A stretch of 64,000 bases of DNA from Mesorhizobium sp. NZP2298. Its GTDB lineage: Bacteria > Pseudomonadota > Alphaproteobacteria > Rhizobiales > Rhizobiaceae. The DNA lies in assembly GCF_013170825.1 (NCBI RefSeq), contig NZ_CP033365.1, forward strand, positions 2,430,001-2,494,000, given 5' to 3'. Under the pieces are notes generated by a model that made no database searches, was not told where the DNA came from, and saw nothing but the letters and a program-made list of their open reading frames with translations. Position 1 is the first letter of the stretch. Each line of letters begins with the position of its first letter. Below are positions 1 to 64,000 of this stretch, piece after piece. The translations under genes and the position numbers were made by a program.

Positions 1-703
1 CGAGCGACAACACGTCGCGCGACAAGGTCTTGATGCGGGCGCGCACATCCTTGCTCATCTTGGTCTGGGTGGCGACATGGGCAAGGAAGCCGGCGAGGCG
101 CTGCAGCGAGATCAGGCTGTCGCGGACGGAGGAGGTGATGTCTTCCTTGCGGCCGATGGCTTTGAGCAATTCCTGAAAGTCGCGGTTGCGCTTCGACACC
201 TTGGTCGAGCGCGCCTCGAAAATGTCGCGCGAAATCCCCTCGATGTCGCGGCCGGCGCGCTCGAGGATATCGGCGAGACGGTCGACGATCGCCTCAAGCA
301 GGCCAATGAGGATGGTGTCGCCGGTGGTGCAGCCGGTCGCCACCTTCTCGGCGCGCAGCGGGAAGGTCTTGAAGGCCTTGGGTTCATGATAACGGATGGT
401 GATCAGCCTGTTGCCGGCGAGTGCGAAGGTGACCGGCGACATCAGGGGATCGTCGATCTCGGTCTGCGCGGGCAAGGTGGCGGTCATGAAGTAGGCGCCG
501 TCCTCGATATAGAGGCGGCTGGAAATCTCGATCTCCTCCATCTCCTCGCGGGTCGGGATGGCGACGCCGAGCCAGCTTTCGATGGTGGCCTCTTCCTCCT
601 TGGTCGGATTGACCAGGTCGGCCCAGACGACCCTGTCGCCATCCGCCAGCAGGTCATCGACGACGCGCAGGCGGTCATTGTCCACGACAAATGCCTTGAT
701 CAT
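1..703 (-). CDS. corA: CorA-type magnesium/cobalt transporter (partial, 3' end outside window)
   Basis: Minus-strand gene cut by the left edge; 234 codons are visible from the ATG at 703. The translation starts MIKAFVVDNDRLR and shows the acidic CorA cytoplasmic domain (EEMEEIEISSRLY, then ITIRYHEPKAF near residue 105) followed by the long charged stalk helix (ISRDIFEARSTKVSKRNRDF). This family forms pentameric inner-membrane Mg2+/Co2+ channels. The two C-terminal membrane helices and the GMN signature would lie outside the window, so transport competence cannot be judged. A GGGAGA ribosome site sits about 8 nt before the ATG. The family call is firm; the exact ion is inferred. Confidence 0.88.
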   Translation of the reverse strand, partial: MIKAFVVDNDRLRVVDDLLADGDRVVWADLVNPTKEEEATIESWLGVAIPTREEMEEIEISSRLYIEDGAYFMTATLPAQTEIDDPLMSPVTFALAGNRLITIRYHEPKAFKTFPLRAEKVATGCTTGDTILIGLLEAIVDRLADILERAGRDIEGISRDIFEARSTKVSKRNRDFQELLKAIGRKEDITSSVRDSLISLQRLAGFLAHVATQTKMSKDVRARIKTLSRDVLSL

Positions 704-854
704 CGCCAGATCTCCCCTGCGAAGGTGCGTTCGGATTGCGCGTCGTGTCGGATTGCACGGCCTTCGTCGTGTACGCGACCGTGTGCCTGCCGCTTAGACC
801 CGTGGCATGACAAAATCAAGACAAGCCCACCAGGGACAGGCCGGTATCGGCCGC

Positions 855-1640
855 TCAGAAAAACTCGTCGAGGAGCCGATACCAGGAGAGCTTCGCCGGC
901 TCTTGCGGTGGTCCGTAGCGTTCGAGAAAGGGCTCTATCCAGGTCTCGCCGATGTTATAGCGGATGCTCGAGCAGGCGAGCGCCAGATCCTGGTGGCGAT
1001 CGGCGACGCCCAGCCGGCCGCAATCGATGAAACCGCTGAAACTGTCCCGGGCAGCCATGACATTCGGCAGGCAGGCATCGCCATGGGCGACGACAAGATC
1101 CTCGGTTGTTGGCCTCAGCGCCTCAAGCTCGGCGAAGGCTTTCGCGGCGGTCCAGCCCTGCCTCTCATCGTCGAAATCGCTTTCGTCGACGTCGCCGGCC
1201 TCCATGCGCGATCGCGCGGCCGCGATCCGCCTGAAGAGGCGATGGTCGAAGGGACAGGAGCCGATATCCAGCGTGTGCAGGTCGCGAAGCGCGCTGGCCA
1301 TGATCTCGATGACATCAGCCGGATCGATCGGCGCCGACGCCAAATCCTCGCCGGCGACGGCCGACATCAGCAGCCAGTCGTGACCGGCATGGCTTTCCAG
1401 GGCGATCACATCGGGACAGGCGATGCCTTGTCCGGCAAGCCAGCGCAACCGCGCGGCTTCATCGGCGAGTTCGGCAAAGGGACCGTTCCGCTCGCATTTC
1501 AGGAACAGGGCCGGCTTGTCGTCGGCTACCAGCCGGAACACACCGGCCTTTGATTTGCCGATGGTTTGCCGGTGCCAGCGATAGCCGGAGAGCCTGTTCT
1601 TCAGCTCCCGCGGCAGTTCATTTTCGGGGACGAAGTTCAT
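855..1640 (-). CDS. APH(3')-type aminoglycoside phosphotransferase
   Basis: 261 residues, the normal length for APH(3') enzymes, which phosphorylate kanamycin/neomycin-type drugs at the 3'-hydroxyl using ATP. The kinase core is visible: catalytic HGDACLPN (H186-N193), metal-binding FIDCG (D206, in place of the DFG of protein kinases), the following GRLGVADRHQDLAL and the C-terminal end WYRLLDEFF. These last segments closely resemble APH(3')-II (nptII) enzymes. The start is the ATG at 1640, giving MNFVPENELP; frames open further upstream have no coding-like sequence. It lies alone, 64 nt after the purine permease on the same strand, with no transposon nearby, so it is probably an intrinsic chromosomal gene. 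The real substrate may differ from clinical drugs. Confidence 0.92.
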   Translation of the reverse strand: MNFVPENELPRELKNRLSGYRWHRQTIGKSKAGVFRLVADDKPALFLKCERNGPFAELADEAARLRWLAGQGIACPDVIALESHAGHDWLLMSAVAGEDLASAPIDPADVIEIMASALRDLHTLDIGSCPFDHRLFRRIAAARSRMEAGDVDESDFDDERQGWTAAKAFAELEALRPTTEDLVVAHGDACLPNVMAARDSFSGFIDCGRLGVADRHQDLALACSSIRYNIGETWIEPFLERYGPPQEPAKLSWYRLLDEFF

Positions 1641-1666
1641 CGACAAAGACTGGGAGGCCGGGGATC

Positions 1667-1697
1667 GGGAAGGCCGGACTCTGGTGTCCGGCCTCCC
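1667..1697 (-). terminator. Stem-loop between the permease and APH genes
   Basis: An inverted repeat, GGGAAGGCCGGAC on the left and GTCCGGCCTCCC on the right with a six-base loop, lies just beyond the permease stop codon and before the APH start. It is GC-rich but no T-run follows on either strand, so it may be a weak terminator or an RNA 3'-end stabiliser rather than a classical intrinsic terminator. Confidence 0.4.
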
Positions 1698-1704
1698 GAT
1701 CTCT

Positions 1705-3057
1705 CTATCGGGCGTTCGGCAGGATCTGGTGCAGCACGATGGCCCAGACGGCGCCGAAGGCGATGGATGAACCCAGAATGTACTGCACGATATCCGGAAG
1801 CGTCTTGACGAAATCCGGCGGCGCCAGCGTGGCAAACAGTGCCATCAGGATCGGCAGGCCGATGACCAGCATGTTCCTCTCGGTCAACGGCGTGCCGCGA
1901 ACCACGCGAAAACCGTTCATGGCGATGACGACGCAGAGAACGCCGAAGACGCCGCCGATGACCGGCCCCGGGATCGAGGCGATGACCGCCGAAAGCTTGC
2001 CGATCAGCCCGAACAGCACCAGGAAGATGCCGGCCGCGGCAAAGGCGGCGCGGCTGGCGATGCCGGTGATGGCGATGATGCCGGCATTGGACGAGTAACC
2101 GGTGACCGGCGTGCTGCATAGCAGGGCGCTGACCAGGCAGCCGAGGCCTTCGCCGGTGGCGCCCCTGTCGAGCTGTTCATCCGACAGCGGCTTGTCGATG
2201 ACGGCGCCGACGGCGAACCAGGTGCCGGTGGTCTCGGCCAGGACGACGATGTAGACGATCAGCATGGTCAGCGTCGCCGACAGCGAGAAGGTCACGTCGA
2301 GGTTGAGGAACGCAATGCGCGGCATGGAAAACCAGGTCGCGGCGGAAACGCCCGTCATGTCCAGCTGGCCCATGAAGACGGCTGCGATGCTGCCGGCCAC
2401 AAGCGCGATGATGACGGAAAGCAGGCGCAGCCACGCGCCTTTCGCGCCGAGCGTCATGCCGGTCAGCATGCAGCCGACAAGCACCGCCGCCGCGATGAAG
2501 GCGAGGATGATGTTGCCGCCAACGGTGGCGGTGCCATGGACGGCGAACACGCTTTCCTTGAGTGCCACCGGCATCAAGGCGACGCCGACCACGATGATGA
2601 TGGCGCCGCCGACGATGGGCGGCACGAAACGGTTGACGAGGCGATGGAAGATCCTTGTCGGCGACCCGAGCAGCATGACCAGTATGGCGCCCGGAATGAG
2701 CGCGCCGATCACCGCCGACAGTCCGCCAATGCCGCCGCCGGCGCCGAAGGCGATCGCCAGCACCGCGCCGATCGGGACGAAGGACGGTCCTTGCACCACA
2801 GGCAGCCGCATCAGGAGCTGCGACTGGATCAGCGTTGCGATGCCCGCCGCCACGAAGGCCGACTGGATGAAGGCGCCGGCATCGCCGACGCTGAAGGCGA
2901 GCACCGATGCGATGATGAACGGCACGATGTAGACGTCCATCGCCAGCACATGCTGGAGACCGAGCAGGGCGGCCTTGCCCAAGGGCAACGGATCGTCCGA
3001 CTGGGCGATCAGAGTGATCTCTGGCGCAACGCTTTCCATGGTCTCCCCTCTGGCCAT
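1705..3057 (-). CDS. NCS2-family purine (xanthine/uracil-type) permease
   Basis: 450-residue polytopic inner-membrane protein of the nucleobase-cation symporter-2 family. Family landmarks are visible: LPVVQGPSFVPIGA in the third helix region, the signature-like segment VPPIVGGAIIIVVG, and LAETTGTWFAVG in the substrate-binding re-entrant region. It is divergent from guanine deaminase across 135 bp, which suggests import of guanine, xanthine or urate for catabolism; the substrate is inferred. Two in-frame ATGs, at 3057 and 3039, are each preceded by the same block CCAGAGGGGA; spacing favours 3057. Both genes probably share the intergenic promoter region. Confidence 0.9.
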   Translation of the reverse strand: MARGETMESVAPEITLIAQSDDPLPLGKAALLGLQHVLAMDVYIVPFIIASVLAFSVGDAGAFIQSAFVAAGIATLIQSQLLMRLPVVQGPSFVPIGAVLAIAFGAGGGIGGLSAVIGALIPGAILVMLLGSPTRIFHRLVNRFVPPIVGGAIIIVVGVALMPVALKESVFAVHGTATVGGNIILAFIAAAVLVGCMLTGMTLGAKGAWLRLLSVIIALVAGSIAAVFMGQLDMTGVSAATWFSMPRIAFLNLDVTFSLSATLTMLIVYIVVLAETTGTWFAVGAVIDKPLSDEQLDRGATGEGLGCLVSALLCSTPVTGYSSNAGIIAITGIASRAAFAAAGIFLVLFGLIGKLSAVIASIPGPVIGGVFGVLCVVIAMNGFRVVRGTPLTERNMLVIGLPILMALFATLAPPDFVKTLPDIVQYILGSSIAFGAVWAIVLHQILPNAR

Positions 3058-3192
3058 GATGTCCCCTCTGGAAATCTCTACACGATCATGTGATCAGTCG
3101 CCGGCAAAGGACAGCGGCGCAAAGGTTTGCCAACTGTTTTTTAGTGGGCCACGCAGTGACGGTCTCACGCGCCAGCACAACCGGAGCGACAG

Positions 3193-4590
3193 ATGACAAG
3201 AGAACCTTTCACGCTGCTCGGCACCGCCTTCCACACGCCGGAGCGCGGCAGGCTGGAAGTGCTGGAAGATCATCTGTTCAGCATCGATGCGCAGGGGCGG
3301 ATCGCCGAGATTCTGGCGCCCGGCCATCCGGACTATGCGGCGCGGGAAAGCGATGCCCGCCTGTCCGGTACGCTGGTGCGGCTTGCTGACGGCCAGTTCC
3401 TGCTGCCCGGCCTGGTCGACCTGCACATCCATGCGCCGCAATGGCCGCAGATGGGCAAGGCGCTCGATGTGCCGCTCGAAGTCTGGCTGCAGAAATATAC
3501 ATTTCCGCTCGAGGCCCGCTACGCTGACGTCGACTATGCCCGCGAGGTCTATGCCGATCTGGTCGACAATCTTCTGGCCAACGGCACCACCACCGCGCTC
3601 TATTTCGCCACCGTCCATGTCGAGGCGAGCCTGGCGCTTGCCGGGACTTGCATGGAAAAGGGCCAGCGCGCCCTGGTCGGCAAGGTGGCGATGGACGATG
3701 CCCAGCAGTGCCCGCCCTTCTACCGCGATGCCGATGCGGCGAGTGCCGTTTCGGACACCAGGCGTTTCATCGTGGCGGTCCAGTCACTGGATTCGGGCGA
3801 GAGGCCGCTGGTCCAGCCGGTGATCACGCCGCGCTTCATCCCGAGCTGCACGGATGCGGCCTTGCAGGGGCTGGGTGAACTCGCGACCGAATTCGGCTGC
3901 CATGTGCAGACGCATTGCTCGGAGAGTGACTGGGCAAAGCAATTCGTGGAGGAGCGCTTCGGTCAGACCGATGCGGCCAGCCTGGACGGTTTCGGCCTGC
4001 TCACCCGCCACACCATCCTGGCGCATTCGAATTTCATCGACGGGCAGGACATGGACCTCATCAAGGAGAAGGGTGCCGGCGTCGCACATTGCCCGCTCTC
4101 CAATGTCTACTTCGCCAATGCGGCGTTTCCGCTGCGCGCGGCACTGGACCGGCAGATGCATGTTGGACTGGGGACGGATATTTCGGGGGGCTACAGCCCG
4201 TCCCTGTTCGACGGCTGCCGGCACGCTCTGTCGGCGTCGAGGACGCTGCAAAGCGGCGTGCATGCCGGGCTGCCGCCCGAGCAGCGCGGCGCGCCCGGAG
4301 AGCCGATCACCCATCAGGAGGCGTTCTGGCTGGCGACCGCCGGCGGTGCCGAAGCGCTGGACCTGCCGACAGGCAGTTTTCGCGTCGGGCACGAATTCGA
4401 CGCGCTGTTGATCGACACCAGGGCGAGCGCCTCGAACATCCACATCAACGCGGCCGACGACACGCTTGACGATGTCTTCCAGAAGATCGTGCTCAACGCG
4501 GCGCGGGCGAATATCGCCAAGGTCTGGGTGAGCGGCCGGATGGTGGCGGGGCAATGGAAGCGTGGCGCCCCGCCAATCGACCTGGGCTAG
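3193..4590 (+). CDS. guaD: Guanine deaminase
   Basis: 465 residues, as expected for guanine deaminase of the amidohydrolase superfamily, which converts guanine to xanthine plus ammonia with a zinc ion. Visible motifs are PGLVDLHIHAPQ (metal ligands H78 and H80, with the APQ typical of guanine rather than cytosine deaminases), CHVQTHCSES, ILAHSNFI, AHCPLSNVYF and GTDISGGYS (metal-ligand Asp). The C-terminal beta-strand KVWVSGRMVAG is also typical. It is divergent from the NCS2 permease, so import and deamination are probably co-regulated. Its last four bases overlap the convergent EamA gene. Confidence 0.95.
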   Translation: MTREPFTLLGTAFHTPERGRLEVLEDHLFSIDAQGRIAEILAPGHPDYAARESDARLSGTLVRLADGQFLLPGLVDLHIHAPQWPQMGKALDVPLEVWLQKYTFPLEARYADVDYAREVYADLVDNLLANGTTTALYFATVHVEASLALAGTCMEKGQRALVGKVAMDDAQQCPPFYRDADAASAVSDTRRFIVAVQSLDSGERPLVQPVITPRFIPSCTDAALQGLGELATEFGCHVQTHCSESDWAKQFVEERFGQTDAASLDGFGLLTRHTILAHSNFIDGQDMDLIKEKGAGVAHCPLSNVYFANAAFPLRAALDRQMHVGLGTDISGGYSPSLFDGCRHALSASRTLQSGVHAGLPPEQRGAPGEPITHQEAFWLATAGGAEALDLPTGSFRVGHEFDALLIDTRASASNIHINAADDTLDDVFQKIVLNAARANIAKVWVSGRMVAGQWKRGAPPIDLG

Positions 4591-5492
4591 GCGCGCGCTG
4601 CTGTTTCCGCCGCGGCCTCTCTTTTCGGCTTGAGCAACATGTCCTTGGCGGCAATCAGCGCGCCAACCGTGATCAGCACGCAAGCCAGCGCCACGGACCA
4701 GTGGAAGACGCCGAAACCCGCCAGCAGCAGCACGATCACCGAGAACAGCGGCGCGGCATACGAGATCGCGCCCAGGATCATGATGTCTCCGTGCTTGCAG
4801 CCATAGTCCCATGCGTAAAAGCCGGCGCCAAGAGGGATCACGCCCAGAACGGCGATGGCGCTCCATTGCGTCGGTGTTTGCGGCCACACCGTGCTCTCAA
4901 GCGTGAGATGCAGCGTGAGGGCGACCGCCGCGGTGATGAGGCAGTAAACCGCGACCACATCGGTCGGGACCTGGCCAAAGCGGCGCGACAGGACGGAATA
5001 ACCGGACCAGACGAAAGCGCAGAACAGCGCGATGACGTGGCCCGGCTTCACCCCGGCGGCAAGCCCCACGCTGCCGCCCTTCGTGATGACGACGATGGCG
5101 CCTGCCAGGCCGAGGACCACACCCGCAATGTGGTGAGGTTTAAGTCGTTCTCCCGGCAGGAAGGCGGCGAAGACAACGATCAGCAATGGCCAGAGATAGG
5201 CGATCAGGCTCACTTCGACGGGCGGGGCCGACTGGATCGCGAAAAAGTAGGCACAATGGTAGATGCACAGCCCTGCCGTGCCGATCGCCCAGACTTGCCA
5301 TGGCTGCCGCAGCGACCTGATCGCCGAGGGCCGAACGATCCAGCTGGCGGCTCCGACGGAGCCGCCGAGCAGAAATGTCATGGCGGCGAGTTGAAAGGGC
5401 GGAATCGGTCCGGCCGCGGTCGAAAGCAGCGCGAGGAACGACCAGGTCAGAATGGCCGAGAAACCGACCAGGGTTGGGATCGTCCTGTTCAT
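4587..5492 (-). CDS. EamA-family drug/metabolite transporter
   Basis: 301 residues with about ten hydrophobic helices arranged as two EamA repeats (roughly residues 5-140 and 150-290). Segments such as SLIAYLWPLLIVVFAAFLPGE and GVIPLGAGFYAWDYGCKHGD are typical of DMT-superfamily exporters of the YddG/aromatic amino acid type. The substrate cannot be read from the sequence. It is convergent with guaD, overlapping by 4 bp, and ends in an Ala/Lys-rich cytoplasmic tail. The start is the ATG at 5492. Confidence 0.88.
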   Translation of the reverse strand: MNRTIPTLVGFSAILTWSFLALLSTAAGPIPPFQLAAMTFLLGGSVGAASWIVRPSAIRSLRQPWQVWAIGTAGLCIYHCAYFFAIQSAPPVEVSLIAYLWPLLIVVFAAFLPGERLKPHHIAGVVLGLAGAIVVITKGGSVGLAAGVKPGHVIALFCAFVWSGYSVLSRRFGQVPTDVVAVYCLITAAVALTLHLTLESTVWPQTPTQWSAIAVLGVIPLGAGFYAWDYGCKHGDIMILGAISYAAPLFSVIVLLLAGFGVFHWSVALACVLITVGALIAAKDMLLKPKREAAAETAARA

Positions 5493-5586
5493 GTTCGCCC
5501 TTCCGCTTCATTGACGGGATAGCGGAAAGGACCGGCCGATGGCAGCCGCGTACGGCCTCACCCTGTCGGGAATGCGACGCGGCTGT

Positions 5587-6690
5587 TCAGGTGTTGAACT
5601 TGAACAGCATGATGTCGCCGTCCTGGACGACATATTCCTTGCCTTCGTCGCGCGCCTTGCCGGCTTCCTTGGCCGCCACTTCGCCGCCCAGCGTGACGAA
5701 GTCGTTGTAGGCGATGGTCTGGGCGCGGATGAAGCCGCGCTCGAAGTCGGTGTGGATGACGCCGGCGGCCTGCGGGGCCTTGTCGCCCTTGTGGATGGTC
5801 CAGGCGCGCGTCTCCTTCGGCCCGACGGTGAAATAGGTGATGAGATGCAAAAGCTCATAGCCGGCGCGGATCACCTTGTTGAGGCCCGGCTCGTCGAGGC
5901 CGAGGGAGGACAGGAATTCCATCTCTTCCTCGTCGGAGAGCTGGGCGACTTCGGCCTCTATCGCGGCCGAGATCACCACCGTGCCGGCACCCTGCGCTGC
6001 GGCCATCTTCTCCACGGCCCGGGTGTGCTCGTTGCCGGTGGCTGCATCGGCCTCGGCGACGTTGCAGACATAGAGCACGGGGTGCGACGTCAGGAGGTTC
6101 AAGCCCTGCAGGATGCGCAAGTCTTCGGCCGAGATGCCTTTGAGCAGCACGCGGGTCGGTTTGCCGGCCTGCAGCAGTTCGAGCGCGGCCTCCATCATCG
6201 GCAGCACCGTCACCGCTTCCTTGTCCTTGCTGCCGGCGCGCTTGCGGATCTGGACGATGCGGCGCTCCAGGCTGTCGAGGTCGGCGAGCATCAGCTCGGT
6301 CTCGACCGTCTCGGCGTCGGCGACAGGGTCGATGCGGCCCTCGACATGGGTGATGTCGTCATCCTCGAAGCAGCGCAGGACGTGCACGATGGCGTCGACC
6401 TCGCGGATGTTGGCGAGGAACTGGTTGCCCAGCCCTTCGCCCTTGGAGGCGCCGCGCACCAGGCCGGCAATGTCGACGAAGGAGATGCGGGTCGGAATGA
6501 TCTCCTTCGACTTGCCGATGGCCGCGATCTTCTGCAGGCGCGGATCTGGCACCGCCACCTCGCCAGTGTTCGGTTCGATGGTGCAGAACGGATAGTTGGC
6601 GGCCTGCGCCGCCGCCGTCCTGGTCAACGCATTGAAGAGCGTCGACTTGCCGACGTTGGGCAAGCCAACGATGCCGCATTTGAAACCCAT
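5587..6690 (-). CDS. ychF: Redox-regulated ATPase YchF (Obg-like ATPase)
   Basis: 367 residues, standard for YchF/OLA1, a cytosolic P-loop ATPase linked to ribosomes and oxidative stress. The G1 loop is GLPNVGKS (residues 9-16), followed by the G3-type DIAGLVRGASKGEGLGN. The G4 position reads NVAE instead of NKxD, the change that gives this family ATP specificity. A C-terminal TGS domain begins near LHLITYFTVGPKETRAW. It is the last gene of the minus-strand group rplY-pth-ychF, 94 bp after pth. Confidence 0.97.
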   Translation of the reverse strand: MGFKCGIVGLPNVGKSTLFNALTRTAAAQAANYPFCTIEPNTGEVAVPDPRLQKIAAIGKSKEIIPTRISFVDIAGLVRGASKGEGLGNQFLANIREVDAIVHVLRCFEDDDITHVEGRIDPVADAETVETELMLADLDSLERRIVQIRKRAGSKDKEAVTVLPMMEAALELLQAGKPTRVLLKGISAEDLRILQGLNLLTSHPVLYVCNVAEADAATGNEHTRAVEKMAAAQGAGTVVISAAIEAEVAQLSDEEEMEFLSSLGLDEPGLNKVIRAGYELLHLITYFTVGPKETRAWTIHKGDKAPQAAGVIHTDFERGFIRAQTIAYNDFVTLGGEVAAKEAGKARDEGKEYVVQDGDIMLFKFNT

Positions 6691-6784
6691 TTTGTCCAGT
6701 CCTATCGGGAAAGCGAAATTTGATGAGGGCTATGGGCGATAGGGGTGATCAACGTCAAGCCCCGTAAGGCCGCATGCGTGGCGC

Positions 6785-7507
6785 TCAGTCCTTGTTGCCG
6801 AAGAGTTTCTTCAGCATGGCGGCCATCGGGCCGGATTCCGGCAATTTGACCGCCGGCTGCTGCGGACGCGCCTGGCGGACGTGACTTTGCTGCTTGGGTT
6901 CCTGCTTCCGCGCCGGCTTTTCCGGTTCGGGCGCGGCCTTGCCCTGGACGGCGAGAGCGGCCTTGTTCATGAAGCCGGATTCGTCGCCCTTGACGATCAT
7001 GGCGGCGTTGTCGGCGATCGCGTCGAGCAAGGGATCGAGCCATTCGCGGTCGGCCTTGGCGAAGTCGCCGAGCACATGGTGCTGGACCATTTCCTTGACG
7101 CCGGGGTGGCCGACGCCGATGCGCACACGGCGATAGGCGTTGCCGACATGGCCGTCGATCGAGCGGATGCCGTTGTGGCCGCCGGCGCCGCCGCCGGTCT
7201 TGATGCGCAGCTTGCCTTCGGCAAGGTCGATCTCGTCATAGAAGACGGTGAGCGCGGAAACGTCGAGCTTGTAGAAGCGCAGTGCTTCGCCGACCGACTG
7301 GCCGGACAGGTTCATGAAGGTCTGCGGCTTGATCAGGATGATCTTTTCGCCGCCGAGCGTGCCTTCGGCGATCAGCCCCTGGAATTTCTTCGACCAGGGC
7401 GAAAAGGAATGGCGGCGGGCGATAGCGTCCGCCGCCATGAAGCCGACATTGTGCCGGTTATCAGCGTATTTCGCGCCCGGATTGCCGAGGCCTGCAAAGA
7501 CAAGCAT
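6785..7507 (-). CDS. pth: Peptidyl-tRNA hydrolase with C-terminal extension
   Basis: 240 residues against about 190 for E. coli Pth. The enzyme releases peptides from peptidyl-tRNA that drops off ribosomes. The N-terminus [20 protein letters not shown] carries the conserved Asn and catalytic His; FMNLSGQSV and the [13 protein letters not shown] strand are also present. Residues after about 190 form a Lys/Gln/Pro-rich tail ([14 protein letters not shown]) ending in [10 protein letters not shown], an extension found in related alphaproteobacteria. It begins 23 nt after the rplY stop with a GGAG site, so it is co-transcribed with the L25 gene. Confidence 0.96.
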
Positions 7508-7530
7508 CGTCTGCTCCGGGCGGAAAAGAG

Positions 7531-8169
7531 TTACTTCTCTTCGGCGGCGGGAGCCGCCTCAGGTGCGGCCTCGGCCGTCTCTTCCGTCTCCGGCTTCATC
7601 GCCGACGAACCGGCAATGGTCGCGATGGTGAAATCGCGATCGGAGATCACCGGCTTGACGCCGGCCGGCAGCTTGACCGCCGAGATGTGGATCGAGTCGC
7701 CGATATTGGTACCGGTGAGATCGACGGTGATGAATTCCGGGATCGCATTGGCCGGGCAGTGGAACTCGACTTCGTGACGCACGATGTTGAGCACACCGCC
7801 GCGCTTGATGCCGGGCGACTTGTCCTCATTGAGGAAGTGGACAGGCACGTCGACATTGACCTCGGTGTCCTTACCGATGCGCAGGAAGTCGACATGGACA
7901 GGGAAATCCTTGACCGGGTCGAGCTGGAAGTCCTTCGGCAGGACCTGGATCTTCTTGCCGTCGACATCGATCGTGGCGACCGTGGTCAGGAACCCGCCAC
8001 CATGGATCTTGTAGTAGATGTCCTTGTAGGTGAGAGCGATCGCCAGGGGAGGCTGCTTGTCACCATAGATTACTGCAGGCACTTTACCGTTGCGGCGAAC
8101 TGCACGGGCGGACCCCTTACCGACCTGTTCGCGCGCTTCGGCCTTGAGCTCGTAAGTATCGTGGCTCAT
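7531..8169 (-). CDS. rplY: 50S ribosomal protein L25/Ctc
   Basis: 212 residues, the long CTC/TL5 form: an N-terminal 5S-rRNA-binding L25 domain ([20 protein letters not shown]) followed by a second beta domain (to about residue 185), then a short acidic Ala/Glu tail. It binds 5S rRNA in the large subunit and in some bacteria is a general-stress protein. First gene of the rplY-pth-ychF group; the promoter should lie in the 343-bp gap upstream. Confidence 0.96.
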
Positions 8170-8512
8170 GGCTTTTCCTTTCGCGTGTTATGGAGCGTTC
8201 GCGGTGGGCAATGTGCCCGAGCCGTAAACGTCGAAAGCCGCCGGTCCTGGATTTCCGAATGAAGGCTACCGCTTTGAGACGGACCTTTGTTCGGGATCAC
8301 AAGGGAAGGCAGCCTTCCGCCGCGTTGCCTCCAAGGGTGTCTACGCGGGTGGCGGCTCTATAGCGGAAGGCAGCGAGAGGCGCAAGCGGTTGGGCTGTAA
8401 GGCTTGAAAGGCAGTTCCAGGATCGACGATATACCCGGAAGTCTCATCATCCGACAGTCCGTCAAGGAGACGCCAAGCCTGCGTTGGGAGAGGCAACGAC
8501 CGATGGCAGGCA
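8170..8512 (+). other. Intergenic region upstream of rplY
   Basis: 343 bp without a convincing gene. It lies between the 3' end of the 8.5 kb gene and the rplY start, both on the minus strand, so it should hold the rplY promoter and the 3' end of the glycosyltransferase operon. I found no strong hairpin plus T-run and no operator-like palindrome. Confidence 0.5.
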
Positions 8513-9457
8513 TCATTGCCGCGACATAAGTTTTGACAACCAGCGGCGAAGCTTTTGGGTCAAAGTGCGTTTGGATCGTGCCCGGAAGGTAATTTGCACG
8601 CGCCAGTCCGGAATATCATTCTCGGATTCCGTGCTCGCCGTCCTAGCCTTCCGCGCCAGCCATGGCACGTCGACAAGCGCGCATCCATTGGCTAGCAACC
8701 GGTTGGTGAGCATCTGCTCATTGAGAATGGCCCGGGCCTTGCTTTCGAAAAACGGTAGCGTTTCAGGCGTAAGATCGAACCTTGAATGCCAGACTACCTC
8801 TTTGCCGGCTCTGTCGCCGGTGAGCCAATGCAGCAAAAACTGCTGATATCCTTGCGAGATCGGTGCGTCATCACGAAAGGGTTGCCGAGGGTTGCCGCTG
8901 AAAATCGGTGCGTTCCTGCCGACGCTTACCAAGGATCCCAGGCTGCTGAGTTGCCGCGGGTGCATCAGGATGAACGAGCTGCGGAGCCAGGCCTGCGAGC
9001 GGATTCCGAAAATCGAGAAGGCCTCGCGGCGAGAATCGATGCAACCCAGCGCTCCCTGCAAGCCAAGCAACGACCGCAACGAGCCACCATCAATCAATTT
9101 GAGATGGTCGGATGTGGATGCCGCGAAAGCCGAAGTGGCCAAGTGAATGAGATCGTAGTGATGAAGTTCGGCGCCGGTATGATTGATGCCGCAGTCCCAC
9201 GCGGAGAACTCCCAATCTTCGTTCGACGCGCCGATCAGTTCGACCCCGCAGTCGAGATCAGAGCAATGACCGACTGGCAGCGAATTGTCGATCACGAGCA
9301 TGCGATGCGCTACCTCCGGCATCTGGTGGGCGAACATGGCTCGCAAGTCCCGCCATGCGGTCGGATACTTCTCGGTTCCGTGACGCACCAGAAGGGTCAA
9401 AACACGAAGCGGCTGGGTGTGCATGGCGAATGCAGACGCGCCGTTTTCCCGCGTCAA
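8513..9457 (-). CDS. Conserved hypothetical protein of a glycosyltransferase operon
   Basis: 314 residues from a TTG at 9457 that overlaps the stop of the upstream glycosyltransferase (TTGA), with a GGGAAG site before it; an in-frame ATG at 9424 lacks a ribosome site. I do not recognise a catalytic family with certainty. The N-terminus (LRVLTLLVRHGTEKYP) and middle (HHYDLIHLATSAFA) look like an alpha/beta fold with weak similarity to polysaccharide-synthesis proteins. The C-terminus is a basic, amphipathic tail (RSKRTLTQKLRRWLSK), as in its partner, suggesting peripheral membrane binding. Translational coupling implies a joint role with the GT2 enzyme in surface-glycan synthesis (inference). 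Confidence 0.75.
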   Translation of the reverse strand: MTRENGASAFAMHTQPLRVLTLLVRHGTEKYPTAWRDLRAMFAHQMPEVAHRMLVIDNSLPVGHCSDLDCGVELIGASNEDWEFSAWDCGINHTGAELHHYDLIHLATSAFAASTSDHLKLIDGGSLRSLLGLQGALGCIDSRREAFSIFGIRSQAWLRSSFILMHPRQLSSLGSLVSVGRNAPIFSGNPRQPFRDDAPISQGYQQFLLHWLTGDRAGKEVVWHSRFDLTPETLPFFESKARAILNEQMLTNRLLANGCALVDVPWLARKARTASTESENDIPDWRVQITFRARSKRTLTQKLRRWLSKLMSRQ

Positions 9458-10485
9458 CGCGTTCTTCCCGTCAAGCGCGAGCGGATCTTTCTCAAGGTCT
9501 TCTTGAGACGGGATGGCCGCTTCGGTCGAACTGCCGGTCCGACTGTCTGGGCGGATGTTTGACGGCGGTCGGACCTCAACGGGTTATGAAATGCTTCCAT
9601 CTCCTTGCGGACGGCGGCGAATATTGCCTCTCCCTCAGGCCCGCCGCGGGTCTCCCAAAGCTTCGCTCGGTCGGCAATGTCGTAGGTTGCCTCCAATTCC
9701 GCGCAGACGGCGGCGAATGCAGCGTCGCCATCAAGGCCATCCTGCGCTTCCCATAATTTTACCCGGTCCACTATGTCGTAGACCGCCCGCAGCAGCGCGG
9801 TGGCGACAACGTAGTCCGACCGCGACCTGGATTGAGCCAGCCAGTACGCTATGCGCTCTTGTCCGAAAGTCTCCAAGGGGGTGCTGGCGTCGAAGAACGA
9901 GACCCTGTCTCGCTCGTTCGTATAACGATTGGTTTTTTCAATCCATTGATGCGCATCCCGATGCGACAGATTGTGGATGCACACGCCTCCGTCATGTGGG
10001 ACATCGTAGACCTCGCTCGTTATTCGTCCGACCTCTTCATGCAGCGTCGAGACGAATTCCGCCGCGCCGCGGCGAAAGGCGCGCACATTGTAGGAAGGCC
10101 AGTAATACGCATCATCGTCGTGGCGTCCCATAATGTATTCACGCTTGGGCATGCGAAACACGCCAGCCGGATGGGAGCCGGCATTTTCCCTTACCCAGCG
10201 AATAGCCTCGACGCTGAGGCATTCGTCGTGATCCAGATAGAGTATGAAGTCGTGTGAACATGCATCGTAGGCGACAAACCGCGTCTCGGTGGGCAATGGC
10301 GACCAGGGCACGGAGATGACTTTGTCGGCAAAGCCGGCCGCGACGGCAGCCGTGCCGTCGGTGGATGATTTGTCGACGACAATGAGCTCATCGACAAAGC
10401 GCAAGGAGCGCAAGCAAGTCTTGAGAATTTCTCCACTGTTATAGGTTATGACGAAGCCGCTTATCTTGGGGCTGTTGACACCCAT
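9454..10485 (-). CDS. Glycosyltransferase family 2 with C-terminal tandem repeat
   Basis: 343 residues. The N-terminal 200 residues are a GT-A fold glycosyltransferase: SGFVITYNSGEIL, DELIVVDKSSTDGT and the DxD-like metal site LYLDHDECLS, resembling WaaE/KdtX-type LPS core glucosyltransferases. Residues 236-267 and 268-299 are two near-identical 32-residue units (YDIVDRVKLWE / YDIADRAKLWE). The end is a basic amphipathic helix (RLKKTLRKIRSRL). Its likely role is adding a sugar to a lipid-linked or LPS-type acceptor at the inner membrane. It precedes and overlaps the 8.5 kb gene. The surrounding DNA is less GC-rich than its neighbours, suggesting an accessory glycan locus. Confidence 0.88.
   Translation of the reverse strand: MGVNSPKISGFVITYNSGEILKTCLRSLRFVDELIVVDKSSTDGTAAVAAGFADKVISVPWSPLPTETRFVAYDACSHDFILYLDHDECLSVEAIRWVRENAGSHPAGVFRMPKREYIMGRHDDDAYYWPSYNVRAFRRGAAEFVSTLHEEVGRITSEVYDVPHDGGVCIHNLSHRDAHQWIEKTNRYTNERDRVSFFDASTPLETFGQERIAYWLAQSRSRSDYVVATALLRAVYDIVDRVKLWEAQDGLDGDAAFAAVCAELEATYDIADRAKLWETRGGPEGEAIFAAVRKEMEAFHNPLRSDRRQTSAQTVGPAVRPKRPSRLKKTLRKIRSRLTGRTR
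9589..9780 (-). repeat. Tandem 2 x 96-bp coding repeat
   Basis: Two adjacent in-frame 96-bp units inside the GT2 gene encode 32-residue repeats starting at Tyr236 and Tyr268. Shared positions include YDI-DR-KLWE, the DG/EG turn and AAFAAV/AIFAAV. The copies differ at many third positions and some residues, so the duplication is not recent. Confidence 0.9.
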
Positions 10486-10780
10486 TACCGCACCTTTGCC
10501 ACAGAATTGCTCGCGCTATACCCTATAGCGGAATAGGGGGCCCATAGGTCAATACCGCGCGAATCGTAAAGCTCCAGTTTCGTTCGTTCGGATCTGAACA
10601 CAAGAGGGCGAACGAGGTAAGTATTTCGGTTCCGCTTGATTGCAAGTCCGTGCAACGAGCGCTGCGATTGACTGGCCCGCACTCACCAAATCAATCGACG
10701 TTGACATGACGCAAACGCAATCCGCTTTCGTACCGCATCCGCCGTGAGCGCAGTTCAAGCTGCGCCGAGGCACTCAAGCT
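10486..10780 (+). other. Lower-GC intergenic region upstream of the glycosyltransferase operon
   Basis: 295 bp between the GT2 start and the OhrR-like stop, visibly richer in A/T than the flanks. Open frames of 65-75 codons exist but show no ribosome sites or family resemblance. It presumably contains the promoter of the minus-strand glycosyltransferase pair. Confidence 0.5.
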
Positions 10781-11221
10781 TCAGCTGGTGCCGGCCAGAT
10801 TGCTGCTCAACGCGTCGCGTAGCGCTTGCACCTGCCGGTTCAGGGCATCGAGCTCGGCCAGCGTCATGCCCGAGCGCTCGATCAGGGTCTCGTTCAGGCA
10901 GTTGCACTGGACGAGCAGCGCGCGCCCGGCCGATGTCAGGTCGACCTGGACCTGACGCTCGTCGGTCTGGCTGCGCTGGCGGGTGACAAGGCCGGCCTGT
11001 TCCATGCGCTTGACCAGCGGCGTGACGGTGCTTGATTCCAAGGCCAGCCGGTGGGCGACCCTGCCGACCGACATGCCATCGGCCTCGCCCAGTGCGTTCA
11101 GCACGAGATATTGCGGATAGGTTATCCCCATCTCGTCCAGCATCGGCTTGTAGGTGCGGTTGATCGCCATGCTGGTGGCATAGAGCGTGAAGCAGAGCTG
11201 GTTGTCCAACGGGAGAGGCAC
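10781..11221 (-). CDS. MarR-family regulator of the OhrR type
   Basis: 146 residues from a GTG at 11221 that follows an AAGGA site by 7 nt. An ATG further up at 11284 would add 21 residues, but its first codons lie in a palindromic operator, so the downstream start is preferred. The N-terminus LDNQLCFTLYATSMAINRTYKPMLDEMG matches OhrR, including the peroxide-sensing Cys in QLCF, followed by YPQYLVLNAL and the winged-helix segment (LALESSTVTPLVKRMEQAGL; wing TRQRSQTDERQVQV). OhrR represses organic-hydroperoxide genes until that Cys is oxidised. Divergent from an alpha/beta hydrolase, its probable target. Confidence 0.88.
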   Translation of the reverse strand: MPLPLDNQLCFTLYATSMAINRTYKPMLDEMGITYPQYLVLNALGEADGMSVGRVAHRLALESSTVTPLVKRMEQAGLVTRQRSQTDERQVQVDLTSAGRALLVQCNCLNETLIERSGMTLAELDALNRQVQALRDALSSNLAGTS

Positions 11222-11270
11222 GACGCGTTCCTTGTTTGCCGACGTAGGAATTTCGGTACCACGAAAAATG

Positions 11271-11349
11271 ATATCGCGATACATATTTCTATAGACAGAG
11301 GTTCAAGGCTGCGCTAGCCATATAGATATCGCGATATTGTTTATCGCGA
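11271..11349 (+). promoter_or_regulatory. Palindromic operator cluster for the OhrR-like regulator
   Basis: The divergent gap holds the block ATATCGCGATA at 11271-11281, a perfect palindrome ATATCGCGATAT at 11326-11337, and a third partial copy TTATCGCGA at 11341-11349. Repeated copies flanking the two starts are what is expected for a MarR dimer repressing both genes. Binding by this regulator is inferred from position. Confidence 0.75.
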
Positions 11350-11371
11350 AAAGCAATCAAAGGAGATTGAG

Positions 11372-12229
11372 ATGGCTTCGCAGACAAAATCCGGTTCCGG
11401 CAGCGGCACGATCACCACCAAGGACGGCACGCAGATTTTCTACAAGGACTGGGGAGCCGGCCAGCCCATCGTCTTCCATCATGGCTGGCCGCTGAGCAGC
11501 GACGACTGGGACGCCCAGATGCTGTTCTTCCTGGCACAGGGCTACCGCGTCATCGCCCATGACCGGCGCGGCCATGGCCGCTCGACGCAGACGGATATCG
11601 GCAACGAGATGGACACCTACGCCGCCGATGTCGCTGAACTCGCGGCGCATCTCGATCTCAAGAACGCCATCCATGTGGGCCATTCGACCGGCGGCGGCGA
11701 AGTGGCGCGCTATGTGGCGCGGCACGGCTCGGGCGGCCGCGTCGCCAAGGCGGTGCTGATCGGCGCGGTGCCGCCGATCATGCTCAAGACCGCGGCCAAT
11801 CCCGGCGGCCTGCCGATCGAGGTCTTCGACGGGTTTCGCGCTGCCCAGGCGGCCAACCGCGCCCAGTTCTTCCGCGACGTTCCGGCCGGTCCGTTCTATG
11901 GCTTCAACCGTCCAGGCGCCGAGGTTTCGCAGGGCGTCATCGACAATTGGTGGCGCCAGGGCATGATGGGCGGCACCAAGGCGCATTATGATTGCATCAA
12001 GGCATTCTCGGAAACCGACTTCACCGAGGATTTGAAGGCAATCGACGTACCGGTGCTGGTCATGCATGGCGATGACGACCAGATCGTCCCCATCGCCGAC
12101 TCGGCACTGCTGTCGATCAAGCTGCTCAAGAAGGGCGAGCTCAAGGTCTACAAGGGTTTTCCGCACGGCATGGCGACAACTCACGCCGATGTCATCAACG
12201 CCGACCTGCTGGCCTTCTTCAAGGCGTAA
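11372..12229 (+). CDS. Alpha/beta hydrolase (non-heme chloroperoxidase-like)
   Basis: 285 residues with the alpha/beta-hydrolase layout of cofactor-free haloperoxidase/perhydrolase enzymes: oxyanion region [12 protein letters not shown], nucleophile elbow GHSTGGGE, acid HGDDDQIVP and catalytic His in [10 protein letters not shown]. These enzymes act as esterases or perhydrolases in vitro. The first 12 residues are Ser/Gly-rich and no cleavable signal is clear, so it is probably cytoplasmic. An AGGAG site precedes the ATG. Its divergence from an OhrR-type repressor with shared palindromes suggests induction by organic peroxides, in a place often held by ohr. Confidence 0.92.
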
Positions 12230-12248
12230 GGCGTTCTGCTGGATAGAC

Positions 12249-12278
12249 AAAGCACCCGCTCATCCGGGCGGGTGCTTT
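12249..12278 (+). terminator. Bidirectional intrinsic terminator
   Basis: An 11-bp perfect stem (AAAGCACCCGC / GCGGGTGCTTT) with an 8-base loop, 19 nt after the hydrolase stop and 23 nt before the convergent MFS stop. The A/T ends on both sides allow use from either strand. Confidence 0.85.
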
Positions 12279-12301
12279 CATCTGGATTCGGATCTGCCGG
12301 G

Positions 12302-13540
12302 TCAGGCAGCCTGCGCCTTCCGGGCTTCCTTCATGTTGGGCAGGAACACCGTCAGCAGGCCCAGGAACGGCAAATACGAGCAGATCTGGAAGACGAAATC
12401 GATGCCCTTCATGTCGGCGACGACGCCGAGCACGGCCGCCGCGATGCCGCCCATGCCGAAGGCGAAGCCGAAGAAGATGCCGGCGATCATGCCGACGCGG
12501 CCCGGCACCAGTTCCTGCGCGAAGACGACGATGTTGGAGAAGGCCGACGACAGGATCAGTCCGATCAGCACGGTCAGCACCATCGTCCATTCCAGATTGG
12601 CGTAGGGGAGCGCCAGCGTGAAGGGCAGGACGCCGACGATCGAGAACCAGATCATGGCCTTCTGTCCGTAGCGGTCGCCGAATGGGCCGCCGAGCAGGAT
12701 GCCCAGCGCCGAGGAGCCGAGGAACAGGAACAGCATCACCTGGCTCATCTGCACCGACACCCCGAACTTATGGATGGAGTAGAAGGTGTAGTAGCTGGCG
12801 AGGCTGGCGATGTAGGCGTTCTTGCTCAGCACCAGCAAGGTCAGCACGATCAATGCCGACATCACCTTGCGGCGCGGGAAGGGCGAGACGAAGCTTGCCG
12901 CCTTGCGGTTGCCTTGCGCGGCGCGCAGACGGCTGTACCAGCCGCCGACCTGCCACAGGATGACGATGCCGATCAGCGAGCCGACGGCGAACCAGGCGAT
13001 GCTGGTCTGGCCGAACGGCACGACGATGAAGGCAGCCAGCAAGGGGCCCATGGACTGGCCGAAATTGCCGCCGACCTGGAACAGCGACTGCGCCAGGCCA
13101 AACCGGCCGCCAGACGCGAAGCGGGCGATGCGCGAGGATTCCGGATGGAAGATCGCCGAGCCGATGCCGATCAGCGAGGCGCCGATCAGGAGCAGGTAGT
13201 AGTGCCCGGCATAGGCCAGCACGACCAGCCCGATCAGCGACGCCGCCATGCCGTAAGGCAGGGAATAGGGCATCGGCCGCTTGTCGGTGATCATGCCGAT
13301 GATCGGCTGCAGCAGGGATGCCGTGACCTGGAAGGTGAAGGTCAAAAGGCCGATCTGCCAGAAGTCGAGGCCGTAATTGTCTTTCAGAAGCGGGTAGATG
13401 GCCGATAGCAGCGACTGCATGATGTCGTTGATGCAGTGGCACAGGCTCACCGCCAGGATGACGGTGAAGGCCGTCGCCTGGGCTGAGGCGTGACTGGCGC
13501 TCGCTGGTGGCGCGACGCTGGCGGCTGTCGTATCGGTCAA
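12302..13540 (-). CDS. MFS transporter of the fosmidomycin-resistance (Fsr) type
   Basis: 412 residues with 12 predicted membrane helices. LSLCHCINDIMQSLLSAIYP is the hallmark N-terminal helix of Fsr pumps; also visible are the loops TDKRPMPYSLPYGM and GDRYGQKAM and the segment FHPESSRIARFASGGRFG. Family members export fosmidomycin and other compounds by proton antiport. I chose the TTG at 13540 because GGAG lies about 6 nt upstream and the protein then starts cleanly; a longer frame to 13741 would overlap the divergent AraC gene. The divergent AraC protein is its probable regulator. Confidence 0.88.
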   Translation of the reverse strand: MTDTTAASVAPPASASHASAQATAFTVILAVSLCHCINDIMQSLLSAIYPLLKDNYGLDFWQIGLLTFTFQVTASLLQPIIGMITDKRPMPYSLPYGMAASLIGLVVLAYAGHYYLLLIGASLIGIGSAIFHPESSRIARFASGGRFGLAQSLFQVGGNFGQSMGPLLAAFIVVPFGQTSIAWFAVGSLIGIVILWQVGGWYSRLRAAQGNRKAASFVSPFPRRKVMSALIVLTLLVLSKNAYIASLASYYTFYSIHKFGVSVQMSQVMLFLFLGSSALGILLGGPFGDRYGQKAMIWFSIVGVLPFTLALPYANLEWTMVLTVLIGLILSSAFSNIVVFAQELVPGRVGMIAGIFFGFAFGMGGIAAAVLGVVADMKGIDFVFQICSYLPFLGLLTVFLPNMKEARKAQAA

Positions 13541-13691
13541 GGTAGGCTCCGTGGTCTTTTTGGCGGGCACGCCCGCAGGTAATCTGGCGGCCGCTCCTGC
13601 GGCAGCCCTAGGGACGGTTGCCTTATAAGCCGCTTGCAGGGCGACTTCTTTCGTGGTTTGGTCCAATAGTTTCGCGAGTGGGCCATAGCCG

Positions 13692-14570
13692 ATGCCACAT
13701 GGCAGGGAAATCTTCCACGCCGGCAATGCCGATCTCGGCAAGTTGCACGAGAGCCGCTGGCAGTGGCTGGAACAAGTGGCCGGGCCGGCGGTGGCGTTGC
13801 CGACCGAATATCCTGACGGCTACCATGTGCCGCAACATCGACACAGCCGCAGCCAGCTGCTGCACGCGTTGGTCGGCGTCGTGCTGGTAAAGACGCGGCA
13901 CGGGCGCTGGATGGTGCCGCCCGACCATGCGATGTGGATTCCGGCCGGCATCGAACATTCCGTAGAGATGCTGGGCGACGTCTCGATGCGCTCGGTCTAT
14001 GTCATGCCGGGTGCGATCCCCGGGCTGCCCGAAGGCTTGCGCGTCGTCGGCGTCACCGAGCTGATGCACAGCCTGATCGTGGAGTCGGAGAAGCTGCCGC
14101 AAGGCGGCGAGTTGGAAGGACGCGGCGGGTTGATCATGAACCTGCTGCTGCATGAAATCCCGACCTTGCCGGAACGGCCGCTCGGGCTTCCATTCCCGTC
14201 CGATCCGAGGCTGGCGGCGCTGTGCCGTCGCTTCGTCGCGGCGCCTTCGCCGCACGCAACGATCGACGAATGGGCCGATGCCGTCGGCATGAGCCGGCGC
14301 TCCTTCACGCGCGCCTTCCAGCGCCAGACCGGCCTGTCCTTGTCGACATGGCGCCAGCAGGCGTGCCTGTTCGCGGCGCTGCCGAGGCTCGCCGATGGCG
14401 AGCCCATCACCAGGGTGGCGCTCGACTTGGGCTATGACAGCGTGCCGGCCTTCATCACCATGTTCAAGCGTATGCTGGGCTCCTCGCCGCGCGGCTATAT
14501 GCGCGGCGCGCGCGACAATGGCGAAAGCGTGCGGCGAGCTCCGCCTCGGCTCGAGGGGCCGGCGCCATAG
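13692..14570 (+). CDS. AraC-family transcriptional regulator with cupin sensor
   Basis: 292 residues: an N-terminal cupin-type ligand domain (HVPQHRHSRSQLLHA, WMVPPDHAMWIPAG) and a C-terminal AraC double helix-turn-helix (IDEWADAVGMSRRSFTRAF with the recognition-helix segment, then VALDLGYDSVPAFITMFKRM and SPRGYMR). It probably responds to a small effector and regulates the divergent MFS exporter 151 bp away. A short Pro/Arg tail follows the DNA-binding domain. Confidence 0.92.
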   Translation: MPHGREIFHAGNADLGKLHESRWQWLEQVAGPAVALPTEYPDGYHVPQHRHSRSQLLHALVGVVLVKTRHGRWMVPPDHAMWIPAGIEHSVEMLGDVSMRSVYVMPGAIPGLPEGLRVVGVTELMHSLIVESEKLPQGGELEGRGGLIMNLLLHEIPTLPERPLGLPFPSDPRLAALCRRFVAAPSPHATIDEWADAVGMSRRSFTRAFQRQTGLSLSTWRQQACLFAALPRLADGEPITRVALDLGYDSVPAFITMFKRMLGSSPRGYMRGARDNGESVRRAPPRLEGPAP

Positions 14571-14571
14571 T

Positions 14572-15507
<936 letters not shown>

Positions 15508-15675
15508 GCACCGTTCCTGGTGGGGGATGGGAAGGCCTGACAGACTCTCCCGCACCTTTTAATCGGGCTTTTAGCGGCCCGCGCTGGTATTGCAAGCGCC
15601 GAGATCGGGAATCCGCCGGCTAAGCTGAAGAAAGGTTTGTGCCATCGCCGAGAGGCAACACTCGAGCATGCCTTG

Positions 15676-16305
15676 CTAGCCAGCCTTGCCGCCCAGAAAT
15701 GCCGCGAACTGGTCGATGGTCTGGTCGGCGATCGCCTGCATGGTGGCCGGCGAGACGCCCTTCCAGCCGTCGGCGCCCGCGCCGGCGCCGGAATTGACCG
15801 AAGGCGCCTTCATCTGGCCGTTGATGCGGTGCAGGCGGTTGCCGGCCGGGTCGTAGACATCCCAGACATAGATGACGGTGGTGTCCTTGCCCTCCGAAAT
15901 CGCCGAGAAATAACCCTTCAGCACATGGGTCGCGGTCTGGTCGGCGCTGCCCGCGAGCGTGATGCCGCGCTGCCTGGCGCGCGTCTGCAGTTCCGCCGTC
16001 AGCGGGGTCGCGGCCTCCACCGAAGCGCCGACGATCGGCGCGATCTGCAGCCGGGTCTTCGACATGATGGCGGCACTCTGGGCTGAGGTAAGCGGCGTGG
16101 TGGTGGTCGCGGCAGTGCTCGTGGTGGCGGCAGGCGCGGTTGGTGACGTTGCGGGAACGGTGGCCGCCGTGCTGCCCGGCGCTGCCGGTGTCGAGGTCGC
16201 CGGCGGGGTGATGGCGGAAGGTTCGAGAACGTCCTTTGCGTTGGTGCAGGAGGCAAGAGCCAATGCCACAAGCAATGACACGGTCGTCACATGCGATCGT
16301 CCCAT
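15676..16305 (-). CDS. Putative lipoprotein with Thr/Ala/Pro linker
   Basis: 209 residues from the ATG at 16305, which has an AGAAGG site. The N-terminus ends in a lipobox, LALASC, so the mature protein should be anchored by a lipidated Cys. A Thr/Ala/Pro-rich linker (about residues 30-80) leads to a globular domain (KTRLQIAPIVGAS, ATHVLKGYFSAISEGKDTTVIYVWDVYD, GNRLHRINGQ) resembling an outer-membrane or periplasmic LPS/penicillin-binding accessory fold; no specific function is assignable. It lies between the M24 gene and prs on the same strand. Confidence 0.85.
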   Translation of the reverse strand: MGRSHVTTVSLLVALALASCTNAKDVLEPSAITPPATSTPAAPGSTAATVPATSPTAPAATTSTAATTTTPLTSAQSAAIMSKTRLQIAPIVGASVEAATPLTAELQTRARQRGITLAGSADQTATHVLKGYFSAISEGKDTTVIYVWDVYDPAGNRLHRINGQMKAPSVNSGAGAGADGWKGVSPATMQAIADQTIDQFAAFLGGKAG

Positions 16306-16348
16306 TTGCCTTCTAACTCCTTGGCGAAGAACGCCTCCCATTATGGAT

Positions 16349-17500
16349 TCACTGTACGATCAAGTCGAGATCATGGCGGGACAGCGGCTTCGGCTGGGAT
16401 TCGGTGGTCAGGTAGGTGCGGCCAAGCGTCATTGCCGTCTCGGTGTCGGAATCCATGATGATCATGTGGGCGAACAGCGTCATGTGCGGCGCGATCGGCT
16501 CGGGGTTGCCCTGGTAGAACATCGGCATGTCCATCCAGGACGGCGTGAAGCGGGCGCCGACGGAGTAGCCGCAGGCGTTCAGCCGGTGCTTGGTCAGGCC
16601 GTGTGCCTCCATGGTGCGGGCATGTGCGTCGAAGACGTCGCCGAAACTGTTACCCGGCGTCATCGCCTTTTCCACCGCGAGAAGGGCGGCACGCGCGGCG
16701 TCGAACAGCTCCTGGTGGCGCTTCGATACCTTGCCGGTCAGCACCGTGCGCATCATCGGCGCATGGTAATGATGGAACACGCCGGCCCATTCAAGCGTCA
16801 GCTGGTCGTTCTTGGTCAGCTTGCGGCGGCCTGCCTTGTAGCGGCAGAGCAGCGCATCGACACCGGAGCCGATGATGAATTCATTGGCCGGATAGTCGCC
16901 ACCGCCGGCAAAGACCGCGCCCTGCATGGCAGCCAGGATCAGCGCTTCGTCGCCGCCCTGCTTGATCAGGGGCAGCGCCGCGTCCAGCGCATCGTCGGAG
17001 AGGTTGGCGGCCTTCTCGGCCTTGGCGATTTCGGCCGGGCTCTTGAACAGCCGCAGCCGCCCGACGATGCCGGACGCGTCGGCGATCTGGCCGAAGGTCT
17101 GCAACTGCTCGTCCAGCCGGCGGCCATTGTACGCGGTCAGGCCATGGGTGTCGTATTCGACGCCGATGCGGGCGCCGAGCAAATTGAGATCGTTGAGCAA
17201 ATTGCGCAGGTCGATCGCCGGGTTGGCGCCGTTGCGGTCGGTCCACAGCACGATGTCGTCGATGATGGAGGTGTGGCGCGCCTGGCGCAGGTCGGCCGAG
17301 CGGGTCAAGAGCACCATCGAGCCGTCGGCCTTCACCACCAGGCACTGGAAGAAACAGAAGCCGAACGTGTCGTAGCCGGTCAGCCAGTACATGCTTTCCT
17401 GCGCGAACAGCAGGATGGCGTCGAGTTTCTTCTCGGCCATCTCGATCATCAGCCGGTCGCGCCGCGCGTCAAATTCCGACCGTTCAAAATGCAGCGCCAT
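16349..17500 (-). CDS. M24-family (pita-bread fold) protein lacking metal ligands
   Basis: 383 residues with a creatinase N-terminal domain (residues 1-150) and an M24 catalytic domain. In metallo-aminopeptidases five residues (Asp, Asp, His, Glu, Glu) bind two metals. Here the first Asp segment reads LTLEWAG, the second APMMRTV, the His segment NACGYSVGA, and the last two segments lack the Glu pattern. The fold and the HHYHAPMMRT motif are closer to creatinase or ectoine hydrolase (DoeA), which work without metal. The substrate is unknown, so 'Xaa-Pro peptidase' would be misleading. It overlaps the pgeF stop by one base (TAATG) and is probably co-translated. Confidence 0.85.
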   Translation of the reverse strand: MALHFERSEFDARRDRLMIEMAEKKLDAILLFAQESMYWLTGYDTFGFCFFQCLVVKADGSMVLLTRSADLRQARHTSIIDDIVLWTDRNGANPAIDLRNLLNDLNLLGARIGVEYDTHGLTAYNGRRLDEQLQTFGQIADASGIVGRLRLFKSPAEIAKAEKAANLSDDALDAALPLIKQGGDEALILAAMQGAVFAGGGDYPANEFIIGSGVDALLCRYKAGRRKLTKNDQLTLEWAGVFHHYHAPMMRTVLTGKVSKRHQELFDAARAALLAVEKAMTPGNSFGDVFDAHARTMEAHGLTKHRLNACGYSVGARFTPSWMDMPMFYQGNPEPIAPHMTLFAHMIIMDSDTETAMTLGRTYLTTESQPKPLSRHDLDLIVQ

Positions 17501-18294
17501 TATTCATTCTCCAAAACGATAGCCGAAACCTGCCGGCCGTAATCGGGCTCCTTGCGGTGCGTGGTGCGCCGGTAGGAGTAGAACAGATCTTCCTCGGCAT
17601 AGGTGCAGCGGCCAAGGCCCTCCGCGGTCACGCCGGCCCTTGCCAGCCGGTCGACCGTATAGCGATTGAGGTCGAACATGGCATGGCCTGATGTGGCGGA
17701 CGGCGCGAAGTAGCCGATGTTTTCGGCGTCGGCCTCGACGAAGCGGGCAATGAATTCCGGCCCGACTTCGTAATTGTCAGGGCCGATCGAGGGGCCGAGC
17801 ACGGCGACGATGTTTTCGCGCCGGGCTCCGAGGCCTTCCATGGCGGCAATGGTGTTTTCCAGCACGCCGGTGAAGGCGCCTTTCCAGCCGGCATGCGCCG
17901 CGCCGATGATACGCGCCCCGGCATCCGCGAACAGCACCGGGCCGCAGTCGGCGGTCGAGGCGCCGATGGCGATGCCCGGGCGATCGGTGACGATGGCATC
18001 GGCCTTGGGCCGTTCTCCGGCAAAGGGTCCGCTGGCGACGATGACATCGGGGGAATGAATCTGCCAGGCGGTCAACAGATGGTTCGTCGGCACACCCATC
18101 CAGGCGGCGACACGGGCGCGGTTCTCGGCCACCAGCGTCTGATCGTCATTAGATCCGGTACCGATGTTGAGACCCTGGTAGATGCCGGTCGAGACGCCGC
18201 CCGCGCGGGTGAAATAGCCGTGGCGGATGCCTTGTGCCTGCGCCTTGTCTAGCAGCGGGGACCGAACGGGATCCGGTTTGGTCTGATTCAGCAT
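17500..18294 (-). CDS. pgeF: Purine nucleoside phosphorylase PgeF (laccase-domain, YfiH family)
   Basis: 264 residues. The YfiH/DUF152 family was called a polyphenol oxidase, but members act as purine nucleoside phosphorylase/adenosine deaminase and some as peptidoglycan-editing factors. The zinc site is visible: the His of WQIHSPD, Cys of STADCGPVLF and His of AAHAGWKG; FYSYRR and a GPSIGPDNYEVG loop follow. It sits in the lgt - methyltransferase - pgeF - M24 run on the minus strand, with 114 bp separating it from the methyltransferase. Confidence 0.93.
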   Translation of the reverse strand: MLNQTKPDPVRSPLLDKAQAQGIRHGYFTRAGGVSTGIYQGLNIGTGSNDDQTLVAENRARVAAWMGVPTNHLLTAWQIHSPDVIVASGPFAGERPKADAIVTDRPGIAIGASTADCGPVLFADAGARIIGAAHAGWKGAFTGVLENTIAAMEGLGARRENIVAVLGPSIGPDNYEVGPEFIARFVEADAENIGYFAPSATSGHAMFDLNRYTVDRLARAGVTAEGLGRCTYAEEDLFYSYRRTTHRKEPDYGRQVSAIVLENE

Positions 18295-18408
18295 GCGGGC
18301 GTTGTTGTCCGTATGGGCGGTTTCGTCAAGAAAAAGCAGAAGCGGGGCGGCCGGCGGTTCGGCCTCTCTCCTGCCCGACGGGAGATTGGAAGAGGCAGCG
18401 GCGAAAAG

Positions 18409-19497
18409 TCAATCCGCTGTCGCGAAGGGTCGGACGGCGGCGCCGCGCGGCACGACGGCAAGCACCTTGAACAGTTCGCCCATCGCCCGCGGCCCGGCGA
18501 GGCGCTCGACGTCTTCAGTGATCTTGTCGCGAGCGGCCTGGCCGGCATCGGCGCCAAGCCGGCCGGCACGCTCGAGTATGCCCATGCCGAGCAGGAAACT
18601 GCCCTGTGTCGACAGATGGGCGTCGAGACCATGCGCGCGCACGATCGCGGCAAGGGCGGAGAAATCGACATGCGAGGTGAGGTCGGCCTCGCCTGGATTG
18701 GCCAGCACATCTTCGTGATTGTGCCTACGCAAGGCCTGCAGCGTGTCGCCGACACCCGGCTGCAGGTGGCCATAGTCGAGGAACAGCCCGGCGCCGCCGT
18801 TTCGGACCATGTGTTCGGCAATGGCCGCCATCAGGGCGGTGCGGGCGGGCGCCACCTCGGCGATCGCCCCTTGCGGCGCTTCAGCCGCGTCGACGGGCAG
18901 CAGCGTCGGGTCGACCGAGCCGGCGCCGGCGAAGAAACAAAGGGTGTTCTCGTCGTCCAGGCTCACCATGCGCTCGCGCCAGCCGGTGCCGGCGCGGACG
19001 AACTGGCGGATCGGTATGGCGTCGAACAATTCGTTGCCGACGATGAGCAGCGCCTGATGGGGCAAGGTGTCGATGGTCTCATGCCAGCGAACCGCAAAAG
19101 GCGTGGCGCCAAGCGTCTGTTTCTGGACTTCGGTCAGGCGTGGACTGGTCTCGATCATGGCGAAGGCGGCGCCATTGGCCAGGGTCGGATCAAGCCGCGA
19201 CAGCGTGCGCAGCATGTCTTTCATCAGCGTGCCGCGACCGGGGCCGATCTCGGCGATGGTGACAGGCATCGGCCGGCCGATTGCTGTCCAAGCCTGGTAA
19301 AGCCACACGGCGACGAGTTCGCCGAACATCTGGCTGATCTCCGGCGCGGTGACGAAATCGCCAGCGGCGCCGAAGGGTTCGCGCGTCGTGTAGTAGCCGT
19401 CCGCGGGGTCGAACAGGCATAGCGCCATGTATTCGTTGACGGGAAGGGGCCCCAGCGCCTCGATCAGGTCGACGATACGGGTCTTCAGCCTCGTCAT
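18409..19497 (-). CDS. Class I SAM methyltransferase, NDUFAF7/MidA family
   Basis: 362 residues. The family (DUF185) includes mitochondrial NDUFAF7, which dimethylates an arginine of a complex I subunit during assembly; a similar role here is inferred. The SAM-binding loop is [15 protein letters not shown], followed by the family motif [13 protein letters not shown] and [10 protein letters not shown]. The ATG at 19497 overlaps the lgt stop as ATGA, indicating translational coupling; an alternative ATG at 19548 would lie inside lgt. Confidence 0.93.
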
Positions 19498-20354
19498 GTC
19501 GCCTGCGGCTGCGCTTGCGTCACCGGCTTGGCTGTTGCCATCGCCCAAATGCCGATCAGCACCATCGGGGTCGACAGGATCATTCCCATGGTCAGCCAGT
19601 TGGTGCCAAGGAGGTAGCCGAGCTGCTGGTCGGGCTCGCGGAAGAATTCGACGAAGACGCGTGACAGGCCGTAGCCGCAGATGAAGGCGCCGCCGACGAA
19701 GCGCGGCGTCTTCAGCTTGAGGCGCGAATGGGTAAGGATGCGCAGGACCAGGAACAACACCAGGCCTTCGAGCAGGGCCTCATAGAGCTGGCTCGGATGG
19801 CGGGTAAACGGCCCGCCATTGGGGAATTCTATTGCCCAGGGCACGTCCGTCGGCCGGCCCCAGAGCTCGGAATTGATGAAATTGGCGACGCGCACCAGGC
19901 CAAGCCCAACCGGCACGCCGGCGGCCACGACATCGAACAGCGACCAGGTGCGGATGCCGCGCTTGATGGAAAACAGCGTCATGGCGAGGATGACGCCGAG
20001 CAGGCCGCCATGGAAGGACATGCCGCCTTGCCAGACCGCGAAGATGTCGAGCGGGTGCGCGATGTAGCGTGCCAAGTCGTAGAACAGCACATAGCCGGTG
20101 CGGCCGCCGAGCACGACGCCGATCGCCGCCCAGACGATGAAATCGTCGAGGTCCTCGGGCTTCATCGGCAGCACGCCGTCGGGCCACAGTTTCGGGTTGG
20201 CGGCAAGACGCTTGGCGTACCACCAGGCAAACAGGATGCCGATAATGTAGCCGACGCCATACCAGTGCACCGCCAGCGGCCCGATCTGGATGAGGATCGG
20301 GTTGATGTTGGGGAAAGGCAACGAGGCCAGCGGCAGCAGGAAATATTCGTTCAA
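19494..20354 (-). CDS. lgt: Prolipoprotein diacylglyceryl transferase
   Basis: 286 residues with about seven membrane helices. Lgt transfers diacylglycerol from phosphatidylglycerol to the lipobox Cys of prolipoproteins at the inner membrane. Landmarks: [21 protein letters not shown] (essential His), the signature [14 protein letters not shown] and [12 protein letters not shown]. The first gene of the minus-strand run with the methyltransferase, it overlaps that gene by 4 bp. Its substrates in this window would include the lipoproteins at 16.3 and 31.1 kb. Confidence 0.97.
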
Positions 20355-20488
20355 CGGAAAGCTCTCGGTTGCGGTCGCGTTCGGGCGCGGACCATGCGGC
20401 AGGGTTTTGGCGGGGTCAAGGCAAGCCGGTCGCCGTCAAGTGCCGCGACGGATCACCGTTGCGAGCCATCGCGACGTGCGTGGTCAAC

Positions 20489-20722
20489 TCACCCCTTGGC
20501 GGCCACCCACTGCCGCAATGCGTCGTTGATCCTGTCCTGCCAGCCGGGGCCGTCTTCCTGGAAATGGTCGAGCACGGCCCGGTCGATCCGGATCGAGACA
20601 AGCTCGCGGACATTCGGTGCGGTCGAGGGTTCGCGAACTGGCGCTGCCGGCTTCTTGACCGGCTTGAAGGCCGCTTCGGCGGCTGCGAACGGATTTGTCG
20701 GTCGGCGCGGAGGCGTTGCCAT
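20489..20722 (-). CDS. BrnA-type antitoxin-like small protein
   Basis: 77 residues from the ATG at 20722. The N-terminal half is a Pro/Lys-rich disordered stretch; the C-terminal half, VSIRIDRAVLDHF and GPGWQDRINDALRQWV, matches the ribbon-helix-helix of BrnA antitoxins. No brnT toxin gene is next to it: lgt follows and ubiK is divergent, so it may be a lone DNA-binding protein that does not act as an antitoxin. Confidence 0.78.
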   Translation of the reverse strand: MATPPRRPTNPFAAAEAAFKPVKKPAAPVREPSTAPNVRELVSIRIDRAVLDHFQEDGPGWQDRINDALRQWVAAKG

Positions 20723-20938
20723 TGATTGACCCTGATTAGAGCGTTCTGACGCAAATAGGAGACGACAACACCATAGGCGATTTGATGTTCTCAAGTATAG
20801 CTTGGGGCGGTTCGAGAGCTTCCCGCCGGCATGGCAGCGTCCATGCGCCATAGCAACGCAGAGGCCGTACTGGGCCTCAACGTTCTTGCATTCGGCGCTC
20901 AGCGCCACTACGTCATTTCGAGCAAGCGAGGATTTGCC

Positions 20939-21241
20939 ATGTCGACCGGACCGAACCGCATTCTCGATGAATTCGCCAAGCTGATGACCGACGCCGCCGG
21001 TGCCGCGCAAGGCGTACGGCGCGAGGTGGAGACCGCCTTCAAGGGCCAGGCGGAGCGTATCCTCAATTCGATGGACGTGGTGCAGCGCGAGGAATTCGAG
21101 GCCGCGCGCGAGATGGCCGCCAAGGCCCGCGACGAGAATGCCCGGCTTGCCGCCCGTATCGAAGCGCTCGAAGCCAGGCTCGCCGAACTGGGCGGGGATG
21201 CCGCACCAGCGGCGGCGGCGAAGCCGCGCGCAAAAAAATAA
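20939..21241 (+). CDS. ubiK: UbiK-family ubiquinone biosynthesis accessory factor
   Basis: 100 residues of the YqiC/BMFP family, which assists ubiquinone biosynthesis in proteobacteria and binds membranes. The first 50 residues (NRILDEFAKLMTDAAGAAQG, then FKGQAERIL) form the conserved amphipathic region; residues 55-88 form a coiled coil (EEFEAAREMAAKARDEN), which trimerises in homologues; a basic Ala/Lys tail ends it. Start ATG at 20939 with GAGG upstream. Confidence 0.88.
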   Translation: MSTGPNRILDEFAKLMTDAAGAAQGVRREVETAFKGQAERILNSMDVVQREEFEAAREMAAKARDENARLAARIEALEARLAELGGDAAPAAAAKPRAKK

Positions 21242-21564
21242 TCATTAAACTTTTCCACATAGTCAAAGTCCGAAAATCGCTTTGCCGTGAATCGCTTAAC
21301 GGCATTGCATGAATCTTTGTGACAGCGCCTTTCCACATGCGAATGCCGCAGTGCGAAAAATTGGGCTGTTCACGCGACTCCCGATCAATAGACTGAATTT
21401 GTTGCATGATTCGGAGCAGGGTCATGCGGCCGGGCGGTGGGGTCCGGTCTGGGGTCTTTGCGTCGAGAAGTCCTGGCCGTCCGAGTTCTAGATCAGATTG
21501 TTCGTTGTGTGTGCCCTCCCGCGGAGCGTGTGGCGGCGCTCCTCAGAACGACAGGAAGCATTCC
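21242..21564 (+). other. Intergenic region between ubiK and the YbjN-like gene
   Basis: 323 bp, A/T-rich for the first 170 bp and GC-rich later. It should hold the promoter of the YbjN/CsaA pair. No clear terminator hairpin follows ubiK and I see no convincing small gene. Confidence 0.5.
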
Positions 21565-22065
21565 ATGGAACTTCTCGAACTCGAATTCTCCCGCGAAATC
21601 CATCCGGTGGATGTTATCGAGCAGGTGGCCCACAACAATGACTGGTCCTTCGAAAGGGCCGGCGACGATGAAATTTCGATCTCGGTTGCCGGCAGCTGGA
21701 CCGACTATCACGTCTCCTTCTCCTGGATGGAGGATTTCGAGGCGCTGCACCTGGCCTGCGCCTTCGACATCAAAGTGCCGGAGACCCGCGCGCTGGAAGT
21801 GATGCGGCTGTTGTCGCTGATCAACGAACAGATGCTGTTCGGCCATTTCGACCTGTGGGAGCAGGAGGGCGCGATCATGTTCCGCCAGTCGCTGCTTTTG
21901 GCCGGCGGGGTCGAACCCTCGAGCCAGCAGGTCGAGGTGCTTCTGTCCTCGGCGCTGGAAGCCTGCGAATGCTATTTCCAGGCGTTTCAGTTCGTCGTCT
22001 GGTCGGGAACCTCGGCCAAGGACGCGCTGGCCGGCGTGCTGTTCGAGACCTACGGCAACGCCTGA
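21565..22065 (+). CDS. YbjN-domain protein
   Basis: 166 residues from the ATG at 21565 (AGGAAG upstream). YbjN-fold proteins resemble type III secretion chaperones and are linked in enterobacteria to stress tolerance and motility control; biochemical function is unknown. Visible: NDWSFERAGDDEISISVAGSW, the strand set YHVSFSWMEDFEALHLACAF and the helix pair RLLSLINEQMLFGHFDLWEQ. It is followed 20 bp later by the CsaA gene, probably in one transcript. Confidence 0.85.
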   Translation: MELLELEFSREIHPVDVIEQVAHNNDWSFERAGDDEISISVAGSWTDYHVSFSWMEDFEALHLACAFDIKVPETRALEVMRLLSLINEQMLFGHFDLWEQEGAIMFRQSLLLAGGVEPSSQQVEVLLSSALEACECYFQAFQFVVWSGTSAKDALAGVLFETYGNA

Positions 22066-22084
22066 GCCCTTGTAAGGCAGAGAT

Positions 22085-22444
22085 ATGAGTGCGAGCAGCG
22101 AGCGTAAGCCCGAGATCAGTTTTGCCGATTTCGATCGTGTCGACATCCGCGCCGGCACGATCGTCGAGGCCGAACCGTTTCCGCAGGCGCGCAAACCGGC
22201 TATCAAGCTGAAGATCGATTTCGGACCCGACATCGGGGTGAAGAAATCCTCGGCGCAGATCACCAAATATTATGAGCCGGAGACGCTGGTCGGCCGGCAG
22301 GTGTTCGCGGTGGTCAATTTTCCGCCGCGCCAGATCGGTCCGTTCATGTCGGAAGTGCTGACGCTCGGTTTTCCCGACGAGGAGGGCGCCGTCGTGCTGG
22401 GCGCCATCGAGCGCAAGGTGCCGGACGGCGGGCGGTTGTTCTAG
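22085..22444 (+). CDS. csaA: CsaA-type tRNA-binding protein
   Basis: 119 residues, one tRNA-binding OB-fold domain as in CsaA, a dimeric tRNA-binding protein with reported chaperone activity in secretion. Landmarks: [58 protein letters not shown] and the end [15 protein letters not shown]. Co-directional with the YbjN gene 20 bp upstream. Confidence 0.93.
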
Positions 22445-22463
22445 GACGATTCGGGTGAGGCCG

Positions 22464-22600
22464 GCTTGCGAACGGCGGTCTCCTGTGCTTCCCCGTTCTA
22501 CTGCGTCGCAGTAGAACTGAGCTCACGTACCCAAAAGTACGCTCCGCTCCGGTTCTCGGAGCCCACCATTCTCAGCTCGGCTTGACCTGAATCTCAATAC
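22464..22600 (+). repeat. Dispersed intergenic repeat, copy 1 (with inserted palindrome)
   Basis: Shares a long near-identical core, including CGTACCCAAAAGTACG and CTCCGCTCCGGTTCTCGG, with the copy at 52541-52660. The ends are mutually inverted (AACGGCGGTCTCC near 22471 against GGAGCCCACCATT near 22558). Unlike the second copy, this one carries an extra segment with a perfect 11-bp inverted repeat around one base at 22495-22517 (GTTCTACTGCG / CGCAGTAGAAC). Confidence 0.88.
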
Positions 22601-22617
22601 ATCCCGTGCGCCAGGCT

Positions 22618-23640
22618 TTAGGCCGCCAGCTTGCGCGTTGTGCCGAGCGCCTCTTCGACCGTATCCATGAACATCTCCGCGCAGGCTTTCCAGCTGTAGC
22701 GCATGGCGCGTTCGCGGGCCTGATCGCGGCTGACGTTGAGCGCGGCAAGCGAGGCTTCTCGCAAATCGTTCGAGACGGCGCCACCAAAGCCGTCGCCGAC
22801 AATGTCGATCGGTCCGGTCACCGGATAGGCGGCGACCGGCGTGCCGCTGGCCAGCGCCTCGATGATCACGTTGCCGAACGTATCGGTGCGGCTGGGGAAG
22901 ACGAAGACGTCGGCCGAGGCGTAGATCTCCGCCAGTTCGTCATTGGGGCGGTGGCCAAGGAAATGCGCATTGGGGTAGCGCGCCTTGAGCTTGGCAAGCT
23001 CCGGACCCTCGCCGACCACCACCTTGCTGCCGGGCAGGTCCAGGTCGAGGAAGGCAGGCAGGTTCTTTTCGATGGCGACGCGGCCGACGCAAAGGAACAC
23101 CGGGCCGGGGAAGCCGAGATCCTTCCTCTTGTCCGGACGGAAGTGGTCGGTGTCGACGCCGCGCGTCCAGGGCCTGAGCTTGGTGAAGCCGCGCGCCGAA
23201 AGGTCGTCGGCGAGCGACTGGGTGGCCACCAGCGTGCCCTGGCCGGAATTGTGGAAATCGCGCAGCCAGCGATAGGCCCAGCTCTCCGGCACCGGCAGGC
23301 GGGCGCTGAGATATTCGGGGAAGCGCGTGTGATAGCTGGTGGTGAATGGCCGGCCGGCATTGCGGCAATAGCGCCGCGCCATGATGCCGAGCGGCCCCTC
23401 GGTGACGATGTGGATGTGGTCGGCCTTGTAGCCGTCGATCAGCTTCGCGACATGGCCGGGCGTGGTCAGCGCCAGGCGGATGTCGGGATAGGTCGGCAGG
23501 GGCAGCGTGCGAAAGATGTTGGGCGTCAGGAAATCCACCGCGACGTCGAAGGATTTGAGCGTTTCGGTGAGCCGTTCCAGCGTGTGGACGACGCCGTTGA
23601 CTTGCGGGCGCCATGCGTCGGTGACCATCAATATGCGCAT
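22618..23640 (-). CDS. GT4-family glycosyltransferase (mannosyltransferase MgtA-like)
   Basis: 340 residues of GT-B fold: N-terminal RILMVTDAWRPQVNGVVHTLE (typical of MgtA/PimB/SqdX-like lipid mannosyltransferases), HIVTEGPLGIMARR and TSYHTRFPEYL, and the C-terminal nucleotide-sugar site FLCVGRVAIEKNLP and FPSRTDTFGNVIIEALASG with the Glu pair. It probably transfers a hexose from a GDP- or UDP-sugar to a diacylglycerol-type acceptor at the inner membrane, making a glycolipid. No genes for the lipid acceptor are adjacent. Confidence 0.9.
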   Translation of the reverse strand: MRILMVTDAWRPQVNGVVHTLERLTETLKSFDVAVDFLTPNIFRTLPLPTYPDIRLALTTPGHVAKLIDGYKADHIHIVTEGPLGIMARRYCRNAGRPFTTSYHTRFPEYLSARLPVPESWAYRWLRDFHNSGQGTLVATQSLADDLSARGFTKLRPWTRGVDTDHFRPDKRKDLGFPGPVFLCVGRVAIEKNLPAFLDLDLPGSKVVVGEGPELAKLKARYPNAHFLGHRPNDELAEIYASADVFVFPSRTDTFGNVIIEALASGTPVAAYPVTGPIDIVGDGFGGAVSNDLREASLAALNVSRDQARERAMRYSWKACAEMFMDTVEEALGTTRKLAA

Positions 23641-23861
23641 GGCGGCCCTTTGCTGGAAAGGTCGACGGTTGCCTTGAGACGATGCCGGAATGGCGACCAG
23701 CCTGCTGCCCTCGCTTCGCTCCAGCGCACCCGGGTGGGCACGGGGTCGAAGTGAGGCGGTTGAGCCGAATCAAGTGTGGTCGCGCGCTTCATGCGCGCTC
23801 TTCACCATGGTTTCATGACGGGCGGATGAAGCTTGATGCTTCGCCTGGTACTTGGGCTCGC

Positions 23862-25277
23862 CTAGGCCGGGACCTTGATCACCGCGCGCAGGCCGCCGAG
23901 CGGACTGTCGTCGAGGGTGATGTCGCCGCCATGGCTGCGGGCGATGTCGCGGGCGATCGACAGGCCGAGTCCCGTGCCGCTGGCATCGAGGTTGCGGGCC
24001 TCGTCCAGTCGCACGAAGGGCTTGAACACGTGCTCGCGCTTGTCGACCGGAATGCCGGGACCGTCGTCATCGACGGTGACCACAAGCGAACCACGGCCAT
24101 GGTTGGCATTGACCTCTACCGTCTTGGCATAGCGGAATGCGTTGCCGATGACATTGGACAGCAACCGCGCGAAGGCGTTCGGCCGTACATGCACCGTCGG
24201 GTCGCCGGAAAGCGTCGTCGACAGCTTGCATTTGCGCAAGGCGGCTTCTTCGCCGAGCTTCTGGAAATAGGCTTCGAGATCGAAACGTCCCGGGTCCTCC
24301 GAGGCTTCGCCGCGGGCAAAGGCGAGATAGCCTTCCAGCATCGACTGCATGTCATCGATGTCCTGGTTGAGTGCCGCCTTGGTCTCGGTCTTGCCGCCGG
24401 CCAGCGCCAGCTGCAGCTTGAAGCGGGTGAGGATGGTCCTGAGGTCGTGGCTGACGCCGGTCAGCATGGCGGTGCGCTGTTCGATCTGGCGCTCGATGCG
24501 CTCGCGCATCTGGATGAAGGCAAAGCCGGCACGGCGAACTTCCTCGGCGCCGCGCGGGCGAAAATCGCGCGGCATCGGCCGGCCCTTGCCGAAGCTTTCG
24601 GCGGCTTCGGCGAGCGTGAGGATCGGCCGGATCTGGTTGCGCAGGAAGGGGATGGCGATCATCAGCAGCACCAGCGAGGTGCCGACCATCCAGATCAGGA
24701 AGATATGGGTGTTCGAAGCATAGGCCTGGCTGCGGCGCACGAAGACGCGCAACACCTTGCCTTCGAGCTGGACGCGCACCTCAACGATGTTGGAATTGCC
24801 GACCGTGTCGATCCAGAACGGCCGGTTGATCTGCCGGGTGATCTCGGCCGAGAGCACGTCGTCGAGGATCGAGAAGAACGGTTTTGGACCGGGTGGCGGC
24901 AAGGGATCCGGCGGCAGCAAATCGACCTTCAGCTGCATGCGGTCCTGCGCGATGCGGATGATGTTGGCGTAATCGGCGTCGTGCGGGTAGGTCTCGATCA
25001 GGTCGATGATGGCGGCTATGTCGCGCACGGTGGCCTGCGACAGGCGCTGCGTCACCGTTGCCCAGTGGCGTTCCATGAAGACGAAGGCGACCACCGATTG
25101 CAAAAGGATCATCGGCGCGATGACGATGATCAGCGAGCGCGCATAGAGGCGCTTGGGCATGTAAAGCGAAACGAGGCGCCAGAACCGGTTCCAGATGCGC
25201 GGCACCGCCTTGAGCGTTCGCGTGGCACGTGCGCTCAAGCCGTCATTTCCCGGCTGTTCCAGTTCCGTGGTCGCCAT
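23862..25277 (-). CDS. Sensor histidine kinase (EnvZ-like)
   Basis: 471 residues. Two membrane helices (about 47-67 and 191-211) flank a periplasmic domain that contains a Pro-rich loop (PPDPLPPPGP). A HAMP linker (212-265), the dimerisation/phospho-acceptor box GVSHDLRTILTRF (H277), N box LLSNVIGNAFRYA, G1 DDDGPGIP and G2 GTGLGLSIARD follow. It pairs with the OmpR-type regulator 147 bp upstream on the same strand. The set MarR (PetP-like) - OmpR (PetR-like) - kinase is conserved in alphaproteobacteria; the signal is unknown. Confidence 0.94.
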   Translation of the reverse strand: MATTELEQPGNDGLSARATRTLKAVPRIWNRFWRLVSLYMPKRLYARSLIIVIAPMILLQSVVAFVFMERHWATVTQRLSQATVRDIAAIIDLIETYPHDADYANIIRIAQDRMQLKVDLLPPDPLPPPGPKPFFSILDDVLSAEITRQINRPFWIDTVGNSNIVEVRVQLEGKVLRVFVRRSQAYASNTHIFLIWMVGTSLVLLMIAIPFLRNQIRPILTLAEAAESFGKGRPMPRDFRPRGAEEVRRAGFAFIQMRERIERQIEQRTAMLTGVSHDLRTILTRFKLQLALAGGKTETKAALNQDIDDMQSMLEGYLAFARGEASEDPGRFDLEAYFQKLGEEAALRKCKLSTTLSGDPTVHVRPNAFARLLSNVIGNAFRYAKTVEVNANHGRGSLVVTVDDDGPGIPVDKREHVFKPFVRLDEARNLDASGTGLGLSIARDIARSHGGDITLDDSPLGGLRAVIKVPA

Positions 25278-25358
25278 TGGCTCTTTTCATTTCGCCCGCG
25301 GCACTAGATCAGAACGACGTCTGGTTCAATCGTCAGTCTGATCCAACTCTTTGTTTAA

Positions 25359-25411
25359 GCGTGATCTTTTCCGAAAAACCATTCCCACTTTTCGGGATCA
25401 TGCCCTAGAGC
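25359..25411 (+). repeat. Rhizobial intergenic palindromic repeat
   Basis: Imperfect hairpin (GTGATCTTTTCCGAAAA ... TTTTCGGGATCATGC) in the gap between kinase and response-regulator genes. Its form is that of a repeat common between genes of Hyphomicrobiales. It could affect the kinase:regulator ratio by folding in the shared mRNA. Confidence 0.65.
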
Positions 25412-25424
25412 CGCGTCCGATATT

Positions 25425-26144
25425 CTATTCCACGCTGAGCCGATACCCAATACCGCGCACGGTCTGCAGCCAGACGGGGTTGGACGGATCGCGCTCGATC
25501 TTGCGGCGCAGCCGGTTGATCTGCACGTCGATGGTGCGCTCGCCGACTTCCGAATCGTCGCCGACCAGTTCGTGGCGCGGGATGGTCTCGCCGGCCCGCG
25601 CGGCGAAGATCGCCAGGATCTCCTGCTCGCGGTCGGTCAGCTTCAGCGCCTCGCCGCCTCGCTTCAGTTCGCGCCTGGCGATCTGGAAGGTGTAGGGACC
25701 GAAGACCAGCTGTTCGACCTTGGGCGTCGTCGCCGGGCCGCCCCGGCGCAGGATGTTGTTGATGCGCAGGATCAGCTCGCGCGGGTCGAAGGGTTTGGGC
25801 AGGTAATCGTCAGCGCCGGCCTCCAGCCCGGAGATGCGGCTGTCGGTCTCCGAAAGTGCGGTCAGCATCAGGATCGGCACGTTCTTTTCGGCGCGCAGCG
25901 ATTTAGTGAGATCGACGCCGCTCTCGCCGGGCATCATGACATCGAGCACAAGTAGGTCGAAGTCGAGGCCGGCGAGCTTGCGCCTGGCTTCGCCGGCATT
26001 GCCGGCGACGGTGACGCGAAAGCCGTTTTCGGTCAGATACTGCTTGAGAAGATTGCGGATGCGTGTGTCATCGTCGACCACAAGCAGATGCGGCGCGTCG
26101 TCGTCCGGTGCGGCCGCCTGATCGACCCTCTCAGTGCTCTCCAT
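25425..26144 (-). CDS. OmpR/PhoB-type response regulator (PetR-like)
   Basis: 239 residues from the ATG at 26144 (AGGGA 7 nt upstream). Receiver domain: acidic VVDDDTRIRN, phospho-acceptor Asp67 in LLVLDVMMPGESG, TAL switch residues and Lys in DDYLPKPFDP. The C-terminal winged helix has the typical LKLTDREQEILAIF and ERTIDVQINRLRRKIE. The start overlaps the end of the MarR gene by 14 bp. Rhodobacter capsulatus PetR, next to the MarR-like PetP, has this arrangement; the target genes here are unknown. Confidence 0.94.
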   Translation of the reverse strand: MESTERVDQAAAPDDDAPHLLVVDDDTRIRNLLKQYLTENGFRVTVAGNAGEARRKLAGLDFDLLVLDVMMPGESGVDLTKSLRAEKNVPILMLTALSETDSRISGLEAGADDYLPKPFDPRELILRINNILRRGGPATTPKVEQLVFGPYTFQIARRELKRGGEALKLTDREQEILAIFAARAGETIPRHELVGDDSEVGERTIDVQINRLRRKIERDPSNPVWLQTVRGIGYRLSVE

Positions 26145-26664
26145 GGCTTTTCCCTGACATTTTTGCGGACCCAACGTCGATCTGAGCTCTCAGTTCCGGA
26201 TTGACCATCGCTTCGAGGAAGCGTTCCACCAAGGTCCGTTCGGCGGCGCCGGAATCTTCCAATGCAGCACGGATGCGGCGCGACTGTGGCCGCGCCAGGG
26301 CCAGTGCCAGCGCCCGGCCCTTGGCTGTCGGGTAGAGTTCGCGCTGGCGACGGTCGCGCGGGCCTTGCAATTGCACGACATGGTCGGTGTCGATCAGCTG
26401 CTTGAGCACCCGCGCCAGGCTCTGTTTGGTGATCTTCAGCACGTCGAGCAGTTCGGCGACCGTCAGGCCCGGCCTGCGGTTGACGAAATGCAGCACCCGG
26501 TGGTGGGCACGGCCGAAACCATAGTCGGCCAGGATCTGGTCGGGATCGGAGGTGAAGTCGCGATAGGCGAAGAAAAACAGTTCGATGATGGCGAAGTCGA
26601 TGCCGTCCTCGACTGACATCGCGGTCCTGATCGGTTTTCCGGCAGAAGGGCTTCGATCCGTCAT
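26131..26664 (-). CDS. MarR-family regulator (PetP-like)
   Basis: 177 residues from an ATG at 26664 placed about 5 nt after GGAG; ATGs at 26667 and 26721 are alternatives. Winged-helix core: YGFGRAHHRVLHFVNRRPGL, VAELLDVLKITKQSLARVLKQL, wing QGPRDRRQRELYPT. Its 3' end overlaps the response regulator, so the two are co-translated. Divergent from a branched-chain aminotransferase; a palindrome in the gap may be its operator. Confidence 0.9.
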   Translation of the reverse strand: MTDRSPSAGKPIRTAMSVEDGIDFAIIELFFFAYRDFTSDPDQILADYGFGRAHHRVLHFVNRRPGLTVAELLDVLKITKQSLARVLKQLIDTDHVVQLQGPRDRRQRELYPTAKGRALALALARPQSRRIRAALEDSGAAERTLVERFLEAMVNPELRAQIDVGSAKMSGKSHGEH

Positions 26665-26691
26665 CATTTCTCCATGGGAACGGGAGATTAT

Positions 26692-26706
26692 GTCAGTACT
26701 ATTGAC
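26692..26706 (+). promoter_or_regulatory. Candidate MarR operator (15-bp inverted repeat)
   Basis: GTCAGTA-C-TATTGAC, six of seven pairs matching, 28 bp upstream of the preferred MarR start and in the shared divergent region. Size and symmetry suit a MarR dimer. Autoregulation is inferred from position only. Confidence 0.5.
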
Positions 26707-26925
26707 GTAATTTCCCTGCAATGGTAATTTTTGACAAGCTTTTGGGCGGATTGCGAACGAAAAGGCAAGTCAGGCCGGTTTTTTCCGGAATTTCCTGAGT
26801 TTGCCAGAGCGCGATTATCCGCCTACGCTTCGAGACACCGGCCGGCGTCTCAAATCGCATGGCGCGGCCAAAAAGAACACGCAACGACACTGAGATATGC
26901 GGGCCGTGGCCCGCGGGAGGTTACC

Positions 26926-27819
26926 ATGGCATCCGTTCCCTTCGATCAACTGGACGGCTTCATCTGGATGAATGGCGAGTTCGTGCAATGGGGCGACGCC
27001 AAGATCCACGTGCTGACCCACGGCCTGCACTACGCCAGCGCGGTCTTCGAGGGCGAGCGCGCCTATGGCGGCGAGATCTTCAAGCTCAACGAGCACACCG
27101 AGCGCCTGCATGAATCGGCGCGCCTGCTCGGCTTCAAGATTCCCTATTCGGTCGCCGAGCTCAACGACGCCTCGGCCACGCTGTTGAAGAAGCAGGGCTT
27201 CCAGGACGCCTATGTCCGGCCGATCGCCTGGCGCGGCAGCGAGCAGATGGGCGTTTCGGCTCAGAACAACCGCATCAACGTCGCCATCGCCATCTGGCAG
27301 TGGCCGAGCTATTTCGATCCGGCGCAGAAGCTCAAGGGCATTCGCCTCGACGTGGCGGAGTGGCGCCGGCCCGACCCGCGCACGGCGCCGTCGCGGTCGA
27401 AGGCCGCCGGCCTTTACATGATCTGCACCATGTCCAAGCATGCAGCCGAAGCAAAAGGCTATGCCGACGCCATGATGCTCGACTGGCGCGGACAAGTGGC
27501 GGAGGCAACGGGCGCAAACATCTTCTTCGTCAAGGACGGCAAGATCCATACACCCACGCCCGACTGCTTCCTCGACGGCATCACCCGCCGCACGGTCATT
27601 GGCCTGGCCAAGGATCGCGGCCTGGAAGTGATTGAACGCGCGATCATGCCGGAAGAACTCGAAGGTTTCGAGCAATGCTTCCTGACTGGAACGGCGGCGG
27701 AAGTAACGCCGGTTTCGGAGATAGGCCCTTACCGATTCGAGGTCGGCGAAATCGCCAAGAATCTTATGAACGACTATTCTGCCGCGGTTCAGCCCAAGCA
27801 CGCGATCGCCGCAGAATAA
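26926..27819 (+). CDS. ilvE: Branched-chain amino acid aminotransferase
   Basis: 297 residues of class IV PLP aminotransferase, catalysing the last step of Val, Leu and Ile synthesis and the first step of their breakdown. Landmarks: HYASAVFEGERAYGG, the PLP-lysine region APSRSKAAGLYMICTMSK, GYADAMMLDWRGQVAEATGANIFFVKDG and FLTGTAAEVTPVSEIG. Start ATG at 26926, five bases after a perfect GGGAGG; the longer open frame is not coding-like. Divergent from the PetP-like regulator, a conserved arrangement in related bacteria. Confidence 0.95.
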   Translation: MASVPFDQLDGFIWMNGEFVQWGDAKIHVLTHGLHYASAVFEGERAYGGEIFKLNEHTERLHESARLLGFKIPYSVAELNDASATLLKKQGFQDAYVRPIAWRGSEQMGVSAQNNRINVAIAIWQWPSYFDPAQKLKGIRLDVAEWRRPDPRTAPSRSKAAGLYMICTMSKHAAEAKGYADAMMLDWRGQVAEATGANIFFVKDGKIHTPTPDCFLDGITRRTVIGLAKDRGLEVIERAIMPEELEGFEQCFLTGTAAEVTPVSEIGPYRFEVGEIAKNLMNDYSAAVQPKHAIAAE

Positions 27820-27845
27820 CGATAGTCACAGCTTTTCACGCAAGC

Positions 27846-27875
27846 AGGGGCGGTTTTCGAGCCGCCCCTTTTATT
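27846..27875 (+). terminator. Intrinsic terminator after ilvE
   Basis: 8-bp GC-rich stem (AGGGGCGG / CCGCCCCT) with an 8-base loop followed by TTTTATTT, 27 nt after the aminotransferase stop. Confidence 0.85.
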
Positions 27876-27964
27876 TCAGCGTTTCTGCATTTGACTTTCA
27901 TCCAATTCGGCGTCTCATGATGGTGTCGGCCCGGGAGGCTGGCAGCTATGGAGGGACTAATCAT

Positions 27965-28282
27965 ATGGACATGAACACGCTTCTTCCGATCATCATCCAG
28001 ATCATTACAGGCATCATCGGTGGTCAGGCGGTCGGCGCGGCAATCAAGACGGCGGCGATGGGGCAGCTTCCCAAAATCCTTGGCGGAGCCATTGGCGGCG
28101 TCGGCGGCGCGGCGATCCTCGGCAGCCTGCTCGGTGGCGGCACGATCACTCCAGACGCAGCTGCGGCGGCGACGAGCGGTCTCGGCAGCGCGCTCAATCT
28201 GCAGAACATCGTCGGCGGCGCCGGCGGCGGCGCGATCCTGACCGGCATTATCGGCGCGGTCCTGGGCGCCATGAAGAAGTAA
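27965..28282 (+). CDS. Small Gly/Ala-rich membrane protein
   Basis: 105 residues, unrecognised. Three hydrophobic stretches rich in Gly, Ala and Ile (IIIQIITGIIGGQAVGAA, ILGGAIGGVGGAAILGSLL, GGAGGGAILTGIIGAVLGAM) suggest a glycine-zipper membrane protein. Start ATG at 27965 follows GGAGGG by 9 bases; a second ATG lies two codons on. It is a single-gene unit between two terminators. Confidence 0.75.
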   Translation: MDMNTLLPIIIQIITGIIGGQAVGAAIKTAAMGQLPKILGGAIGGVGGAAILGSLLGGGTITPDAAAAATSGLGSALNLQNIVGGAGGGAILTGIIGAVLGAMKK

Positions 28283-28305
28283 GCCTGACGGTCTCAGGTT
28301 TGTTC

Positions 28306-28338
28306 AAATGGGCGGCTTCGGCCGCCCATTTCTGTTTT
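28306..28338 (+). terminator. Intrinsic terminator with UUCG loop
   Basis: A perfect 11-bp stem (AAATGGGCGGC / GCCGCCCATTT) closed by TTCG and followed by CTGTTTTT, 24 nt after the small membrane-protein gene. Confidence 0.9.
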
Positions 28339-28423
28339 TCAGATGACTGACTGTTCGTCTTTCGAGGGGTGGACGCGTTTCGCCGGCACCTCTACATCAC
28401 GCCAGGGATACGAAAGGACGATC

Positions 28424-29062
28424 ATGGGTCAGCTCAATGCCGGCATCGTGCCGGTCACACAGTTTCAGCAGAACTGCACCATCCTGTTCGACATGGACGA
28501 CAAGCGTGGTGTCGTCGTCGATCCGGGCGGCGACATCGACAAGGTGCTGGCGGTGCTGAAGGACAATGCAATCAGGGCCGAGGCAATCTGGATCACGCAT
28601 GGACATATCGACCATGCCGGCGGTGCCATGGAATTGAAGGAGGCGCTCGGCATCGACATCATCGGTCCGCACGAGGCCGACAAGCCCTTGCTCGACAATC
28701 TGGAGAACCAGGGCAAGCGCTACGGCATTGTCGGCTCACGCGACTGTGTGCCCGACCGGTTCCTCACCGAGGGCGAGACCGTGTCGTTCGGCGGCCACGT
28801 GTTCGAGGTGCTGCATTGCCCCGGCCACGCGCCGGGCCATGTCGTCTACTACAACCGCGCGGCCAAGTTTGCCCATGTCGGCGACGTGCTGTTCCGTGGC
28901 TCGGTCGGCCGCACCGACCTGCCGGGCGGCGACCATGCGACGCTCATCGCTTCGATCAAGGACAAGCTGTTGCCGCTGGGCGACGATATCGGCTTCATCT
29001 GCGGCCACGGTCCCGGCGGCCGCTTTGGCGAGGAGCGCAGGACCAATCCATTCCTGACGTGA
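28424..29062 (+). CDS. MBL-fold hydrolase (glyoxalase II-like)
   Basis: 212 residues from the ATG at 28424 (AAGGA upstream). Metallo-beta-lactamase fold with the zinc motif THGHIDHAGG, His in HCPGHAPGHVVYY, bridging Asp in HVGDVLFRGSVGRTDLPGGD and final His in CGHGPGGRFGEER. This pattern is that of the YcbL/GloB2 subgroup of small hydroxyacylglutathione hydrolases, which lack the long C-terminal domain of GloB. Likely role: hydrolysis of S-lactoylglutathione or other thioesters; substrate inferred. Confidence 0.92.
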   Translation: MGQLNAGIVPVTQFQQNCTILFDMDDKRGVVVDPGGDIDKVLAVLKDNAIRAEAIWITHGHIDHAGGAMELKEALGIDIIGPHEADKPLLDNLENQGKRYGIVGSRDCVPDRFLTEGETVSFGGHVFEVLHCPGHAPGHVVYYNRAAKFAHVGDVLFRGSVGRTDLPGGDHATLIASIKDKLLPLGDDIGFICGHGPGGRFGEERRTNPFLT

Positions 29063-29082
29063 ATCACACCCGGGCGCCCAAC

Positions 29083-29118
29083 AAAAAAACGCTGGCCTTG
29101 CGGTCAGCGCTTTTTTGT
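29083..29118 (+). terminator. Intrinsic terminator after the MBL gene
   Basis: Stem CGCTGGCC / GGTCAGCG (one G-T pair) with loop TTGC, an A-run before it and TTTTTT after it, 20 nt after the stop codon. Confidence 0.88.
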
Positions 29119-29159
29119 CTGGGGCAGGGAAGCCCTAAGCGCTTTCGCGCTTTGTTTGG

Positions 29160-29206
29160 TGCAAGTCGTTGTCCCAAAACCGCTACGCACTTTTGGGCGA
29201 CATGCA
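29160..29206 (+). repeat. Dispersed palindromic repeat (GTCG...CGAC type), copy 1
   Basis: Begins TGCAAGTCG and ends CGACATGCA with inner arms CCCAAAA / TTTTGGG. A second copy in the same orientation is at 30177-30222. The two flank the BA14K and first csp genes. The 3' edge is 2 bp from the BA14K stop codon. Confidence 0.8.
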
Positions 29207-29207
29207 C

Positions 29208-29636
29208 TCAGTTGGCAGTGCAGAAATGCTGCTCGCCGTCATTGCCGGTGAAGGTGCCGGTGCGGGAGTTGAAGGTGCGGTAGCGGTCCGAGCAGTATTC
29301 GTACCAGTCACGCGTCCACGGTTCGGCATAGCGATCGGCATACACCACCCGCGGCTCCGCGTAGTAGCGGCGGACCGGAGCCGGGCGGATCCGCACGTCA
29401 CGATCGTAATAACCGTCATCGTAGTAGCGGTCAGCGTAAGGCGGTGGCTGGTCATTGGCCAGCGCGCCACCAATCAGGGCGCCGGCGGCGAGGCCAAGCA
29501 CGCCGGCGGCAACGGCGTCGCCATTTCCGTGGTGGCGGTGATGGCGCCACTCATCGGCATTGGCCGCGGGCAGGGCCACGAGCATGGTGGCGGCCATGGC
29601 GGCGGACAGCACGGCTGTCTTGAAAATTCTGTTCAT
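29208..29636 (-). CDS. BA14K-family secreted protein
   Basis: 142 residues with a cleavable signal peptide (MNRIFKTAVLSAAMAATM ... ANA, cut near residue 27), a Gly/Ala helix (GVLGLAAGALIGGAL), a Tyr/Arg/Asp-rich middle (PPPYADRYYDDGYYD) and the C-terminal BA14K domain: WYEYCSDRYRTFNSRTGTF ... HFC. The family is named for a Brucella immunoreactive lectin-like protein and is widespread in rhizobia; function is unresolved. The protein is probably periplasmic or surface-associated. Confidence 0.9.
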   Translation of the reverse strand: MNRIFKTAVLSAAMAATMLVALPAANADEWRHHRHHGNGDAVAAGVLGLAAGALIGGALANDQPPPYADRYYDDGYYDRDVRIRPAPVRRYYAEPRVVYADRYAEPWTRDWYEYCSDRYRTFNSRTGTFTGNDGEQHFCTAN

Positions 29637-29822
29637 CTTGGTCTCCTTCGCACCGGGCCGTGCAGTTTTGCAGGGGATGCGGTCCGGCTTTACCCAAGAC
29701 TAATATGCGACCGTGGCTGAACGGAGGCTGAACGGATTTCGCCCGCGTTTCCGAGAGGGCGTCAAGAACCACGCTCGAAATGAGCTGGGCTGCCCTGCCG
29801 GAGCCGACAGCGTGAAGCCGGC

Positions 29823-30035
29823 TCAGCCCACAGACAGGTTGACGGCCTTGGGCCCCTTGCCGCGCTTGTCCGGCTCGGTGTCGAATGTTACTTTCTGCCC
29901 ATCTTCGAGACCGGGAAGACCCGACGCCTGCACGGCCGAAATATGGACGAAGACATCCTTCGCGCCATCGTCAGGCGTGATGAAGCCGAAGCCTTTGGCA
30001 TGGTTGAAGAATTTGACGGTGCCGGTCTGCGGCAT
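29823..30035 (-). CDS. Cold-shock protein (CspA family)
   Basis: 70 residues, a single cold-shock OB domain with RNP1 KGFGFI and RNP2 DVFVHIS; binds single-stranded RNA/DNA and melts mRNA structure. Start ATG at 30035 ([10 protein letters not shown]) with perfect AAGGAG 6 nt upstream. It is one of three csp genes within 4 kb, all on the minus strand, and is closest to the copy at 30360. Confidence 0.96.
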
Positions 30036-30176
30036 GGGAAGCTCCTTTGATCCCATAAACTCCAGTCTCGGGCCGGCAAATGCCCGAGAGGAAATTTGTC
30101 CTTTATTTTAGCGTCATCGGCAAGAGAAAGTTTTTTGGGCACTTAAGGCGCGTCACGCTTCAAGCCCTTGGTATGA

Positions 30177-30222
30177 TGCATGTCGTCGATCCAAAACCGG
30201 ATCCACTTTGGGGCGACATGCA
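30177..30222 (+). repeat. Dispersed palindromic repeat, copy 2
   Basis: TGCATGTCG ... CGACATGCA, with arms ATCCAAAA / CTTTGGGG, in the same orientation as 29160-29206 and about 970 bp away. The nine-base ends are perfectly complementary here. Confidence 0.8.
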
Positions 30223-30244
30223 TTCATGCTGCATCGCGGGCATG

Positions 30245-30275
30245 AAAAAGGCGCGGCGAAAACCGCCGCGCCTTT
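30245..30275 (-). terminator. Intrinsic terminator of the second csp gene
   Basis: Perfect 12-bp stem (AAAGGCGCGGCG / CGCCGCGCCTTT) with loop AAAAC; read on the minus strand it ends in TTTTT. It is 85 bp beyond the csp stop at 30360. Confidence 0.88.
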
Positions 30276-30359
30276 CAAAATCTGTCTGCGTGCCCAGAGG
30301 CTGGGCAAGCCTTGGAACCTCGTTCGCTCGCCCTCAAGGACGCGCGGCGTGCCGATGGT

Positions 30360-30572
30360 TCAGGCAGCGCGGAGGTTGACCGCCTTCGGGCCCTTGCCCA
30401 TGCGATCCGGCTCGACGTCGAAGGTGACCTTCTGGCCGTCGACGAGCGTGCGCAGGCCCGATGCCTCGATCGCGGAAATATGGACGAACACGTCCTTGGC
30501 GCCGCCGTCGGGCGTGATGAAACCGAAGCCTTTGGTCGCGTTGAAGAATTTAACGGTGCCGGTCTGGGCCAT
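30360..30572 (-). CDS. Cold-shock protein (CspA family)
   Basis: 70 residues, very similar to the copy at 29823: [26 protein letters not shown] and [23 protein letters not shown]. About 190 bp upstream lies GCAAATGCCCGA (30761-30772), which recurs 41 bp upstream of the first csp gene. The long leader would suit the RNA thermosensor-like 5' regions known for csp genes, but no transcript start can be read. Recent duplication of the pair is likely. Confidence 0.96.
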
Positions 30573-31073
30573 TGGGGAAACTCCTTCACCCGTTCAGTCT
30601 TTGGTGGTCCTGCCCGCCACCTGGCGTCGAGGGCAGTTCCCGGTGGTTGCTTTCGGCAGTCATGCATTGGCGCATGGTCAAACCCCCCGCCGAAAAACGG
30701 GGCCGTCAGAGATTCACAGTATCGGGGAAAGGTCGTCCAAAACGTTCCGCTCTCCGGGTCGCAAATGCCCGAACACGGAATTTATCGCACGGAAACGTGA
30801 AGGTTGCAAGATAGCGCCGCGGGCCGCCGCTATGAGGGCATCCCGACGCATGAATCGACCGATCTGAGCGTCGACCGGCCGCAGATAGGCCTGGTTGTCC
30901 GGCGGGTCATCGGCCCACGGACAGGGTCACGCATGGGCCAGGGGTGGCCCAGCGGCGCGATCGAATGCCCGCCATGGCCCTCCGTTTGCAGTGTGGATAG
31001 CCGCGAACGGGGTTGCATTTGAAGGGCGAATGGCGAGGATCGCGATCGGGATGGGATCGAGGGAGAGATCAGC
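30573..31073 (+). other. Divergent intergenic region (csp / Kazal lipoprotein)
   Basis: 501 bp with no convincing gene. It holds the long leader of the csp gene (with the GCAAATGCCCGA block at 30761-30772) and the promoter of the lipoprotein gene. A/T content is raised around 30690-30810. No terminator or operator-like palindrome stands out. Confidence 0.5.
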
Positions 31074-31481
31074 ATGAAATTCCTGGCGTCAGTTTTTTCG
31101 CGGCAAGGGTTTGCCGTCCTGTTCCTGTCGGCGCTGCTGGCCGCCTGCACCGTCGTCGTCGATGACGGGCCGGGGCCTCGTCCACGTCCGCCGCGTCCCG
31201 AACCGCAATTCTGCACCAGGCAATACGAACCGGTCTGTGCCCGTCGCGGCGGTGATCGCCAGACCTTCGCCAATGCATGCCTTGCCGATCGAGCCGGTTA
31301 CCGCGTCGTGCGCGACGGTCCTTGCCGCGACAGCGGTGGCGGCGGCGGGGAAGAGCAGACGTTCTGCACCCGCGAATACGCTCCGGTCTGCGCCCGCCGC
31401 CATGGCGAGACGCGCAGCTTCCCCAATGCCTGCGAAGCCCGCGCCGCGGACTACCGCATTGTCGGCGACGGGCCGTGCTGA
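31074..31481 (+). CDS. Lipoprotein with two Kazal-type protease-inhibitor domains
   Basis: 135 residues. A lipoprotein signal ends in LLAAC (lipidated C25), followed by a Pro/Arg-rich spacer. Two repeats then follow, CTRQYEPVCARRGG ... ANACLADRAGY ... DGPC and CTREYAPVCARRHG ... PNACEARAADY ... DGPC. Cysteines are at 47, 55, 69, 84 and at 98, 106, 120, 135: identical spacing, so the domains are tandem duplicates joined by a Gly-rich linker. Kazal domains inhibit serine proteases in animals; bacterial ones are rarer. It probably guards the periplasm or outer surface against host or competitor proteases (inference). The last Cys is the final residue. Confidence 0.9.
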   Translation: MKFLASVFSRQGFAVLFLSALLAACTVVVDDGPGPRPRPPRPEPQFCTRQYEPVCARRGGDRQTFANACLADRAGYRVVRDGPCRDSGGGGGEEQTFCTREYAPVCARRHGETRSFPNACEARAADYRIVGDGPC

Positions 31482-31497
31482 GGAGGCGGGAACTCCG

Positions 31498-32115
31498 TTA
31501 CTTGTCCACGCCGATATAGGCTTTGCCCTTCAGCAGGGCAGCCAGATGTGCCGCATTTGACGCGGCCATCTCGATCATTCCGTCGACCTTTTCGGGGGTC
31601 GCCGGCAGGTCGACATAGTTGACGTCGCCCATGGCTTCGCCCACCCAGTAGACGCCGCCATTGGCCGGTATGGTGAAGCCGACATCGTTGAGCGCCTGGA
31701 AGCATTCGGCATGGCAATGGTGCGCACCATCCTCGTTGCCGACGATCGCCACCAGCGCCACCTTGCCGGCGGCCGGCATGCGGCCCTTGTCGTCGGTTTC
31801 GGAGAGGAAAGCGTCCATGCGCTCCATGACGCGCTTGGCCACGCTGGAGGGTTGGCCCATCCAGATCGGCAAGCCGAGGATAAAGATATCGGCGGAGATG
31901 ATTTTCTCACGCAGGGCGGGCCAGTCGTCGCCCTTGCCCATATCGGAGAGCACACCGGCCTTGATGTCGTGATCGAGGGCGCGCACGACCTCGCCCTTCA
32001 CCCCATGCGGCTTGAGCGCCGAAAGCAGATCGGCGACGATCTTGTCGGTGGAGGATTTTTCCTTTTCGCCCGAGGCTTTCAGGGAACAGTTGATGGCAAA
32101 GGCGGTGAGGGACAT
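31498..32115 (-). CDS. NADPH-dependent FMN reductase / flavodoxin-like protein
   Basis: 205 residues from the ATG at 32115 (AGGAG upstream). Flavodoxin-like fold: INCSLKASGEKEKSSTDKIV (phosphate-binding loop region), DIFILGLPIWMGQPSSVAKRVMERMD and VALVAIVGNEDGAHHCHAECFQAL. These are typical of flavoprotein reductases that use NAD(P)H to reduce quinones, azo compounds or iron. The physiological acceptor cannot be told. Convergent with the Kazal lipoprotein gene. Confidence 0.88.
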   Translation of the reverse strand: MSLTAFAINCSLKASGEKEKSSTDKIVADLLSALKPHGVKGEVVRALDHDIKAGVLSDMGKGDDWPALREKIISADIFILGLPIWMGQPSSVAKRVMERMDAFLSETDDKGRMPAAGKVALVAIVGNEDGAHHCHAECFQALNDVGFTIPANGGVYWVGEAMGDVNYVDLPATPEKVDGMIEMAASNAAHLAALLKGKAYIGVDK

Positions 32116-32197
32116 TGGCGGCTCCTGCGTGTCGATGTGCAGGGTCAACGTCGCGGGCCGGTTGCGGTTGCGCGGCAATGATACTGGTGGCAGCCCG

Positions 32198-32256
32198 GAG
32201 CAATTCCAGGAAGAGTGTGAACGGTTTTCCGGCCGGGATTGCGTCGAAACAAAGAG
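32198..32256 (+). repeat. Rhizobial intergenic repeat (CAATTCCAGGAA type)
   Basis: GAGCAATTCCAGGAAGAGTG ... GGTTTTCC ... GGATTGCGTC, the same family as the pair at 59241-59288 and 60007-60053. It lies upstream of the FMN reductase gene. Confidence 0.75.
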
Positions 32257-32296
32257 GCGGACCGGTTCGCCGTTTCGGTGAAAACGGTGAAATGCC

Positions 32297-32515
32297 CTAG
32301 ACCGGATACGCTCCATCGGCCGGACCGGCATAAAGCTCGCTGCCGTGCTCGTCCGAAATGCGCAGGCGGTCGGGGGTCTGCGGCATGGCCAGGCTGTGGA
32401 ACAGAGCGGCCGCGCCCTGCAGGGCGGCGCGTAGCGTCGGTGCTTCCAGCGACACCCTGTCGAGCATCGCTTCCTCGGCGTCGCGCGACCGGTAGAACTC
32501 GATGACGAAGTTCAA
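32297..32515 (-). CDS. Conserved small hypothetical protein
   Basis: 72 residues if started at the TTG at 32515, which follows a strong GGAGG by 5 bases; the frame is open nine codons further to another TTG. The sequence (NFVIEFYRSRDAEEAMLDRV, LQGAAALFHSL, PDRLRISDEHGSELY) looks like a compact alpha/beta domain of the kind annotated as conserved hypothetical in rhizobia. No function is known. It is in a minus-strand set of small genes. Confidence 0.7.
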   Translation of the reverse strand: MNFVIEFYRSRDAEEAMLDRVSLEAPTLRAALQGAAALFHSLAMPQTPDRLRISDEHGSELYAGPADGAYPV

Positions 32516-32607
32516 GCAAGCCTCCGTGGCAGGACTTGGCAAGGCCTTTTTGTCAGTTTGCAGCCTGCTTCGGAGCAGGGCTGGGGCGCGCGAGGCACCC
32601 CAGGCTA

Positions 32608-32745
32608 TCAGCCCTTCGATTTTGGCTTCAGGCCGCTCTCGGCCTGCTTGACCGACGAGCCGAACGGAGAGGCGGGCTTGGCCACCACCTTGTCCTTCTT
32701 GGGTTTGCGTGTTTCGCGGTTGCTGCGCTGTTGGCCCTTGGCCAT
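32608..32745 (-). CDS. Very small basic protein (45 residues)
   Basis: The ATG at 32743-32745 opens a 45-codon frame ending in TGA at 32608. It begins MAKGQQRSNRETRKPKKDK and ends VKQAESGLKPKSKG; a GAGGAG site lies about 9 nt upstream. Small proteins beginning MAKGQxRSNRExKKPKKD recur in rhizobial genomes, so I regard it as real. It is highly Lys/Arg/Ser-rich and probably disordered; a nucleic-acid-binding role would be a guess. Confidence 0.72.
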   Translation of the reverse strand: MAKGQQRSNRETRKPKKDKVVAKPASPFGSSVKQAESGLKPKSKG

Positions 32746-32787
32746 ATTGTCTGCTCCTCGTGCGGGTTGTCTGACGTTGCTGAGGTC

Positions 32788-33054
32788 TCAGGCCGCCGGA
32801 TTGTTGCCAACCACCGGATTGCCGGCCGGTTCGAGATTGTCTTCCGTGGTGACCCGTTCGTGGGTCTCCTGGTCACTGCGGATACGGTATTGCGGCGAGC
32901 CGTCCTTGACCGGCAGCCTGCTCTTGATCTCGAACAGTTCGGCTGTCTTGAGGAGGAGGCCGCCACGGCTTTTCATGCGCACGGTCTGGCCGATGGCGAA
33001 GAGATGCGAGGGGGTATCCGTGCGCGGACGCGCATTCTGCTGGAAACGGATCAT
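32788..33054 (-). CDS. Conserved small hypothetical protein
   Basis: 88 residues: RPRTDTPSHLFAIGQTVRMK, LPVKDGSPQYRIRSDQETHERVTTEDNLEPA. The beta-rich middle (IGQTVRMKSRGGLLLKTAELFEI ... YRIRS) suggests a small SH3-like or KOW-like barrel; the family is unknown to me. The start ATG overlaps the stop of the gene at 33051 by four bases (ATGA), so the two are translated together. Confidence 0.8.
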   Translation of the reverse strand: MIRFQQNARPRTDTPSHLFAIGQTVRMKSRGGLLLKTAELFEIKSRLPVKDGSPQYRIRSDQETHERVTTEDNLEPAGNPVVGNNPAA

Positions 33055-33320
33055 GCTGCATTCTCCCGGTCGCGCTTCAGCGCGTTTTCGAGTTCGAGGT
33101 GGTCGATGGCGACAAGCTGGCTGGTGGTCGGGTTCTTAACAGCCCTTGCCGGCAGGTGAATGAAGGTGGCGACGCGGCGCCAGGCAATGCGTGACACGCC
33201 CTCTATCAGTTCTTCGTCCTGATCGATGTCGTAGTCGCCAGCCGGCAACGGCCCTTCCAGCCCCCCGAACGTGAAGGGAGCCGCGAAATGCGCGATGGAA
33301 TGGGTGGTTCGGTCCGACAT
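33051..33320 (-). CDS. Conserved small hypothetical protein
   Basis: 89 residues: HFAAPFTFGGLEGPLPAGDYDIDQDEELIEGVSRIAWRRVATFIHLP. It is typical of a short rhizobial family with a conserved PAGxYxIDxDEE stretch. No catalytic motif or signal peptide is visible. First gene of a two-gene overlapping unit with the 88-residue protein. Confidence 0.8.
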   Translation of the reverse strand: MSDRTTHSIAHFAAPFTFGGLEGPLPAGDYDIDQDEELIEGVSRIAWRRVATFIHLPARAVKNPTTSQLVAIDHLELENALKRDRENAA

Positions 33321-33378
33321 TGTCCTGGCCTTGATGTGCCCACGCGTTGGGCGTCATGTAAAACCGCTGCCTGAATGC

Positions 33379-33405
33379 AAAAAAAGCGGGGACAAGCCCC
33401 GCTTT
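33379..33405 (-). terminator. Intrinsic terminator of the third csp gene
   Basis: 9-bp stem AAAGCGGGG / CCCCGCTTT with a 5-base loop; on the minus strand it runs into seven Ts. It is 85 bp beyond the csp stop at 33490, the same distance as for the second csp gene. Confidence 0.88.
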
Positions 33406-33489
33406 CCTATTTCCGGCAATCGCTGGAAATAAGCCTCTTTCGAGAGCTGCCAGTACATCCGTGGTCAGCGTTCATCGAACTCGGCCTGA

Positions 33490-33696
33490 TCAGATCAGTT
33501 GCAGATTGGCGGCCGACTCGCGGCCCTTGCCGTCACGCTCCAGTTCGAACTGAAGCTTCTGGCCTTCCGCGAGACCCGGGAAACCGGCGCGCTCCAGCGC
33601 GCTGACATGGACGAAAACGTCCTTGCCGCCATCGGCCGGCTGAATGAAGCCGAAGCCCTTCTGGCCATTGTAGAACTTCACGGTTCCGGTGTTCAT
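33490..33696 (-). CDS. Cold-shock protein (CspA family)
   Basis: 68 residues: GTVKFYNGQKGFGFIQPADGGKDVFVHVSALERAGFPGLAEGQKLQFELERDGKGRESAANL. RNP1 and RNP2 are intact. It is more diverged than the other two csp copies and lacks the upstream GCAAATGCCCGA block, so its regulation is probably different. Confidence 0.95.
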   Translation of the reverse strand: MNTGTVKFYNGQKGFGFIQPADGGKDVFVHVSALERAGFPGLAEGQKLQFELERDGKGRESAANLQLI

Positions 33697-34022
33697 ATGT
33701 GTCTTTCGCGTGTTGAGATATCGTCGCGCGGCGAAGGTGCGGCGCGTCCGGTAGCAACGATTTGGAATAAGATTTGGCGGGTCGAAAACCTCTGACGCCG
33801 CGAGATGCCAATTCTGGCCAAAACGATTTGTCTTACATATGTCGATATGGCTGGCTATTCAAGTAGATTTCCGAAATTTTCCACCTCTCATCGAAAAACA
33901 CATCGCTATGAATATTCATATAATTATGCTATCAGTTTGGAATATTTCTAAAAAATATTGAAAATTCGCAAGGGTGTTTCCCTTGCGCGCCATTTTATTT
34001 ACTCCGAAATGAGGACAGAACC
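33697..34022 (+). other. AT-rich divergent intergenic region
   Basis: 326 bp between a csp gene and an unknown 74-codon gene. Positions about 33830-34010 are strikingly AT-rich for this chromosome. A stem-loop, CGCAAGGG / CCCTTGCG at 33967-33987 followed by CGCCATTTTATTT, lies 36 bp before the downstream ATG and could act as an attenuator, a terminator or a 5' RNA structure. No further gene is visible. Confidence 0.6.
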
Positions 34023-34247
34023 ATGATTTCCACAAGAGGCTCAAGGGGGAAGACCGTCGCGATCAACCCGATCGCCAAGCCGGGCATCATACACGCCGTT
34101 GCCGTTGGCCCGACCGGCCAGCCGATGATCGTCAAGTCGGCACGGCTGACCATCAGAAGCGATGAGGCTGCAAGGCGAACGATCGCCGATACCGATGGCA
34201 CCGTAAGGCGGGCCAGACAGGTCGCCGAAAGCAACCGCCTGGTCTGA
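34023..34247 (+). CDS. Small hypothetical protein
   Basis: 74 residues, unrecognised: RGSRGKTVAINPIAKPGIIHAVAVGPTGQPMIVKSARLTIRSDEAARRTIADTDGTVRRARQVAESNRL. The first half looks beta-rich, the second half helical and Arg/Asp-rich. GAGGACAG precedes the ATG at a normal distance, which supports translation. It is downstream of an AT-rich leader with a hairpin. Confidence 0.6.
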   Translation: MISTRGSRGKTVAINPIAKPGIIHAVAVGPTGQPMIVKSARLTIRSDEAARRTIADTDGTVRRARQVAESNRLV

Positions 34248-34433
34248 TCGCGTTCATGGCGATGGAAAGGCCGCAGAACCACACTGAGACTTGAACCTGC
34301 CGCGCCAATGGCCTAGATCGCAGAGGCGGACAAACACGGCAGGTTTCCCATTAACAGAGATCAGAGACGAGCGGCGGGTGCGGGAGCCAGGTCTGGCGCG
34401 GGCGGACAACCGCCCCTGGGCCTTGACCAGTAT

Positions 34434-36068
34434 GTGCAGCAGGCGCTGCAACTTCACCAGGCAGGGCGCAGGCAAGAGGCTGAGTCAATCTACCGGCAGG
34501 TGTTGGCGCGTCAGCCCAGACACGCGGCCGCGGCACATTTCCTGGGGCTGCTGCTGCATCAGACCGGACGCAGCGAAGAAGGGCTGGATCTCCTCGAACA
34601 GTCCGTGAGCCTGCAGCCCACGAACCCCGATTTCCTCAACAATTTCGGCACGGTGATGCGTGACCTCGGCCGCGTTGCCGCGGCCATCGATTTCTTCCGT
34701 GGCGCGGTCGATCTGCGGCCGGACCAACTCGCGGCGCGCGACAATCTCGGCTCGTCGCTGAATCAGCTCGGCCAGTTCGAGGAGGCCGAGGAGATCTATC
34801 GCGGTACGGTCGCGCGCAATCCATTTCATGTGCGCGCCCGCATCGGGCTTGCCGAAACCCTGCAGGAATCAGGGCGGCTGGATGAGGCGCTGGCGACTTT
34901 TCGCGAGTCGCTGACCATCCGCCCCAAGGATGCGGACCTGCTGCACGGGCTTGGCGTCGGGCTGATGGAAAAGGGCAAGCTCGACGAGGCGGCCGATCTG
35001 TTCCGGCAGGCGCTGGCGATCAATCCCGGCATGGCCACGGCCTGGCTGATGCTGACGCAGGTCAAGCGCCAGAAGGAGCGCGATGCCGAATTGGCCGGCA
35101 TGGAAGCCCAGCACGCCAAGGCGCCGCAGGACAGCCTGGCACGCATGCAGCTGTCCTTCGGCCTCGGCAAGGCCAATGACGATTTGAAGGACTACAACAG
35201 GGCCTTCGATTATTTCGCCGAAGGCAATGCCATTCGCCGCAAGGGCATCAACTACGATCCCGTCAGGACGCGTGCGGATTTCGAGGCGATGAAGACGGTG
35301 TTCGATGCCGGCTTCTTCCAAAGGCACAGACCGAGCCCAATCACCGATGACGCGCCGATCTTCGTCGTCGGCATGCCGCGTTCGGGCACGACGCTGGTCG
35401 AGCAGATCATCGCCAGCCATCCGAAGGTCTATGGTGCGGGCGAGCTCAGCATCTTGAAGAAGGTGGTCGGCAAGCAGTTCCCGTCGACCATGCCGGGCGG
35501 CTTCCCCTGGGGCGTGTCGGACACGGACGATGCGGATTTTGCCGAGGCAGGCCAGGCCTATCTCGACATGCTGCATGCCCGCTATCCGCATATCGGCCAC
35601 GTCACCGACAAGATGCCGGGCAACTTCCTGCTTGTCGGCTTCATCCACATGATGATGCCGAAGGCCAGGATCATCCACGTCACCCGCGATGCGGCGGCAA
35701 CCTGCCTGTCGATCTACAAGGTGCATTTCCGCGGCGACAGCCACCGCTACGGCTATGACCTCGACGAACTCGCCGACTTCCATAACCTCTACATCGACAT
35801 CATGGCGCATTGGCACAAGGTGCTGCCCGGCGTCGTGCATGATGTTCGCTATGAGGATTTCGTCGCCGATCAGGAAGGGCAGAGCCGGGCGCTCATCGAC
35901 TATCTCGGCCTGCCCTGGGACGATGCCGTGCTGTCTTTCCACGCGACCGACCGGCCGGTGCGCACGGCGTCCGCCGCGCAGGTGCGTCAGCCGATGTATC
36001 AAGGCTCGGTCGACCTGTGGAAACGCTATGGGGATCGGCTGAAGCCGCTGCTGGATAGGCTGGATTAG
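34434..36068 (+). CDS. TPR-repeat sulfotransferase
   Basis: 544 residues. The N-terminal half is five to six tetratricopeptide repeats (AESIYRQVLARQPRHAAAAH, AAIDFFRGAVDLRPDQ, EAEEIYRGTVARNPFHVRAR and so on). The C-terminal half is a sulfotransferase with the PAPS-binding 5' loop PIFVVGMPRSGTTLVEQII and HVTRDAAATCLSIY. Such proteins sulfate glycans, lipids or peptides. The GTG at 34434 lacks a ribosome site; the frame stays open to 34317 and reads FPINRDQRRAAG, resembling a true N-terminus, so translation may begin near 34350 at a rare codon. Confidence 0.88.
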   Translation: MQQALQLHQAGRRQEAESIYRQVLARQPRHAAAAHFLGLLLHQTGRSEEGLDLLEQSVSLQPTNPDFLNNFGTVMRDLGRVAAAIDFFRGAVDLRPDQLAARDNLGSSLNQLGQFEEAEEIYRGTVARNPFHVRARIGLAETLQESGRLDEALATFRESLTIRPKDADLLHGLGVGLMEKGKLDEAADLFRQALAINPGMATAWLMLTQVKRQKERDAELAGMEAQHAKAPQDSLARMQLSFGLGKANDDLKDYNRAFDYFAEGNAIRRKGINYDPVRTRADFEAMKTVFDAGFFQRHRPSPITDDAPIFVVGMPRSGTTLVEQIIASHPKVYGAGELSILKKVVGKQFPSTMPGGFPWGVSDTDDADFAEAGQAYLDMLHARYPHIGHVTDKMPGNFLLVGFIHMMMPKARIIHVTRDAAATCLSIYKVHFRGDSHRYGYDLDELADFHNLYIDIMAHWHKVLPGVVHDVRYEDFVADQEGQSRALIDYLGLPWDDAVLSFHATDRPVRTASAAQVRQPMYQGSVDLWKRYGDRLKPLLDRLD

Positions 36069-36102
36069 CGCATCGTTCGCCGATGGGCCGGAGCCCTCAC
36101 CG

Positions 36103-36291
36103 CTTCGTCATCCTATGGCGGAGCAAGGAGCAAAGCGACGCGGCGCAGACCATAGGATCCATGCCGCGACGTTAAGGCCTTGAAAACGGTACAGAATACT
36201 GCTCAGCTGCGTCCTTCGATCGAGGTCGCGGCATGGATCCTCGGGTCTTCGTGACGCCGCTTCGCGGCTGCTCCGCCCGTGGATGACGAAG
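36103..36291 (+). repeat. Long imperfect palindromic repeat (about 190 bp)
   Basis: The ends CTTCGTCATCC and GGATGACGAAG are complementary; further in, GGCGGAGCA pairs with TGCTCCGCC, and AGGATCCATGCCGCGAC with GTCGCGGCATGGATCC. This is a MITE-like element of the kind scattered between Mesorhizobium genes. It occupies the gap between the convergent sulfotransferase and DUF1428 genes. Confidence 0.82.
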
Positions 36292-36309
36292 CTGAGAGGG
36301 CTCAGCCGC

Positions 36310-36663
36310 TCAAAGCTCGATGAACGGCTGGAAGCCGCCGAAGATCATGCGCTTCATATCGAAAGGCATCGGCCCCCAATCGGGTGTCAAGCGCGGGTCG
36401 GCCATCACCTTGGCCATCACCGCATCGCGGCTTTGCCTGGATTCATAGACCGCCCAGGCGAAGACAACGATCTCGTCGTCCGTTGCCTGAACGGCACGCG
36501 GAAACGAGGTCACCTCGCCATAGGGCACGTCGTCGCCGATGCATTCGACATAGGCCATCGCGCCGTGTTCCATCCATATGGGGCCCGCGAGGTTGGCGAG
36601 CTTCTTGTAGTCGTCGAGTTTGGCTTTTGGCACGGCAAGCACGAAACCATCGACATAGGACAT
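36310..36663 (-). CDS. DUF1428 family protein
   Basis: 117 residues. The conserved start MSYVDGFVLAVPKAKLDDYK and the segments WMEHGAMAYVECIGDDV and DPRLTPDWGPMPFDMKRMIFGGF are characteristic of DUF1428, a dimeric alpha-beta barrel (ABM-like) family of unknown biochemical role. It lies 102 bp from a VOC-family gene on the same strand; both belong to families of small-molecule-binding proteins. Confidence 0.93.
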   Translation of the reverse strand: MSYVDGFVLAVPKAKLDDYKKLANLAGPIWMEHGAMAYVECIGDDVPYGEVTSFPRAVQATDDEIVVFAWAVYESRQSRDAVMAKVMADPRLTPDWGPMPFDMKRMIFGGFQPFIEL

Positions 36664-36765
36664 GATAAACTCCTCTGTTGAAAAATGAGCGCCGGGTCGG
36701 CGGGGTACGACCCGGCGCGGTGAGCGCGTCAGCCCTGGCGGGCGACGCCTGCTCGCCAGGAAAAC

Positions 36766-37182
36766 CTATTTCACCGGCGCGTTCATCGCCCAGGCGACGC
36801 CGAAGGGATCCTTCACCTGGCCCCAGCGGTCGCCCCAGAACATCACCTGCAGCGGTGTCACGACTTCGCAGCCGGCATCGACGGCGCGCTGCCACCAGGC
36901 ATCGATATCGTCGTTGTCGAGATGGAGCTGCAGCGTGTAGCCCTGCGCATCCTTATGCGGGTGGCCGTGTTCGGGATAAGCATCGCCGAGCATCAGCGTC
37001 GAGCCGTTGATGTGGAGGTGGATGTGCATGGTGCGGCCTTTTTCGTCGGCCGGATAGGCAAAGACTTCCTCGGCTCCGAAGGCCTTCTTGTAGAATTCGG
37101 CGGCCTTGATGGCGCCGTCGACCTGCAGATAGGGGGTCAACCCGCCAAGCACTTCGGCTCGTGGTGGGGTCTGGTCGGTCAT
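36766..37182 (-). CDS. VOC-family (PhnB-like glyoxalase superfamily) protein
   Basis: 138 residues from the ATG at 37182 (GAGGAG upstream). It has the paired beta-alpha-beta units of the vicinal oxygen chelate fold: LTPYLQVDGAIKAAEFYKKAFGAEEVF and the second half DIDAWWQRAVDAGCEVVTPLQVMFWGDRWGQVKDPFG. The segment MLGDAYPEHG is typical of PhnB/YdcJ-type members. Substrate unknown. Confidence 0.92.
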   Translation of the reverse strand: MTDQTPPRAEVLGGLTPYLQVDGAIKAAEFYKKAFGAEEVFAYPADEKGRTMHIHLHINGSTLMLGDAYPEHGHPHKDAQGYTLQLHLDNDDIDAWWQRAVDAGCEVVTPLQVMFWGDRWGQVKDPFGVAWAMNAPVK

Positions 37183-37342
37183 GTCTTGCTCCTCTTTGCG
37201 TTTGGCTTGGCCTTGCAAAGCCTAGGACGCACGAGGTGACGGCAATTCTACATGGCCGCGAAAATTTTTTAGCGGGCCGGGCCCGGGCACACCGGGCAAC
37301 CGGAGGTGTTGAGTGACAATCGCATGGACAGGCTGGTCGCGG

Positions 37343-37525
37343 TCATATGACCTTGGTCGTGAAGGTGGTTGCGCGACGGCTGTTCCGCGCTTCGAAGAGT
37401 TCCGGAAATCCGATGTCCTTGCGCAGTTCGGCTGGCAGCGAGAGCAGGATGCGTTCGCTGCGATGGCGGGCACGTGCCGCGGCATATTGGGTTGCGATGC
37501 GACCGATGGATGAAAGGACGGACAT
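37343..37525 (-). CDS. DUF1127-like small protein
   Basis: 60 residues: RHRSERILLSLPAELRKDIGFPELFEARNSRRATT. The motif LxxLPxxLRKDIGFP matches DUF1127, small Arg-rich proteins common in alphaproteobacteria and linked to RNA turnover, phosphate and C/N metabolism. AGGGAG is 10 nt before the ATG. Monocistronic. Confidence 0.78.
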   Translation of the reverse strand: MSVLSSIGRIATQYAAARARHRSERILLSLPAELRKDIGFPELFEARNSRRATTFTTKVI

Positions 37526-37619
37526 GACAAGGTTCTCCCTGGGTTGAAGCCGGCATCATCGTGCAGGCATCCCAAGGACGAGGCAGGTTCAGGCGATCCG
37601 ACAGGGCGTCGAAATTATT

Positions 37620-38006
37620 TCAGGTGACCGAGGCGGCCAGCGCCGTGTCGTAATACTCCACCATCTCGATGACCTTGCCGTCGCGCAGGGTCCAGAAGTT
37701 GGCGGCGCGCATGACGAATTCCTTGCCGGTGGTTTTTCGCGTCAAATGGATTTCGACCTGCGCCGCGACCTTGTCGCCGCCGTCGATAATGTCCACCGGG
37801 ACGAAGTTCCGGTATTCGAAATCACTGTCCAGCGCCATGAGGCGGGCAAGGAATTCCTGCTTGCCGTTGCCCGTTCCGATATAAGGCGCCTGCGGTTCGG
37901 CGACCCAGCGGAAGACGACATCGTCGGAGCAGTGGGCCAGCGCGCCCACGATGTCGCGTTTCGCATAGGCATCATAAAGGGTCTTGACGACGTCCACCCC
38001 GCGCAT
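37620..38006 (-). CDS. SnoaL-like / NTF2-fold protein
   Basis: 128 residues of the NTF2-like cone fold: VVKTLYDAYAKRDIVGALAHCSDDVVFRWV, PYIGTGNGKQEFLARLMAL, KVIEMVEYYDTALAA. Such proteins are isomerases, hydrolases or ligand-binding proteins; the pocket alone does not tell which. It lies 108 bp downstream of the ABC-F gene on the same strand. Confidence 0.88.
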   Translation of the reverse strand: MRGVDVVKTLYDAYAKRDIVGALAHCSDDVVFRWVAEPQAPYIGTGNGKQEFLARLMALDSDFEYRNFVPVDIIDGGDKVAAQVEIHLTRKTTGKEFVMRAANFWTLRDGKVIEMVEYYDTALAASVT

Positions 38007-38114
38007 GACCGGTCTCCTCCCTCGGCTTGCGGAACCTTCAGGATGCGCCTTTTTCGGCTGGCGGGAAAGTGCGGGCCGGCAAGCTCGAATGCCAGCCCGG
38101 CCGAGGCATCGCCT

Positions 38115-39641
<1,527 letters not shown>

Positions 39642-39779
39642 TTTGGATTTCTCTGGTCTTGCCGGAGACACCTCCGGATGCACTTTGACGGTGCGCGTGC
39701 TGGCCATCAGGCTCGGCGTTGCGCACCACGAAGGGCAGACCAAAAAATCGAAGCGGGAAAAAACCCGGACCGTCCCTGG

Positions 39780-39842
39780 TCAGCCCTGCAAGCTAGCTCG
39801 CAGGGCAGAAATCGGGCCACGCTGACGATGGAACGTAAACAC
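39780..39842 (-). CDS. Leader peptide upstream of the ABC-F gene
   Basis: A 20-codon frame starting at GTG (39840-39842) and ending in TGA (39780-39782), preceded by AAAGGAGGG, the best ribosome site in this stretch. The peptide begins with Met-Phe-Thr-Phe-His-Arg-Gln-Arg-Gly-Pro. Its last eight codons lie in a near-perfect 11-bp hairpin, so a translating or stalled ribosome would change the RNA fold. This is the layout of attenuated antibiotic-response genes, including ABC-F genes of Firmicutes. No data show translation; the call rests on the ribosome site, position and overlap. Confidence 0.6.
   Translation of the reverse strand: MFTFHRQRGPISALRASLQG
39783..39806 (-). promoter_or_regulatory. 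Strong hairpin in the ABC-F leader (candidate attenuator)
   Basis: GCCCTGCGAGC and GCTTGCAGGGC pair over 11 positions (one G-U) with a two-base centre. It ends exactly at the leader stop codon. A T6 run (39758-39763) and the small stem GACC/GGTC follow within 20-25 nt, so a terminator or anti-terminator could form depending on ribosome position. Confidence 0.55.
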
Positions 39843-39921
39843 GTGAGCCCTCCTTTCAAGACGTTCGAGTGTTGGGGAGCGATTACACCAAAGGCGGGGG
39901 TGGAGGCAAGTGGGGCGCAGT

Positions 39922-39947
39922 TTCCTTCTCCCACAAGGGGAGAAGGG
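39922..39947 (+). repeat. Short palindromic repeat (CCTTCTCCC / GGGAGAAGG)
   Basis: Hairpin TTCCTTCTCCC-ACAA-GGGGAGAAGGG just beyond the uvrB stop. The same type occurs at 57430-57482. It may mark the uvrB transcript end, though no T-run follows. Confidence 0.65.
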
Positions 39948-39955
39948 AAAAAGCG

Positions 39956-42900
39956 CTACCGCCCCGGCCGACCCGTCTTGCCCGGCCGGCGCTTTTCGCG
40001 GCGCGTATCGCCTGGATCCTCGTAAGAGCCGATGCCGGCGCGCTGACGGACGATTGGTTTGCCGTCGCGTTCCTTCGCGCCCCCCTCTGCCCTGCCGGGC
40101 ATCTCCCCCACGAGGGGGGAGATCGGCTGGGGCTTTGCCGGCATCTTTCCCTCGACCGGCTTTTCGGTGCGCCGCACCGTCATCTCGTCGAGCGAGTTTT
40201 TCTTGAACAGCGGTTTGACCGGCTCTCCGGGAATGCCGAAATCGGAGCCGTGTGCTTCCTGGGCGGACTGTTTCTTGAACAGCGAGCGCGACACGGCACC
40301 CGCCGGCGTCGGCATGTCGGTGCCTGGGCCCATGTCGTCAATCGATGGTTTGGCGAATAGCGGCTTCTTCACCGGCACGGCGCCATCGGCGCCCATCTCG
40401 TCGAGGGCCGGCTTGCGGAAAAGGTTGGGCCGGGCCGCCTTGGCCGCCTCTTCGGCGGCACGTGCTTCGTCGAGCTTGCGGAAACGCTCCTGCTCCTCCG
40501 CCGTACGGTGTTTGGCCACGCCCTTGTTGTGCTTGCCCTTTTCGCGGCCCGAGACCGGGCTCTCCATGTCGGCGTATTTGGCCAGCGGGTCCTCTGAGAT
40601 CGAGAGTTCCATCTCGCGCAGACGCTTGATCTCGTCGCGGATGCGGGCGGCCTTCTCGAAGTCGAGATTGGCGGCGGCGTCGCGCATCTGCTTCTCCATG
40701 GCGTCGAGATGGGCCTTGAGGTTGTTGCCCATCATGGCGCCGGCGCTGTCGGTGAACTGCGAGATGTCGGCGCGGACGTGGTCCTTTTCGTAGACCGAGT
40801 CGAGAATGTCCGAGATGCGCGACTTGACCGACTCCGGCGTGATGCCGTTGGCCGCATTCCATTCCATCTGCTTTTCGCGGCGGCGGTTGGTCTCGGCCAT
40901 CGCCCGCTCCATCGAGCCGGTGACCTGGTCCGCATAGAGGATGACCTTGCCGTCGACGTTGCGGGCGGCGCGGCCGATGGTCTGGATCAGCGAGGTCTCC
41001 GAACGCAGGAATCCTTCCTTGTCGGCGTCGAGAATGGCGACGAAGCCGCATTCGGGGATGTCGAGGCCCTCGCGCAGAAGGTTGATGCCGACCAGCACGT
41101 CGAAGGCGCCGAGGCGCAAATCGCGCAGGATCTCGATGCGCTCGAGCGTGTCGATGTCGGAGTGCATGTAGCGCACGCGCACGCCCTGTTCGTGCAGGTA
41201 TTCGGTGAGGTCCTCGGCCATGCGCTTGGTCAGCACCGTGACCAGCGTGCGGTAGCCGGCCTTTGTGGTCTCGCGGATCTCGCCGACGACATCGTCGACC
41301 TGGCTTTTCGCTGGGCGCACCTCGACCGGCGGGTCGATCAGGCCGGTCGGGCGGATGACCTGCTCGGCGAAGACGCCGCCGGCCTGCTCCATTTCCCAGC
41401 CGCCCGGAGTTGCCGAAACCGCGACGGAGAGCGGGCGCATGGCGTCCCATTCCTCGAAGCGCAGCGGGCGGTTGTCCATGCAGGAGGGCAAGCGGAAGCC
41501 ATATTCGGCCAACGTCGCCTTGCGCCTGAAGTCGCCGCGATACATGCCGCCAATCTGCGGCACGGTGACGTGGCTTTCGTCGATGAAGACCAGCGCATTG
41601 TCGGGAATGTACTCGAACAGGGTCGGCGGCGGATCGCCCGGCTGGCGGCCGGTGAGGTAGCGCGAATAGTTCTCGATGCCGGCGCAGGAGCCGGTGGCTT
41701 CCAGCATTTCGAGGTCGAAACGGGTGCGCTGCTCCAGCCGCTGTGCTTCGAGCAGGCGGCCGGCCCGCTCCAGCTCCACCAGCCGGTGCTTGAGTTCTTC
41801 CTTGATCGACTTGATCGCCTGGTTCAGCGTCGGGCGCGGCGTCACATAGTGCGAGTTGGCGTAGATCTTGACGCTTTTCAGCTCGCCGGTCTTCTGGCCG
41901 GTCAACGGGTCGAACTCGGTGATCTGTTCGATCTCGTCGCCGAACATCGAGATGCGCCAGGCGCGATCTTCCAAGTGGGCGGGAAAGATCTCGATCGTGT
42001 CGCCACGCACGCGGAACGAGCCGCGCACGAAATTGATGTCCTGGCGCTTGTATTGCTGGGCAACGAGATCGGCGAGCAGCGCGCGCTGGTCGAGCCGGTC
42101 GCCGATCTGCATCTGGAAGGTCATCGCCGTATAGGTCTCGACCGAGCCGATACCGTAGATGCAGGACACCGAGGCGACGATGATGACGTCATCGCGCTCG
42201 AGCAGAGACCGCGTCGCCGAATGGCGCATGCGGTCGATCTGCTCGTTGATCGAGGATTCCTTCTCGATGAAGGTATCGGTGCGCGGGACGTAGGCTTCCG
42301 GCTGGTAGTAGTCGTAGTAGGAGACGAAATACTCCACCGCGTTGTCGGGAAAGAACTTCTTGAACTCGGAATAGAGCTGCGCGGCCAGCGTCTTGTTGGG
42401 TGCCAGGATCAAGGCGGGGCGCTGCGTCTCCTCGATCACCTTGGCCATGGTGAAGGTCTTGCCGGAGCCAGTGACGCCAAGCAGTACCTGGGTGCGGTCG
42501 TTGTTGTCGACGCCTTCGACAAGATCCTTGATCGCGGTCGGCTGGTCGCCGGCCGGTTCGAAATCCGACACCATCTTGATGGCGATGCCGCCCTCGGACT
42601 TTTCCGGCCGGGCGGGACGGTGCGGTGTCCAGAGGACGCCGTCCTTGTGCAGCGGATTGCCGGATTCGATCAGTGCCGACAGAGCGGCGACCGTCGCGGT
42701 GACGCCGCTCGACGTCATCGTCTCGGCTTCTTCCAGCGAAACATCGAGGCCGGCGACCGGATTGAGGCCCGCCGCCGCGCGTTCGCGGGCGGTGGCCGCG
42801 CCGCCCATCGAGGTGCCGCGCGCGGTGCGTCCGGGCGCGGCGGAGCGTTCGGGGATCTTCTTCGACGGCTTTGGCGATTTGCCGCCGTCGCCCTTGCCGA

Positions 42901-43126
42901 TCTGGCGGCCTTCGCGTTCTGCCTCCTGTTCGATCTGCTCGGCCCAGTCGGCGATCGAACCGGTCAGCGGCGTGCCCGACAGTTCGGGCTGCGGCATCTC
43001 GGCGAAGCCGCCTCTGTGCAGCGGCTCCGAGGCGTCGAGGAAATCGGTCAGCGGGCTGCGCCGCTTCGGCGCGGCGCGGTCGGCATCCGCCGTCGGCGGC
43101 GTTCTTTTATCGGGGGATTTGGCCAT
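39956..43126 (-). CDS. uvrB: Excinuclease ABC subunit UvrB, extended form
   Basis: 1056 residues against about 670 in E. coli. UvrB verifies DNA damage with UvrA and recruits UvrC in nucleotide excision repair. Residues 1-183 are an extra low-complexity N-terminus; the helicase core then shows Walker [16 protein letters not shown], the damage-probing hairpin [29 protein letters not shown] and motif [15 protein letters not shown] domain ([20 protein letters not shown]) binds UvrC. After it come four degenerate LFxKPxLDEMG-like repeats and an in-frame palindromic repeat (40068-40126). The start ATG at 43126 has only a weak ribosome site; 43177 is an alternative. Confidence 0.96.
40068..40126 (+). 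repeat. Palindromic repeat element inside uvrB
   Basis: Contains the stem ATCTCCCCC / GGGGGAGAT around 40101-40123 and the flanking CTGCCCTGCCGGGC, the form of a common rhizobial intergenic repeat. Here it lies in the uvrB C-terminal coding region and is read in frame as [20 protein letters not shown]. Nearby UvrB sequence is Lys/Pro-rich and tolerant of insertion. Confidence 0.72.
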
Positions 43127-43253
43127 GACCCGAATATGGGAGGTCTTGGCGAAAATGGAAAGAGCGCGATGAGGCAAGCCGCATGCCCGGATGCAGCTCC
43201 TGACAGAAGGCTGTCAGGAGGAGGCAGTGCCATGGATTGCCTGCCTGTCGCGG

Positions 43254-44879
43254 TCAGGCGCCGCGTGCGTTGTCCGCCGCCACGCGGGTCGGCGATCCGT
43301 TCAGGCGCGGCACCACGACGAGGCGCGTGACCTTGCCCTTCTTGAAGGCGGCGAGGAAGCGGGCGTAGTCGCGGAAGACGACGCAGCCATTGGACTCGGC
43401 GCGGCCGCCGCGCAGCATGTAGGTGTGGGCAAGCAGGCCGTCGCGGTTGTATTTGTTGCCGCCACCGACCGGGGTCAGGCGCAGGGCCTCGACGCCATGG
43501 AAGCGCGATTCACGCAGCGACAGATTGTAGGTGTTGGGCGGCGTCGGACCACGATCCTTGACGTGGACATAACGCGGCTGGTCGACCATGGCGCCGAGGC
43601 CCGAATGTGCCTCGAGCCGCTGGCCGTCGGGCATGTAAACGGTCTTGGCGCTGATGTCATAGACGGCGACGCCGTGGCCGGCTCCGCTTCCGGCGCTCGG
43701 CCCGTTGAACAGGTTCCTGAACGCCTGGCCAAGGCCGCCAGAGGGCGTGTCCGGCTTGGCGTAGGCCAGCACGTCGCCGCCTTCGCCAGACCGGCCGGCC
43801 CGGGCTGGCCTTGCCGGCTGGGCTTGCTGGACCGGCTTTGCCTGCGGCGCTGGCTTCTGCTGGGCGAGCTTGGGCTGAGCAATCTTGGGCTGCGGAGCTG
43901 GCTCATCCTGTTCCACGGCCTTGGGTTGCGGCGCGTCATATTGCGGGCGACGGGTCGGCAGCGGCACGTCGTCGGTCAGCGCATCCGGCAAGGAGGCGGC
44001 GTCGCCGGGCTGTTCCTGCTGGGTCTCGACAGGCGCAACCGCGACATCGGCGGAGGATTCAGTCATCGGCAGCGGCGAGGCAAATGCTTCGTCCTCGACG
44101 GGCATCGACTCCACGAGGGCCAGCGCCAGTTGCGTGTTGTCAGGCGTCTCCGACTGCGCAAAGCCCATTGGCGCGGGCGCGGTCTGCACGACAACCGAAC
44201 CGGCATCGGCAGGAGCGAAGCGTTCCGCCGCCGGAGCCGGCATGTCATCAGACAGGCTGGCCATGACCTGAACGGAGGGCACCAGCGATGCCTCGGTAAT
44301 CTGCGGCGCGGCCTTGGAAATCACCGGGCGGGCGTCGGGCGTGGCAACAGCCTTGCCGGCACCGGCAAAGGCGGCGGCAAGCCTGGTTGGCGACAGCGAT
44401 GCTTCCACGCGTTCGAAACGCTCCTGCGCCTTCGACTTCACAATTGGTTCCGGCTTTGCCTGCGCCACGAGGCGTGCGGATTTCTCCGCCAGCGGGCTCA
44501 CGCTGGCCAGCTTGAAGCAACTGGCGCCGCATTGCACGGCGTGGTCGTGCAGCGCCTGCGCGCCGCCATGGGCATTGGCGAGCACGAAGGGCGCCGAGGA
44601 TCTGAGGAAATACTGCTTCAGCGGATCGGCCAGCGCCAGCGAGCCAGGCATGGACAGCGTCTGCGGCAGGCCGCCCGATGTCGCCGACAGCGAGGCGCCG
44701 ACGGAACTGAGGCCGGCCATGGTGCCGATCAGCCAGAGGCCGACGGCAGCGCTGACACCGGGCACCGCGACCCAGCGGACGATCCGTTGCGGGTTGAAGG
44801 AAGGGGTGCGCGGCGCATCGACGAACTCGCCGCCCTCGCGCTGGTCCCAGATTATTTTTCGTTTACTCGACAACGCCAT
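43254..44879 (-). CDS. Membrane-anchored DUF2778 (Tlde1-like) L,D-transpeptidase-fold protein
   Basis: 541 residues from the ATG at 44879. A short cytoplasmic N-terminus and one membrane helix (about 36-57) are followed by a 330-residue Pro/Ala/Gln-rich periplasmic linker (PAPQPKIAQPKLAQQKPAPQ). The C-terminal domain (from about 405) reads VAVYDISAKTVYMPDGQRLEAHSGLG, RYVHVKDRGPTPPNTY and RGGRAESNGCVVFRDY. The His of EAHSG and Cys499 of SNGC form an L,D-transpeptidase/carboxypeptidase-like site as in DUF2778/Tlde1. In rhizobia these are resident cell-wall enzymes or toxins; no immunity gene is adjacent. Confidence 0.87.
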   Translation of the reverse strand: MALSSKRKIIWDQREGGEFVDAPRTPSFNPQRIVRWVAVPGVSAAVGLWLIGTMAGLSSVGASLSATSGGLPQTLSMPGSLALADPLKQYFLRSSAPFVLANAHGGAQALHDHAVQCGASCFKLASVSPLAEKSARLVAQAKPEPIVKSKAQERFERVEASLSPTRLAAAFAGAGKAVATPDARPVISKAAPQITEASLVPSVQVMASLSDDMPAPAAERFAPADAGSVVVQTAPAPMGFAQSETPDNTQLALALVESMPVEDEAFASPLPMTESSADVAVAPVETQQEQPGDAASLPDALTDDVPLPTRRPQYDAPQPKAVEQDEPAPQPKIAQPKLAQQKPAPQAKPVQQAQPARPARAGRSGEGGDVLAYAKPDTPSGGLGQAFRNLFNGPSAGSGAGHGVAVYDISAKTVYMPDGQRLEAHSGLGAMVDQPRYVHVKDRGPTPPNTYNLSLRESRFHGVEALRLTPVGGGNKYNRDGLLAHTYMLRGGRAESNGCVVFRDYARFLAAFKKGKVTRLVVVPRLNGSPTRVAADNARGA

Positions 44880-45394
44880 GCAACCAATCTTGCTCCAATC
44901 GGTTTTCCCCGTACGTGGCCTTGTGAGCCGCGACGACCATTCTGTGAGTGATCCCAGGTGGTCCCCGACGCGTTTGCCGCGCCTGTCGTTGGTTGCCGAT
45001 TGCTTCAAAATATGGACAAAGTTGGTTAACCAATCCCTCTCAAAACCAACCAAGAGACGTGGACTTTGTGCCAAAAAAGGCTCGTCCACGATCATGCACG
45101 CGGTATTGCAGCCCTTCCGAAGCAAGTTTGCTGCCTGTTTTTGGCGGCCGAGTCAAGCAAAACGGCCTGCGCCAAATCTGCAAAAAGCCACCCGGGGTCC
45201 CGCCTGGCGAGGGTGCTTGGCGACCGTTTCAGCTGAAAAAGGCCCTGTCGACCGGCCAAACTGTTGCCCTCCTGCCACAAAATCCCTGGCCAGGCGGCTG
45301 TCTTTCGACGGCCATTGACTCGTTTTGGGAGGCGGTGCAATCGGATTAAGTGCTTGGTTTTGGGGTGGCAAAGGCCACTTTTGGAGGCTTTTCC
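44880..45394 (+). other. Divergent intergenic region (DUF2778 / exported methyltransferase)
   Basis: 515 bp without a convincing gene. It should contain both promoters. TTGGTTAACCAA-like sequence at about 45024-45034 is a short palindrome that also resembles a CtrA half-site, but one half-site is weak evidence. Confidence 0.45.
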
Positions 45395-46264
45395 ATGAAG
45401 CGTCGGGACTTCTTGGCGCTGTCGGCGGGTGCTGCGGCGTTTTCCATTCTTCCGACCTCGGTCAGGGCCAATGTGCCGGTTCCCTACGACCGCAACGCCG
45501 AACTCCCATTCAACGACAAAAAATCGTTCATCGACTGGATGGTGGCCAATCGGGGGGAGGATCCGAAGTTCCTGGCCGAGCGATTCGATCGCTTCCAGAT
45601 CATGGTCTACAACAAGGACGTGCTGGACGACCGCAACAAGCGCGCTTTCCTCGCCACTCCGCGCGAGGAATTCGTGCTGCCGCAGAATCTGGCGCGCGCC
45701 TATGATCATGCCTTCCTCGACATCGGCTACGGCGTGACCATTTCCGGCCCGCACCTCGTCGGGCGCATGACGACGGCTATCGACGTGCAGTTTGGCGAAG
45801 CCGTGCTCGAGGTCGGCACCGGCTCCGGCTACCAGTCAGCCTATCTGGCCAATCTCACCGACAAGGTACACACGATCGAGATCATCAATCCGCTGGCACA
45901 GCGCACCCGCCGCACCTATGACGCGCTGATCGATCGCGGCTACAGCGTGTTCGGCTCCGTCACCAGCCGCAGCGCCGACGGCTATTATGGCTGGGAGAGC
46001 GTCGGCCCGTTCGACAAGATCATCGTCACCTGCGGCATCGACCACATCCCGCCGTCGCTGCTGCAGCAGCTCAAGCCCAATGGCGTCATGGTCATTCCGG
46101 TCGGTCCGCCGGGCGCCCAGCACGTGCTCAAGGTGATCAAGCAGCAGCTCGCCGACGGCACGTTCAACATCGTCCGCTCGGACATCTACAATGGCAAGGT
46201 GGTGCCGTTCGTGCCGTTCACCAAGCTGGAAGGCGACCAGATCGTCGGCACGCACAACGGATGA
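45395..46264 (+). CDS. Tat-exported protein-L-isoaspartate O-methyltransferase homologue
   Basis: 289 residues from the ATG at 45395 (GGAGG 7 nt upstream). The N-terminus MKRRDFLALSAGAAAFSILP is a twin-arginine signal with a cut site near SVRA. The mature part is a PCMT-like Rossmann methyltransferase: SAM loop VLEVGTGSGYQSAYLA, HTIEIINPLAQRTRRTYD, and the isoaspartyl-binding end PFDKIIVTCGIDHIPPSLLQQLKPNGVMVIPVG. PCMTs are normally cytosolic, and SAM is not known to be free in the periplasm, so export is odd. It opens a three-gene set with a membrane spermidine-synthase homologue and an exported hydrolase. Confidence 0.88.
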   Translation: MKRRDFLALSAGAAAFSILPTSVRANVPVPYDRNAELPFNDKKSFIDWMVANRGEDPKFLAERFDRFQIMVYNKDVLDDRNKRAFLATPREEFVLPQNLARAYDHAFLDIGYGVTISGPHLVGRMTTAIDVQFGEAVLEVGTGSGYQSAYLANLTDKVHTIEIINPLAQRTRRTYDALIDRGYSVFGSVTSRSADGYYGWESVGPFDKIIVTCGIDHIPPSLLQQLKPNGVMVIPVGPPGAQHVLKVIKQQLADGTFNIVRSDIYNGKVVPFVPFTKLEGDQIVGTHNG

Positions 46265-46318
46265 GTTGGCGCGCCGGTCCAAGCCTGTTGAGCTGAACCG
46301 CCGCATCAAGGGGCTTGA

Positions 46319-49024
46319 ATGACGGCTGTCGTATCGACCTCTCGGCCAAGCATCGCCTCGCTCGAGGCGCCGCGGCTCGCGCACTATCTGGCGGTCGGGC
46401 TGATCGCCGGCGCCATCATCGCGCTGCAGATCGCTGTGATGCGCGTCTTCGCCGTCGGCAGCTGGTCGCATTTCGGCTCGCTGGTGGTCAGCCTCGCCAT
46501 GCTCGGCTTCTCGCTGTCCAGCGTCGTTATCTTCGCCGGCAAGGGCTGGTTCGACCGCCATTGGCAAGGGGCCGCCACGGCGGCCCTGCTGCTGATCGGC
46601 CCGCTCGCGGTCGGCTCCAACCTCATTGCCCAGACAGTGCCGTTCAACGCCATCTTCCTGGTTTCCGACCCCGAGCAGAAATGGCGGCTCCTGGCGAATT
46701 TCCTGCTCTATCTTCTGCCTTTCCTGGCCGGCGCGTTCTTTCTCGGCATCGTCTTCCTGAAAAGCCGCACCGCCTTCGGCCGCGTCTATTTCGCCGACCT
46801 TACCGGCTCGGGGCTGGCCGGCCTCGTGGTTCTGGTGTCGCTTTATCTGTTCGCGCCGGAAACCATCATCGTCGTGCCGTTGCTGCTGTGGGCGGCCGGG
46901 TCGCTGCTGTGGTTCTTCGCCTTCGGCGCCTGGAAAAGCGTTGTCGCAGGGGTTGTCGTGGCGGCGCTGTCGATCGCCGGTTACCTCATGCTGCCAGGCT
47001 GGCTCGGCATCCCCGACATCGCCGTGTCGCAGTACAAGGGTGTCGCCTATGCCCGTAACTTCCCGGACGGCAAACGTATCTACCGCAGCGTCTCGCCCTT
47101 CGGCGACCTGCAGGTCTATGCCAGCTCCTACATGCATTTCGCGCCGGGCCTGAGCGACAATGCCGCCTTCGGCATGCCCGAGGTTCCCGCCAACACTTAT
47201 GTCGGCATGTACCGCGACGGCGACGGGCCGGAAGGCATCATGCGCAATCTGGCGCCGGCCGAGCAGGTCTATTTCCGCTACCTGCCGATGCACTATCCCT
47301 ATGTCATCAAGGACAAGCCCAAGACATTCGTGGTGCAGTTCGGCGGCGGTATCTCGACGCAGGCCGCGCTCAATGCCGGAGCGACCTCGGTGACCGTCGC
47401 CGAGAGCAACCCGATGACGCTGCGGGCGTTCCGGGATCCTGTTCTGAAGGACGTCACCGGCGATATCCTGGCCGAGCCGCGGCTCAAGGTGATCGACTAT
47501 GACGGGCGTCTGTTCCTCGCCAACACGACAGAGCGCTACGACGTCATCGATCTCAGTCTGGCAGACAGCGTCGGCCTGTCCAATCCGGGCGGCTTCGCCA
47601 TTTCGGAGAAATACGCCTACACGCATGAGGCGATGTTGAGCTACATGCACGCGCTGACCGATGGGGGCGTGCTGTCGGTCACCTTGTGGAACAAGGAAGA
47701 GCCGCCGAAATCGGTGCTGAAGCTCTATTCGACCGTTGCCGAGGCAGCGAAAACCTTCGACCCGCAAGGCGCTGCCAACGATATCTTCGCCGTGTCGAGT
47801 TACCTGTCGACCACGACTGTGCTGTTCAAGCGCGGCGGCTTCAGCGAGGCCGAAATCAAGACGCTGCGCGACTACACCAGGTCGATGTCCTGGGAAGAGG
47901 TCTATTATCCAGGAATGGTTTATGACGGTTCGGGCGCGCAAAAGGTGCTCGATGATTACCGCGCCTCGATCTTCGGCAGCGGACAGGACGCGACGCTGAC
48001 GCAGCCCGCCGCCGATGCGACCGCGCCAGCCGACGCTACCGCGCCCGCAAATCCCGACTGCGATCCGACGGCGCCTGCCGATCCGACGCTCGACGCCTGC
48101 GCGGGCGCCGGCGGCGATGCCGGCCCGCAGGTGCTGCCGGCGACGGAACTGCAGCGCATGACATGGCACGCGCTTTTGACCGGCGGCTGGGAGAGGTTGG
48201 CCAGCGATTACGTCTTCGATGTGCGGGCGCTCAGCAACGACCAGCCCTATTTCGCTGCCTATGTGAAGGTCGCCGACCTGCCGCGCACGCTGGACCGGCT
48301 CGACCTGTTCCAGGACGATTGGGGCTACCTGTTGATCTGGGCGACGCTCGGCATCGCCTGCATCACCGCGGCATCGCTGGTGCTGCTGCCGGTCCTCCTC
48401 GGCTGGCGCATCGTGTTCTCGCGCTCGCGCGGCAAGCTCGGCACCATCCTCTATTTCGCCTGTCTGGGCCTCGGCTACATCATGGTCGAGGTCGGGTTGA
48501 TCAGCCGCTTCACCGTGGCGCTCGCCAATCCGACCGTGTCGGCCTCGGTGCTGATCTCCTCGATGCTGGTGTTTTCCGGGCTCGGCAGCCTGTTCGCCGA
48601 GCGCATCTTCGACCGCGCCAGGACGCTGCTGCCCGTTGTGCTGCTGGCAGTCTGCGTGCTGCTGCTCGCCTATGGCTTCTATCTGTCGCCGGTGCTCGAC
48701 CGGATCGGCGCCTATCCCTATGCGGTGCGGCTGCTGCTCTGCTTCCTGCTGGTGTCGCCGCCGGCCTTCCTGATGGGCATGCCGATGGCCACCGCCATGA
48801 CCTGGCTGGCGCGGCTCGGCAAGGAGCATCTTTTCGTCTGGGCGTGGGGCATCAATGGCTGTTTCTCGGTCATCGGCTCCGCTGCCGTGCCGATCATCGC
48901 CACCAGCTTCGGGCTGAGCGCCGTGCTGCAATGGTCGGCGATCGCCTATCTCATCGCCATCCCCGCCTTCTTCGCCGTGCTGTTGCCGTCGAAGGCGCCT
49001 GATGTGCGGCTGGTGGCGGCCTGA
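46319..49024 (+). CDS. Membrane protein with internal spermidine-synthase-like domain
   Basis: 901 residues. Residues 20-230 hold about seven membrane helices; residues 235-550 form a soluble spermidine/spermine synthase-like Rossmann domain (FVVQFGGGISTQAALNAGATSVTVAE, LSLADSVGLSNPGGF, YTHEAMLSYMHALTDGGVLSVTLW). A Pro/Ala/Asp linker (about 555-604) leads to a second membrane block (to 893). In true synthases a GGGxG loop binds decarboxylated SAM; here FGGGIS is related but not identical. The domain may transfer aminopropyl or methyl groups or may be a sensor. It sits 54 bp after the methyltransferase and overlaps the next gene by one base. Confidence 0.88.
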   Translation: MTAVVSTSRPSIASLEAPRLAHYLAVGLIAGAIIALQIAVMRVFAVGSWSHFGSLVVSLAMLGFSLSSVVIFAGKGWFDRHWQGAATAALLLIGPLAVGSNLIAQTVPFNAIFLVSDPEQKWRLLANFLLYLLPFLAGAFFLGIVFLKSRTAFGRVYFADLTGSGLAGLVVLVSLYLFAPETIIVVPLLLWAAGSLLWFFAFGAWKSVVAGVVVAALSIAGYLMLPGWLGIPDIAVSQYKGVAYARNFPDGKRIYRSVSPFGDLQVYASSYMHFAPGLSDNAAFGMPEVPANTYVGMYRDGDGPEGIMRNLAPAEQVYFRYLPMHYPYVIKDKPKTFVVQFGGGISTQAALNAGATSVTVAESNPMTLRAFRDPVLKDVTGDILAEPRLKVIDYDGRLFLANTTERYDVIDLSLADSVGLSNPGGFAISEKYAYTHEAMLSYMHALTDGGVLSVTLWNKEEPPKSVLKLYSTVAEAAKTFDPQGAANDIFAVSSYLSTTTVLFKRGGFSEAEIKTLRDYTRSMSWEEVYYPGMVYDGSGAQKVLDDYRASIFGSGQDATLTQPAADATAPADATAPANPDCDPTAPADPTLDACAGAGGDAGPQVLPATELQRMTWHALLTGGWERLASDYVFDVRALSNDQPYFAAYVKVADLPRTLDRLDLFQDDWGYLLIWATLGIACITAASLVLLPVLLGWRIVFSRSRGKLGTILYFACLGLGYIMVEVGLISRFTVALANPTVSASVLISSMLVFSGLGSLFAERIFDRARTLLPVVLLAVCVLLLAYGFYLSPVLDRIGAYPYAVRLLLCFLLVSPPAFLMGMPMATAMTWLARLGKEHLFVWAWGINGCFSVIGSAAVPIIATSFGLSAVLQWSAIAYLIAIPAFFAVLLPSKAPDVRLVAA

Positions 49025-49959
49025 TGCCGGACCGGCGCGCCATCGTTGCCGGACTGCTGGCCACGGCCGCGTTTCCGGTGGCAAGCCAGGGGGCGCGCTT
49101 ACACAAGGCCATCTCGACCATCGTGCCGTTCAAGGCGTCACCCTTTCCCTACCGGGGCAAGCTGCCCGATGGCTCCGCGCCGTTTCTCGACGTGACGGCG
49201 GCGGACGGAAGGCGCGGCCACACCTCACCGCGCGGCGGCGTCTATTGGGAAGATGAGACCTATTCCGACCGCTCGACGCTGCTGGCCGTGCCAAAAGGGT
49301 TCGATCCGGCAAAGCCGGCGGTCATCGTCGTATTCTTCCATGGCAACGGCGCAACCTTGCAGCGCGATGTCGTCGGCCGCCAGCGGGTCGTCTCGCAGGT
49401 CGCGGCGTCCGGCCTCAACGCCGTGCTGGTGGCGCCGCAATTCGCCAGCAATGCGCAGGATTCCAGCGCCGGCAATTTCTGGACGCCGGGTTATTTTGCG
49501 AAATTCATGGCAGAGGCGGCGCAAGGCCTGGCCAAATTGAGCGGTGCCAAAACGGCAAGGTTCGACGCCATGCCGGTGGTGCTGGTCGCCTATAGCGGCG
49601 GCTACAACCCGACCGCTTTCGTGCTCAGGAATGGCGACATCAGTGCACGCCTGTTCGGCGTCATCCTTCTCGACGCCGTCTTCGACGAGGCCGACATTTT
49701 CGCCAACTGGGTCGCGCAGCACCGGAAGCGTTTCTTCGTCAGCGCCTATGGCAAATCCTCGGCCTCCGGCAATGCCGAGATCAGGCAGTTGCTGGCGGGC
49801 CAGGGCATCAACGCCAGTTCCGATCCGCCCCGCAGCCTCGAAGCCGGCACTATCGCGTTGCTTGCCTCGGATGCCGCGCACGACACGTTCGTCACCCGCG
49901 CCTTCGTCGGCAACCCGGTGCAGTGGTTGCTTGCCCGGCTGCACGGGTTCCAGCGCTAG
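49024..49959 (+). CDS. Exported alpha/beta-hydrolase-like protein
   Basis: 311 residues. MPDRRAIVAGLLATAAFPVASQGA is an Arg-Arg/hydrophobic signal sequence. The body has an alpha/beta-hydrolase pattern: VIVVFFHGNGATLQRD (oxyanion strand), VVLVAYSGGYNPTA (nucleophile Ser in AYSGGY) and a late His (DAAHDTF). The ATG shares one base with the stop of the upstream gene (TGATG), indicating coupled translation and joint function with the membrane spermidine-synthase homologue. The substrate is unknown. Confidence 0.8.
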   Translation: MPDRRAIVAGLLATAAFPVASQGARLHKAISTIVPFKASPFPYRGKLPDGSAPFLDVTAADGRRGHTSPRGGVYWEDETYSDRSTLLAVPKGFDPAKPAVIVVFFHGNGATLQRDVVGRQRVVSQVAASGLNAVLVAPQFASNAQDSSAGNFWTPGYFAKFMAEAAQGLAKLSGAKTARFDAMPVVLVAYSGGYNPTAFVLRNGDISARLFGVILLDAVFDEADIFANWVAQHRKRFFVSAYGKSSASGNAEIRQLLAGQGINASSDPPRSLEAGTIALLASDAAHDTFVTRAFVGNPVQWLLARLHGFQR

Positions 49960-49982
49960 ATTTGGAGGCTCAATTCCCGGCC

Positions 49983-50260
49983 ATGCTTCTGACCGCCATC
50001 GTCATTGCCCAGATATTGGACCCGCTCAGGATCCTGCTGGTCGGGATCGCGTATTTCCTCAGCCGGGTGGCCAAGCGGCCAAGCGTCGGATGGCTTGGAT
50101 TGTTCGTGGCGATTGTTGTCATAGCCGCCGGATTTCCGTTCATGGTCTTTGGCCAGTCCGGCGATATCGCCTGGACGACCGCCGCGATCGGCGTGATCGC
50201 GAACGCGCTCATAGCGGCGCAGTGGCCGGGCTTCTACGGCTCCAGAGGCTGTTTTTCTAA
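49983..50260 (+). pseudogene. Small membrane protein with no stop at a natural length (possible frameshift)
   Basis: From the ATG at 49983 the frame gives a typical three-helix small membrane protein: LLTAIVIAQILDPLRILLVGIAYFLSR, SVGWLGLFVAIVVIAAGFPFMVFG, TTAAIGVIANALIAAQWPGF. After about 90 codons it keeps open for 900 bp more, antisense to the LysR gene, which is implausible. A TAA in another frame at 50258-50260 is where a related gene could end, so a frameshift or loss of the stop is likely. End point is approximate. Confidence 0.4.
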
Positions 50261-50288
50261 GGCGCGCCGGGCGACATGCATTGGAGTT

Positions 50289-51218
50289 TCATCGCGGCAG
50301 GGCGCCATCGATGCCGGCGCCGGCCGCCGCCAGAAGCGCCGCCGCCACCGTCGCGGCGTGGCGCGCCTTCGGGCCGTGCTCGGGCCACACGATGCGACGC
50401 CCTATGGTCAGTGCCGGTACTTCGCGCGCGATCTCGACGAGGTGGCCCGCGTCGAGATGGCGGCGCAGCACCAGTTCGCTGGCCAGCAACGCACCCATGC
50501 CGGCGATCGCCGCTTGCGCGGCGACGATCGTCAAACCGAAGCGCGGACCCTGGTCGATGTCCTTCCTTTGTCGCGCCGCCACGACGAACCAGTCCCGCCA
50601 GGTGGGATAGACATCGTCGCCCATCATCGGGTCGATGTGCAGCAGCGGCATCCTGTCCAGCACTTCGGCCCTGTCCGTCCCGGCACGATCCTGGACCAGC
50701 GCCGGTGCGCAGGCGGGGATGACCCGTTCGGTGAAGAGGTCGAGTGCGGCGATGTCAGATGCCGATCCCTTGCGGTAGCTGATGGCGAGGTCGATACCTT
50801 CCTCCGCCATGGCATCGAGTCCAACGGAAGCGACGATGCGAATCTCGAGCCGCCGCAAGGCCGGCCGCACCATGGCCAGGCGCGGCGCCAGCCAGAGCGA
50901 AGCGAAAGATGGATCGGCCGAGATGGTGAAGGTTTCGGCCTGGCGTTCGAAGCGCAGCCGGCGCATGCCGGAGGCCAGCGCATCGAAGGCGCGATCGATA
51001 TCGGGCAAGGCGGCCTCGGCGGCACGGGTGAGCACGATGCCGTTGCCCTCGCGCCGGACCAGCTTGACGCCGAGTCGCTCTTCCAGCTGCCGGATCTGGT
51101 GGCCGACAGCGCCGGGCGTGACGCCCAACTCTTCGGCCGCGCGCGTCAGACTGCCGGCCCTGGCGGCGGCCACCAGCGCTCGCAACCCCGACAGCGGTAA
51201 ATCCCTAAGCGTCGTCAT
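50289..51218 (-). CDS. LysR-family transcriptional regulator (GcvA-like)
   Basis: 309 residues: winged helix-turn-helix at 8-65 (LSGLRALVAAARAGSLTRAAEELGVTPGAVGHQIRQLEERLGVKL) and a periplasmic-binding-protein-type effector domain (FTISADPSFASLWLAPRLAMV, GIDLAISYRKGS, TEVIPACAPALV-like segment). The GAVGHQIRxLE recognition helix is typical of the GcvA subgroup. Divergent by 100 bp from a dioxygenase gene, which it probably controls. Confidence 0.94.
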   Translation of the reverse strand: MTTLRDLPLSGLRALVAAARAGSLTRAAEELGVTPGAVGHQIRQLEERLGVKLVRREGNGIVLTRAAEAALPDIDRAFDALASGMRRLRFERQAETFTISADPSFASLWLAPRLAMVRPALRRLEIRIVASVGLDAMAEEGIDLAISYRKGSASDIAALDLFTERVIPACAPALVQDRAGTDRAEVLDRMPLLHIDPMMGDDVYPTWRDWFVVAARQRKDIDQGPRFGLTIVAAQAAIAGMGALLASELVLRRHLDAGHLVEIAREVPALTIGRRIVWPEHGPKARHAATVAAALLAAAGAGIDGALPR

Positions 51219-51318
51219 GTTTTGAATTTACCTCAAAACCTGGAGAAGGGAACTCGTTTGAGTGCTGGACTTTCCTTGCCTAGGCTGGTCGAGGAAATTC
51301 AACCGCAGGGGAAGCCAG

Positions 51319-52518
51319 ATGCTCGACACGCCAAAGCAACAGCAAAGACATGCCGTCGCGCCAGTCCGCGCCATGCGCGTGGAAGGCGCACGCATTGCCG
51401 TCGAATTGGCGGACGGCCGATCGGCAAAACTCTCGACGCGCTGGCTGCGGCTGGCCTGCGAATGCGGGCAATGTGGCGACACCGCCTCGGGCAAGAGGTG
51501 GCTGACGCCGGCTGATGTCGACAAGGCAATCCATGCAGAAAGTTTCGATGTCTCCGTGCCGGGGCAGGTCACGGCCATCTGGCAGGACGGGCATGTGTCG
51601 CATTACGATCCGACCTTCCTGGCGGGTCATGCCGGCGGCTCGGGTCCGGGCCGTTTCACGCCGCAAATGTGGAATAACGATCTCACCGCACGGCTCGGCC
51701 GCTTCGCCTTCGACGCGGTGGTCGCGGAGGACGAAGCGCTATTCCAGTCGCTCCGGGCGCTAAGGGATCACGGCATAGCGATGCTGACCGGCGTGCCGGC
51801 CGAGACGGAAGCAACCGCGCGGGTCGCCGGCCGCTACGGGCCGATCCGCGAGACGAGTTACGGCAAGGTGTTCGACCTCATCTCGCGGCCGGATGCGCGG
51901 GTGGCGGGCGAGACGGCGCGGGCGCAGATCCCGCACACGGACGAGCCGTTCCGCTACGCGCCGCCGGGCTTCATCTTCTTCCACGCCATCCGTACGGGCG
52001 CCGGCGCCGGCGGCACGTCGCTGATGGTCGACGGCTTTCATGTCGCCGAACGGATGCGGACGCGCACGCCCGACCTGTTCGATCTCTTGACGCGGCACGG
52101 TGTTACCTTTCACCGCGAACATGAAGGCGAGGTTTTCTTCAGCGCCGAGGCGCATGTCATCAGCCTCGATGCGGCAGGCGCGGTCACCGGCATCCGCTAC
52201 AATGACCGCTGCCTGGCGCCGCAATGGGCGCCTGAAGACCAGATCGACGGCCTGATCGAGGCGCTGGCGGAGCTGACGCGGCTGATCTGCGATCCGCAGA
52301 ACCAGTTCCAGCACCAGTTGCAGCCCGGCGAAGTGTTGGTCTTCGACAACCAGCGCGTCCTGCATGGCCGAAGCGCCTTTGATCCAACGCTTGCGGTGCG
52401 GCATCTCAGAAGCTGCAACATCGACCGCGACGGCGTGCACAGCGCGTTTCGCTCGCTGGCCAGACGGTTCGCGCCCGAGGAGGCCGAGGCGGTGCTGTAT
52501 CAGGGGGCGATTTTTTGA
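51319..52518 (+). CDS. TauD/TfdA-family dioxygenase, gamma-butyrobetaine hydroxylase-like
   Basis: 399 residues from the ATG at 51319 (AGGGGAAG upstream). An N-terminal DUF971-type domain (LSTRWLRLACECGQCGDTASGKRW, with Cys residues likely binding zinc) is followed by a 2-oxoglutarate/Fe(II) dioxygenase domain with HTDEPF (metal ligands His and Asp) and a distal His in DNQRVLHGRSAF, plus RHLRSCNIDRD for 2-oxoglutarate. The domain pair is that of gamma-butyrobetaine and trimethyllysine hydroxylases of the carnitine pathway. The substrate here is inferred and could be another betaine. LysR regulator divergent. Confidence 0.9.
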   Translation: MLDTPKQQQRHAVAPVRAMRVEGARIAVELADGRSAKLSTRWLRLACECGQCGDTASGKRWLTPADVDKAIHAESFDVSVPGQVTAIWQDGHVSHYDPTFLAGHAGGSGPGRFTPQMWNNDLTARLGRFAFDAVVAEDEALFQSLRALRDHGIAMLTGVPAETEATARVAGRYGPIRETSYGKVFDLISRPDARVAGETARAQIPHTDEPFRYAPPGFIFFHAIRTGAGAGGTSLMVDGFHVAERMRTRTPDLFDLLTRHGVTFHREHEGEVFFSAEAHVISLDAAGAVTGIRYNDRCLAPQWAPEDQIDGLIEALAELTRLICDPQNQFQHQLQPGEVLVFDNQRVLHGRSAFDPTLAVRHLRSCNIDRDGVHSAFRSLARRFAPEEAEAVLYQGAIF

Positions 52519-52540
52519 GGCGCATTGATATTCAGGTGAT

Positions 52541-52660
52541 GCCGGTCTGCAAACGGTGGTTTCCTGCGCTTCCGGTGCTCACGTACCCAAAAGTACGCTC
52601 CGCTCCGGTTCTCGGAACCCACCGTTTTCGACTCGGCCTGTCCTGAATCTCAACACGCCT
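52541..52660 (+). repeat. Dispersed intergenic repeat, copy 2
   Basis: Matches 22464-22600 over its whole length apart from a missing internal segment. The ends AACGGTGGTTTCC and GGAACCCACCGTT are inverted repeats, so the transcript would fold into one long hairpin with the inner CGTAC/GTACG stem. Confidence 0.88.
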
Positions 52661-52695
52661 TGCAGCGCGCTCCTCTCGACTTGAGATGACTTTTC

Positions 52696-53952
52696 TTAGT
52701 TAAACCACAGCGCGAACGTCAAAAACCCGCCGCCGCCGAACTCTCGTTGGATCTGGTCGAAATCCTCGCTGGTCAGGATCCTGCCGCTTTCGAGGTAGGG
52801 CGCGATGCCGGGGCCAGTAATCGACAGCACCAGGTCGAAGGGCTTGGGTTCGTCGAAGAAGCGCTTCATGTTGATGCCCTTGCCGGTGATACGGAAATGC
52901 GGCAGCAGCGCCCGGCCTTCGAGCAGGTCCTCGGCCATGGTCAAGGCGGCGAGCCAGGCTTGCACCTGTTCCTCGCCGACTTCGAGGCCCGTCAGCGGGT
53001 TCTCGCCCTTCTGCTGCGGACCGGGCAGCCATTCGCGGTCATTGTCGGTCTCGGCGCGGATCGCCTTCCAGTCCTCGCGCGACAACCGGATCATTTCGAG
53101 CAATTCCTGGCGCGCCGCCTTGCGGCGTTCCGGCTCGACCACCGGCCAGTTGATCATGTGCACCATCGAGATGAAATCGGCGATGCGCCATTCCGAGGAG
53201 AAGATGTTCGACCCCATCTCGCTCGGCGGCGGCACGAGAATATCCTGCAGCGGCAGCTTGGCGCGCGGGAACAGCATGTGGAACGAGCCGTCGAAAGTGC
53301 TCCTGAAATCATGCGCCAGCCAGAAATCGGCCTGCGCCATCAGGAACTCGGCATAGCCCTGCAGCCAGTAGCCGTCGGCGCGGTCGAAGCGGAAGGTGAG
53401 CGCGGGTGCGCTATCGCCTTGCGAGATACTGCCACGCGACAGCGCGGCCATGATGGCCGCCATGCTCTCATCCGGGGCGATGGTGCCGTCCTCGTTGAGG
53501 TCGATGCCGACATGGGTGAGGTCGATGACCATGCCGATATCGGCATTGGCCGGAACCGAGCCCAGCGTCGCGGCGGATTTTTCCAGCCGGTCGCGGAAGG
53601 CAACCAGTATGGCGCGGAACTCTTCATAGGTCAGCGGCTCGGGGTTTGGGTTTGATGGCACCGGCAGCTGCATCAGCGGCAGCATGAAGGATTGCGGGCT
53701 TTCGAAACCGTGGCGATGAAGGCCGCTGGCGAGCAACTCCAGTGCGGTGAAAAATTCGCCGGCGCCGGCGGCATAGGACGATGCCGGATCTTTCGCCGCG
53801 GCGGCCTCCAACGTCGACAGGGCGCTGTCGCGCGCGGCCACGGTCTTCGCCTCGAACAGCGCGGTTGCCGCTTCGGGCATGGCGGCGCCGGCGGAAGACA
53901 AGGGCAAAAGCACAATGAAGGCGGATGCCAGCAGGCTTGCTATTCGTGTCAT
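52696..53952 (-). CDS. Secreted protein with EF-hand loop, function unknown
   Basis: 418 residues from the ATG at 53952 (GGGAGGGG upstream). A signal peptide, TRIASLLASAFIVLLPLSSAGAA, is followed by a mostly helical region. One clear calcium-binding EF-hand loop, DLNEDGTIAPDE, with ligands at positions 1, 3, 5, 7, 9 and 12, lies after MVIDLTHVGI near residue 155. Further on, FRFDRADGYWLQGYAEFLMAQAD, EWRIADFISMVHMINWPV and PHFRITGKGINMKRFFDEP belong to a large uncharacterised secreted domain known in alphaproteobacteria. I assign no enzymatic role. Confidence 0.85.
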   Translation of the reverse strand: MTRIASLLASAFIVLLPLSSAGAAMPEAATALFEAKTVAARDSALSTLEAAAAKDPASSYAAGAGEFFTALELLASGLHRHGFESPQSFMLPLMQLPVPSNPNPEPLTYEEFRAILVAFRDRLEKSAATLGSVPANADIGMVIDLTHVGIDLNEDGTIAPDESMAAIMAALSRGSISQGDSAPALTFRFDRADGYWLQGYAEFLMAQADFWLAHDFRSTFDGSFHMLFPRAKLPLQDILVPPPSEMGSNIFSSEWRIADFISMVHMINWPVVEPERRKAARQELLEMIRLSREDWKAIRAETDNDREWLPGPQQKGENPLTGLEVGEEQVQAWLAALTMAEDLLEGRALLPHFRITGKGINMKRFFDEPKPFDLVLSITGPGIAPYLESGRILTSEDFDQIQREFGGGGFLTFALWFN

Positions 53953-54122
53953 CTTTCCCCTCCCAAGCATTTGTCGCCGACAATCATACACAGATTTGGG
54001 CTATTTGAGGCATCGCGCCTGTCAGCGCCAATGCACTGTCCACTTCGTTGCATGATTGTCGAGGGGTGTGCTTCTACCCGCCTTCCGGAGCGTCTACACA
54101 AAGGCAAACGATTGGGCATTGC

Positions 54123-55145
54123 GTGTCGAACTATCCGCTTTCCTACAAACTGTCATGGCTGCCGCGTTTCCTGAAACCGTCGCTTGGCGGCGACGGCAAC
54201 GGGTTTGCGCCGATGGCGGGGACGTTGATGGAGCCGCCGCCGGGAGAGACGGTGCGGCTTGCCTTCATAGGCGACATCTCGGCGGTGGCCAACAGCCGTG
54301 CGCCGGACTGCGACCCGGCGATCAAGGCGCTGCTCGGCGGCGCCGACCTTGTGATCGGCAATTGCGAAAGCCCTGTCGTGGACAGGCCAAGCGCGGTGCT
54401 GGGCACGAGGCTCGGCACGCACCATGCGATGAACGAGCGGTTTCTGGCCGAGGCGCTCGCCGCGACCGGTCTTGCGCGCGAAAAGCTCGTGCTTTCGCTG
54501 GCCAACAATCATGTGCTCGACCAAGGCGTCGCGGGTTTCGACGAGACTGTGGCGGCGCTGAAGCGGCTCGGCATCCGCACCATCGGCCTGGCCGCCAATG
54601 GCCCGGCACAGACAGTCAAGGTGGGCCCGCTGGATGTCGGCCTGGCGGCCTTCACGCTGTGGCGCAATGCAGATGAGAGCCTGTTTGCCGGGCGTGTGTC
54701 GATGGGCAGCGATCTGGCCGGCTGGCCGCGCGTCGATCTTCTCTGCGCGGTGCCGCATTGGGACTGGGAGTTCCGGCATTTTCCGCGCGCCGGGACGCGG
54801 GCTTTGGCCAGGCGCCTGGCCGAGCAGGGTGTCGGGCTGATCGCCGGCCACCATTCGCATGTGGTGCAGCCGGTGGAGCGGATCGGCGACGCGATCGTCG
54901 CTTACGGGCTCGGCGATTTCCTTGGCACCGCCTTGGCGCGACAGCCATGGCCGGGGCGCATTGGCGGGATCTTCGTCGTCGATGTCAGTGCCGATGCCGA
55001 GACGCGTGGTGCGATTGCCTCTTACCGGCTGCATCCGTTCGTGCGGCTGCGGGGCGGTGATCATGAGCGGCTGGTGCCGGTGGAGGGGCTTGAGGGTGCG
55101 ATGAGGGGAAAGGTTGAAAGACGGCTGAGAGCAATCTTTCCTTAG
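54123..55145 (+). CDS. CapA-family (poly-gamma-glutamate synthesis-type) metallophosphatase-like protein
   Basis: 340 residues from a GTG at 54123; an upstream frame is open but unlike coding sequence. The PGA_cap/CapA fold is shown by LAFIGDISAVA, IGNCESPV, LSLANNHVLDQG, CAVPHWDWE and GHHSHVVQPVE (metal ligands Asp, Asn/Glu, Asn-His, His, His-x-His), then YGLGDFLGT. CapA is linked to capsule poly-gamma-glutamate anchoring, but stand-alone members may be phosphodiesterases. No signal peptide, capB or capC is near, so capsule function is doubtful. The start codon has only a weak ribosome site. Confidence 0.86.
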   Translation: MSNYPLSYKLSWLPRFLKPSLGGDGNGFAPMAGTLMEPPPGETVRLAFIGDISAVANSRAPDCDPAIKALLGGADLVIGNCESPVVDRPSAVLGTRLGTHHAMNERFLAEALAATGLAREKLVLSLANNHVLDQGVAGFDETVAALKRLGIRTIGLAANGPAQTVKVGPLDVGLAAFTLWRNADESLFAGRVSMGSDLAGWPRVDLLCAVPHWDWEFRHFPRAGTRALARRLAEQGVGLIAGHHSHVVQPVERIGDAIVAYGLGDFLGTALARQPWPGRIGGIFVVDVSADAETRGAIASYRLHPFVRLRGGDHERLVPVEGLEGAMRGKVERRLRAIFP

Positions 55146-55251
55146 CGCTGCAAGCGACGACACTATTCTACGGGCGAACATTTGTTGGAGAGAGCCTGCA
55201 GTCGATACCTCACGCAAAACCAGCTATCATGAACCTGTCGAGGCAGCGGGG

Positions 55252-56226
55252 GTGGCGGTGGAAACAGCGGATTTCATGCCTGATGAAACTGTCATCGCCG
55301 GCATCCGGAAGAATATCGAGGCCTATGAGGCGGCGCGGGCCTCGGCGGTGCGGCAGGTGCGCTGGCGGGTGCCGCTGTTCGTCGGCCTGACATTGGTGGC
55401 CGTGGTGGTGATCGCCTGGCTGTTCAACAAGGTCGCCGATCCCAACGAGCAATGGTTCTCGACGCCGCATGTGTTCCTCTATGTCATCGGATTCGCCGCT
55501 TCGATCCTGCTCTACTTCCAGGCCATCAAGCCGGCGACGCGGCTGCAGCAATCGTTCCGCGACACGTTGCTGCCGATCATCTTTGGCTTCATCCGCGAGG
55601 TGCGTTACCAGCGTGGCGGCAGGCCGAACTCGTTCGACCGGCTGCCGCGCGAGGCGGTCGGGGCTTTCAACCGGCAATCGTTCGACGATGTCGTTTCCGG
55701 CCGCTACGAAGAGTTTCCATTCGAGCTTTACGAGGCGGAACTGCGGGAAGGGACCGGCAAGGGCTCATCGACGGCCTTCAAGGGCGTCATCGTCGCCTTC
55801 GAGGCTGTCGAGCCGTTCCCGGGAATCCTGGTGGCGACGCGGCGCACCAACGCTGTCGTCGGCTTCTTCCGCGGCCTGTTCGGGTCCAAGCTGCAGGAGC
55901 TGTCATCGGGCGAGCCCTTGCTTGATGCCGCCTATGAATTCCGCACCGACAATCTCGAGGCGGCGCGGCCGCTGGTGACCGGTCGGCTGGCGCAGGCGTT
56001 GAAATGGCTCGGTGAAACCTGGCCGGACGACCCGGCTCGCGTCGGGCTCAATGGCGGCGACGGTTTCCTGCTGTTGCCGCAAGCGAAGAACTTCTTCGAA
56101 CTGCCAGAGATTTCGGTGCCGCTCGACTACACCAGGCATGTGGCGCCGATGATCTCCGACATGGGCGCCATGCTGGCGACGGCCGCACTGGTGCGCAAGA
56201 TCGGGGTGAAGGACGAAGCCAGTTAG
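55252..56226 (+). CDS. DUF3137 membrane protein
   Basis: 324 residues with two adjacent membrane helices (about 41-60 and 76-92) and a cytosolic C-terminal domain: FGFIREVRYQRGG, GRYEEFPFELYEAELREGTGKGSSTAFKGVIVAFE, FLLLPQAKNFFELP. This is the DUF3137 pattern (phospholipid or signalling role proposed only by analogy). GTG start at 55252, with a further GTG two codons later. 107 bp downstream of the CapA gene on the same strand. Confidence 0.88.
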   Translation: MAVETADFMPDETVIAGIRKNIEAYEAARASAVRQVRWRVPLFVGLTLVAVVVIAWLFNKVADPNEQWFSTPHVFLYVIGFAASILLYFQAIKPATRLQQSFRDTLLPIIFGFIREVRYQRGGRPNSFDRLPREAVGAFNRQSFDDVVSGRYEEFPFELYEAELREGTGKGSSTAFKGVIVAFEAVEPFPGILVATRRTNAVVGFFRGLFGSKLQELSSGEPLLDAAYEFRTDNLEAARPLVTGRLAQALKWLGETWPDDPARVGLNGGDGFLLLPQAKNFFELPEISVPLDYTRHVAPMISDMGAMLATAALVRKIGVKDEAS

Positions 56227-56239
56227 CCGGCCGCCACGA

Positions 56240-56734
56240 TCAGCAGTCAAATCCGTATTTGCCGCGCATGTAGTCTGCTTCTTCCTTCGGCATTCTCTTG
56301 AACATGACACAGACGGTGAAGCTACCGACCTGCCGTCCGTCGCGGGTGTAGCCCCAATCGGAAACATCGTCCCTGGTGAATTCGATATTCTGGCCGAGGA
56401 CGACATTGCGAACTTCTTCCGGCTGGTTCGCCAATATGCCGGCAAAGCCGGTTTCGGTGTGCCGGAACGGGATGACCCAGAAGTGCTCGGTAACGTTGCC
56501 GTCACGCACCTTGACCTTCAATTTGAACCGCTCGGTGCCGGAGGGAGGCGCTTCGGCAAGGGCCAGGAATTCATCCAGGCTGGCGAGCGCCTGGGCGGTC
56601 GCCGCCGTCATTTCAGGATCGCCCGGGGCAAAGGTAATCGTCTTGTCATCGCCTGGATCAGCGCCTTGTGCGCTGGCCAATCCCGGCGCAAGCGCCAGCA
56701 TCAGAGATATGATGGTTCGGACTGCCAGTCTCAT
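56240..56734 (-). CDS. Secreted DUF2314 protein
   Basis: 164 residues from the ATG at 56734. A signal peptide ends at LASAQG. The rest matches DUF2314: FKLKVKVRDGNVTEHFWVIPFR, FAGILANQPEEVRNVVLGQNIEFTRDDVSDWGY, DGRQVGSFTVCVMFKRMPKEE. Two Cys residues (in FTVCVMF and at the last position) may form a disulfide in the periplasm. Function unknown. Convergent with the DUF3137 gene. Confidence 0.85.
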   Translation of the reverse strand: MRLAVRTIISLMLALAPGLASAQGADPGDDKTITFAPGDPEMTAATAQALASLDEFLALAEAPPSGTERFKLKVKVRDGNVTEHFWVIPFRHTETGFAGILANQPEEVRNVVLGQNIEFTRDDVSDWGYTRDGRQVGSFTVCVMFKRMPKEEADYMRGKYGFDC

Positions 56735-57179
56735 GGCGGCTCCCCCCTCGTCGCAGCGGTTAGAATGATCCTGCATTCATTTCGAATTTGCAACCAATGC
56801 GCGAGTGTTAACCCGATTTTTATAGTCCCGGTTGAGCTTATCCATGAAACAAAACTTGTATCAATGGAAGATCGGCAGGGTGTTGCGTGATACAATCCGG
56901 GGTGGATTGTGGCGGCTGCGTGATGGCCGCGACGCGCCCGCCCCAATCGGCTAAACGACTCTTTTCGTGGACGAACTGCACGTGTCGAGTTGATCGACGC
57001 GGCTGGAAACCGCATCGGGCTCAGGCAATGTGTCAGAATTAAGCCTATGATTTCCTTTGCGAAAATTCACTCAACGTGATTTGCGGCCAGCAGGCTTTCC
57101 GGCCCAGTGTCAGTTCGTTCGGTGCTGTCGTTACCCAAGGCGACGGCCCGGAAAACCGAAACAGCACGGAGTACATCCG
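56735..57179 (+). other. Intergenic region upstream of the DUF1344 gene
   Basis: 445 bp between divergent genes. A/T-rich around 56760-56900 (ATTTTTATAGTCC, CTTGTATCAATGG), as expected of promoters. No recognisable gene, terminator or strong palindrome. Confidence 0.45.
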
Positions 57180-57422
57180 ATGAAAAGAACCCTCGTAACC
57201 ACCGCCGCTCTGCTCGCGTTCCTCGGCACGGCCTATGCCGCGTCCGTTCAGGGCACCATCCAGGCGGTCGATCCGACGACCAAGTCGATCACGCTCGACG
57301 ACGGCAAGATCTACCAGCTGTCGCCGGAGGCGAAGATCGGCAAATTGAAGGTCGGCGCCAAGGTGGCGGTAACCGTCGATGACAAGACCGGCATGGTGAC
57401 GTCGATCAAGAAGGCTTCGTAG
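57180..57422 (+). CDS. Exported DUF1344 protein
   Basis: 80 residues: a signal peptide (RTLVTTAALLAFLGTAYA, cut before ASVQG) and a compact beta-barrel-like domain GTIQAVDPTTKSITLDDGKIYQLSPEAKIGKLKVGAKVAVTVDDKTGMVTSI. The DUF1344 family is common in rhizobia and consists of small periplasmic proteins of unknown function. GGAG lies 8 nt before the ATG. Confidence 0.9.
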   Translation: MKRTLVTTAALLAFLGTAYAASVQGTIQAVDPTTKSITLDDGKIYQLSPEAKIGKLKVGAKVAVTVDDKTGMVTSIKKAS

Positions 57423-57429
57423 AGGCTTC

Positions 57430-57482
57430 TCCCTTCTCCCCGTTTGCGGGGAGAAGGTGCCGGCAGTTGGATGAGGGGCAGT
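57430..57482 (+). repeat. Rhizobial intergenic repeat with CTTCTCCCC hairpin
   Basis: Stem CTTCTCCCC / GGGGAGAAG with loop GTTTGC at 57433-57457, followed by GTGCCGGCAGTTGGATGAGGGGC. It begins 8 bp after the DUF1344 stop and may act as its 3' transcript end. Confidence 0.75.
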
Positions 57483-57617
57483 GCAACCCAGCGAGACTTG
57501 CCCCGTAATATCGGAACATCAGCTGCCCTGACGCCGAAGTGGCGCCATGGCTCTGCCCGGCGCCCCTATGGTTTTCGCCAAAGAGCCGCGCTATCCCTTG
57601 GGCAACGGGGGATCCGC

Positions 57618-59264
57618 ATGGCTGACGAACAGAAAGGGTTTCGCCTGTCGCGCCGGTTGGTGCTTGGCGCGGCGGTTGTCGGCGGCGCGGTGCTCTGGGG
57701 CGGAACCACCATGGCGCGGCTGGCGCGCGGGCCTTCGGGGCCGAAGAATGCCGGGCGCATCGCAGATATCGACGGCATTGCCCTGCCGCTCAAGCCACTG
57801 GAGAATGTCCCAGCTTTCGATCCTTCGCTGCCCTGGTCGGTCAGGGGCGGCGACATCAATGATGCCAGCGGGCTGTCGCGCACGCCGGTCTATGGCGTGG
57901 TCGAGGTCAGCGAGGAAGATCATATCGCCAAGGCTTTGGCCTTCGCTCGCGCCAACGGGCTGAAAGTATCGCTGGCCGCCATCCGTCATTCGATGGGCGG
58001 GCAAGCCTTCGACGACAACGCCCTGGTGCTCGACCTCAGGAAATTCAACAAGGTCACCGTCGACGCGGCGGCCAGGACCATGACCTTGCAGCCGGGCGCG
58101 CGCTGGCACGACATCCAGAACCTGCTGAATCCACGCTTCGCGGTGAAGGCGATGCAATCGACCGACATCTTTTCGGTCGGCGGCTCGCTGTCGGTCAACG
58201 CGCATGGCATGGACCATCAGGCGGGCTCGGTGGCCGGCTCGATCCGCTCCATGCGGGTGATGCTGGCCGATGGGTCGGTGTCCACGTGCTCGCCGAGCGA
58301 GAATACGGACCTGTTCCGCCACGTCGTCGGCGGCTATGGCCTGTTCGGCGTGGTGCTGGAGGCGACGCTCGATATCGTCGACAACGCCGTCTACCGCACC
58401 TCGCGCGAAATCATCAGATCCGACGATTTCCCGAAATTCTTCGCCGAGGTGCTGGAGCCGAACAAGGATATCGGCCTGTTCTACGGCCACCTGTCGACGG
58501 CACCGGGCAATTTCCTCGAGGACATGATCGTCTATCGCTACGACAAGGTGGCCGACCAGCCGCCGGCCGACCAGCCTGAAATCGGCGAACCGGAGGGCGT
58601 CGGGCTGAAGCGGGTGATCATCAATCTGGCGAAATGGGGCAGCGTGTTTCAAGAGCTGAAGTGGTTCACCGAAAAGACGCTGGAGCCGAAGTTCGAAAGC
58701 TGCACGGTGGCGCGCACCTCCGCCATGGCGGAAGGGGAGGCCTGCCTCGTCACACGCAACAATCCGATGCACGATTCGGTGCCGTATCTGTTCAACGATT
58801 TGACTGACGAAACCGATATCCTGCACGAATATTTTATTCCACGCGCTGCCTATGTCGCGTTCATCAGCGAAGCGCGTGAGATCCTGCGCAACCAGCAACT
58901 GCCGGTGCTCAATGCCTCGGTGCGCATCGTCCACAAGGAGGATGTGGCGCTGACCTACGCGCCGGAACCCGCCTATTCGCTGGTGCTCTACATCAACCAG
59001 CCCACCGATGCCGACGGCAATGCCAGGATGCGGGCGCTGACACGGGCGCTGATCGATGTGACGATCAAGCATGGCGGGCGCTTCTTCCTGCCCTACCAAC
59101 TGCATTACACGGCCAGGGAGTTGCTGGCCTCCTATCCCGAACTGCCGGCCTTCCTGGCGGCGAAGCGGCAACATGACCCCACGGAACTGTTTTCCTCGAC
59201 CTTCTACCGTGCCATCAAGGCGCTGAGCGGGGTGGCGCAGGAAGCAGTTCCAGGAAAAGTGTAA
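57618..59264 (+). CDS. Tat-type FAD-binding oxidoreductase (PCMH family)
   Basis: 548 residues from the ATG at 57618 (GGGGGA upstream). The N-terminus FRLSRRLVLGAAVVGGAVLWG is a twin-arginine-type signal or anchor. The PCMH FAD domain includes PVYGVVEVSEEDHIAKALAFARAN, IRHSMGGQAFDDNALVLDLRKFN (FAD-binding loop with His-Ser-Met) and SVGGSLSVNAHGMDHQAGS. The C-terminal cap includes RIVHKEDVALTYAPEPAYSLVLYINQ. Related enzymes oxidise lactones, sugars or cyclic alcohols. Its last residues and stop codon come from a repeat element (59241-59288). Confidence 0.87.
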   Translation: MADEQKGFRLSRRLVLGAAVVGGAVLWGGTTMARLARGPSGPKNAGRIADIDGIALPLKPLENVPAFDPSLPWSVRGGDINDASGLSRTPVYGVVEVSEEDHIAKALAFARANGLKVSLAAIRHSMGGQAFDDNALVLDLRKFNKVTVDAAARTMTLQPGARWHDIQNLLNPRFAVKAMQSTDIFSVGGSLSVNAHGMDHQAGSVAGSIRSMRVMLADGSVSTCSPSENTDLFRHVVGGYGLFGVVLEATLDIVDNAVYRTSREIIRSDDFPKFFAEVLEPNKDIGLFYGHLSTAPGNFLEDMIVYRYDKVADQPPADQPEIGEPEGVGLKRVIINLAKWGSVFQELKWFTEKTLEPKFESCTVARTSAMAEGEACLVTRNNPMHDSVPYLFNDLTDETDILHEYFIPRAAYVAFISEAREILRNQQLPVLNASVRIVHKEDVALTYAPEPAYSLVLYINQPTDADGNARMRALTRALIDVTIKHGGRFFLPYQLHYTARELLASYPELPAFLAAKRQHDPTELFSSTFYRAIKALSGVAQEAVPGKV

Positions 59265-59288
59265 AGCGGTTTTCCCGGGAAACCGCGC
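59241..59288 (+). repeat. Repeat copy of the CAATTCCAGGAA family, forward, providing a stop codon
   Basis: GAAGCAGTTCCAGGAAAAGTG-TAA-AGCGGTTTTCCCGGGAAA. Its TAA is the stop of the FAD oxidoreductase. An inverted copy is at 60007-60053; the two enclose the gene at 59336. Confidence 0.82.
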
Positions 59289-59335
59289 AGTGCTTTCCCC
59301 AGCGAACTGCTCAGGAATGGAGCAGGAGAACAATC

Positions 59336-59959
59336 ATGCGTATGGCATCAGCGGCGGCCCTCACTCTTATCGCGCTGTGCGCTGGACCGGCAGGGGCCGA
59401 GGACCTCAAGGCCTTCAAGCTGACCATCGACGGCGTGGCGGTCGATATCGATCCCGGTGAGAGCACGACCATTACGCTGCCCGGCGGCAAGCAGAGCAAG
59501 GTGACGCTCGAGCGCAACGACTTCGCCACCTTTTCCGGCGACAGTTTCTCCTTCGTCCATCCAAGCGGCATTTCGGTGACCAAGACCGATCTCGGCGAAA
59601 ACATCACGCAATATCTGATGGCCTCGGCGCTGGGCACGATCGTCGTGGTGCAGGAATACGGCAAGATGAACCCTGTGTCGCTCAACCAGCTGATGCTGCA
59701 GGAGATGACCAGGGAATCGGTGCAGGCCGGTGCGGAGCTGACGCAGCAGCCGACGACGCGCAAGCTTGCCGACGGAAAGGAACTGACGGGCATCCGCGCC
59801 GAGGTGAAGACGCGCACCGACACCGCTCATTTCGAGATCGTCGGCTACGGCCTCGCCGATCAGGGGCTCTTGTTCATCACGCGCGTTGCCGGCGAGGACG
59901 CGGCCACCGAACAGCCGCTGATCGACAAGTTCTGGGAGAGCCTGAAGCTGAAGATGTAA
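59336..59959 (+). CDS. Exported hypothetical protein flanked by inverted repeats
   Basis: 207 residues with a signal peptide (MASAAALTLIALCAGPAGA, cut before EDLKA). Body: FKLTIDGVAVDIDPGESTTITLPGGKQSKVTLERND, FVHPSGISVTKTDLGENITQYLM, GTIVVVQEYGKMNPVSLNQLMLQEMT. It is a beta-rich secreted protein of unknown function. Inverted copies of a 45-bp repeat lie about 50 bp from each end. Confidence 0.82.
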   Translation: MRMASAAALTLIALCAGPAGAEDLKAFKLTIDGVAVDIDPGESTTITLPGGKQSKVTLERNDFATFSGDSFSFVHPSGISVTKTDLGENITQYLMASALGTIVVVQEYGKMNPVSLNQLMLQEMTRESVQAGAELTQQPTTRKLADGKELTGIRAEVKTRTDTAHFEIVGYGLADQGLLFITRVAGEDAATEQPLIDKFWESLKLKM

Positions 59960-60006
59960 GTGGTCAGGCTATTTGTTTTGAAGCAATTCCCAAGGGAAGG
60001 CGCTGC

Positions 60007-60053
60007 GCGCTTTTCCCGGGAAAACGGTTTTACACTTTTCCTGGAATTGCTCT
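60007..60053 (-). repeat. Repeat copy of the CAATTCCAGGAA family, inverted
   Basis: Reads on the minus strand as AGCAATTCCAGGAAAAGTG-TAA-AACCGTTTTCCCGGGAAAA, nearly identical to 59241-59288 in the opposite orientation. Its outer edge forms the TAG stop (60052-60054) of the minus-strand gene at 60052. Confidence 0.82.
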
Positions 60054-60573
60054 ACAGCCCTGTCGGCACCAGGCCGGCCAGCCAGTTCACCGAGCGTTTG
60101 GCCGCGTCGGCGGTCGCCGATGCAGCGCGACCGAGATCGGTCTTGACCACCGCATAGCCGTTCTTGGTGCGGTAGAGCACGCCGGTGCCGCCATCGACCA
60201 CCTGTTCATAGGCGACGGGGCGGGCAGCATCCGCTTCGACGGCCGTCGTCGGCGTGCCGACCGGGACGCTTGGCCGACGGCTCAGTTCCGGCGGCAGCGG
60301 GCTTTCGGTGCGAACGACCCTGCTGGCCGGCTTCAGTTCCGGCTGGGATGCAATCGCGGCCAGATGCGAGGAGGACGACGAACCCTTGGCGCGGCAGATG
60401 CCGGACACCAGCGGATAGTTAAAGTTGCGCTCGTGCAGGATCTGGCTCTTCATCGCGGCTTCGCATTCGGCGATCGTCGACCATTTGGCCGGCGTCTCGC
60501 CGATATATTCGCACAGCCTGGCGTCGCAGTCGCAGCCGACAATGGTCATGGCGACAAGGGCGGTCTTGATCAC
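60052..60573 (-). CDS. Hypothetical exported protein
   Basis: 173 residues from a GTG at 60573 that follows AAGGGA by 7 nt. The N-terminus VIKTALVAMTIVGCDCDARLCEYIG is a short hydrophobic, Cys-rich segment that may be a signal or a lipobox-like site. Middle: AECEAAMKSQILHERNFNYPLVSGICR, followed by a Ser-rich stretch and a C-terminus with KNGYAVVKTDLGRAASATADAAKRSVNW. Unrecognised. Its stop codon is supplied by the inverted repeat at 60007-60053. Confidence 0.72.
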   Translation of the reverse strand: MIKTALVAMTIVGCDCDARLCEYIGETPAKWSTIAECEAAMKSQILHERNFNYPLVSGICRAKGSSSSSHLAAIASQPELKPASRVVRTESPLPPELSRRPSVPVGTPTTAVEADAARPVAYEQVVDGGTGVLYRTKNGYAVVKTDLGRAASATADAAKRSVNWLAGLVPTGL

Positions 60574-60699
60574 GGTCTTGTCCCTTCGAGATGCCCGCCC
60601 GGGCGCCCATTCAGGGCTTTCAGGCGGCTTGCCCCTTCCATCGCGCGCGAACAAGGCGGGATTTGGCCGCGATTGTGGAATGAGCATGGCGGCGCGTGC

Positions 60700-61698
60700 C
60701 TATTGGGCTGCCGGCAAGGTCCGTTTGAGAAAATTGGCGATCAGCCGCACCACGTCTTGCGGGCGCTCGACCTGGGGGATGTGGTTGACGCCATCGAGAA
60801 CGGCCAGCTCGGCATGTGGAAACAGCGAGGCGATCTCCTGGCCCTGTGCGAGGGGCGTGGTCGTATCATCTCGCCCCCAGATGACGAGAACCGGAGGCAT
60901 GAAGGCGCGATAATTCACCCGATTGGCGGCAAGCGATTTCCGCTCGTCATTGTAGAGGCCGCTGAACAGCCAGTGGCCAACGGCATTGGTGGTGCCCTTG
61001 ACGTTCAAAGGGCGCGTGTAGATCGCAATGCGCTCCGCCGTGACGAGATCGTCATTCTCGATGAATTGGCGCAAACCGAACCCGGTCATGAACGGATTGG
61101 TGAAGGTCGAGGCGGCCAGGAGTTGGCGCGGCCAATCCCTGTCGAGCAGGGATGCGAACGGCAAGGCTGGCGCCTCGGTCTGGCCGAGGCCAAGCGCCAC
61201 GTCGAGCAGGATCAGCGCGTCGATGCGATCCGGGGCCGAGAAAGCGGCCTCGATCACACCGCCGCCACCATAGGAGTGGACACCGACGCTGAAATGGCGA
61301 AGGCCGAGCGCGTCGGCGAACCCGAGGACGCGCTTTGCGTGGGCGGCGCGCGAATAGTCCTGGTTGGCTGGTCTTTCGGAATAGCCGAAGGGCGGCATGT
61401 CGACCGCGATCACGCGAAAGCCCTGTTCGCCCAGCGGAGCGGCGATATCGCGGTAGGTTTCGGCCCAGGAGACCGTGCCGTGGAACAGAAGCAGCGGCGG
61501 CCCGTCCGGCGGACCCCAGACCTGATAGTGCATCTTCAGCCCGTCCACGGTCGCGAACAAGGCTCCCGCCGGTGCCGCTTCCTGCGGCGACAGCGTTTCG
61601 CGCAAGGCCGCGGCGCCGCGGAAGCCGACGGGCGCGACAACGATCAGCACGACCAGCGTGAGCGCGAGCCAGCCGACAATGCGGATCAGTCGACGCAT
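60700..61698 (-). CDS. Membrane-anchored alpha/beta hydrolase
   Basis: 332 residues: an N-terminal membrane helix (LIRIVGWLALTLVVLIVVAPVGF) and an alpha/beta-hydrolase domain with oxyanion motif LLFHGTVSWAETY, nucleophile VHSYGGGG (Ser), acid VIWGRDDTTTP and catalytic His in DGVNHIPQVERP. This is the haloalkane dehalogenase/epoxide hydrolase-like group; the substrate is unknown. It follows, by 15 bp, a membrane-anchored hypothetical gene on the same strand. Confidence 0.9.
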   Translation of the reverse strand: MRRLIRIVGWLALTLVVLIVVAPVGFRGAAALRETLSPQEAAPAGALFATVDGLKMHYQVWGPPDGPPLLLFHGTVSWAETYRDIAAPLGEQGFRVIAVDMPPFGYSERPANQDYSRAAHAKRVLGFADALGLRHFSVGVHSYGGGGVIEAAFSAPDRIDALILLDVALGLGQTEAPALPFASLLDRDWPRQLLAASTFTNPFMTGFGLRQFIENDDLVTAERIAIYTRPLNVKGTTNAVGHWLFSGLYNDERKSLAANRVNYRAFMPPVLVIWGRDDTTTPLAQGQEIASLFPHAELAVLDGVNHIPQVERPQDVVRLIANFLKRTLPAAQ

Positions 61699-61713
61699 GG
61701 TGCGGCTGTCGTC

Positions 61714-62844
61714 TCAGTAGTCGTAAACATGTTCGAGCCTGGCGCCGGCCTTGATCAGCGACGGCAGCACCAGATGCAGCTTGCGCACGGCAACGACCAT
61801 GCCGGTGCGGCGCGTCGCGGTGTCGGCCGGCAGCGGATAGCTGAACAGGATGCGCATGCCTTCTGGAACGGCGATCGAGTCGGTCGAGAGCATCGTGACC
61901 ATGATCTCGTCATTGCCGCCGATCTCGACGAAGGAGACACCCTTGTCGATCAGCCGGGGGATCATGTCGGTGAAGACCTGATAGCGCTTGGTGACGAAGA
62001 TGGTGCCGTCGGCTCCCATGTCGCGTTCCAGCAAGGTGTCGGGCTCGTTGCGGGTGGCTTCGCCGACCGGACCCTTGGCCCAGACGTGGATGTCGAGCAA
62101 GGCCGGGTCGGAGGTGGCGGCGAGCGCTTGCCTTATCAGGTCGGCATAGCCCTGCTTGATGGTGTCGGCGAGACCGAAAGCGAGCTTGCGCTCGCTGGTG
62201 CGGACGGAGCTGTCTCCCGGCGCCGGCTGCACGGCAAACAGGCCGGCGCGTTTCTCGCCATAGGGAAACTGGTACCACGGCACCTGGTCGAGAAAGCCTG
62301 CGTATTCCGCCGCCACCTTGGCCTGGTAGATGTCGGCGGCGGTGCGCTTGGCCGATGTCGCCTCGGTGATGCGGCCGACCGTGTTCTCATAGGCCCATTG
62401 CAGGATGTGCTCGATCGAGTGGCTGGTGCCGATGATGACCAGCATCTGATGGTTGGCATAGTTGAACTTGTAGGGAGAACTGGCGCGGATCACCGTGGCG
62501 TAGTCCTGCCAGAAGCGGCCGACATAGGACCAGTAGGGAAAGCCGCTCGGCTGGTCCTTGGCGACGAAGCCGGCGTATTCACGCGCGGCGTAGACGATCG
62601 CCCATTCCGGATAGGTGAGGAAGGTCGATTCCTCCGGCCGCTGGTAGCCGGGGATTTCAGCGCGGACCTTGTCGGCCAGCGCCTTGGGTGGCGCGCCGTC
62701 GGCAATACCGGGCAGCGGCGTCTTGTCGAGCGATGGCGTCGTCAGAAAGCCATAGGTGAGCCCCGCGATCGGGACCAGGATGACGATGACGATCAGCCAG
62801 AGGATCGTCTTGATGAGGCGCTTCAGCCAGCGGAACACGAGCAT
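61714..62844 (-). CDS. Membrane-anchored conserved hypothetical protein
   Basis: 376 residues: an N-terminal helix (IKTILWLIVIVILVPIAGLTYGFL) and a large periplasmic domain with conserved-looking TFLTYPEWAIVYAAREYAGFV, PYWSYVGRFWQDYATV, ANHQMLVIIGTSHSIEHILQWAYENTVGRITE and LLERDMGADGTIFVTKRYQVF. I do not recognise the domain. It lies between a DUF4383-type protein (6 bp gap) and the hydrolase (15 bp gap); the three are almost certainly one operon. Confidence 0.82.
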   Translation of the reverse strand: MLVFRWLKRLIKTILWLIVIVILVPIAGLTYGFLTTPSLDKTPLPGIADGAPPKALADKVRAEIPGYQRPEESTFLTYPEWAIVYAAREYAGFVAKDQPSGFPYWSYVGRFWQDYATVIRASSPYKFNYANHQMLVIIGTSHSIEHILQWAYENTVGRITEATSAKRTAADIYQAKVAAEYAGFLDQVPWYQFPYGEKRAGLFAVQPAPGDSSVRTSERKLAFGLADTIKQGYADLIRQALAATSDPALLDIHVWAKGPVGEATRNEPDTLLERDMGADGTIFVTKRYQVFTDMIPRLIDKGVSFVEIGGNDEIMVTMLSTDSIAVPEGMRILFSYPLPADTATRRTGMVVAVRKLHLVLPSLIKAGARLEHVYDY

Positions 62845-62850
62845 GGCCGG

Positions 62851-63285
62851 TCAGGCCGTGGCGAAGTGGTCGTGTATGCGCTTCGACAGCCAGAAACCGA
62901 CATAGACGGCGAAGCCGCCTATGACGATGTGCGGCAGGTTGGCGAAGAAGCGGGCAGGGAATTCGATATCGTTGAGGGAGCGGAAGCCGTTGATGAAGAT
63001 GCCGGCATCGAGGCAGCCGGAACCGGTGATCAGTCCGAGCACACCGTCGAACAGATAGACCGAGCCGAACAGCTTGAAATAGAATACCGCTTGGCGATGC
63101 GAGATGAAGGCAGCGGCCAGCGCCCAGACGCCCGAGAAGGCGTGCAGCAGGTCATCGTACCATTGCAGCGAAAACAGGCCGAACAGATTGCCGTTGGCGT
63201 CGTTGAACGCCGGTATGTAGCCGACGGCGACGACGGCGAAGAACAGGAAGGCATAGCCAACGGCAAGCTTCTGGATGAGCGTCAT
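62851..63285 (-). CDS. Four-helix membrane protein (DUF4383-like)
   Basis: 144 residues from the ATG at 63285 with GGGGGAG upstream. Four hydrophobic helices: LAVGYAFLFFAVVAVGYIP, DLLHAFSGVWALAAAFI, YFKLFGSVYLFDGVLGLITGSG, LPHIVIGGFAVYVGFWLSK. The LLHxxxGxxAL and NLPHIxIG pattern resembles DUF4383. First gene of the three-gene operon with the two genes downstream. Confidence 0.82.
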   Translation of the reverse strand: MTLIQKLAVGYAFLFFAVVAVGYIPAFNDANGNLFGLFSLQWYDDLLHAFSGVWALAAAFISHRQAVFYFKLFGSVYLFDGVLGLITGSGCLDAGIFINGFRSLNDIEFPARFFANLPHIVIGGFAVYVGFWLSKRIHDHFATA

Positions 63286-64000
63286 GAAGTCTCCCCCTTC
63301 TACGAGCTCGTTTTTCAAACGGACCCTGACGACATCGAACGTTAGCCGATTTTGCCGCCGGTTGCAGCCCCAGCCGAAAACACCGTAAAAATTGTGGGAG
63401 ATAGATTTCAAAGACGGTCGGCGCCGGGATTTCTCCCAGCGCCTCCCTGTCAGATCAGGACACGGTCGCGGCAGCAACTTCCGTAAAGTCGTCGCGCCAT
63501 GCCGGCCTTGATTTTGACGGTCCTGCCAGCCACCACCCGAAGGCGGCGTCCGTTCCAGACCACGCCGGTCTTGGCCCTTGCAGGCCTTGCCCTGCGTGCC
63601 ATCGAAGGTTTTTGCCGTCCTTCATGGCAGCATCGGTCCGCCGTCGGCGTTGGCACGCTTTCCGCGGCCCCGTAGGTCTCGGCTACCGTCCCTCAAAACA
63701 GGCAAGCCTGCTCTCGCTCCGGGCCGTACGGGCCTCAGGAAATCCGCCTTTCACTTCCGCCTTTCGGCTTGGCGATCGGTAGCCGCCTGAGATGGGTTTA
63801 ACGTACGCCGGGTAAGTGTCTCGGGGAATGGCCATGGGCCTGTGGATAGCGGGATTATCGGGGACCGTTTGCCACAAGCCCGGAATTTCGGCGCCGGCTG
63901 CCTTAGACAGCCTGCCCCGCTTTTTAGGGCTCCGACCGACAGCGCCCCTTGCTCCGCCGACGGGCACGGGCTTCAATGCCGGCAAACGACCGGACATGCA
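63286..64000 (+). other. Unassigned right-hand end of window
   Basis: About 715 bp with no firm gene. Left part: promoter region of the 63.3 kb operon. Right part (63657-64000): complementary blocks such as CTCAGG/CCTGAG (about 63733-63792) and CGGCT/AGCCG inside them suggest possible RNA structure. A minus-strand frame at 63683-63997 is open but resembles no family. No tmRNA tag sequence, tRNA T-loop or RNase P consensus was found. Confidence 0.4.
63450..63656 (-). CDS. Possible small basic protein
   Basis: 68 codons from a GTG at 63656, or 50 from an ATG at 63602. The C-terminal half, VVWNGRRLRVVAGRTVKIKAG and ARRLYGSCCRDRVLI, looks like an ordered, conserved small domain rather than chance sequence, with a basic N-terminal half. 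No ribosome site is convincing at either start, so the call is tentative. Confidence 0.35.
   Translation of the reverse strand: MPTPTADRCCHEGRQKPSMARRARPARAKTGVVWNGRRLRVVAGRTVKIKAGMARRLYGSCCRDRVLI

Follow-up and report, generated by a model that had tools for sequence, protein, structure and literature searches.

What controls the ABC-F gene of Mesorhizobium sp. NZP2298, and what do the short open reading frame (ORF) and the RNA hairpin in front of it contribute? The window analysed here is a stretch of 64,000 nucleotides of this genome, which is a single contig of 7.34 Mb. Our data suggest that the gene is probably under the control of a translational attenuator of the erm type, whose predicted stall motif, x-Gly-Pro, is unfamiliar. 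The erm attenuators follow a four-segment scheme. The corresponding segments and the other features of the locus, all on the minus strand, are as follows.

39848..39856, minus strand: Shine-Dalgarno element of the leader, AAAGGAGGG; an SD-like element precedes the start codon in 67/71 non-redundant leaders
39780..39842, minus strand: leader ORF with GTG start, 20 residues (MFTFHRQRGPISALRASLQG) and TGA stop, from translation; frame and peptide core are kept in relatives
39813..39818, minus strand: Gly-Pro codons GGC CCG, the predicted stall site; at the same place in 146/148 leaders, with all four Pro codons used
39797..39806, minus strand: segment 1, the 5' arm of the leader hairpin (GCCCTGCGAG), within the ORF; 7-bp core pairing
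39770..39792, minus strand: segment 2, the 3' arm of the hairpin and the first 10 nt past the stop; pairs with segment 1 or 3
39733..39750, minus strand: segment 3, CGATTTTTTGGTCTGCCC; can pair with segment 2 or 4
39645..39660, minus strand: segment 4, the ABC-F ribosome-binding region AAGACCAGAGAAATCC, with the conserved AGACCAGAG right before the start codon; pairs with segment 3
38115..39641, minus strand: gene of an ABC-F ATPase of 508 aa, presumably the regulated gene, from translation, Pfam ABC_tran (two stretches) and NCBIfam

The gene lies downstream of a long ORF (39956-43177), which we take to encode UvrB. Its product has two ABC domains (Pfam PF00005, two stretches). Residues 19-501 align in one piece to chain 9 of 8buu, named ExpZ, which is the best such solved relative and presumably VmlR2. 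The top NCBIfam model is ribo_prot_ABC_F (NF000355), followed by Sal; the window protein scores 290.1 bits and does not reach the cut-off of this curated resistance family, 380 bits. We regard the protein as a candidate antibiotic-resistance factor that would relieve ribosome-drug stress. Between the ABC domains sits KLNNIGINSGSDLL (residues 241-254 of P0001 in alignment A2), of which 12 of the 14 positions are invariant or nearly so among 38 orthologs with at least 51% identity. Its position and a low-confidence structure model, predicted from 29 alignment rows with a mean pLDDT of 47, suggest that it may form the tip of the linker; it is a candidate for the functional tip in this clade of ABC-F proteins. 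A scan of 39000-40500 gave no sigma-70-like promoter, and no Rfam 15 family matched 38000-42500 at E up to 1.

The original prediction placed a Shine-Dalgarno sequence and a 20-codon ORF from GTG ahead of this gene, and both are present (AAAGGAGGG; 39780-39842, minus strand). It also described an 11-bp hairpin ending at the stop codon of the ORF. The hairpin exists, but GCCCTGCGAG pairs with CTTGCAGGGC (39797-39806 with 39783-39792) over 10 bp around a 4-nt loop and ends just 5' of the stop codon. Similarly, the ABC-F gene follows as described, at 138 nt past the leader stop instead of 139. The 220-nt leader as a whole folds at -97.7 kcal/mol (z -4.13), which is equalled by 1 of 200 shuffled sequences.

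The leader accompanies orthologous ABC-F genes across the Alphaproteobacteria. Among 104 loci picked by ABC-F protein similarity alone (80 named loci and 24 from the order), 103 have the leader ahead of the gene. This comparative evidence supports the proposal that the ABC-F gene is preceded by a conserved leader peptide that looks translated, with a hairpin sensitive to ribosomes. The conservation of ORF and stem, whose absence from relatives would have spoken against the proposal, extends to orthologs of ~51% protein identity. The 80 named loci (74 from Mesorhizobium or from Rhizobiales without a genus name, and 6 from Ensifer), which are the best 80 among 102 that the search with the ABC-F protein detected, all carry the leader, in one case with TAA instead of TGA as its stop (L020). 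Outside the genus but within the order, the leader was found in 23 of the 24 loci fetched by ABC-F similarity, the exception being L144; these are all but one of the 25 matches beyond the genus, a partial one (G257) having been left out. The gene itself is found in 32 of 249 genomes of the order. Within the genus, leader DNA matches occur in 134 of 146 genomes, the weakest of them being short matches elsewhere, and at least one genome without any such match (G028) nevertheless holds a divergent ABC-F gene with a leader.

More distant relatives were reached by the RNA model R1 and by protein searches. R1 matches 62 of 297 genomes of the family and 20 of 385 of the class. The 11 class loci with E <1e-8 (L152-L162), the window's own aside, all adjoin an ABC-F gene. 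The 10 class matches with E >1e-5 (L163-L172) and the weak family matches L211-L213 have no ABC-F match beside them and were rejected as noise. A leader-blind protein search of the class detected the ABC-F gene in 19 of 385 genomes; the 12 orthologs of at least 51% identity comprise nine with GP leaders, two with variants (RGSV in L220, RQPV in L226) and one without a leader (L216). The leader was not seen in six relatives of 37-43% identity, three of which (L230, L231, L232) have an uncertain start codon. A search of the phylum matched 24 of 398 genomes, all within the class or closer. Two loci were dropped, L179 because its ABC-F match begins at residue 236 and L182 because it has no ABC-F match at 1e-10. 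The leader is also found in Sinorhizobium meliloti M162, whose pSymA carries the ABC-F gene (70% identity) with the leader MQNYYYRFNRQRGPVNALRMRLQG. In Ketogulonicigenium vulgare the leader reads MARRFHDRTRGPVPAPRLISRG.

Which part of the peptide is conserved? Most of the 71 non-redundant leaders follow the pattern M(variable)-H-R-[QT]-R-G-P-[VI]-x-A-L-...-LQG, and Gly-Pro is its nearly invariant element. An earlier leader finder located 152 of the 155 loci but is no evidence for Gly-Pro, because it demanded GGNCC itself. We therefore rely on a GP-blind scan, which recovered 148 of the 155 loci (missing L011, L052, L144, L152, L156, L157 and L189) and placed Gly-Pro two codons ahead of segment 1 in 146 of them; the exceptions read QP (L161) and RH (L197). 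Applied to both strands of all fetched loci, the same scan passed 194 places, 183 with GP. Besides the window and the 80 named loci, the 155 include 24 found through ABC-F similarity, 47 through the RNA model and 3 through leader DNA. The latter two groups, 50 loci in all, are thus leader-selected, and some genomes occur twice (e.g. L174/L204, L176/L205, L177/L209). At the DNA level, the 71 leaders use three Gly codons and all four Pro codons for the motif, and 8407 of 16260 pairwise differences around it fall at third codon positions. The residue before GP is Arg in 54 leaders, His in 6, Phe in 6, Tyr in 4 and Cys in 1. The residue after it is Val in 47, Ile in 10, Asp in 7, Arg in 4, and Phe, Asn and Gly in 1 each. 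The +X+ motif (Arg/Lys-X-Arg/Lys) of macrolide-responsive leaders, as described in PMC10314930, was considered and rejected as the conserved element: R-X-R is present in the window (RQR) and, by hand count, in just 53 of 71 leaders, and GP is more conserved.

The flanks of the motif vary. The N-termini differ in length by whole codons; the window's leader, for instance, lacks three codons present in its neighbours, and L007 has three extra. At the other end, the ORF stops early, in the hairpin loop or the 3' arm, in 8 of 71 leaders (L137, L146, L153, L157, L189, L190, L192, L203) and runs beyond the hairpin in 3 (L158, L160, L162), with the hairpin intact in all of them. Since the end of the ORF shifts while the hairpin stays, the terminal LQG appears to reflect the RNA and not the peptide. 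In 67 of 71 leaders the loop has 10 or 13 nt, so that the reading frame is kept.

The hairpin is one of several alternative pairings. The core of the 1:2 helix joins GCCCTGC (codons Ala-Leu) to GCAGGGC and is paired in 100% of cells across 38 sequences, compared with 29-57% when the arms are slid against each other. The core of the 2:3 helix, GCAGGGCTGACCAG with CTGGTCTGCCC, is paired in 94% of cells (22-58% when slid). Covariation adds little here. Five of the seven pairs of the 1:2 stem are invariant and two vary on one side, so this stem hardly varies and its covariation is uninformative; for the 2:3 core covariation does not exceed that of shuffles, 360 of 500 of which reach the observed pairing. 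Segment 2 resembles segment 4. In several loci segment 4 differs (L139, L140/L159, L141, L142/L143/L199, L153), and segment 3 changes to match.

The matching of segments 3 and 4 can be seen by exchanging partners between loci. In these tests, made on 70 of the 71 non-redundant loci (in one the spacer is too short), a locus's own 3:4 duplex beats the mean of swapped duplexes in 50/70 loci (-18.6 vs -16.5 kcal/mol) and shuffled ribosome-binding regions in 60/70. Permutation among 22 thinned loci gives -16.9 kcal/mol for the own duplexes against a permuted mean of -14.3 kcal/mol, and 0 of 5000 permutations are as low. These 3:4 tests are free of bias from the location of segment 3, although relatedness may still inflate the figures. 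Within the spacer, segment 3 has its best partner in the ribosome-binding window in 48 of 63 loci. For the 2:3 helix, the own duplex beats shuffled ones in 69/70 loci but swapped ones in just 43/70, and 2 of 5000 permutations of the 22 thinned loci are as strong; the 2:3 swap and permutation tests are biased in favour of pairing, since the position of segment 3 was itself chosen to fit the locus's own segment 2. The conserved outcome is that the ribosome-binding site of the ABC-F gene is either masked or freed through segment 3, an element absent from the original prediction.

These pairings point to the following mechanism. In the OFF state, a ribosome would finish the 20-codon leader, the 1:2 hairpin and the 3:4 helix would both form, and the latter would hide the ABC-F ribosome-binding site. 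A ribosome-targeting antibiotic would set off a stall with the Gly or Pro of R-G-P in the P site, and the leading edge of the stalled ribosome would then cover segment 1. Segment 2 would be left to pair with segment 3 while segment 4 is still to be transcribed. In this ON state segment 4 would emerge unpaired, and the ABC-F protein would be made and would relieve the stress. Comparison of the leaders supports the ORF, the motif, the spacing and the two alternative helices. The stall at GP, its cause (ribosome-targeting antibiotics) and the relief of the stress by the ABC-F protein we infer.

We modeled the consequence of a stall by folding the leaders with a ribosome in place. The leading edge was set at 16 nt from the first base of the P site, as reported from toeprints on the vmlR uORF (PMC9226507). 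GP precedes segment 1 by two codons, which puts the end of the Pro codon 6 nt ahead of this segment, and a ribosome that has a 16-nt edge and Pro in its P site covers the 7-nt core of the segment. In nascent folding, with segment 4 still absent, such a ribosome takes the 1:2 helix from 6.5 to 0 pairs and the 2:3 helix from 8.0 to 16.1, the gain in 2:3 exceeding 2 pairs in 69 of 70 loci. When the P-site codon is scanned, the effect reaches a plateau at Gly and stays on it up to the fourth codon past Pro. Gly-Pro is thus the first place where a stall would fully switch the RNA, since the plateau begins at Gly.

At equilibrium the predicted switch is much weaker. For the full leader with 30 nt of coding sequence, the ribosome-binding site opens by >0.1 in 14/70 loci and closes by >0.1 in 0 when the stalled state is compared with the ribosome-free one. 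Compared with the terminated state, stalling weakens 3:4 in 54/70 and leaves the site more open in 48/70; the site is >0.1 more open in just 17/70, however, and >0.1 less open in 1. Truncated leaders without coding sequence show a weak trend, being more open with a Pro-stalled ribosome than with none in 48/71, and shifts of >0.1 go towards opening in 23/71 and towards closing in 9/71. The window's own full leader shows no switch at equilibrium. Its 3:4 helix keeps 11.5 to 12.7 pairs in all states, and the openness of its ribosome-binding site is 0.37, 0.35 and 0.37 across them. Therefore, a switch in the window strain must be kinetic, acting during transcription, if our inference is right.

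Taken with the folding, the locus has several of the features expected of an erm-type attenuator. A leader ORF with its own Shine-Dalgarno stands before the target (103/104 loci; SD-like in 67/71), helices 1:2 and 3:4 compete with 2:3 and segment 4 lies at the target's ribosome-binding site, and the predicted stall is placed to cover segment 1 (146/148; nascent folding, 69/70). The comparative case for a leader-peptide translational attenuator, built from sequences, is strong.

Could the hairpin instead act on transcription? On this reading, the hairpin with a T run, or a Rho site, would halt RNA polymerase unless a ribosome stalls. The ABC-F genes msrD and vmlR do use terminators (PMC10314930, PMC9226507), and a uORF-dependent attenuation thought to be Rho-dependent is reported from Sinorhizobium meliloti (PMC12218461). 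The window has a T6 run at 39758-39763 (minus strand), which starts 19 nt past the hairpin and not 20 as first described, and a weak terminator-like site is predicted at 39786-39767. However, such sites are within chance (2 found, 1.3 expected). Runs of at least 5 T within 45 nt past the stop occur in 64/81 loci (the window and the named loci), 67/152 of all, and 12/71 non-redundant leaders, so that the run is common near the window but no general feature. No run of at least 4 T lies 3' of segment 3 in any of the 70 loci. These two counts, 12/71 and 0/70, make a terminator from hairpin and T6 unlikely. Transcription attenuation also gives no reason for segment 3 to match the ribosome-binding site with which it pairs, and we consider this reading quite improbable. 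A Rho step could still follow translational repression. An amino-acid attenuator, with a ribosome that stalls on the leader when Arg, His or Pro runs short, would fit the frequent His and Arg codons at positions -4 to -1. Yet nothing but Gly-Pro is nearly invariant, several lineages have other residues in place of His and Arg, the one Pro codon varies over all four synonyms, and the target is an ABC-F gene and not a biosynthetic one; this reading is very unlikely. Least credible of all is a leader ORF that encodes a small protein with its own function, the RNA pairing being incidental. The peptide core is conserved, as this would require, but the N-terminus varies in sequence and length, and the ORF end shifts (8 early, 3 beyond) while the hairpin stays and the segment pairing is maintained.

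A more serious rival, though still an unlikely one, accepts the switch and changes the signal: x-Gly-Pro would slow ribosomes by itself, the ABC-F protein would clear the stall, and the gene would turn on without antibiotic when the protein is scarce or overloaded. Such autogenous sensing has parallels. MsrD is reported to lower its own leader-dependent induction (PMC10314930), and EttA is described as working via the leader peptide MgtL. In addition, RGP is the core of the RGPP arrest sequences, RGPP being given as the strongest RAPP-like arrest core, and in the reported RAPP and RAPG arrests the third codon, here Pro, occupies the P site (PMC12992588). In these arrests, though, Arg is described as irreplaceable (PMC12992588), whereas in our set Arg before GP is replaced in 17/71 leaders, and Pro never follows GP, Gly just once. 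The R-G-P core is a likeness to RAPP/RGPP peptides, but with neither a following Pro nor a strict Arg (54/71) we do not file the leader motif as RAPP-like. The genes reported downstream of the arrest peptides ApdP, ApdA and SecM are sec, yidC, TonB-related or copper-related (PMC12992588, PMC10987492). The patchy distribution of the ABC-F gene (32/249 genomes of the order) is also more like that of an accessory resistance factor. An antibiotic-triggered translational attenuator is the reading we retain.

The locus can be compared with several known systems. In the erm attenuators of Gram-positives, a macrolide-stalled leader ribosome is reported to switch RNA hairpins and make the target translatable (PMC11264731). 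The leader ORF and, as predicted here, the hairpin switch on stalling are shared; here, instead, the target is an ABC-F ATPase, the host belongs to the Alphaproteobacteria and the peptide core is x-Gly-Pro. Like msrD and vmlR, the window gene stands behind a leader-peptide ORF. For these two, stalling on the short ORF is reported to refold RNA with intrinsic terminators (PMC10314930, PMC9226507), and vmlR is described as having in addition an SD-sequestering hairpin, SL-4 (PMC9226507). By contrast, no conserved terminator was seen here, and their peptides, MYLIFM and MIN, are unrelated. In the E. coli toiL-topAI system, the uORF is reported to sense several ribosome-targeting antibiotics and to unmask a ribosome-binding site (PMC12121999). 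It shares with our locus the Gram-negative uORF and the freeing of the site, which for our locus is a prediction; its target, however, is a toxin-antitoxin operon, and in the proposal of its authors a stall at any point of toiL has the effect. The duf1127-1 uORF of Sinorhizobium meliloti is likewise a rhizobial uORF whose control is described as relieved by a translation inhibitor. It differs in that its attenuation is reported as transcriptional, dependent on C-rich RNA and indifferent to peptide sequence (PMC12218461).

Leader-peptide control of ABC-F resistance genes has so far been documented in Gram-positives. We found no report of it for Alphaproteobacteria in the open-licence literature, nor a precedent there for the motif; the type of control itself is known. 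The dozens of natural leader sequences form a curated set that defines the tolerance of the stall motif. The hosts are soil symbionts tractable for testing, among them a Sinorhizobium meliloti strain with the leader on pSymA. The system also offers a way to find out which antibiotics are met by Alphaproteobacteria in the soil, and how the ABC-F proteins of an uncharacterised clade respond to them.

In plasmid-borne ABC-F relatives from Gammaproteobacteria (Rahnella, Pantoea, Klebsiella, Ewingella and Vibrio; L256, L257, L258, L259, L260, L261), with 34-36% identity, the conserved leader ORF is a different one, e.g. MLTREVFLISLVLSDRHCSSVTGIVLR; it has a strong SD and lies ~260 nt upstream of the ABC-F start. 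Inverted arms like GCTCAAGC/GCTTGAGC lie across the end of this ORF, and the post-stop CTTGAGCGAAG resembles the ribosome-binding region CTTGAGTAAG. Judged by eye, these leaders apparently share the same switch design with another peptide. A bolder reading may be offered, which we put somewhat below an even chance. [R/H/F/Y]-Gly-Pro would be a new conditional arrest motif, a weakened relative of RGPP that stalls only under a peptidyl-transferase drug or similar stress; it would control a widespread, undescribed clade of resistance ABC-F proteins, and Gammaproteobacteria would have independently built a second leader that shares this architecture but has another peptide.

Several minor observations concern the leader as a piece of DNA. 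Decayed or partial-looking leaders, or leader pieces, lie beside ABC-F genes in L122 (G117), L182 (G816) and L179 (G103), which suggests occasional loss of the ABC-F gene. Pieces of the leader spacer of 27-46 nt (window 39696-39747; L114-L121) have matches of 80-93% elsewhere in eight genomes of the genus. In at least four Mesorhizobium loci (L035, L038, L064 and L073, among 35 of the 81 aligned), a palindromic element of ~50 nt, AGAGCATGATCCCGAAAAG...ATCATGCTCC, sits in the spacer between segments 3 and 4, and the four segments are intact.
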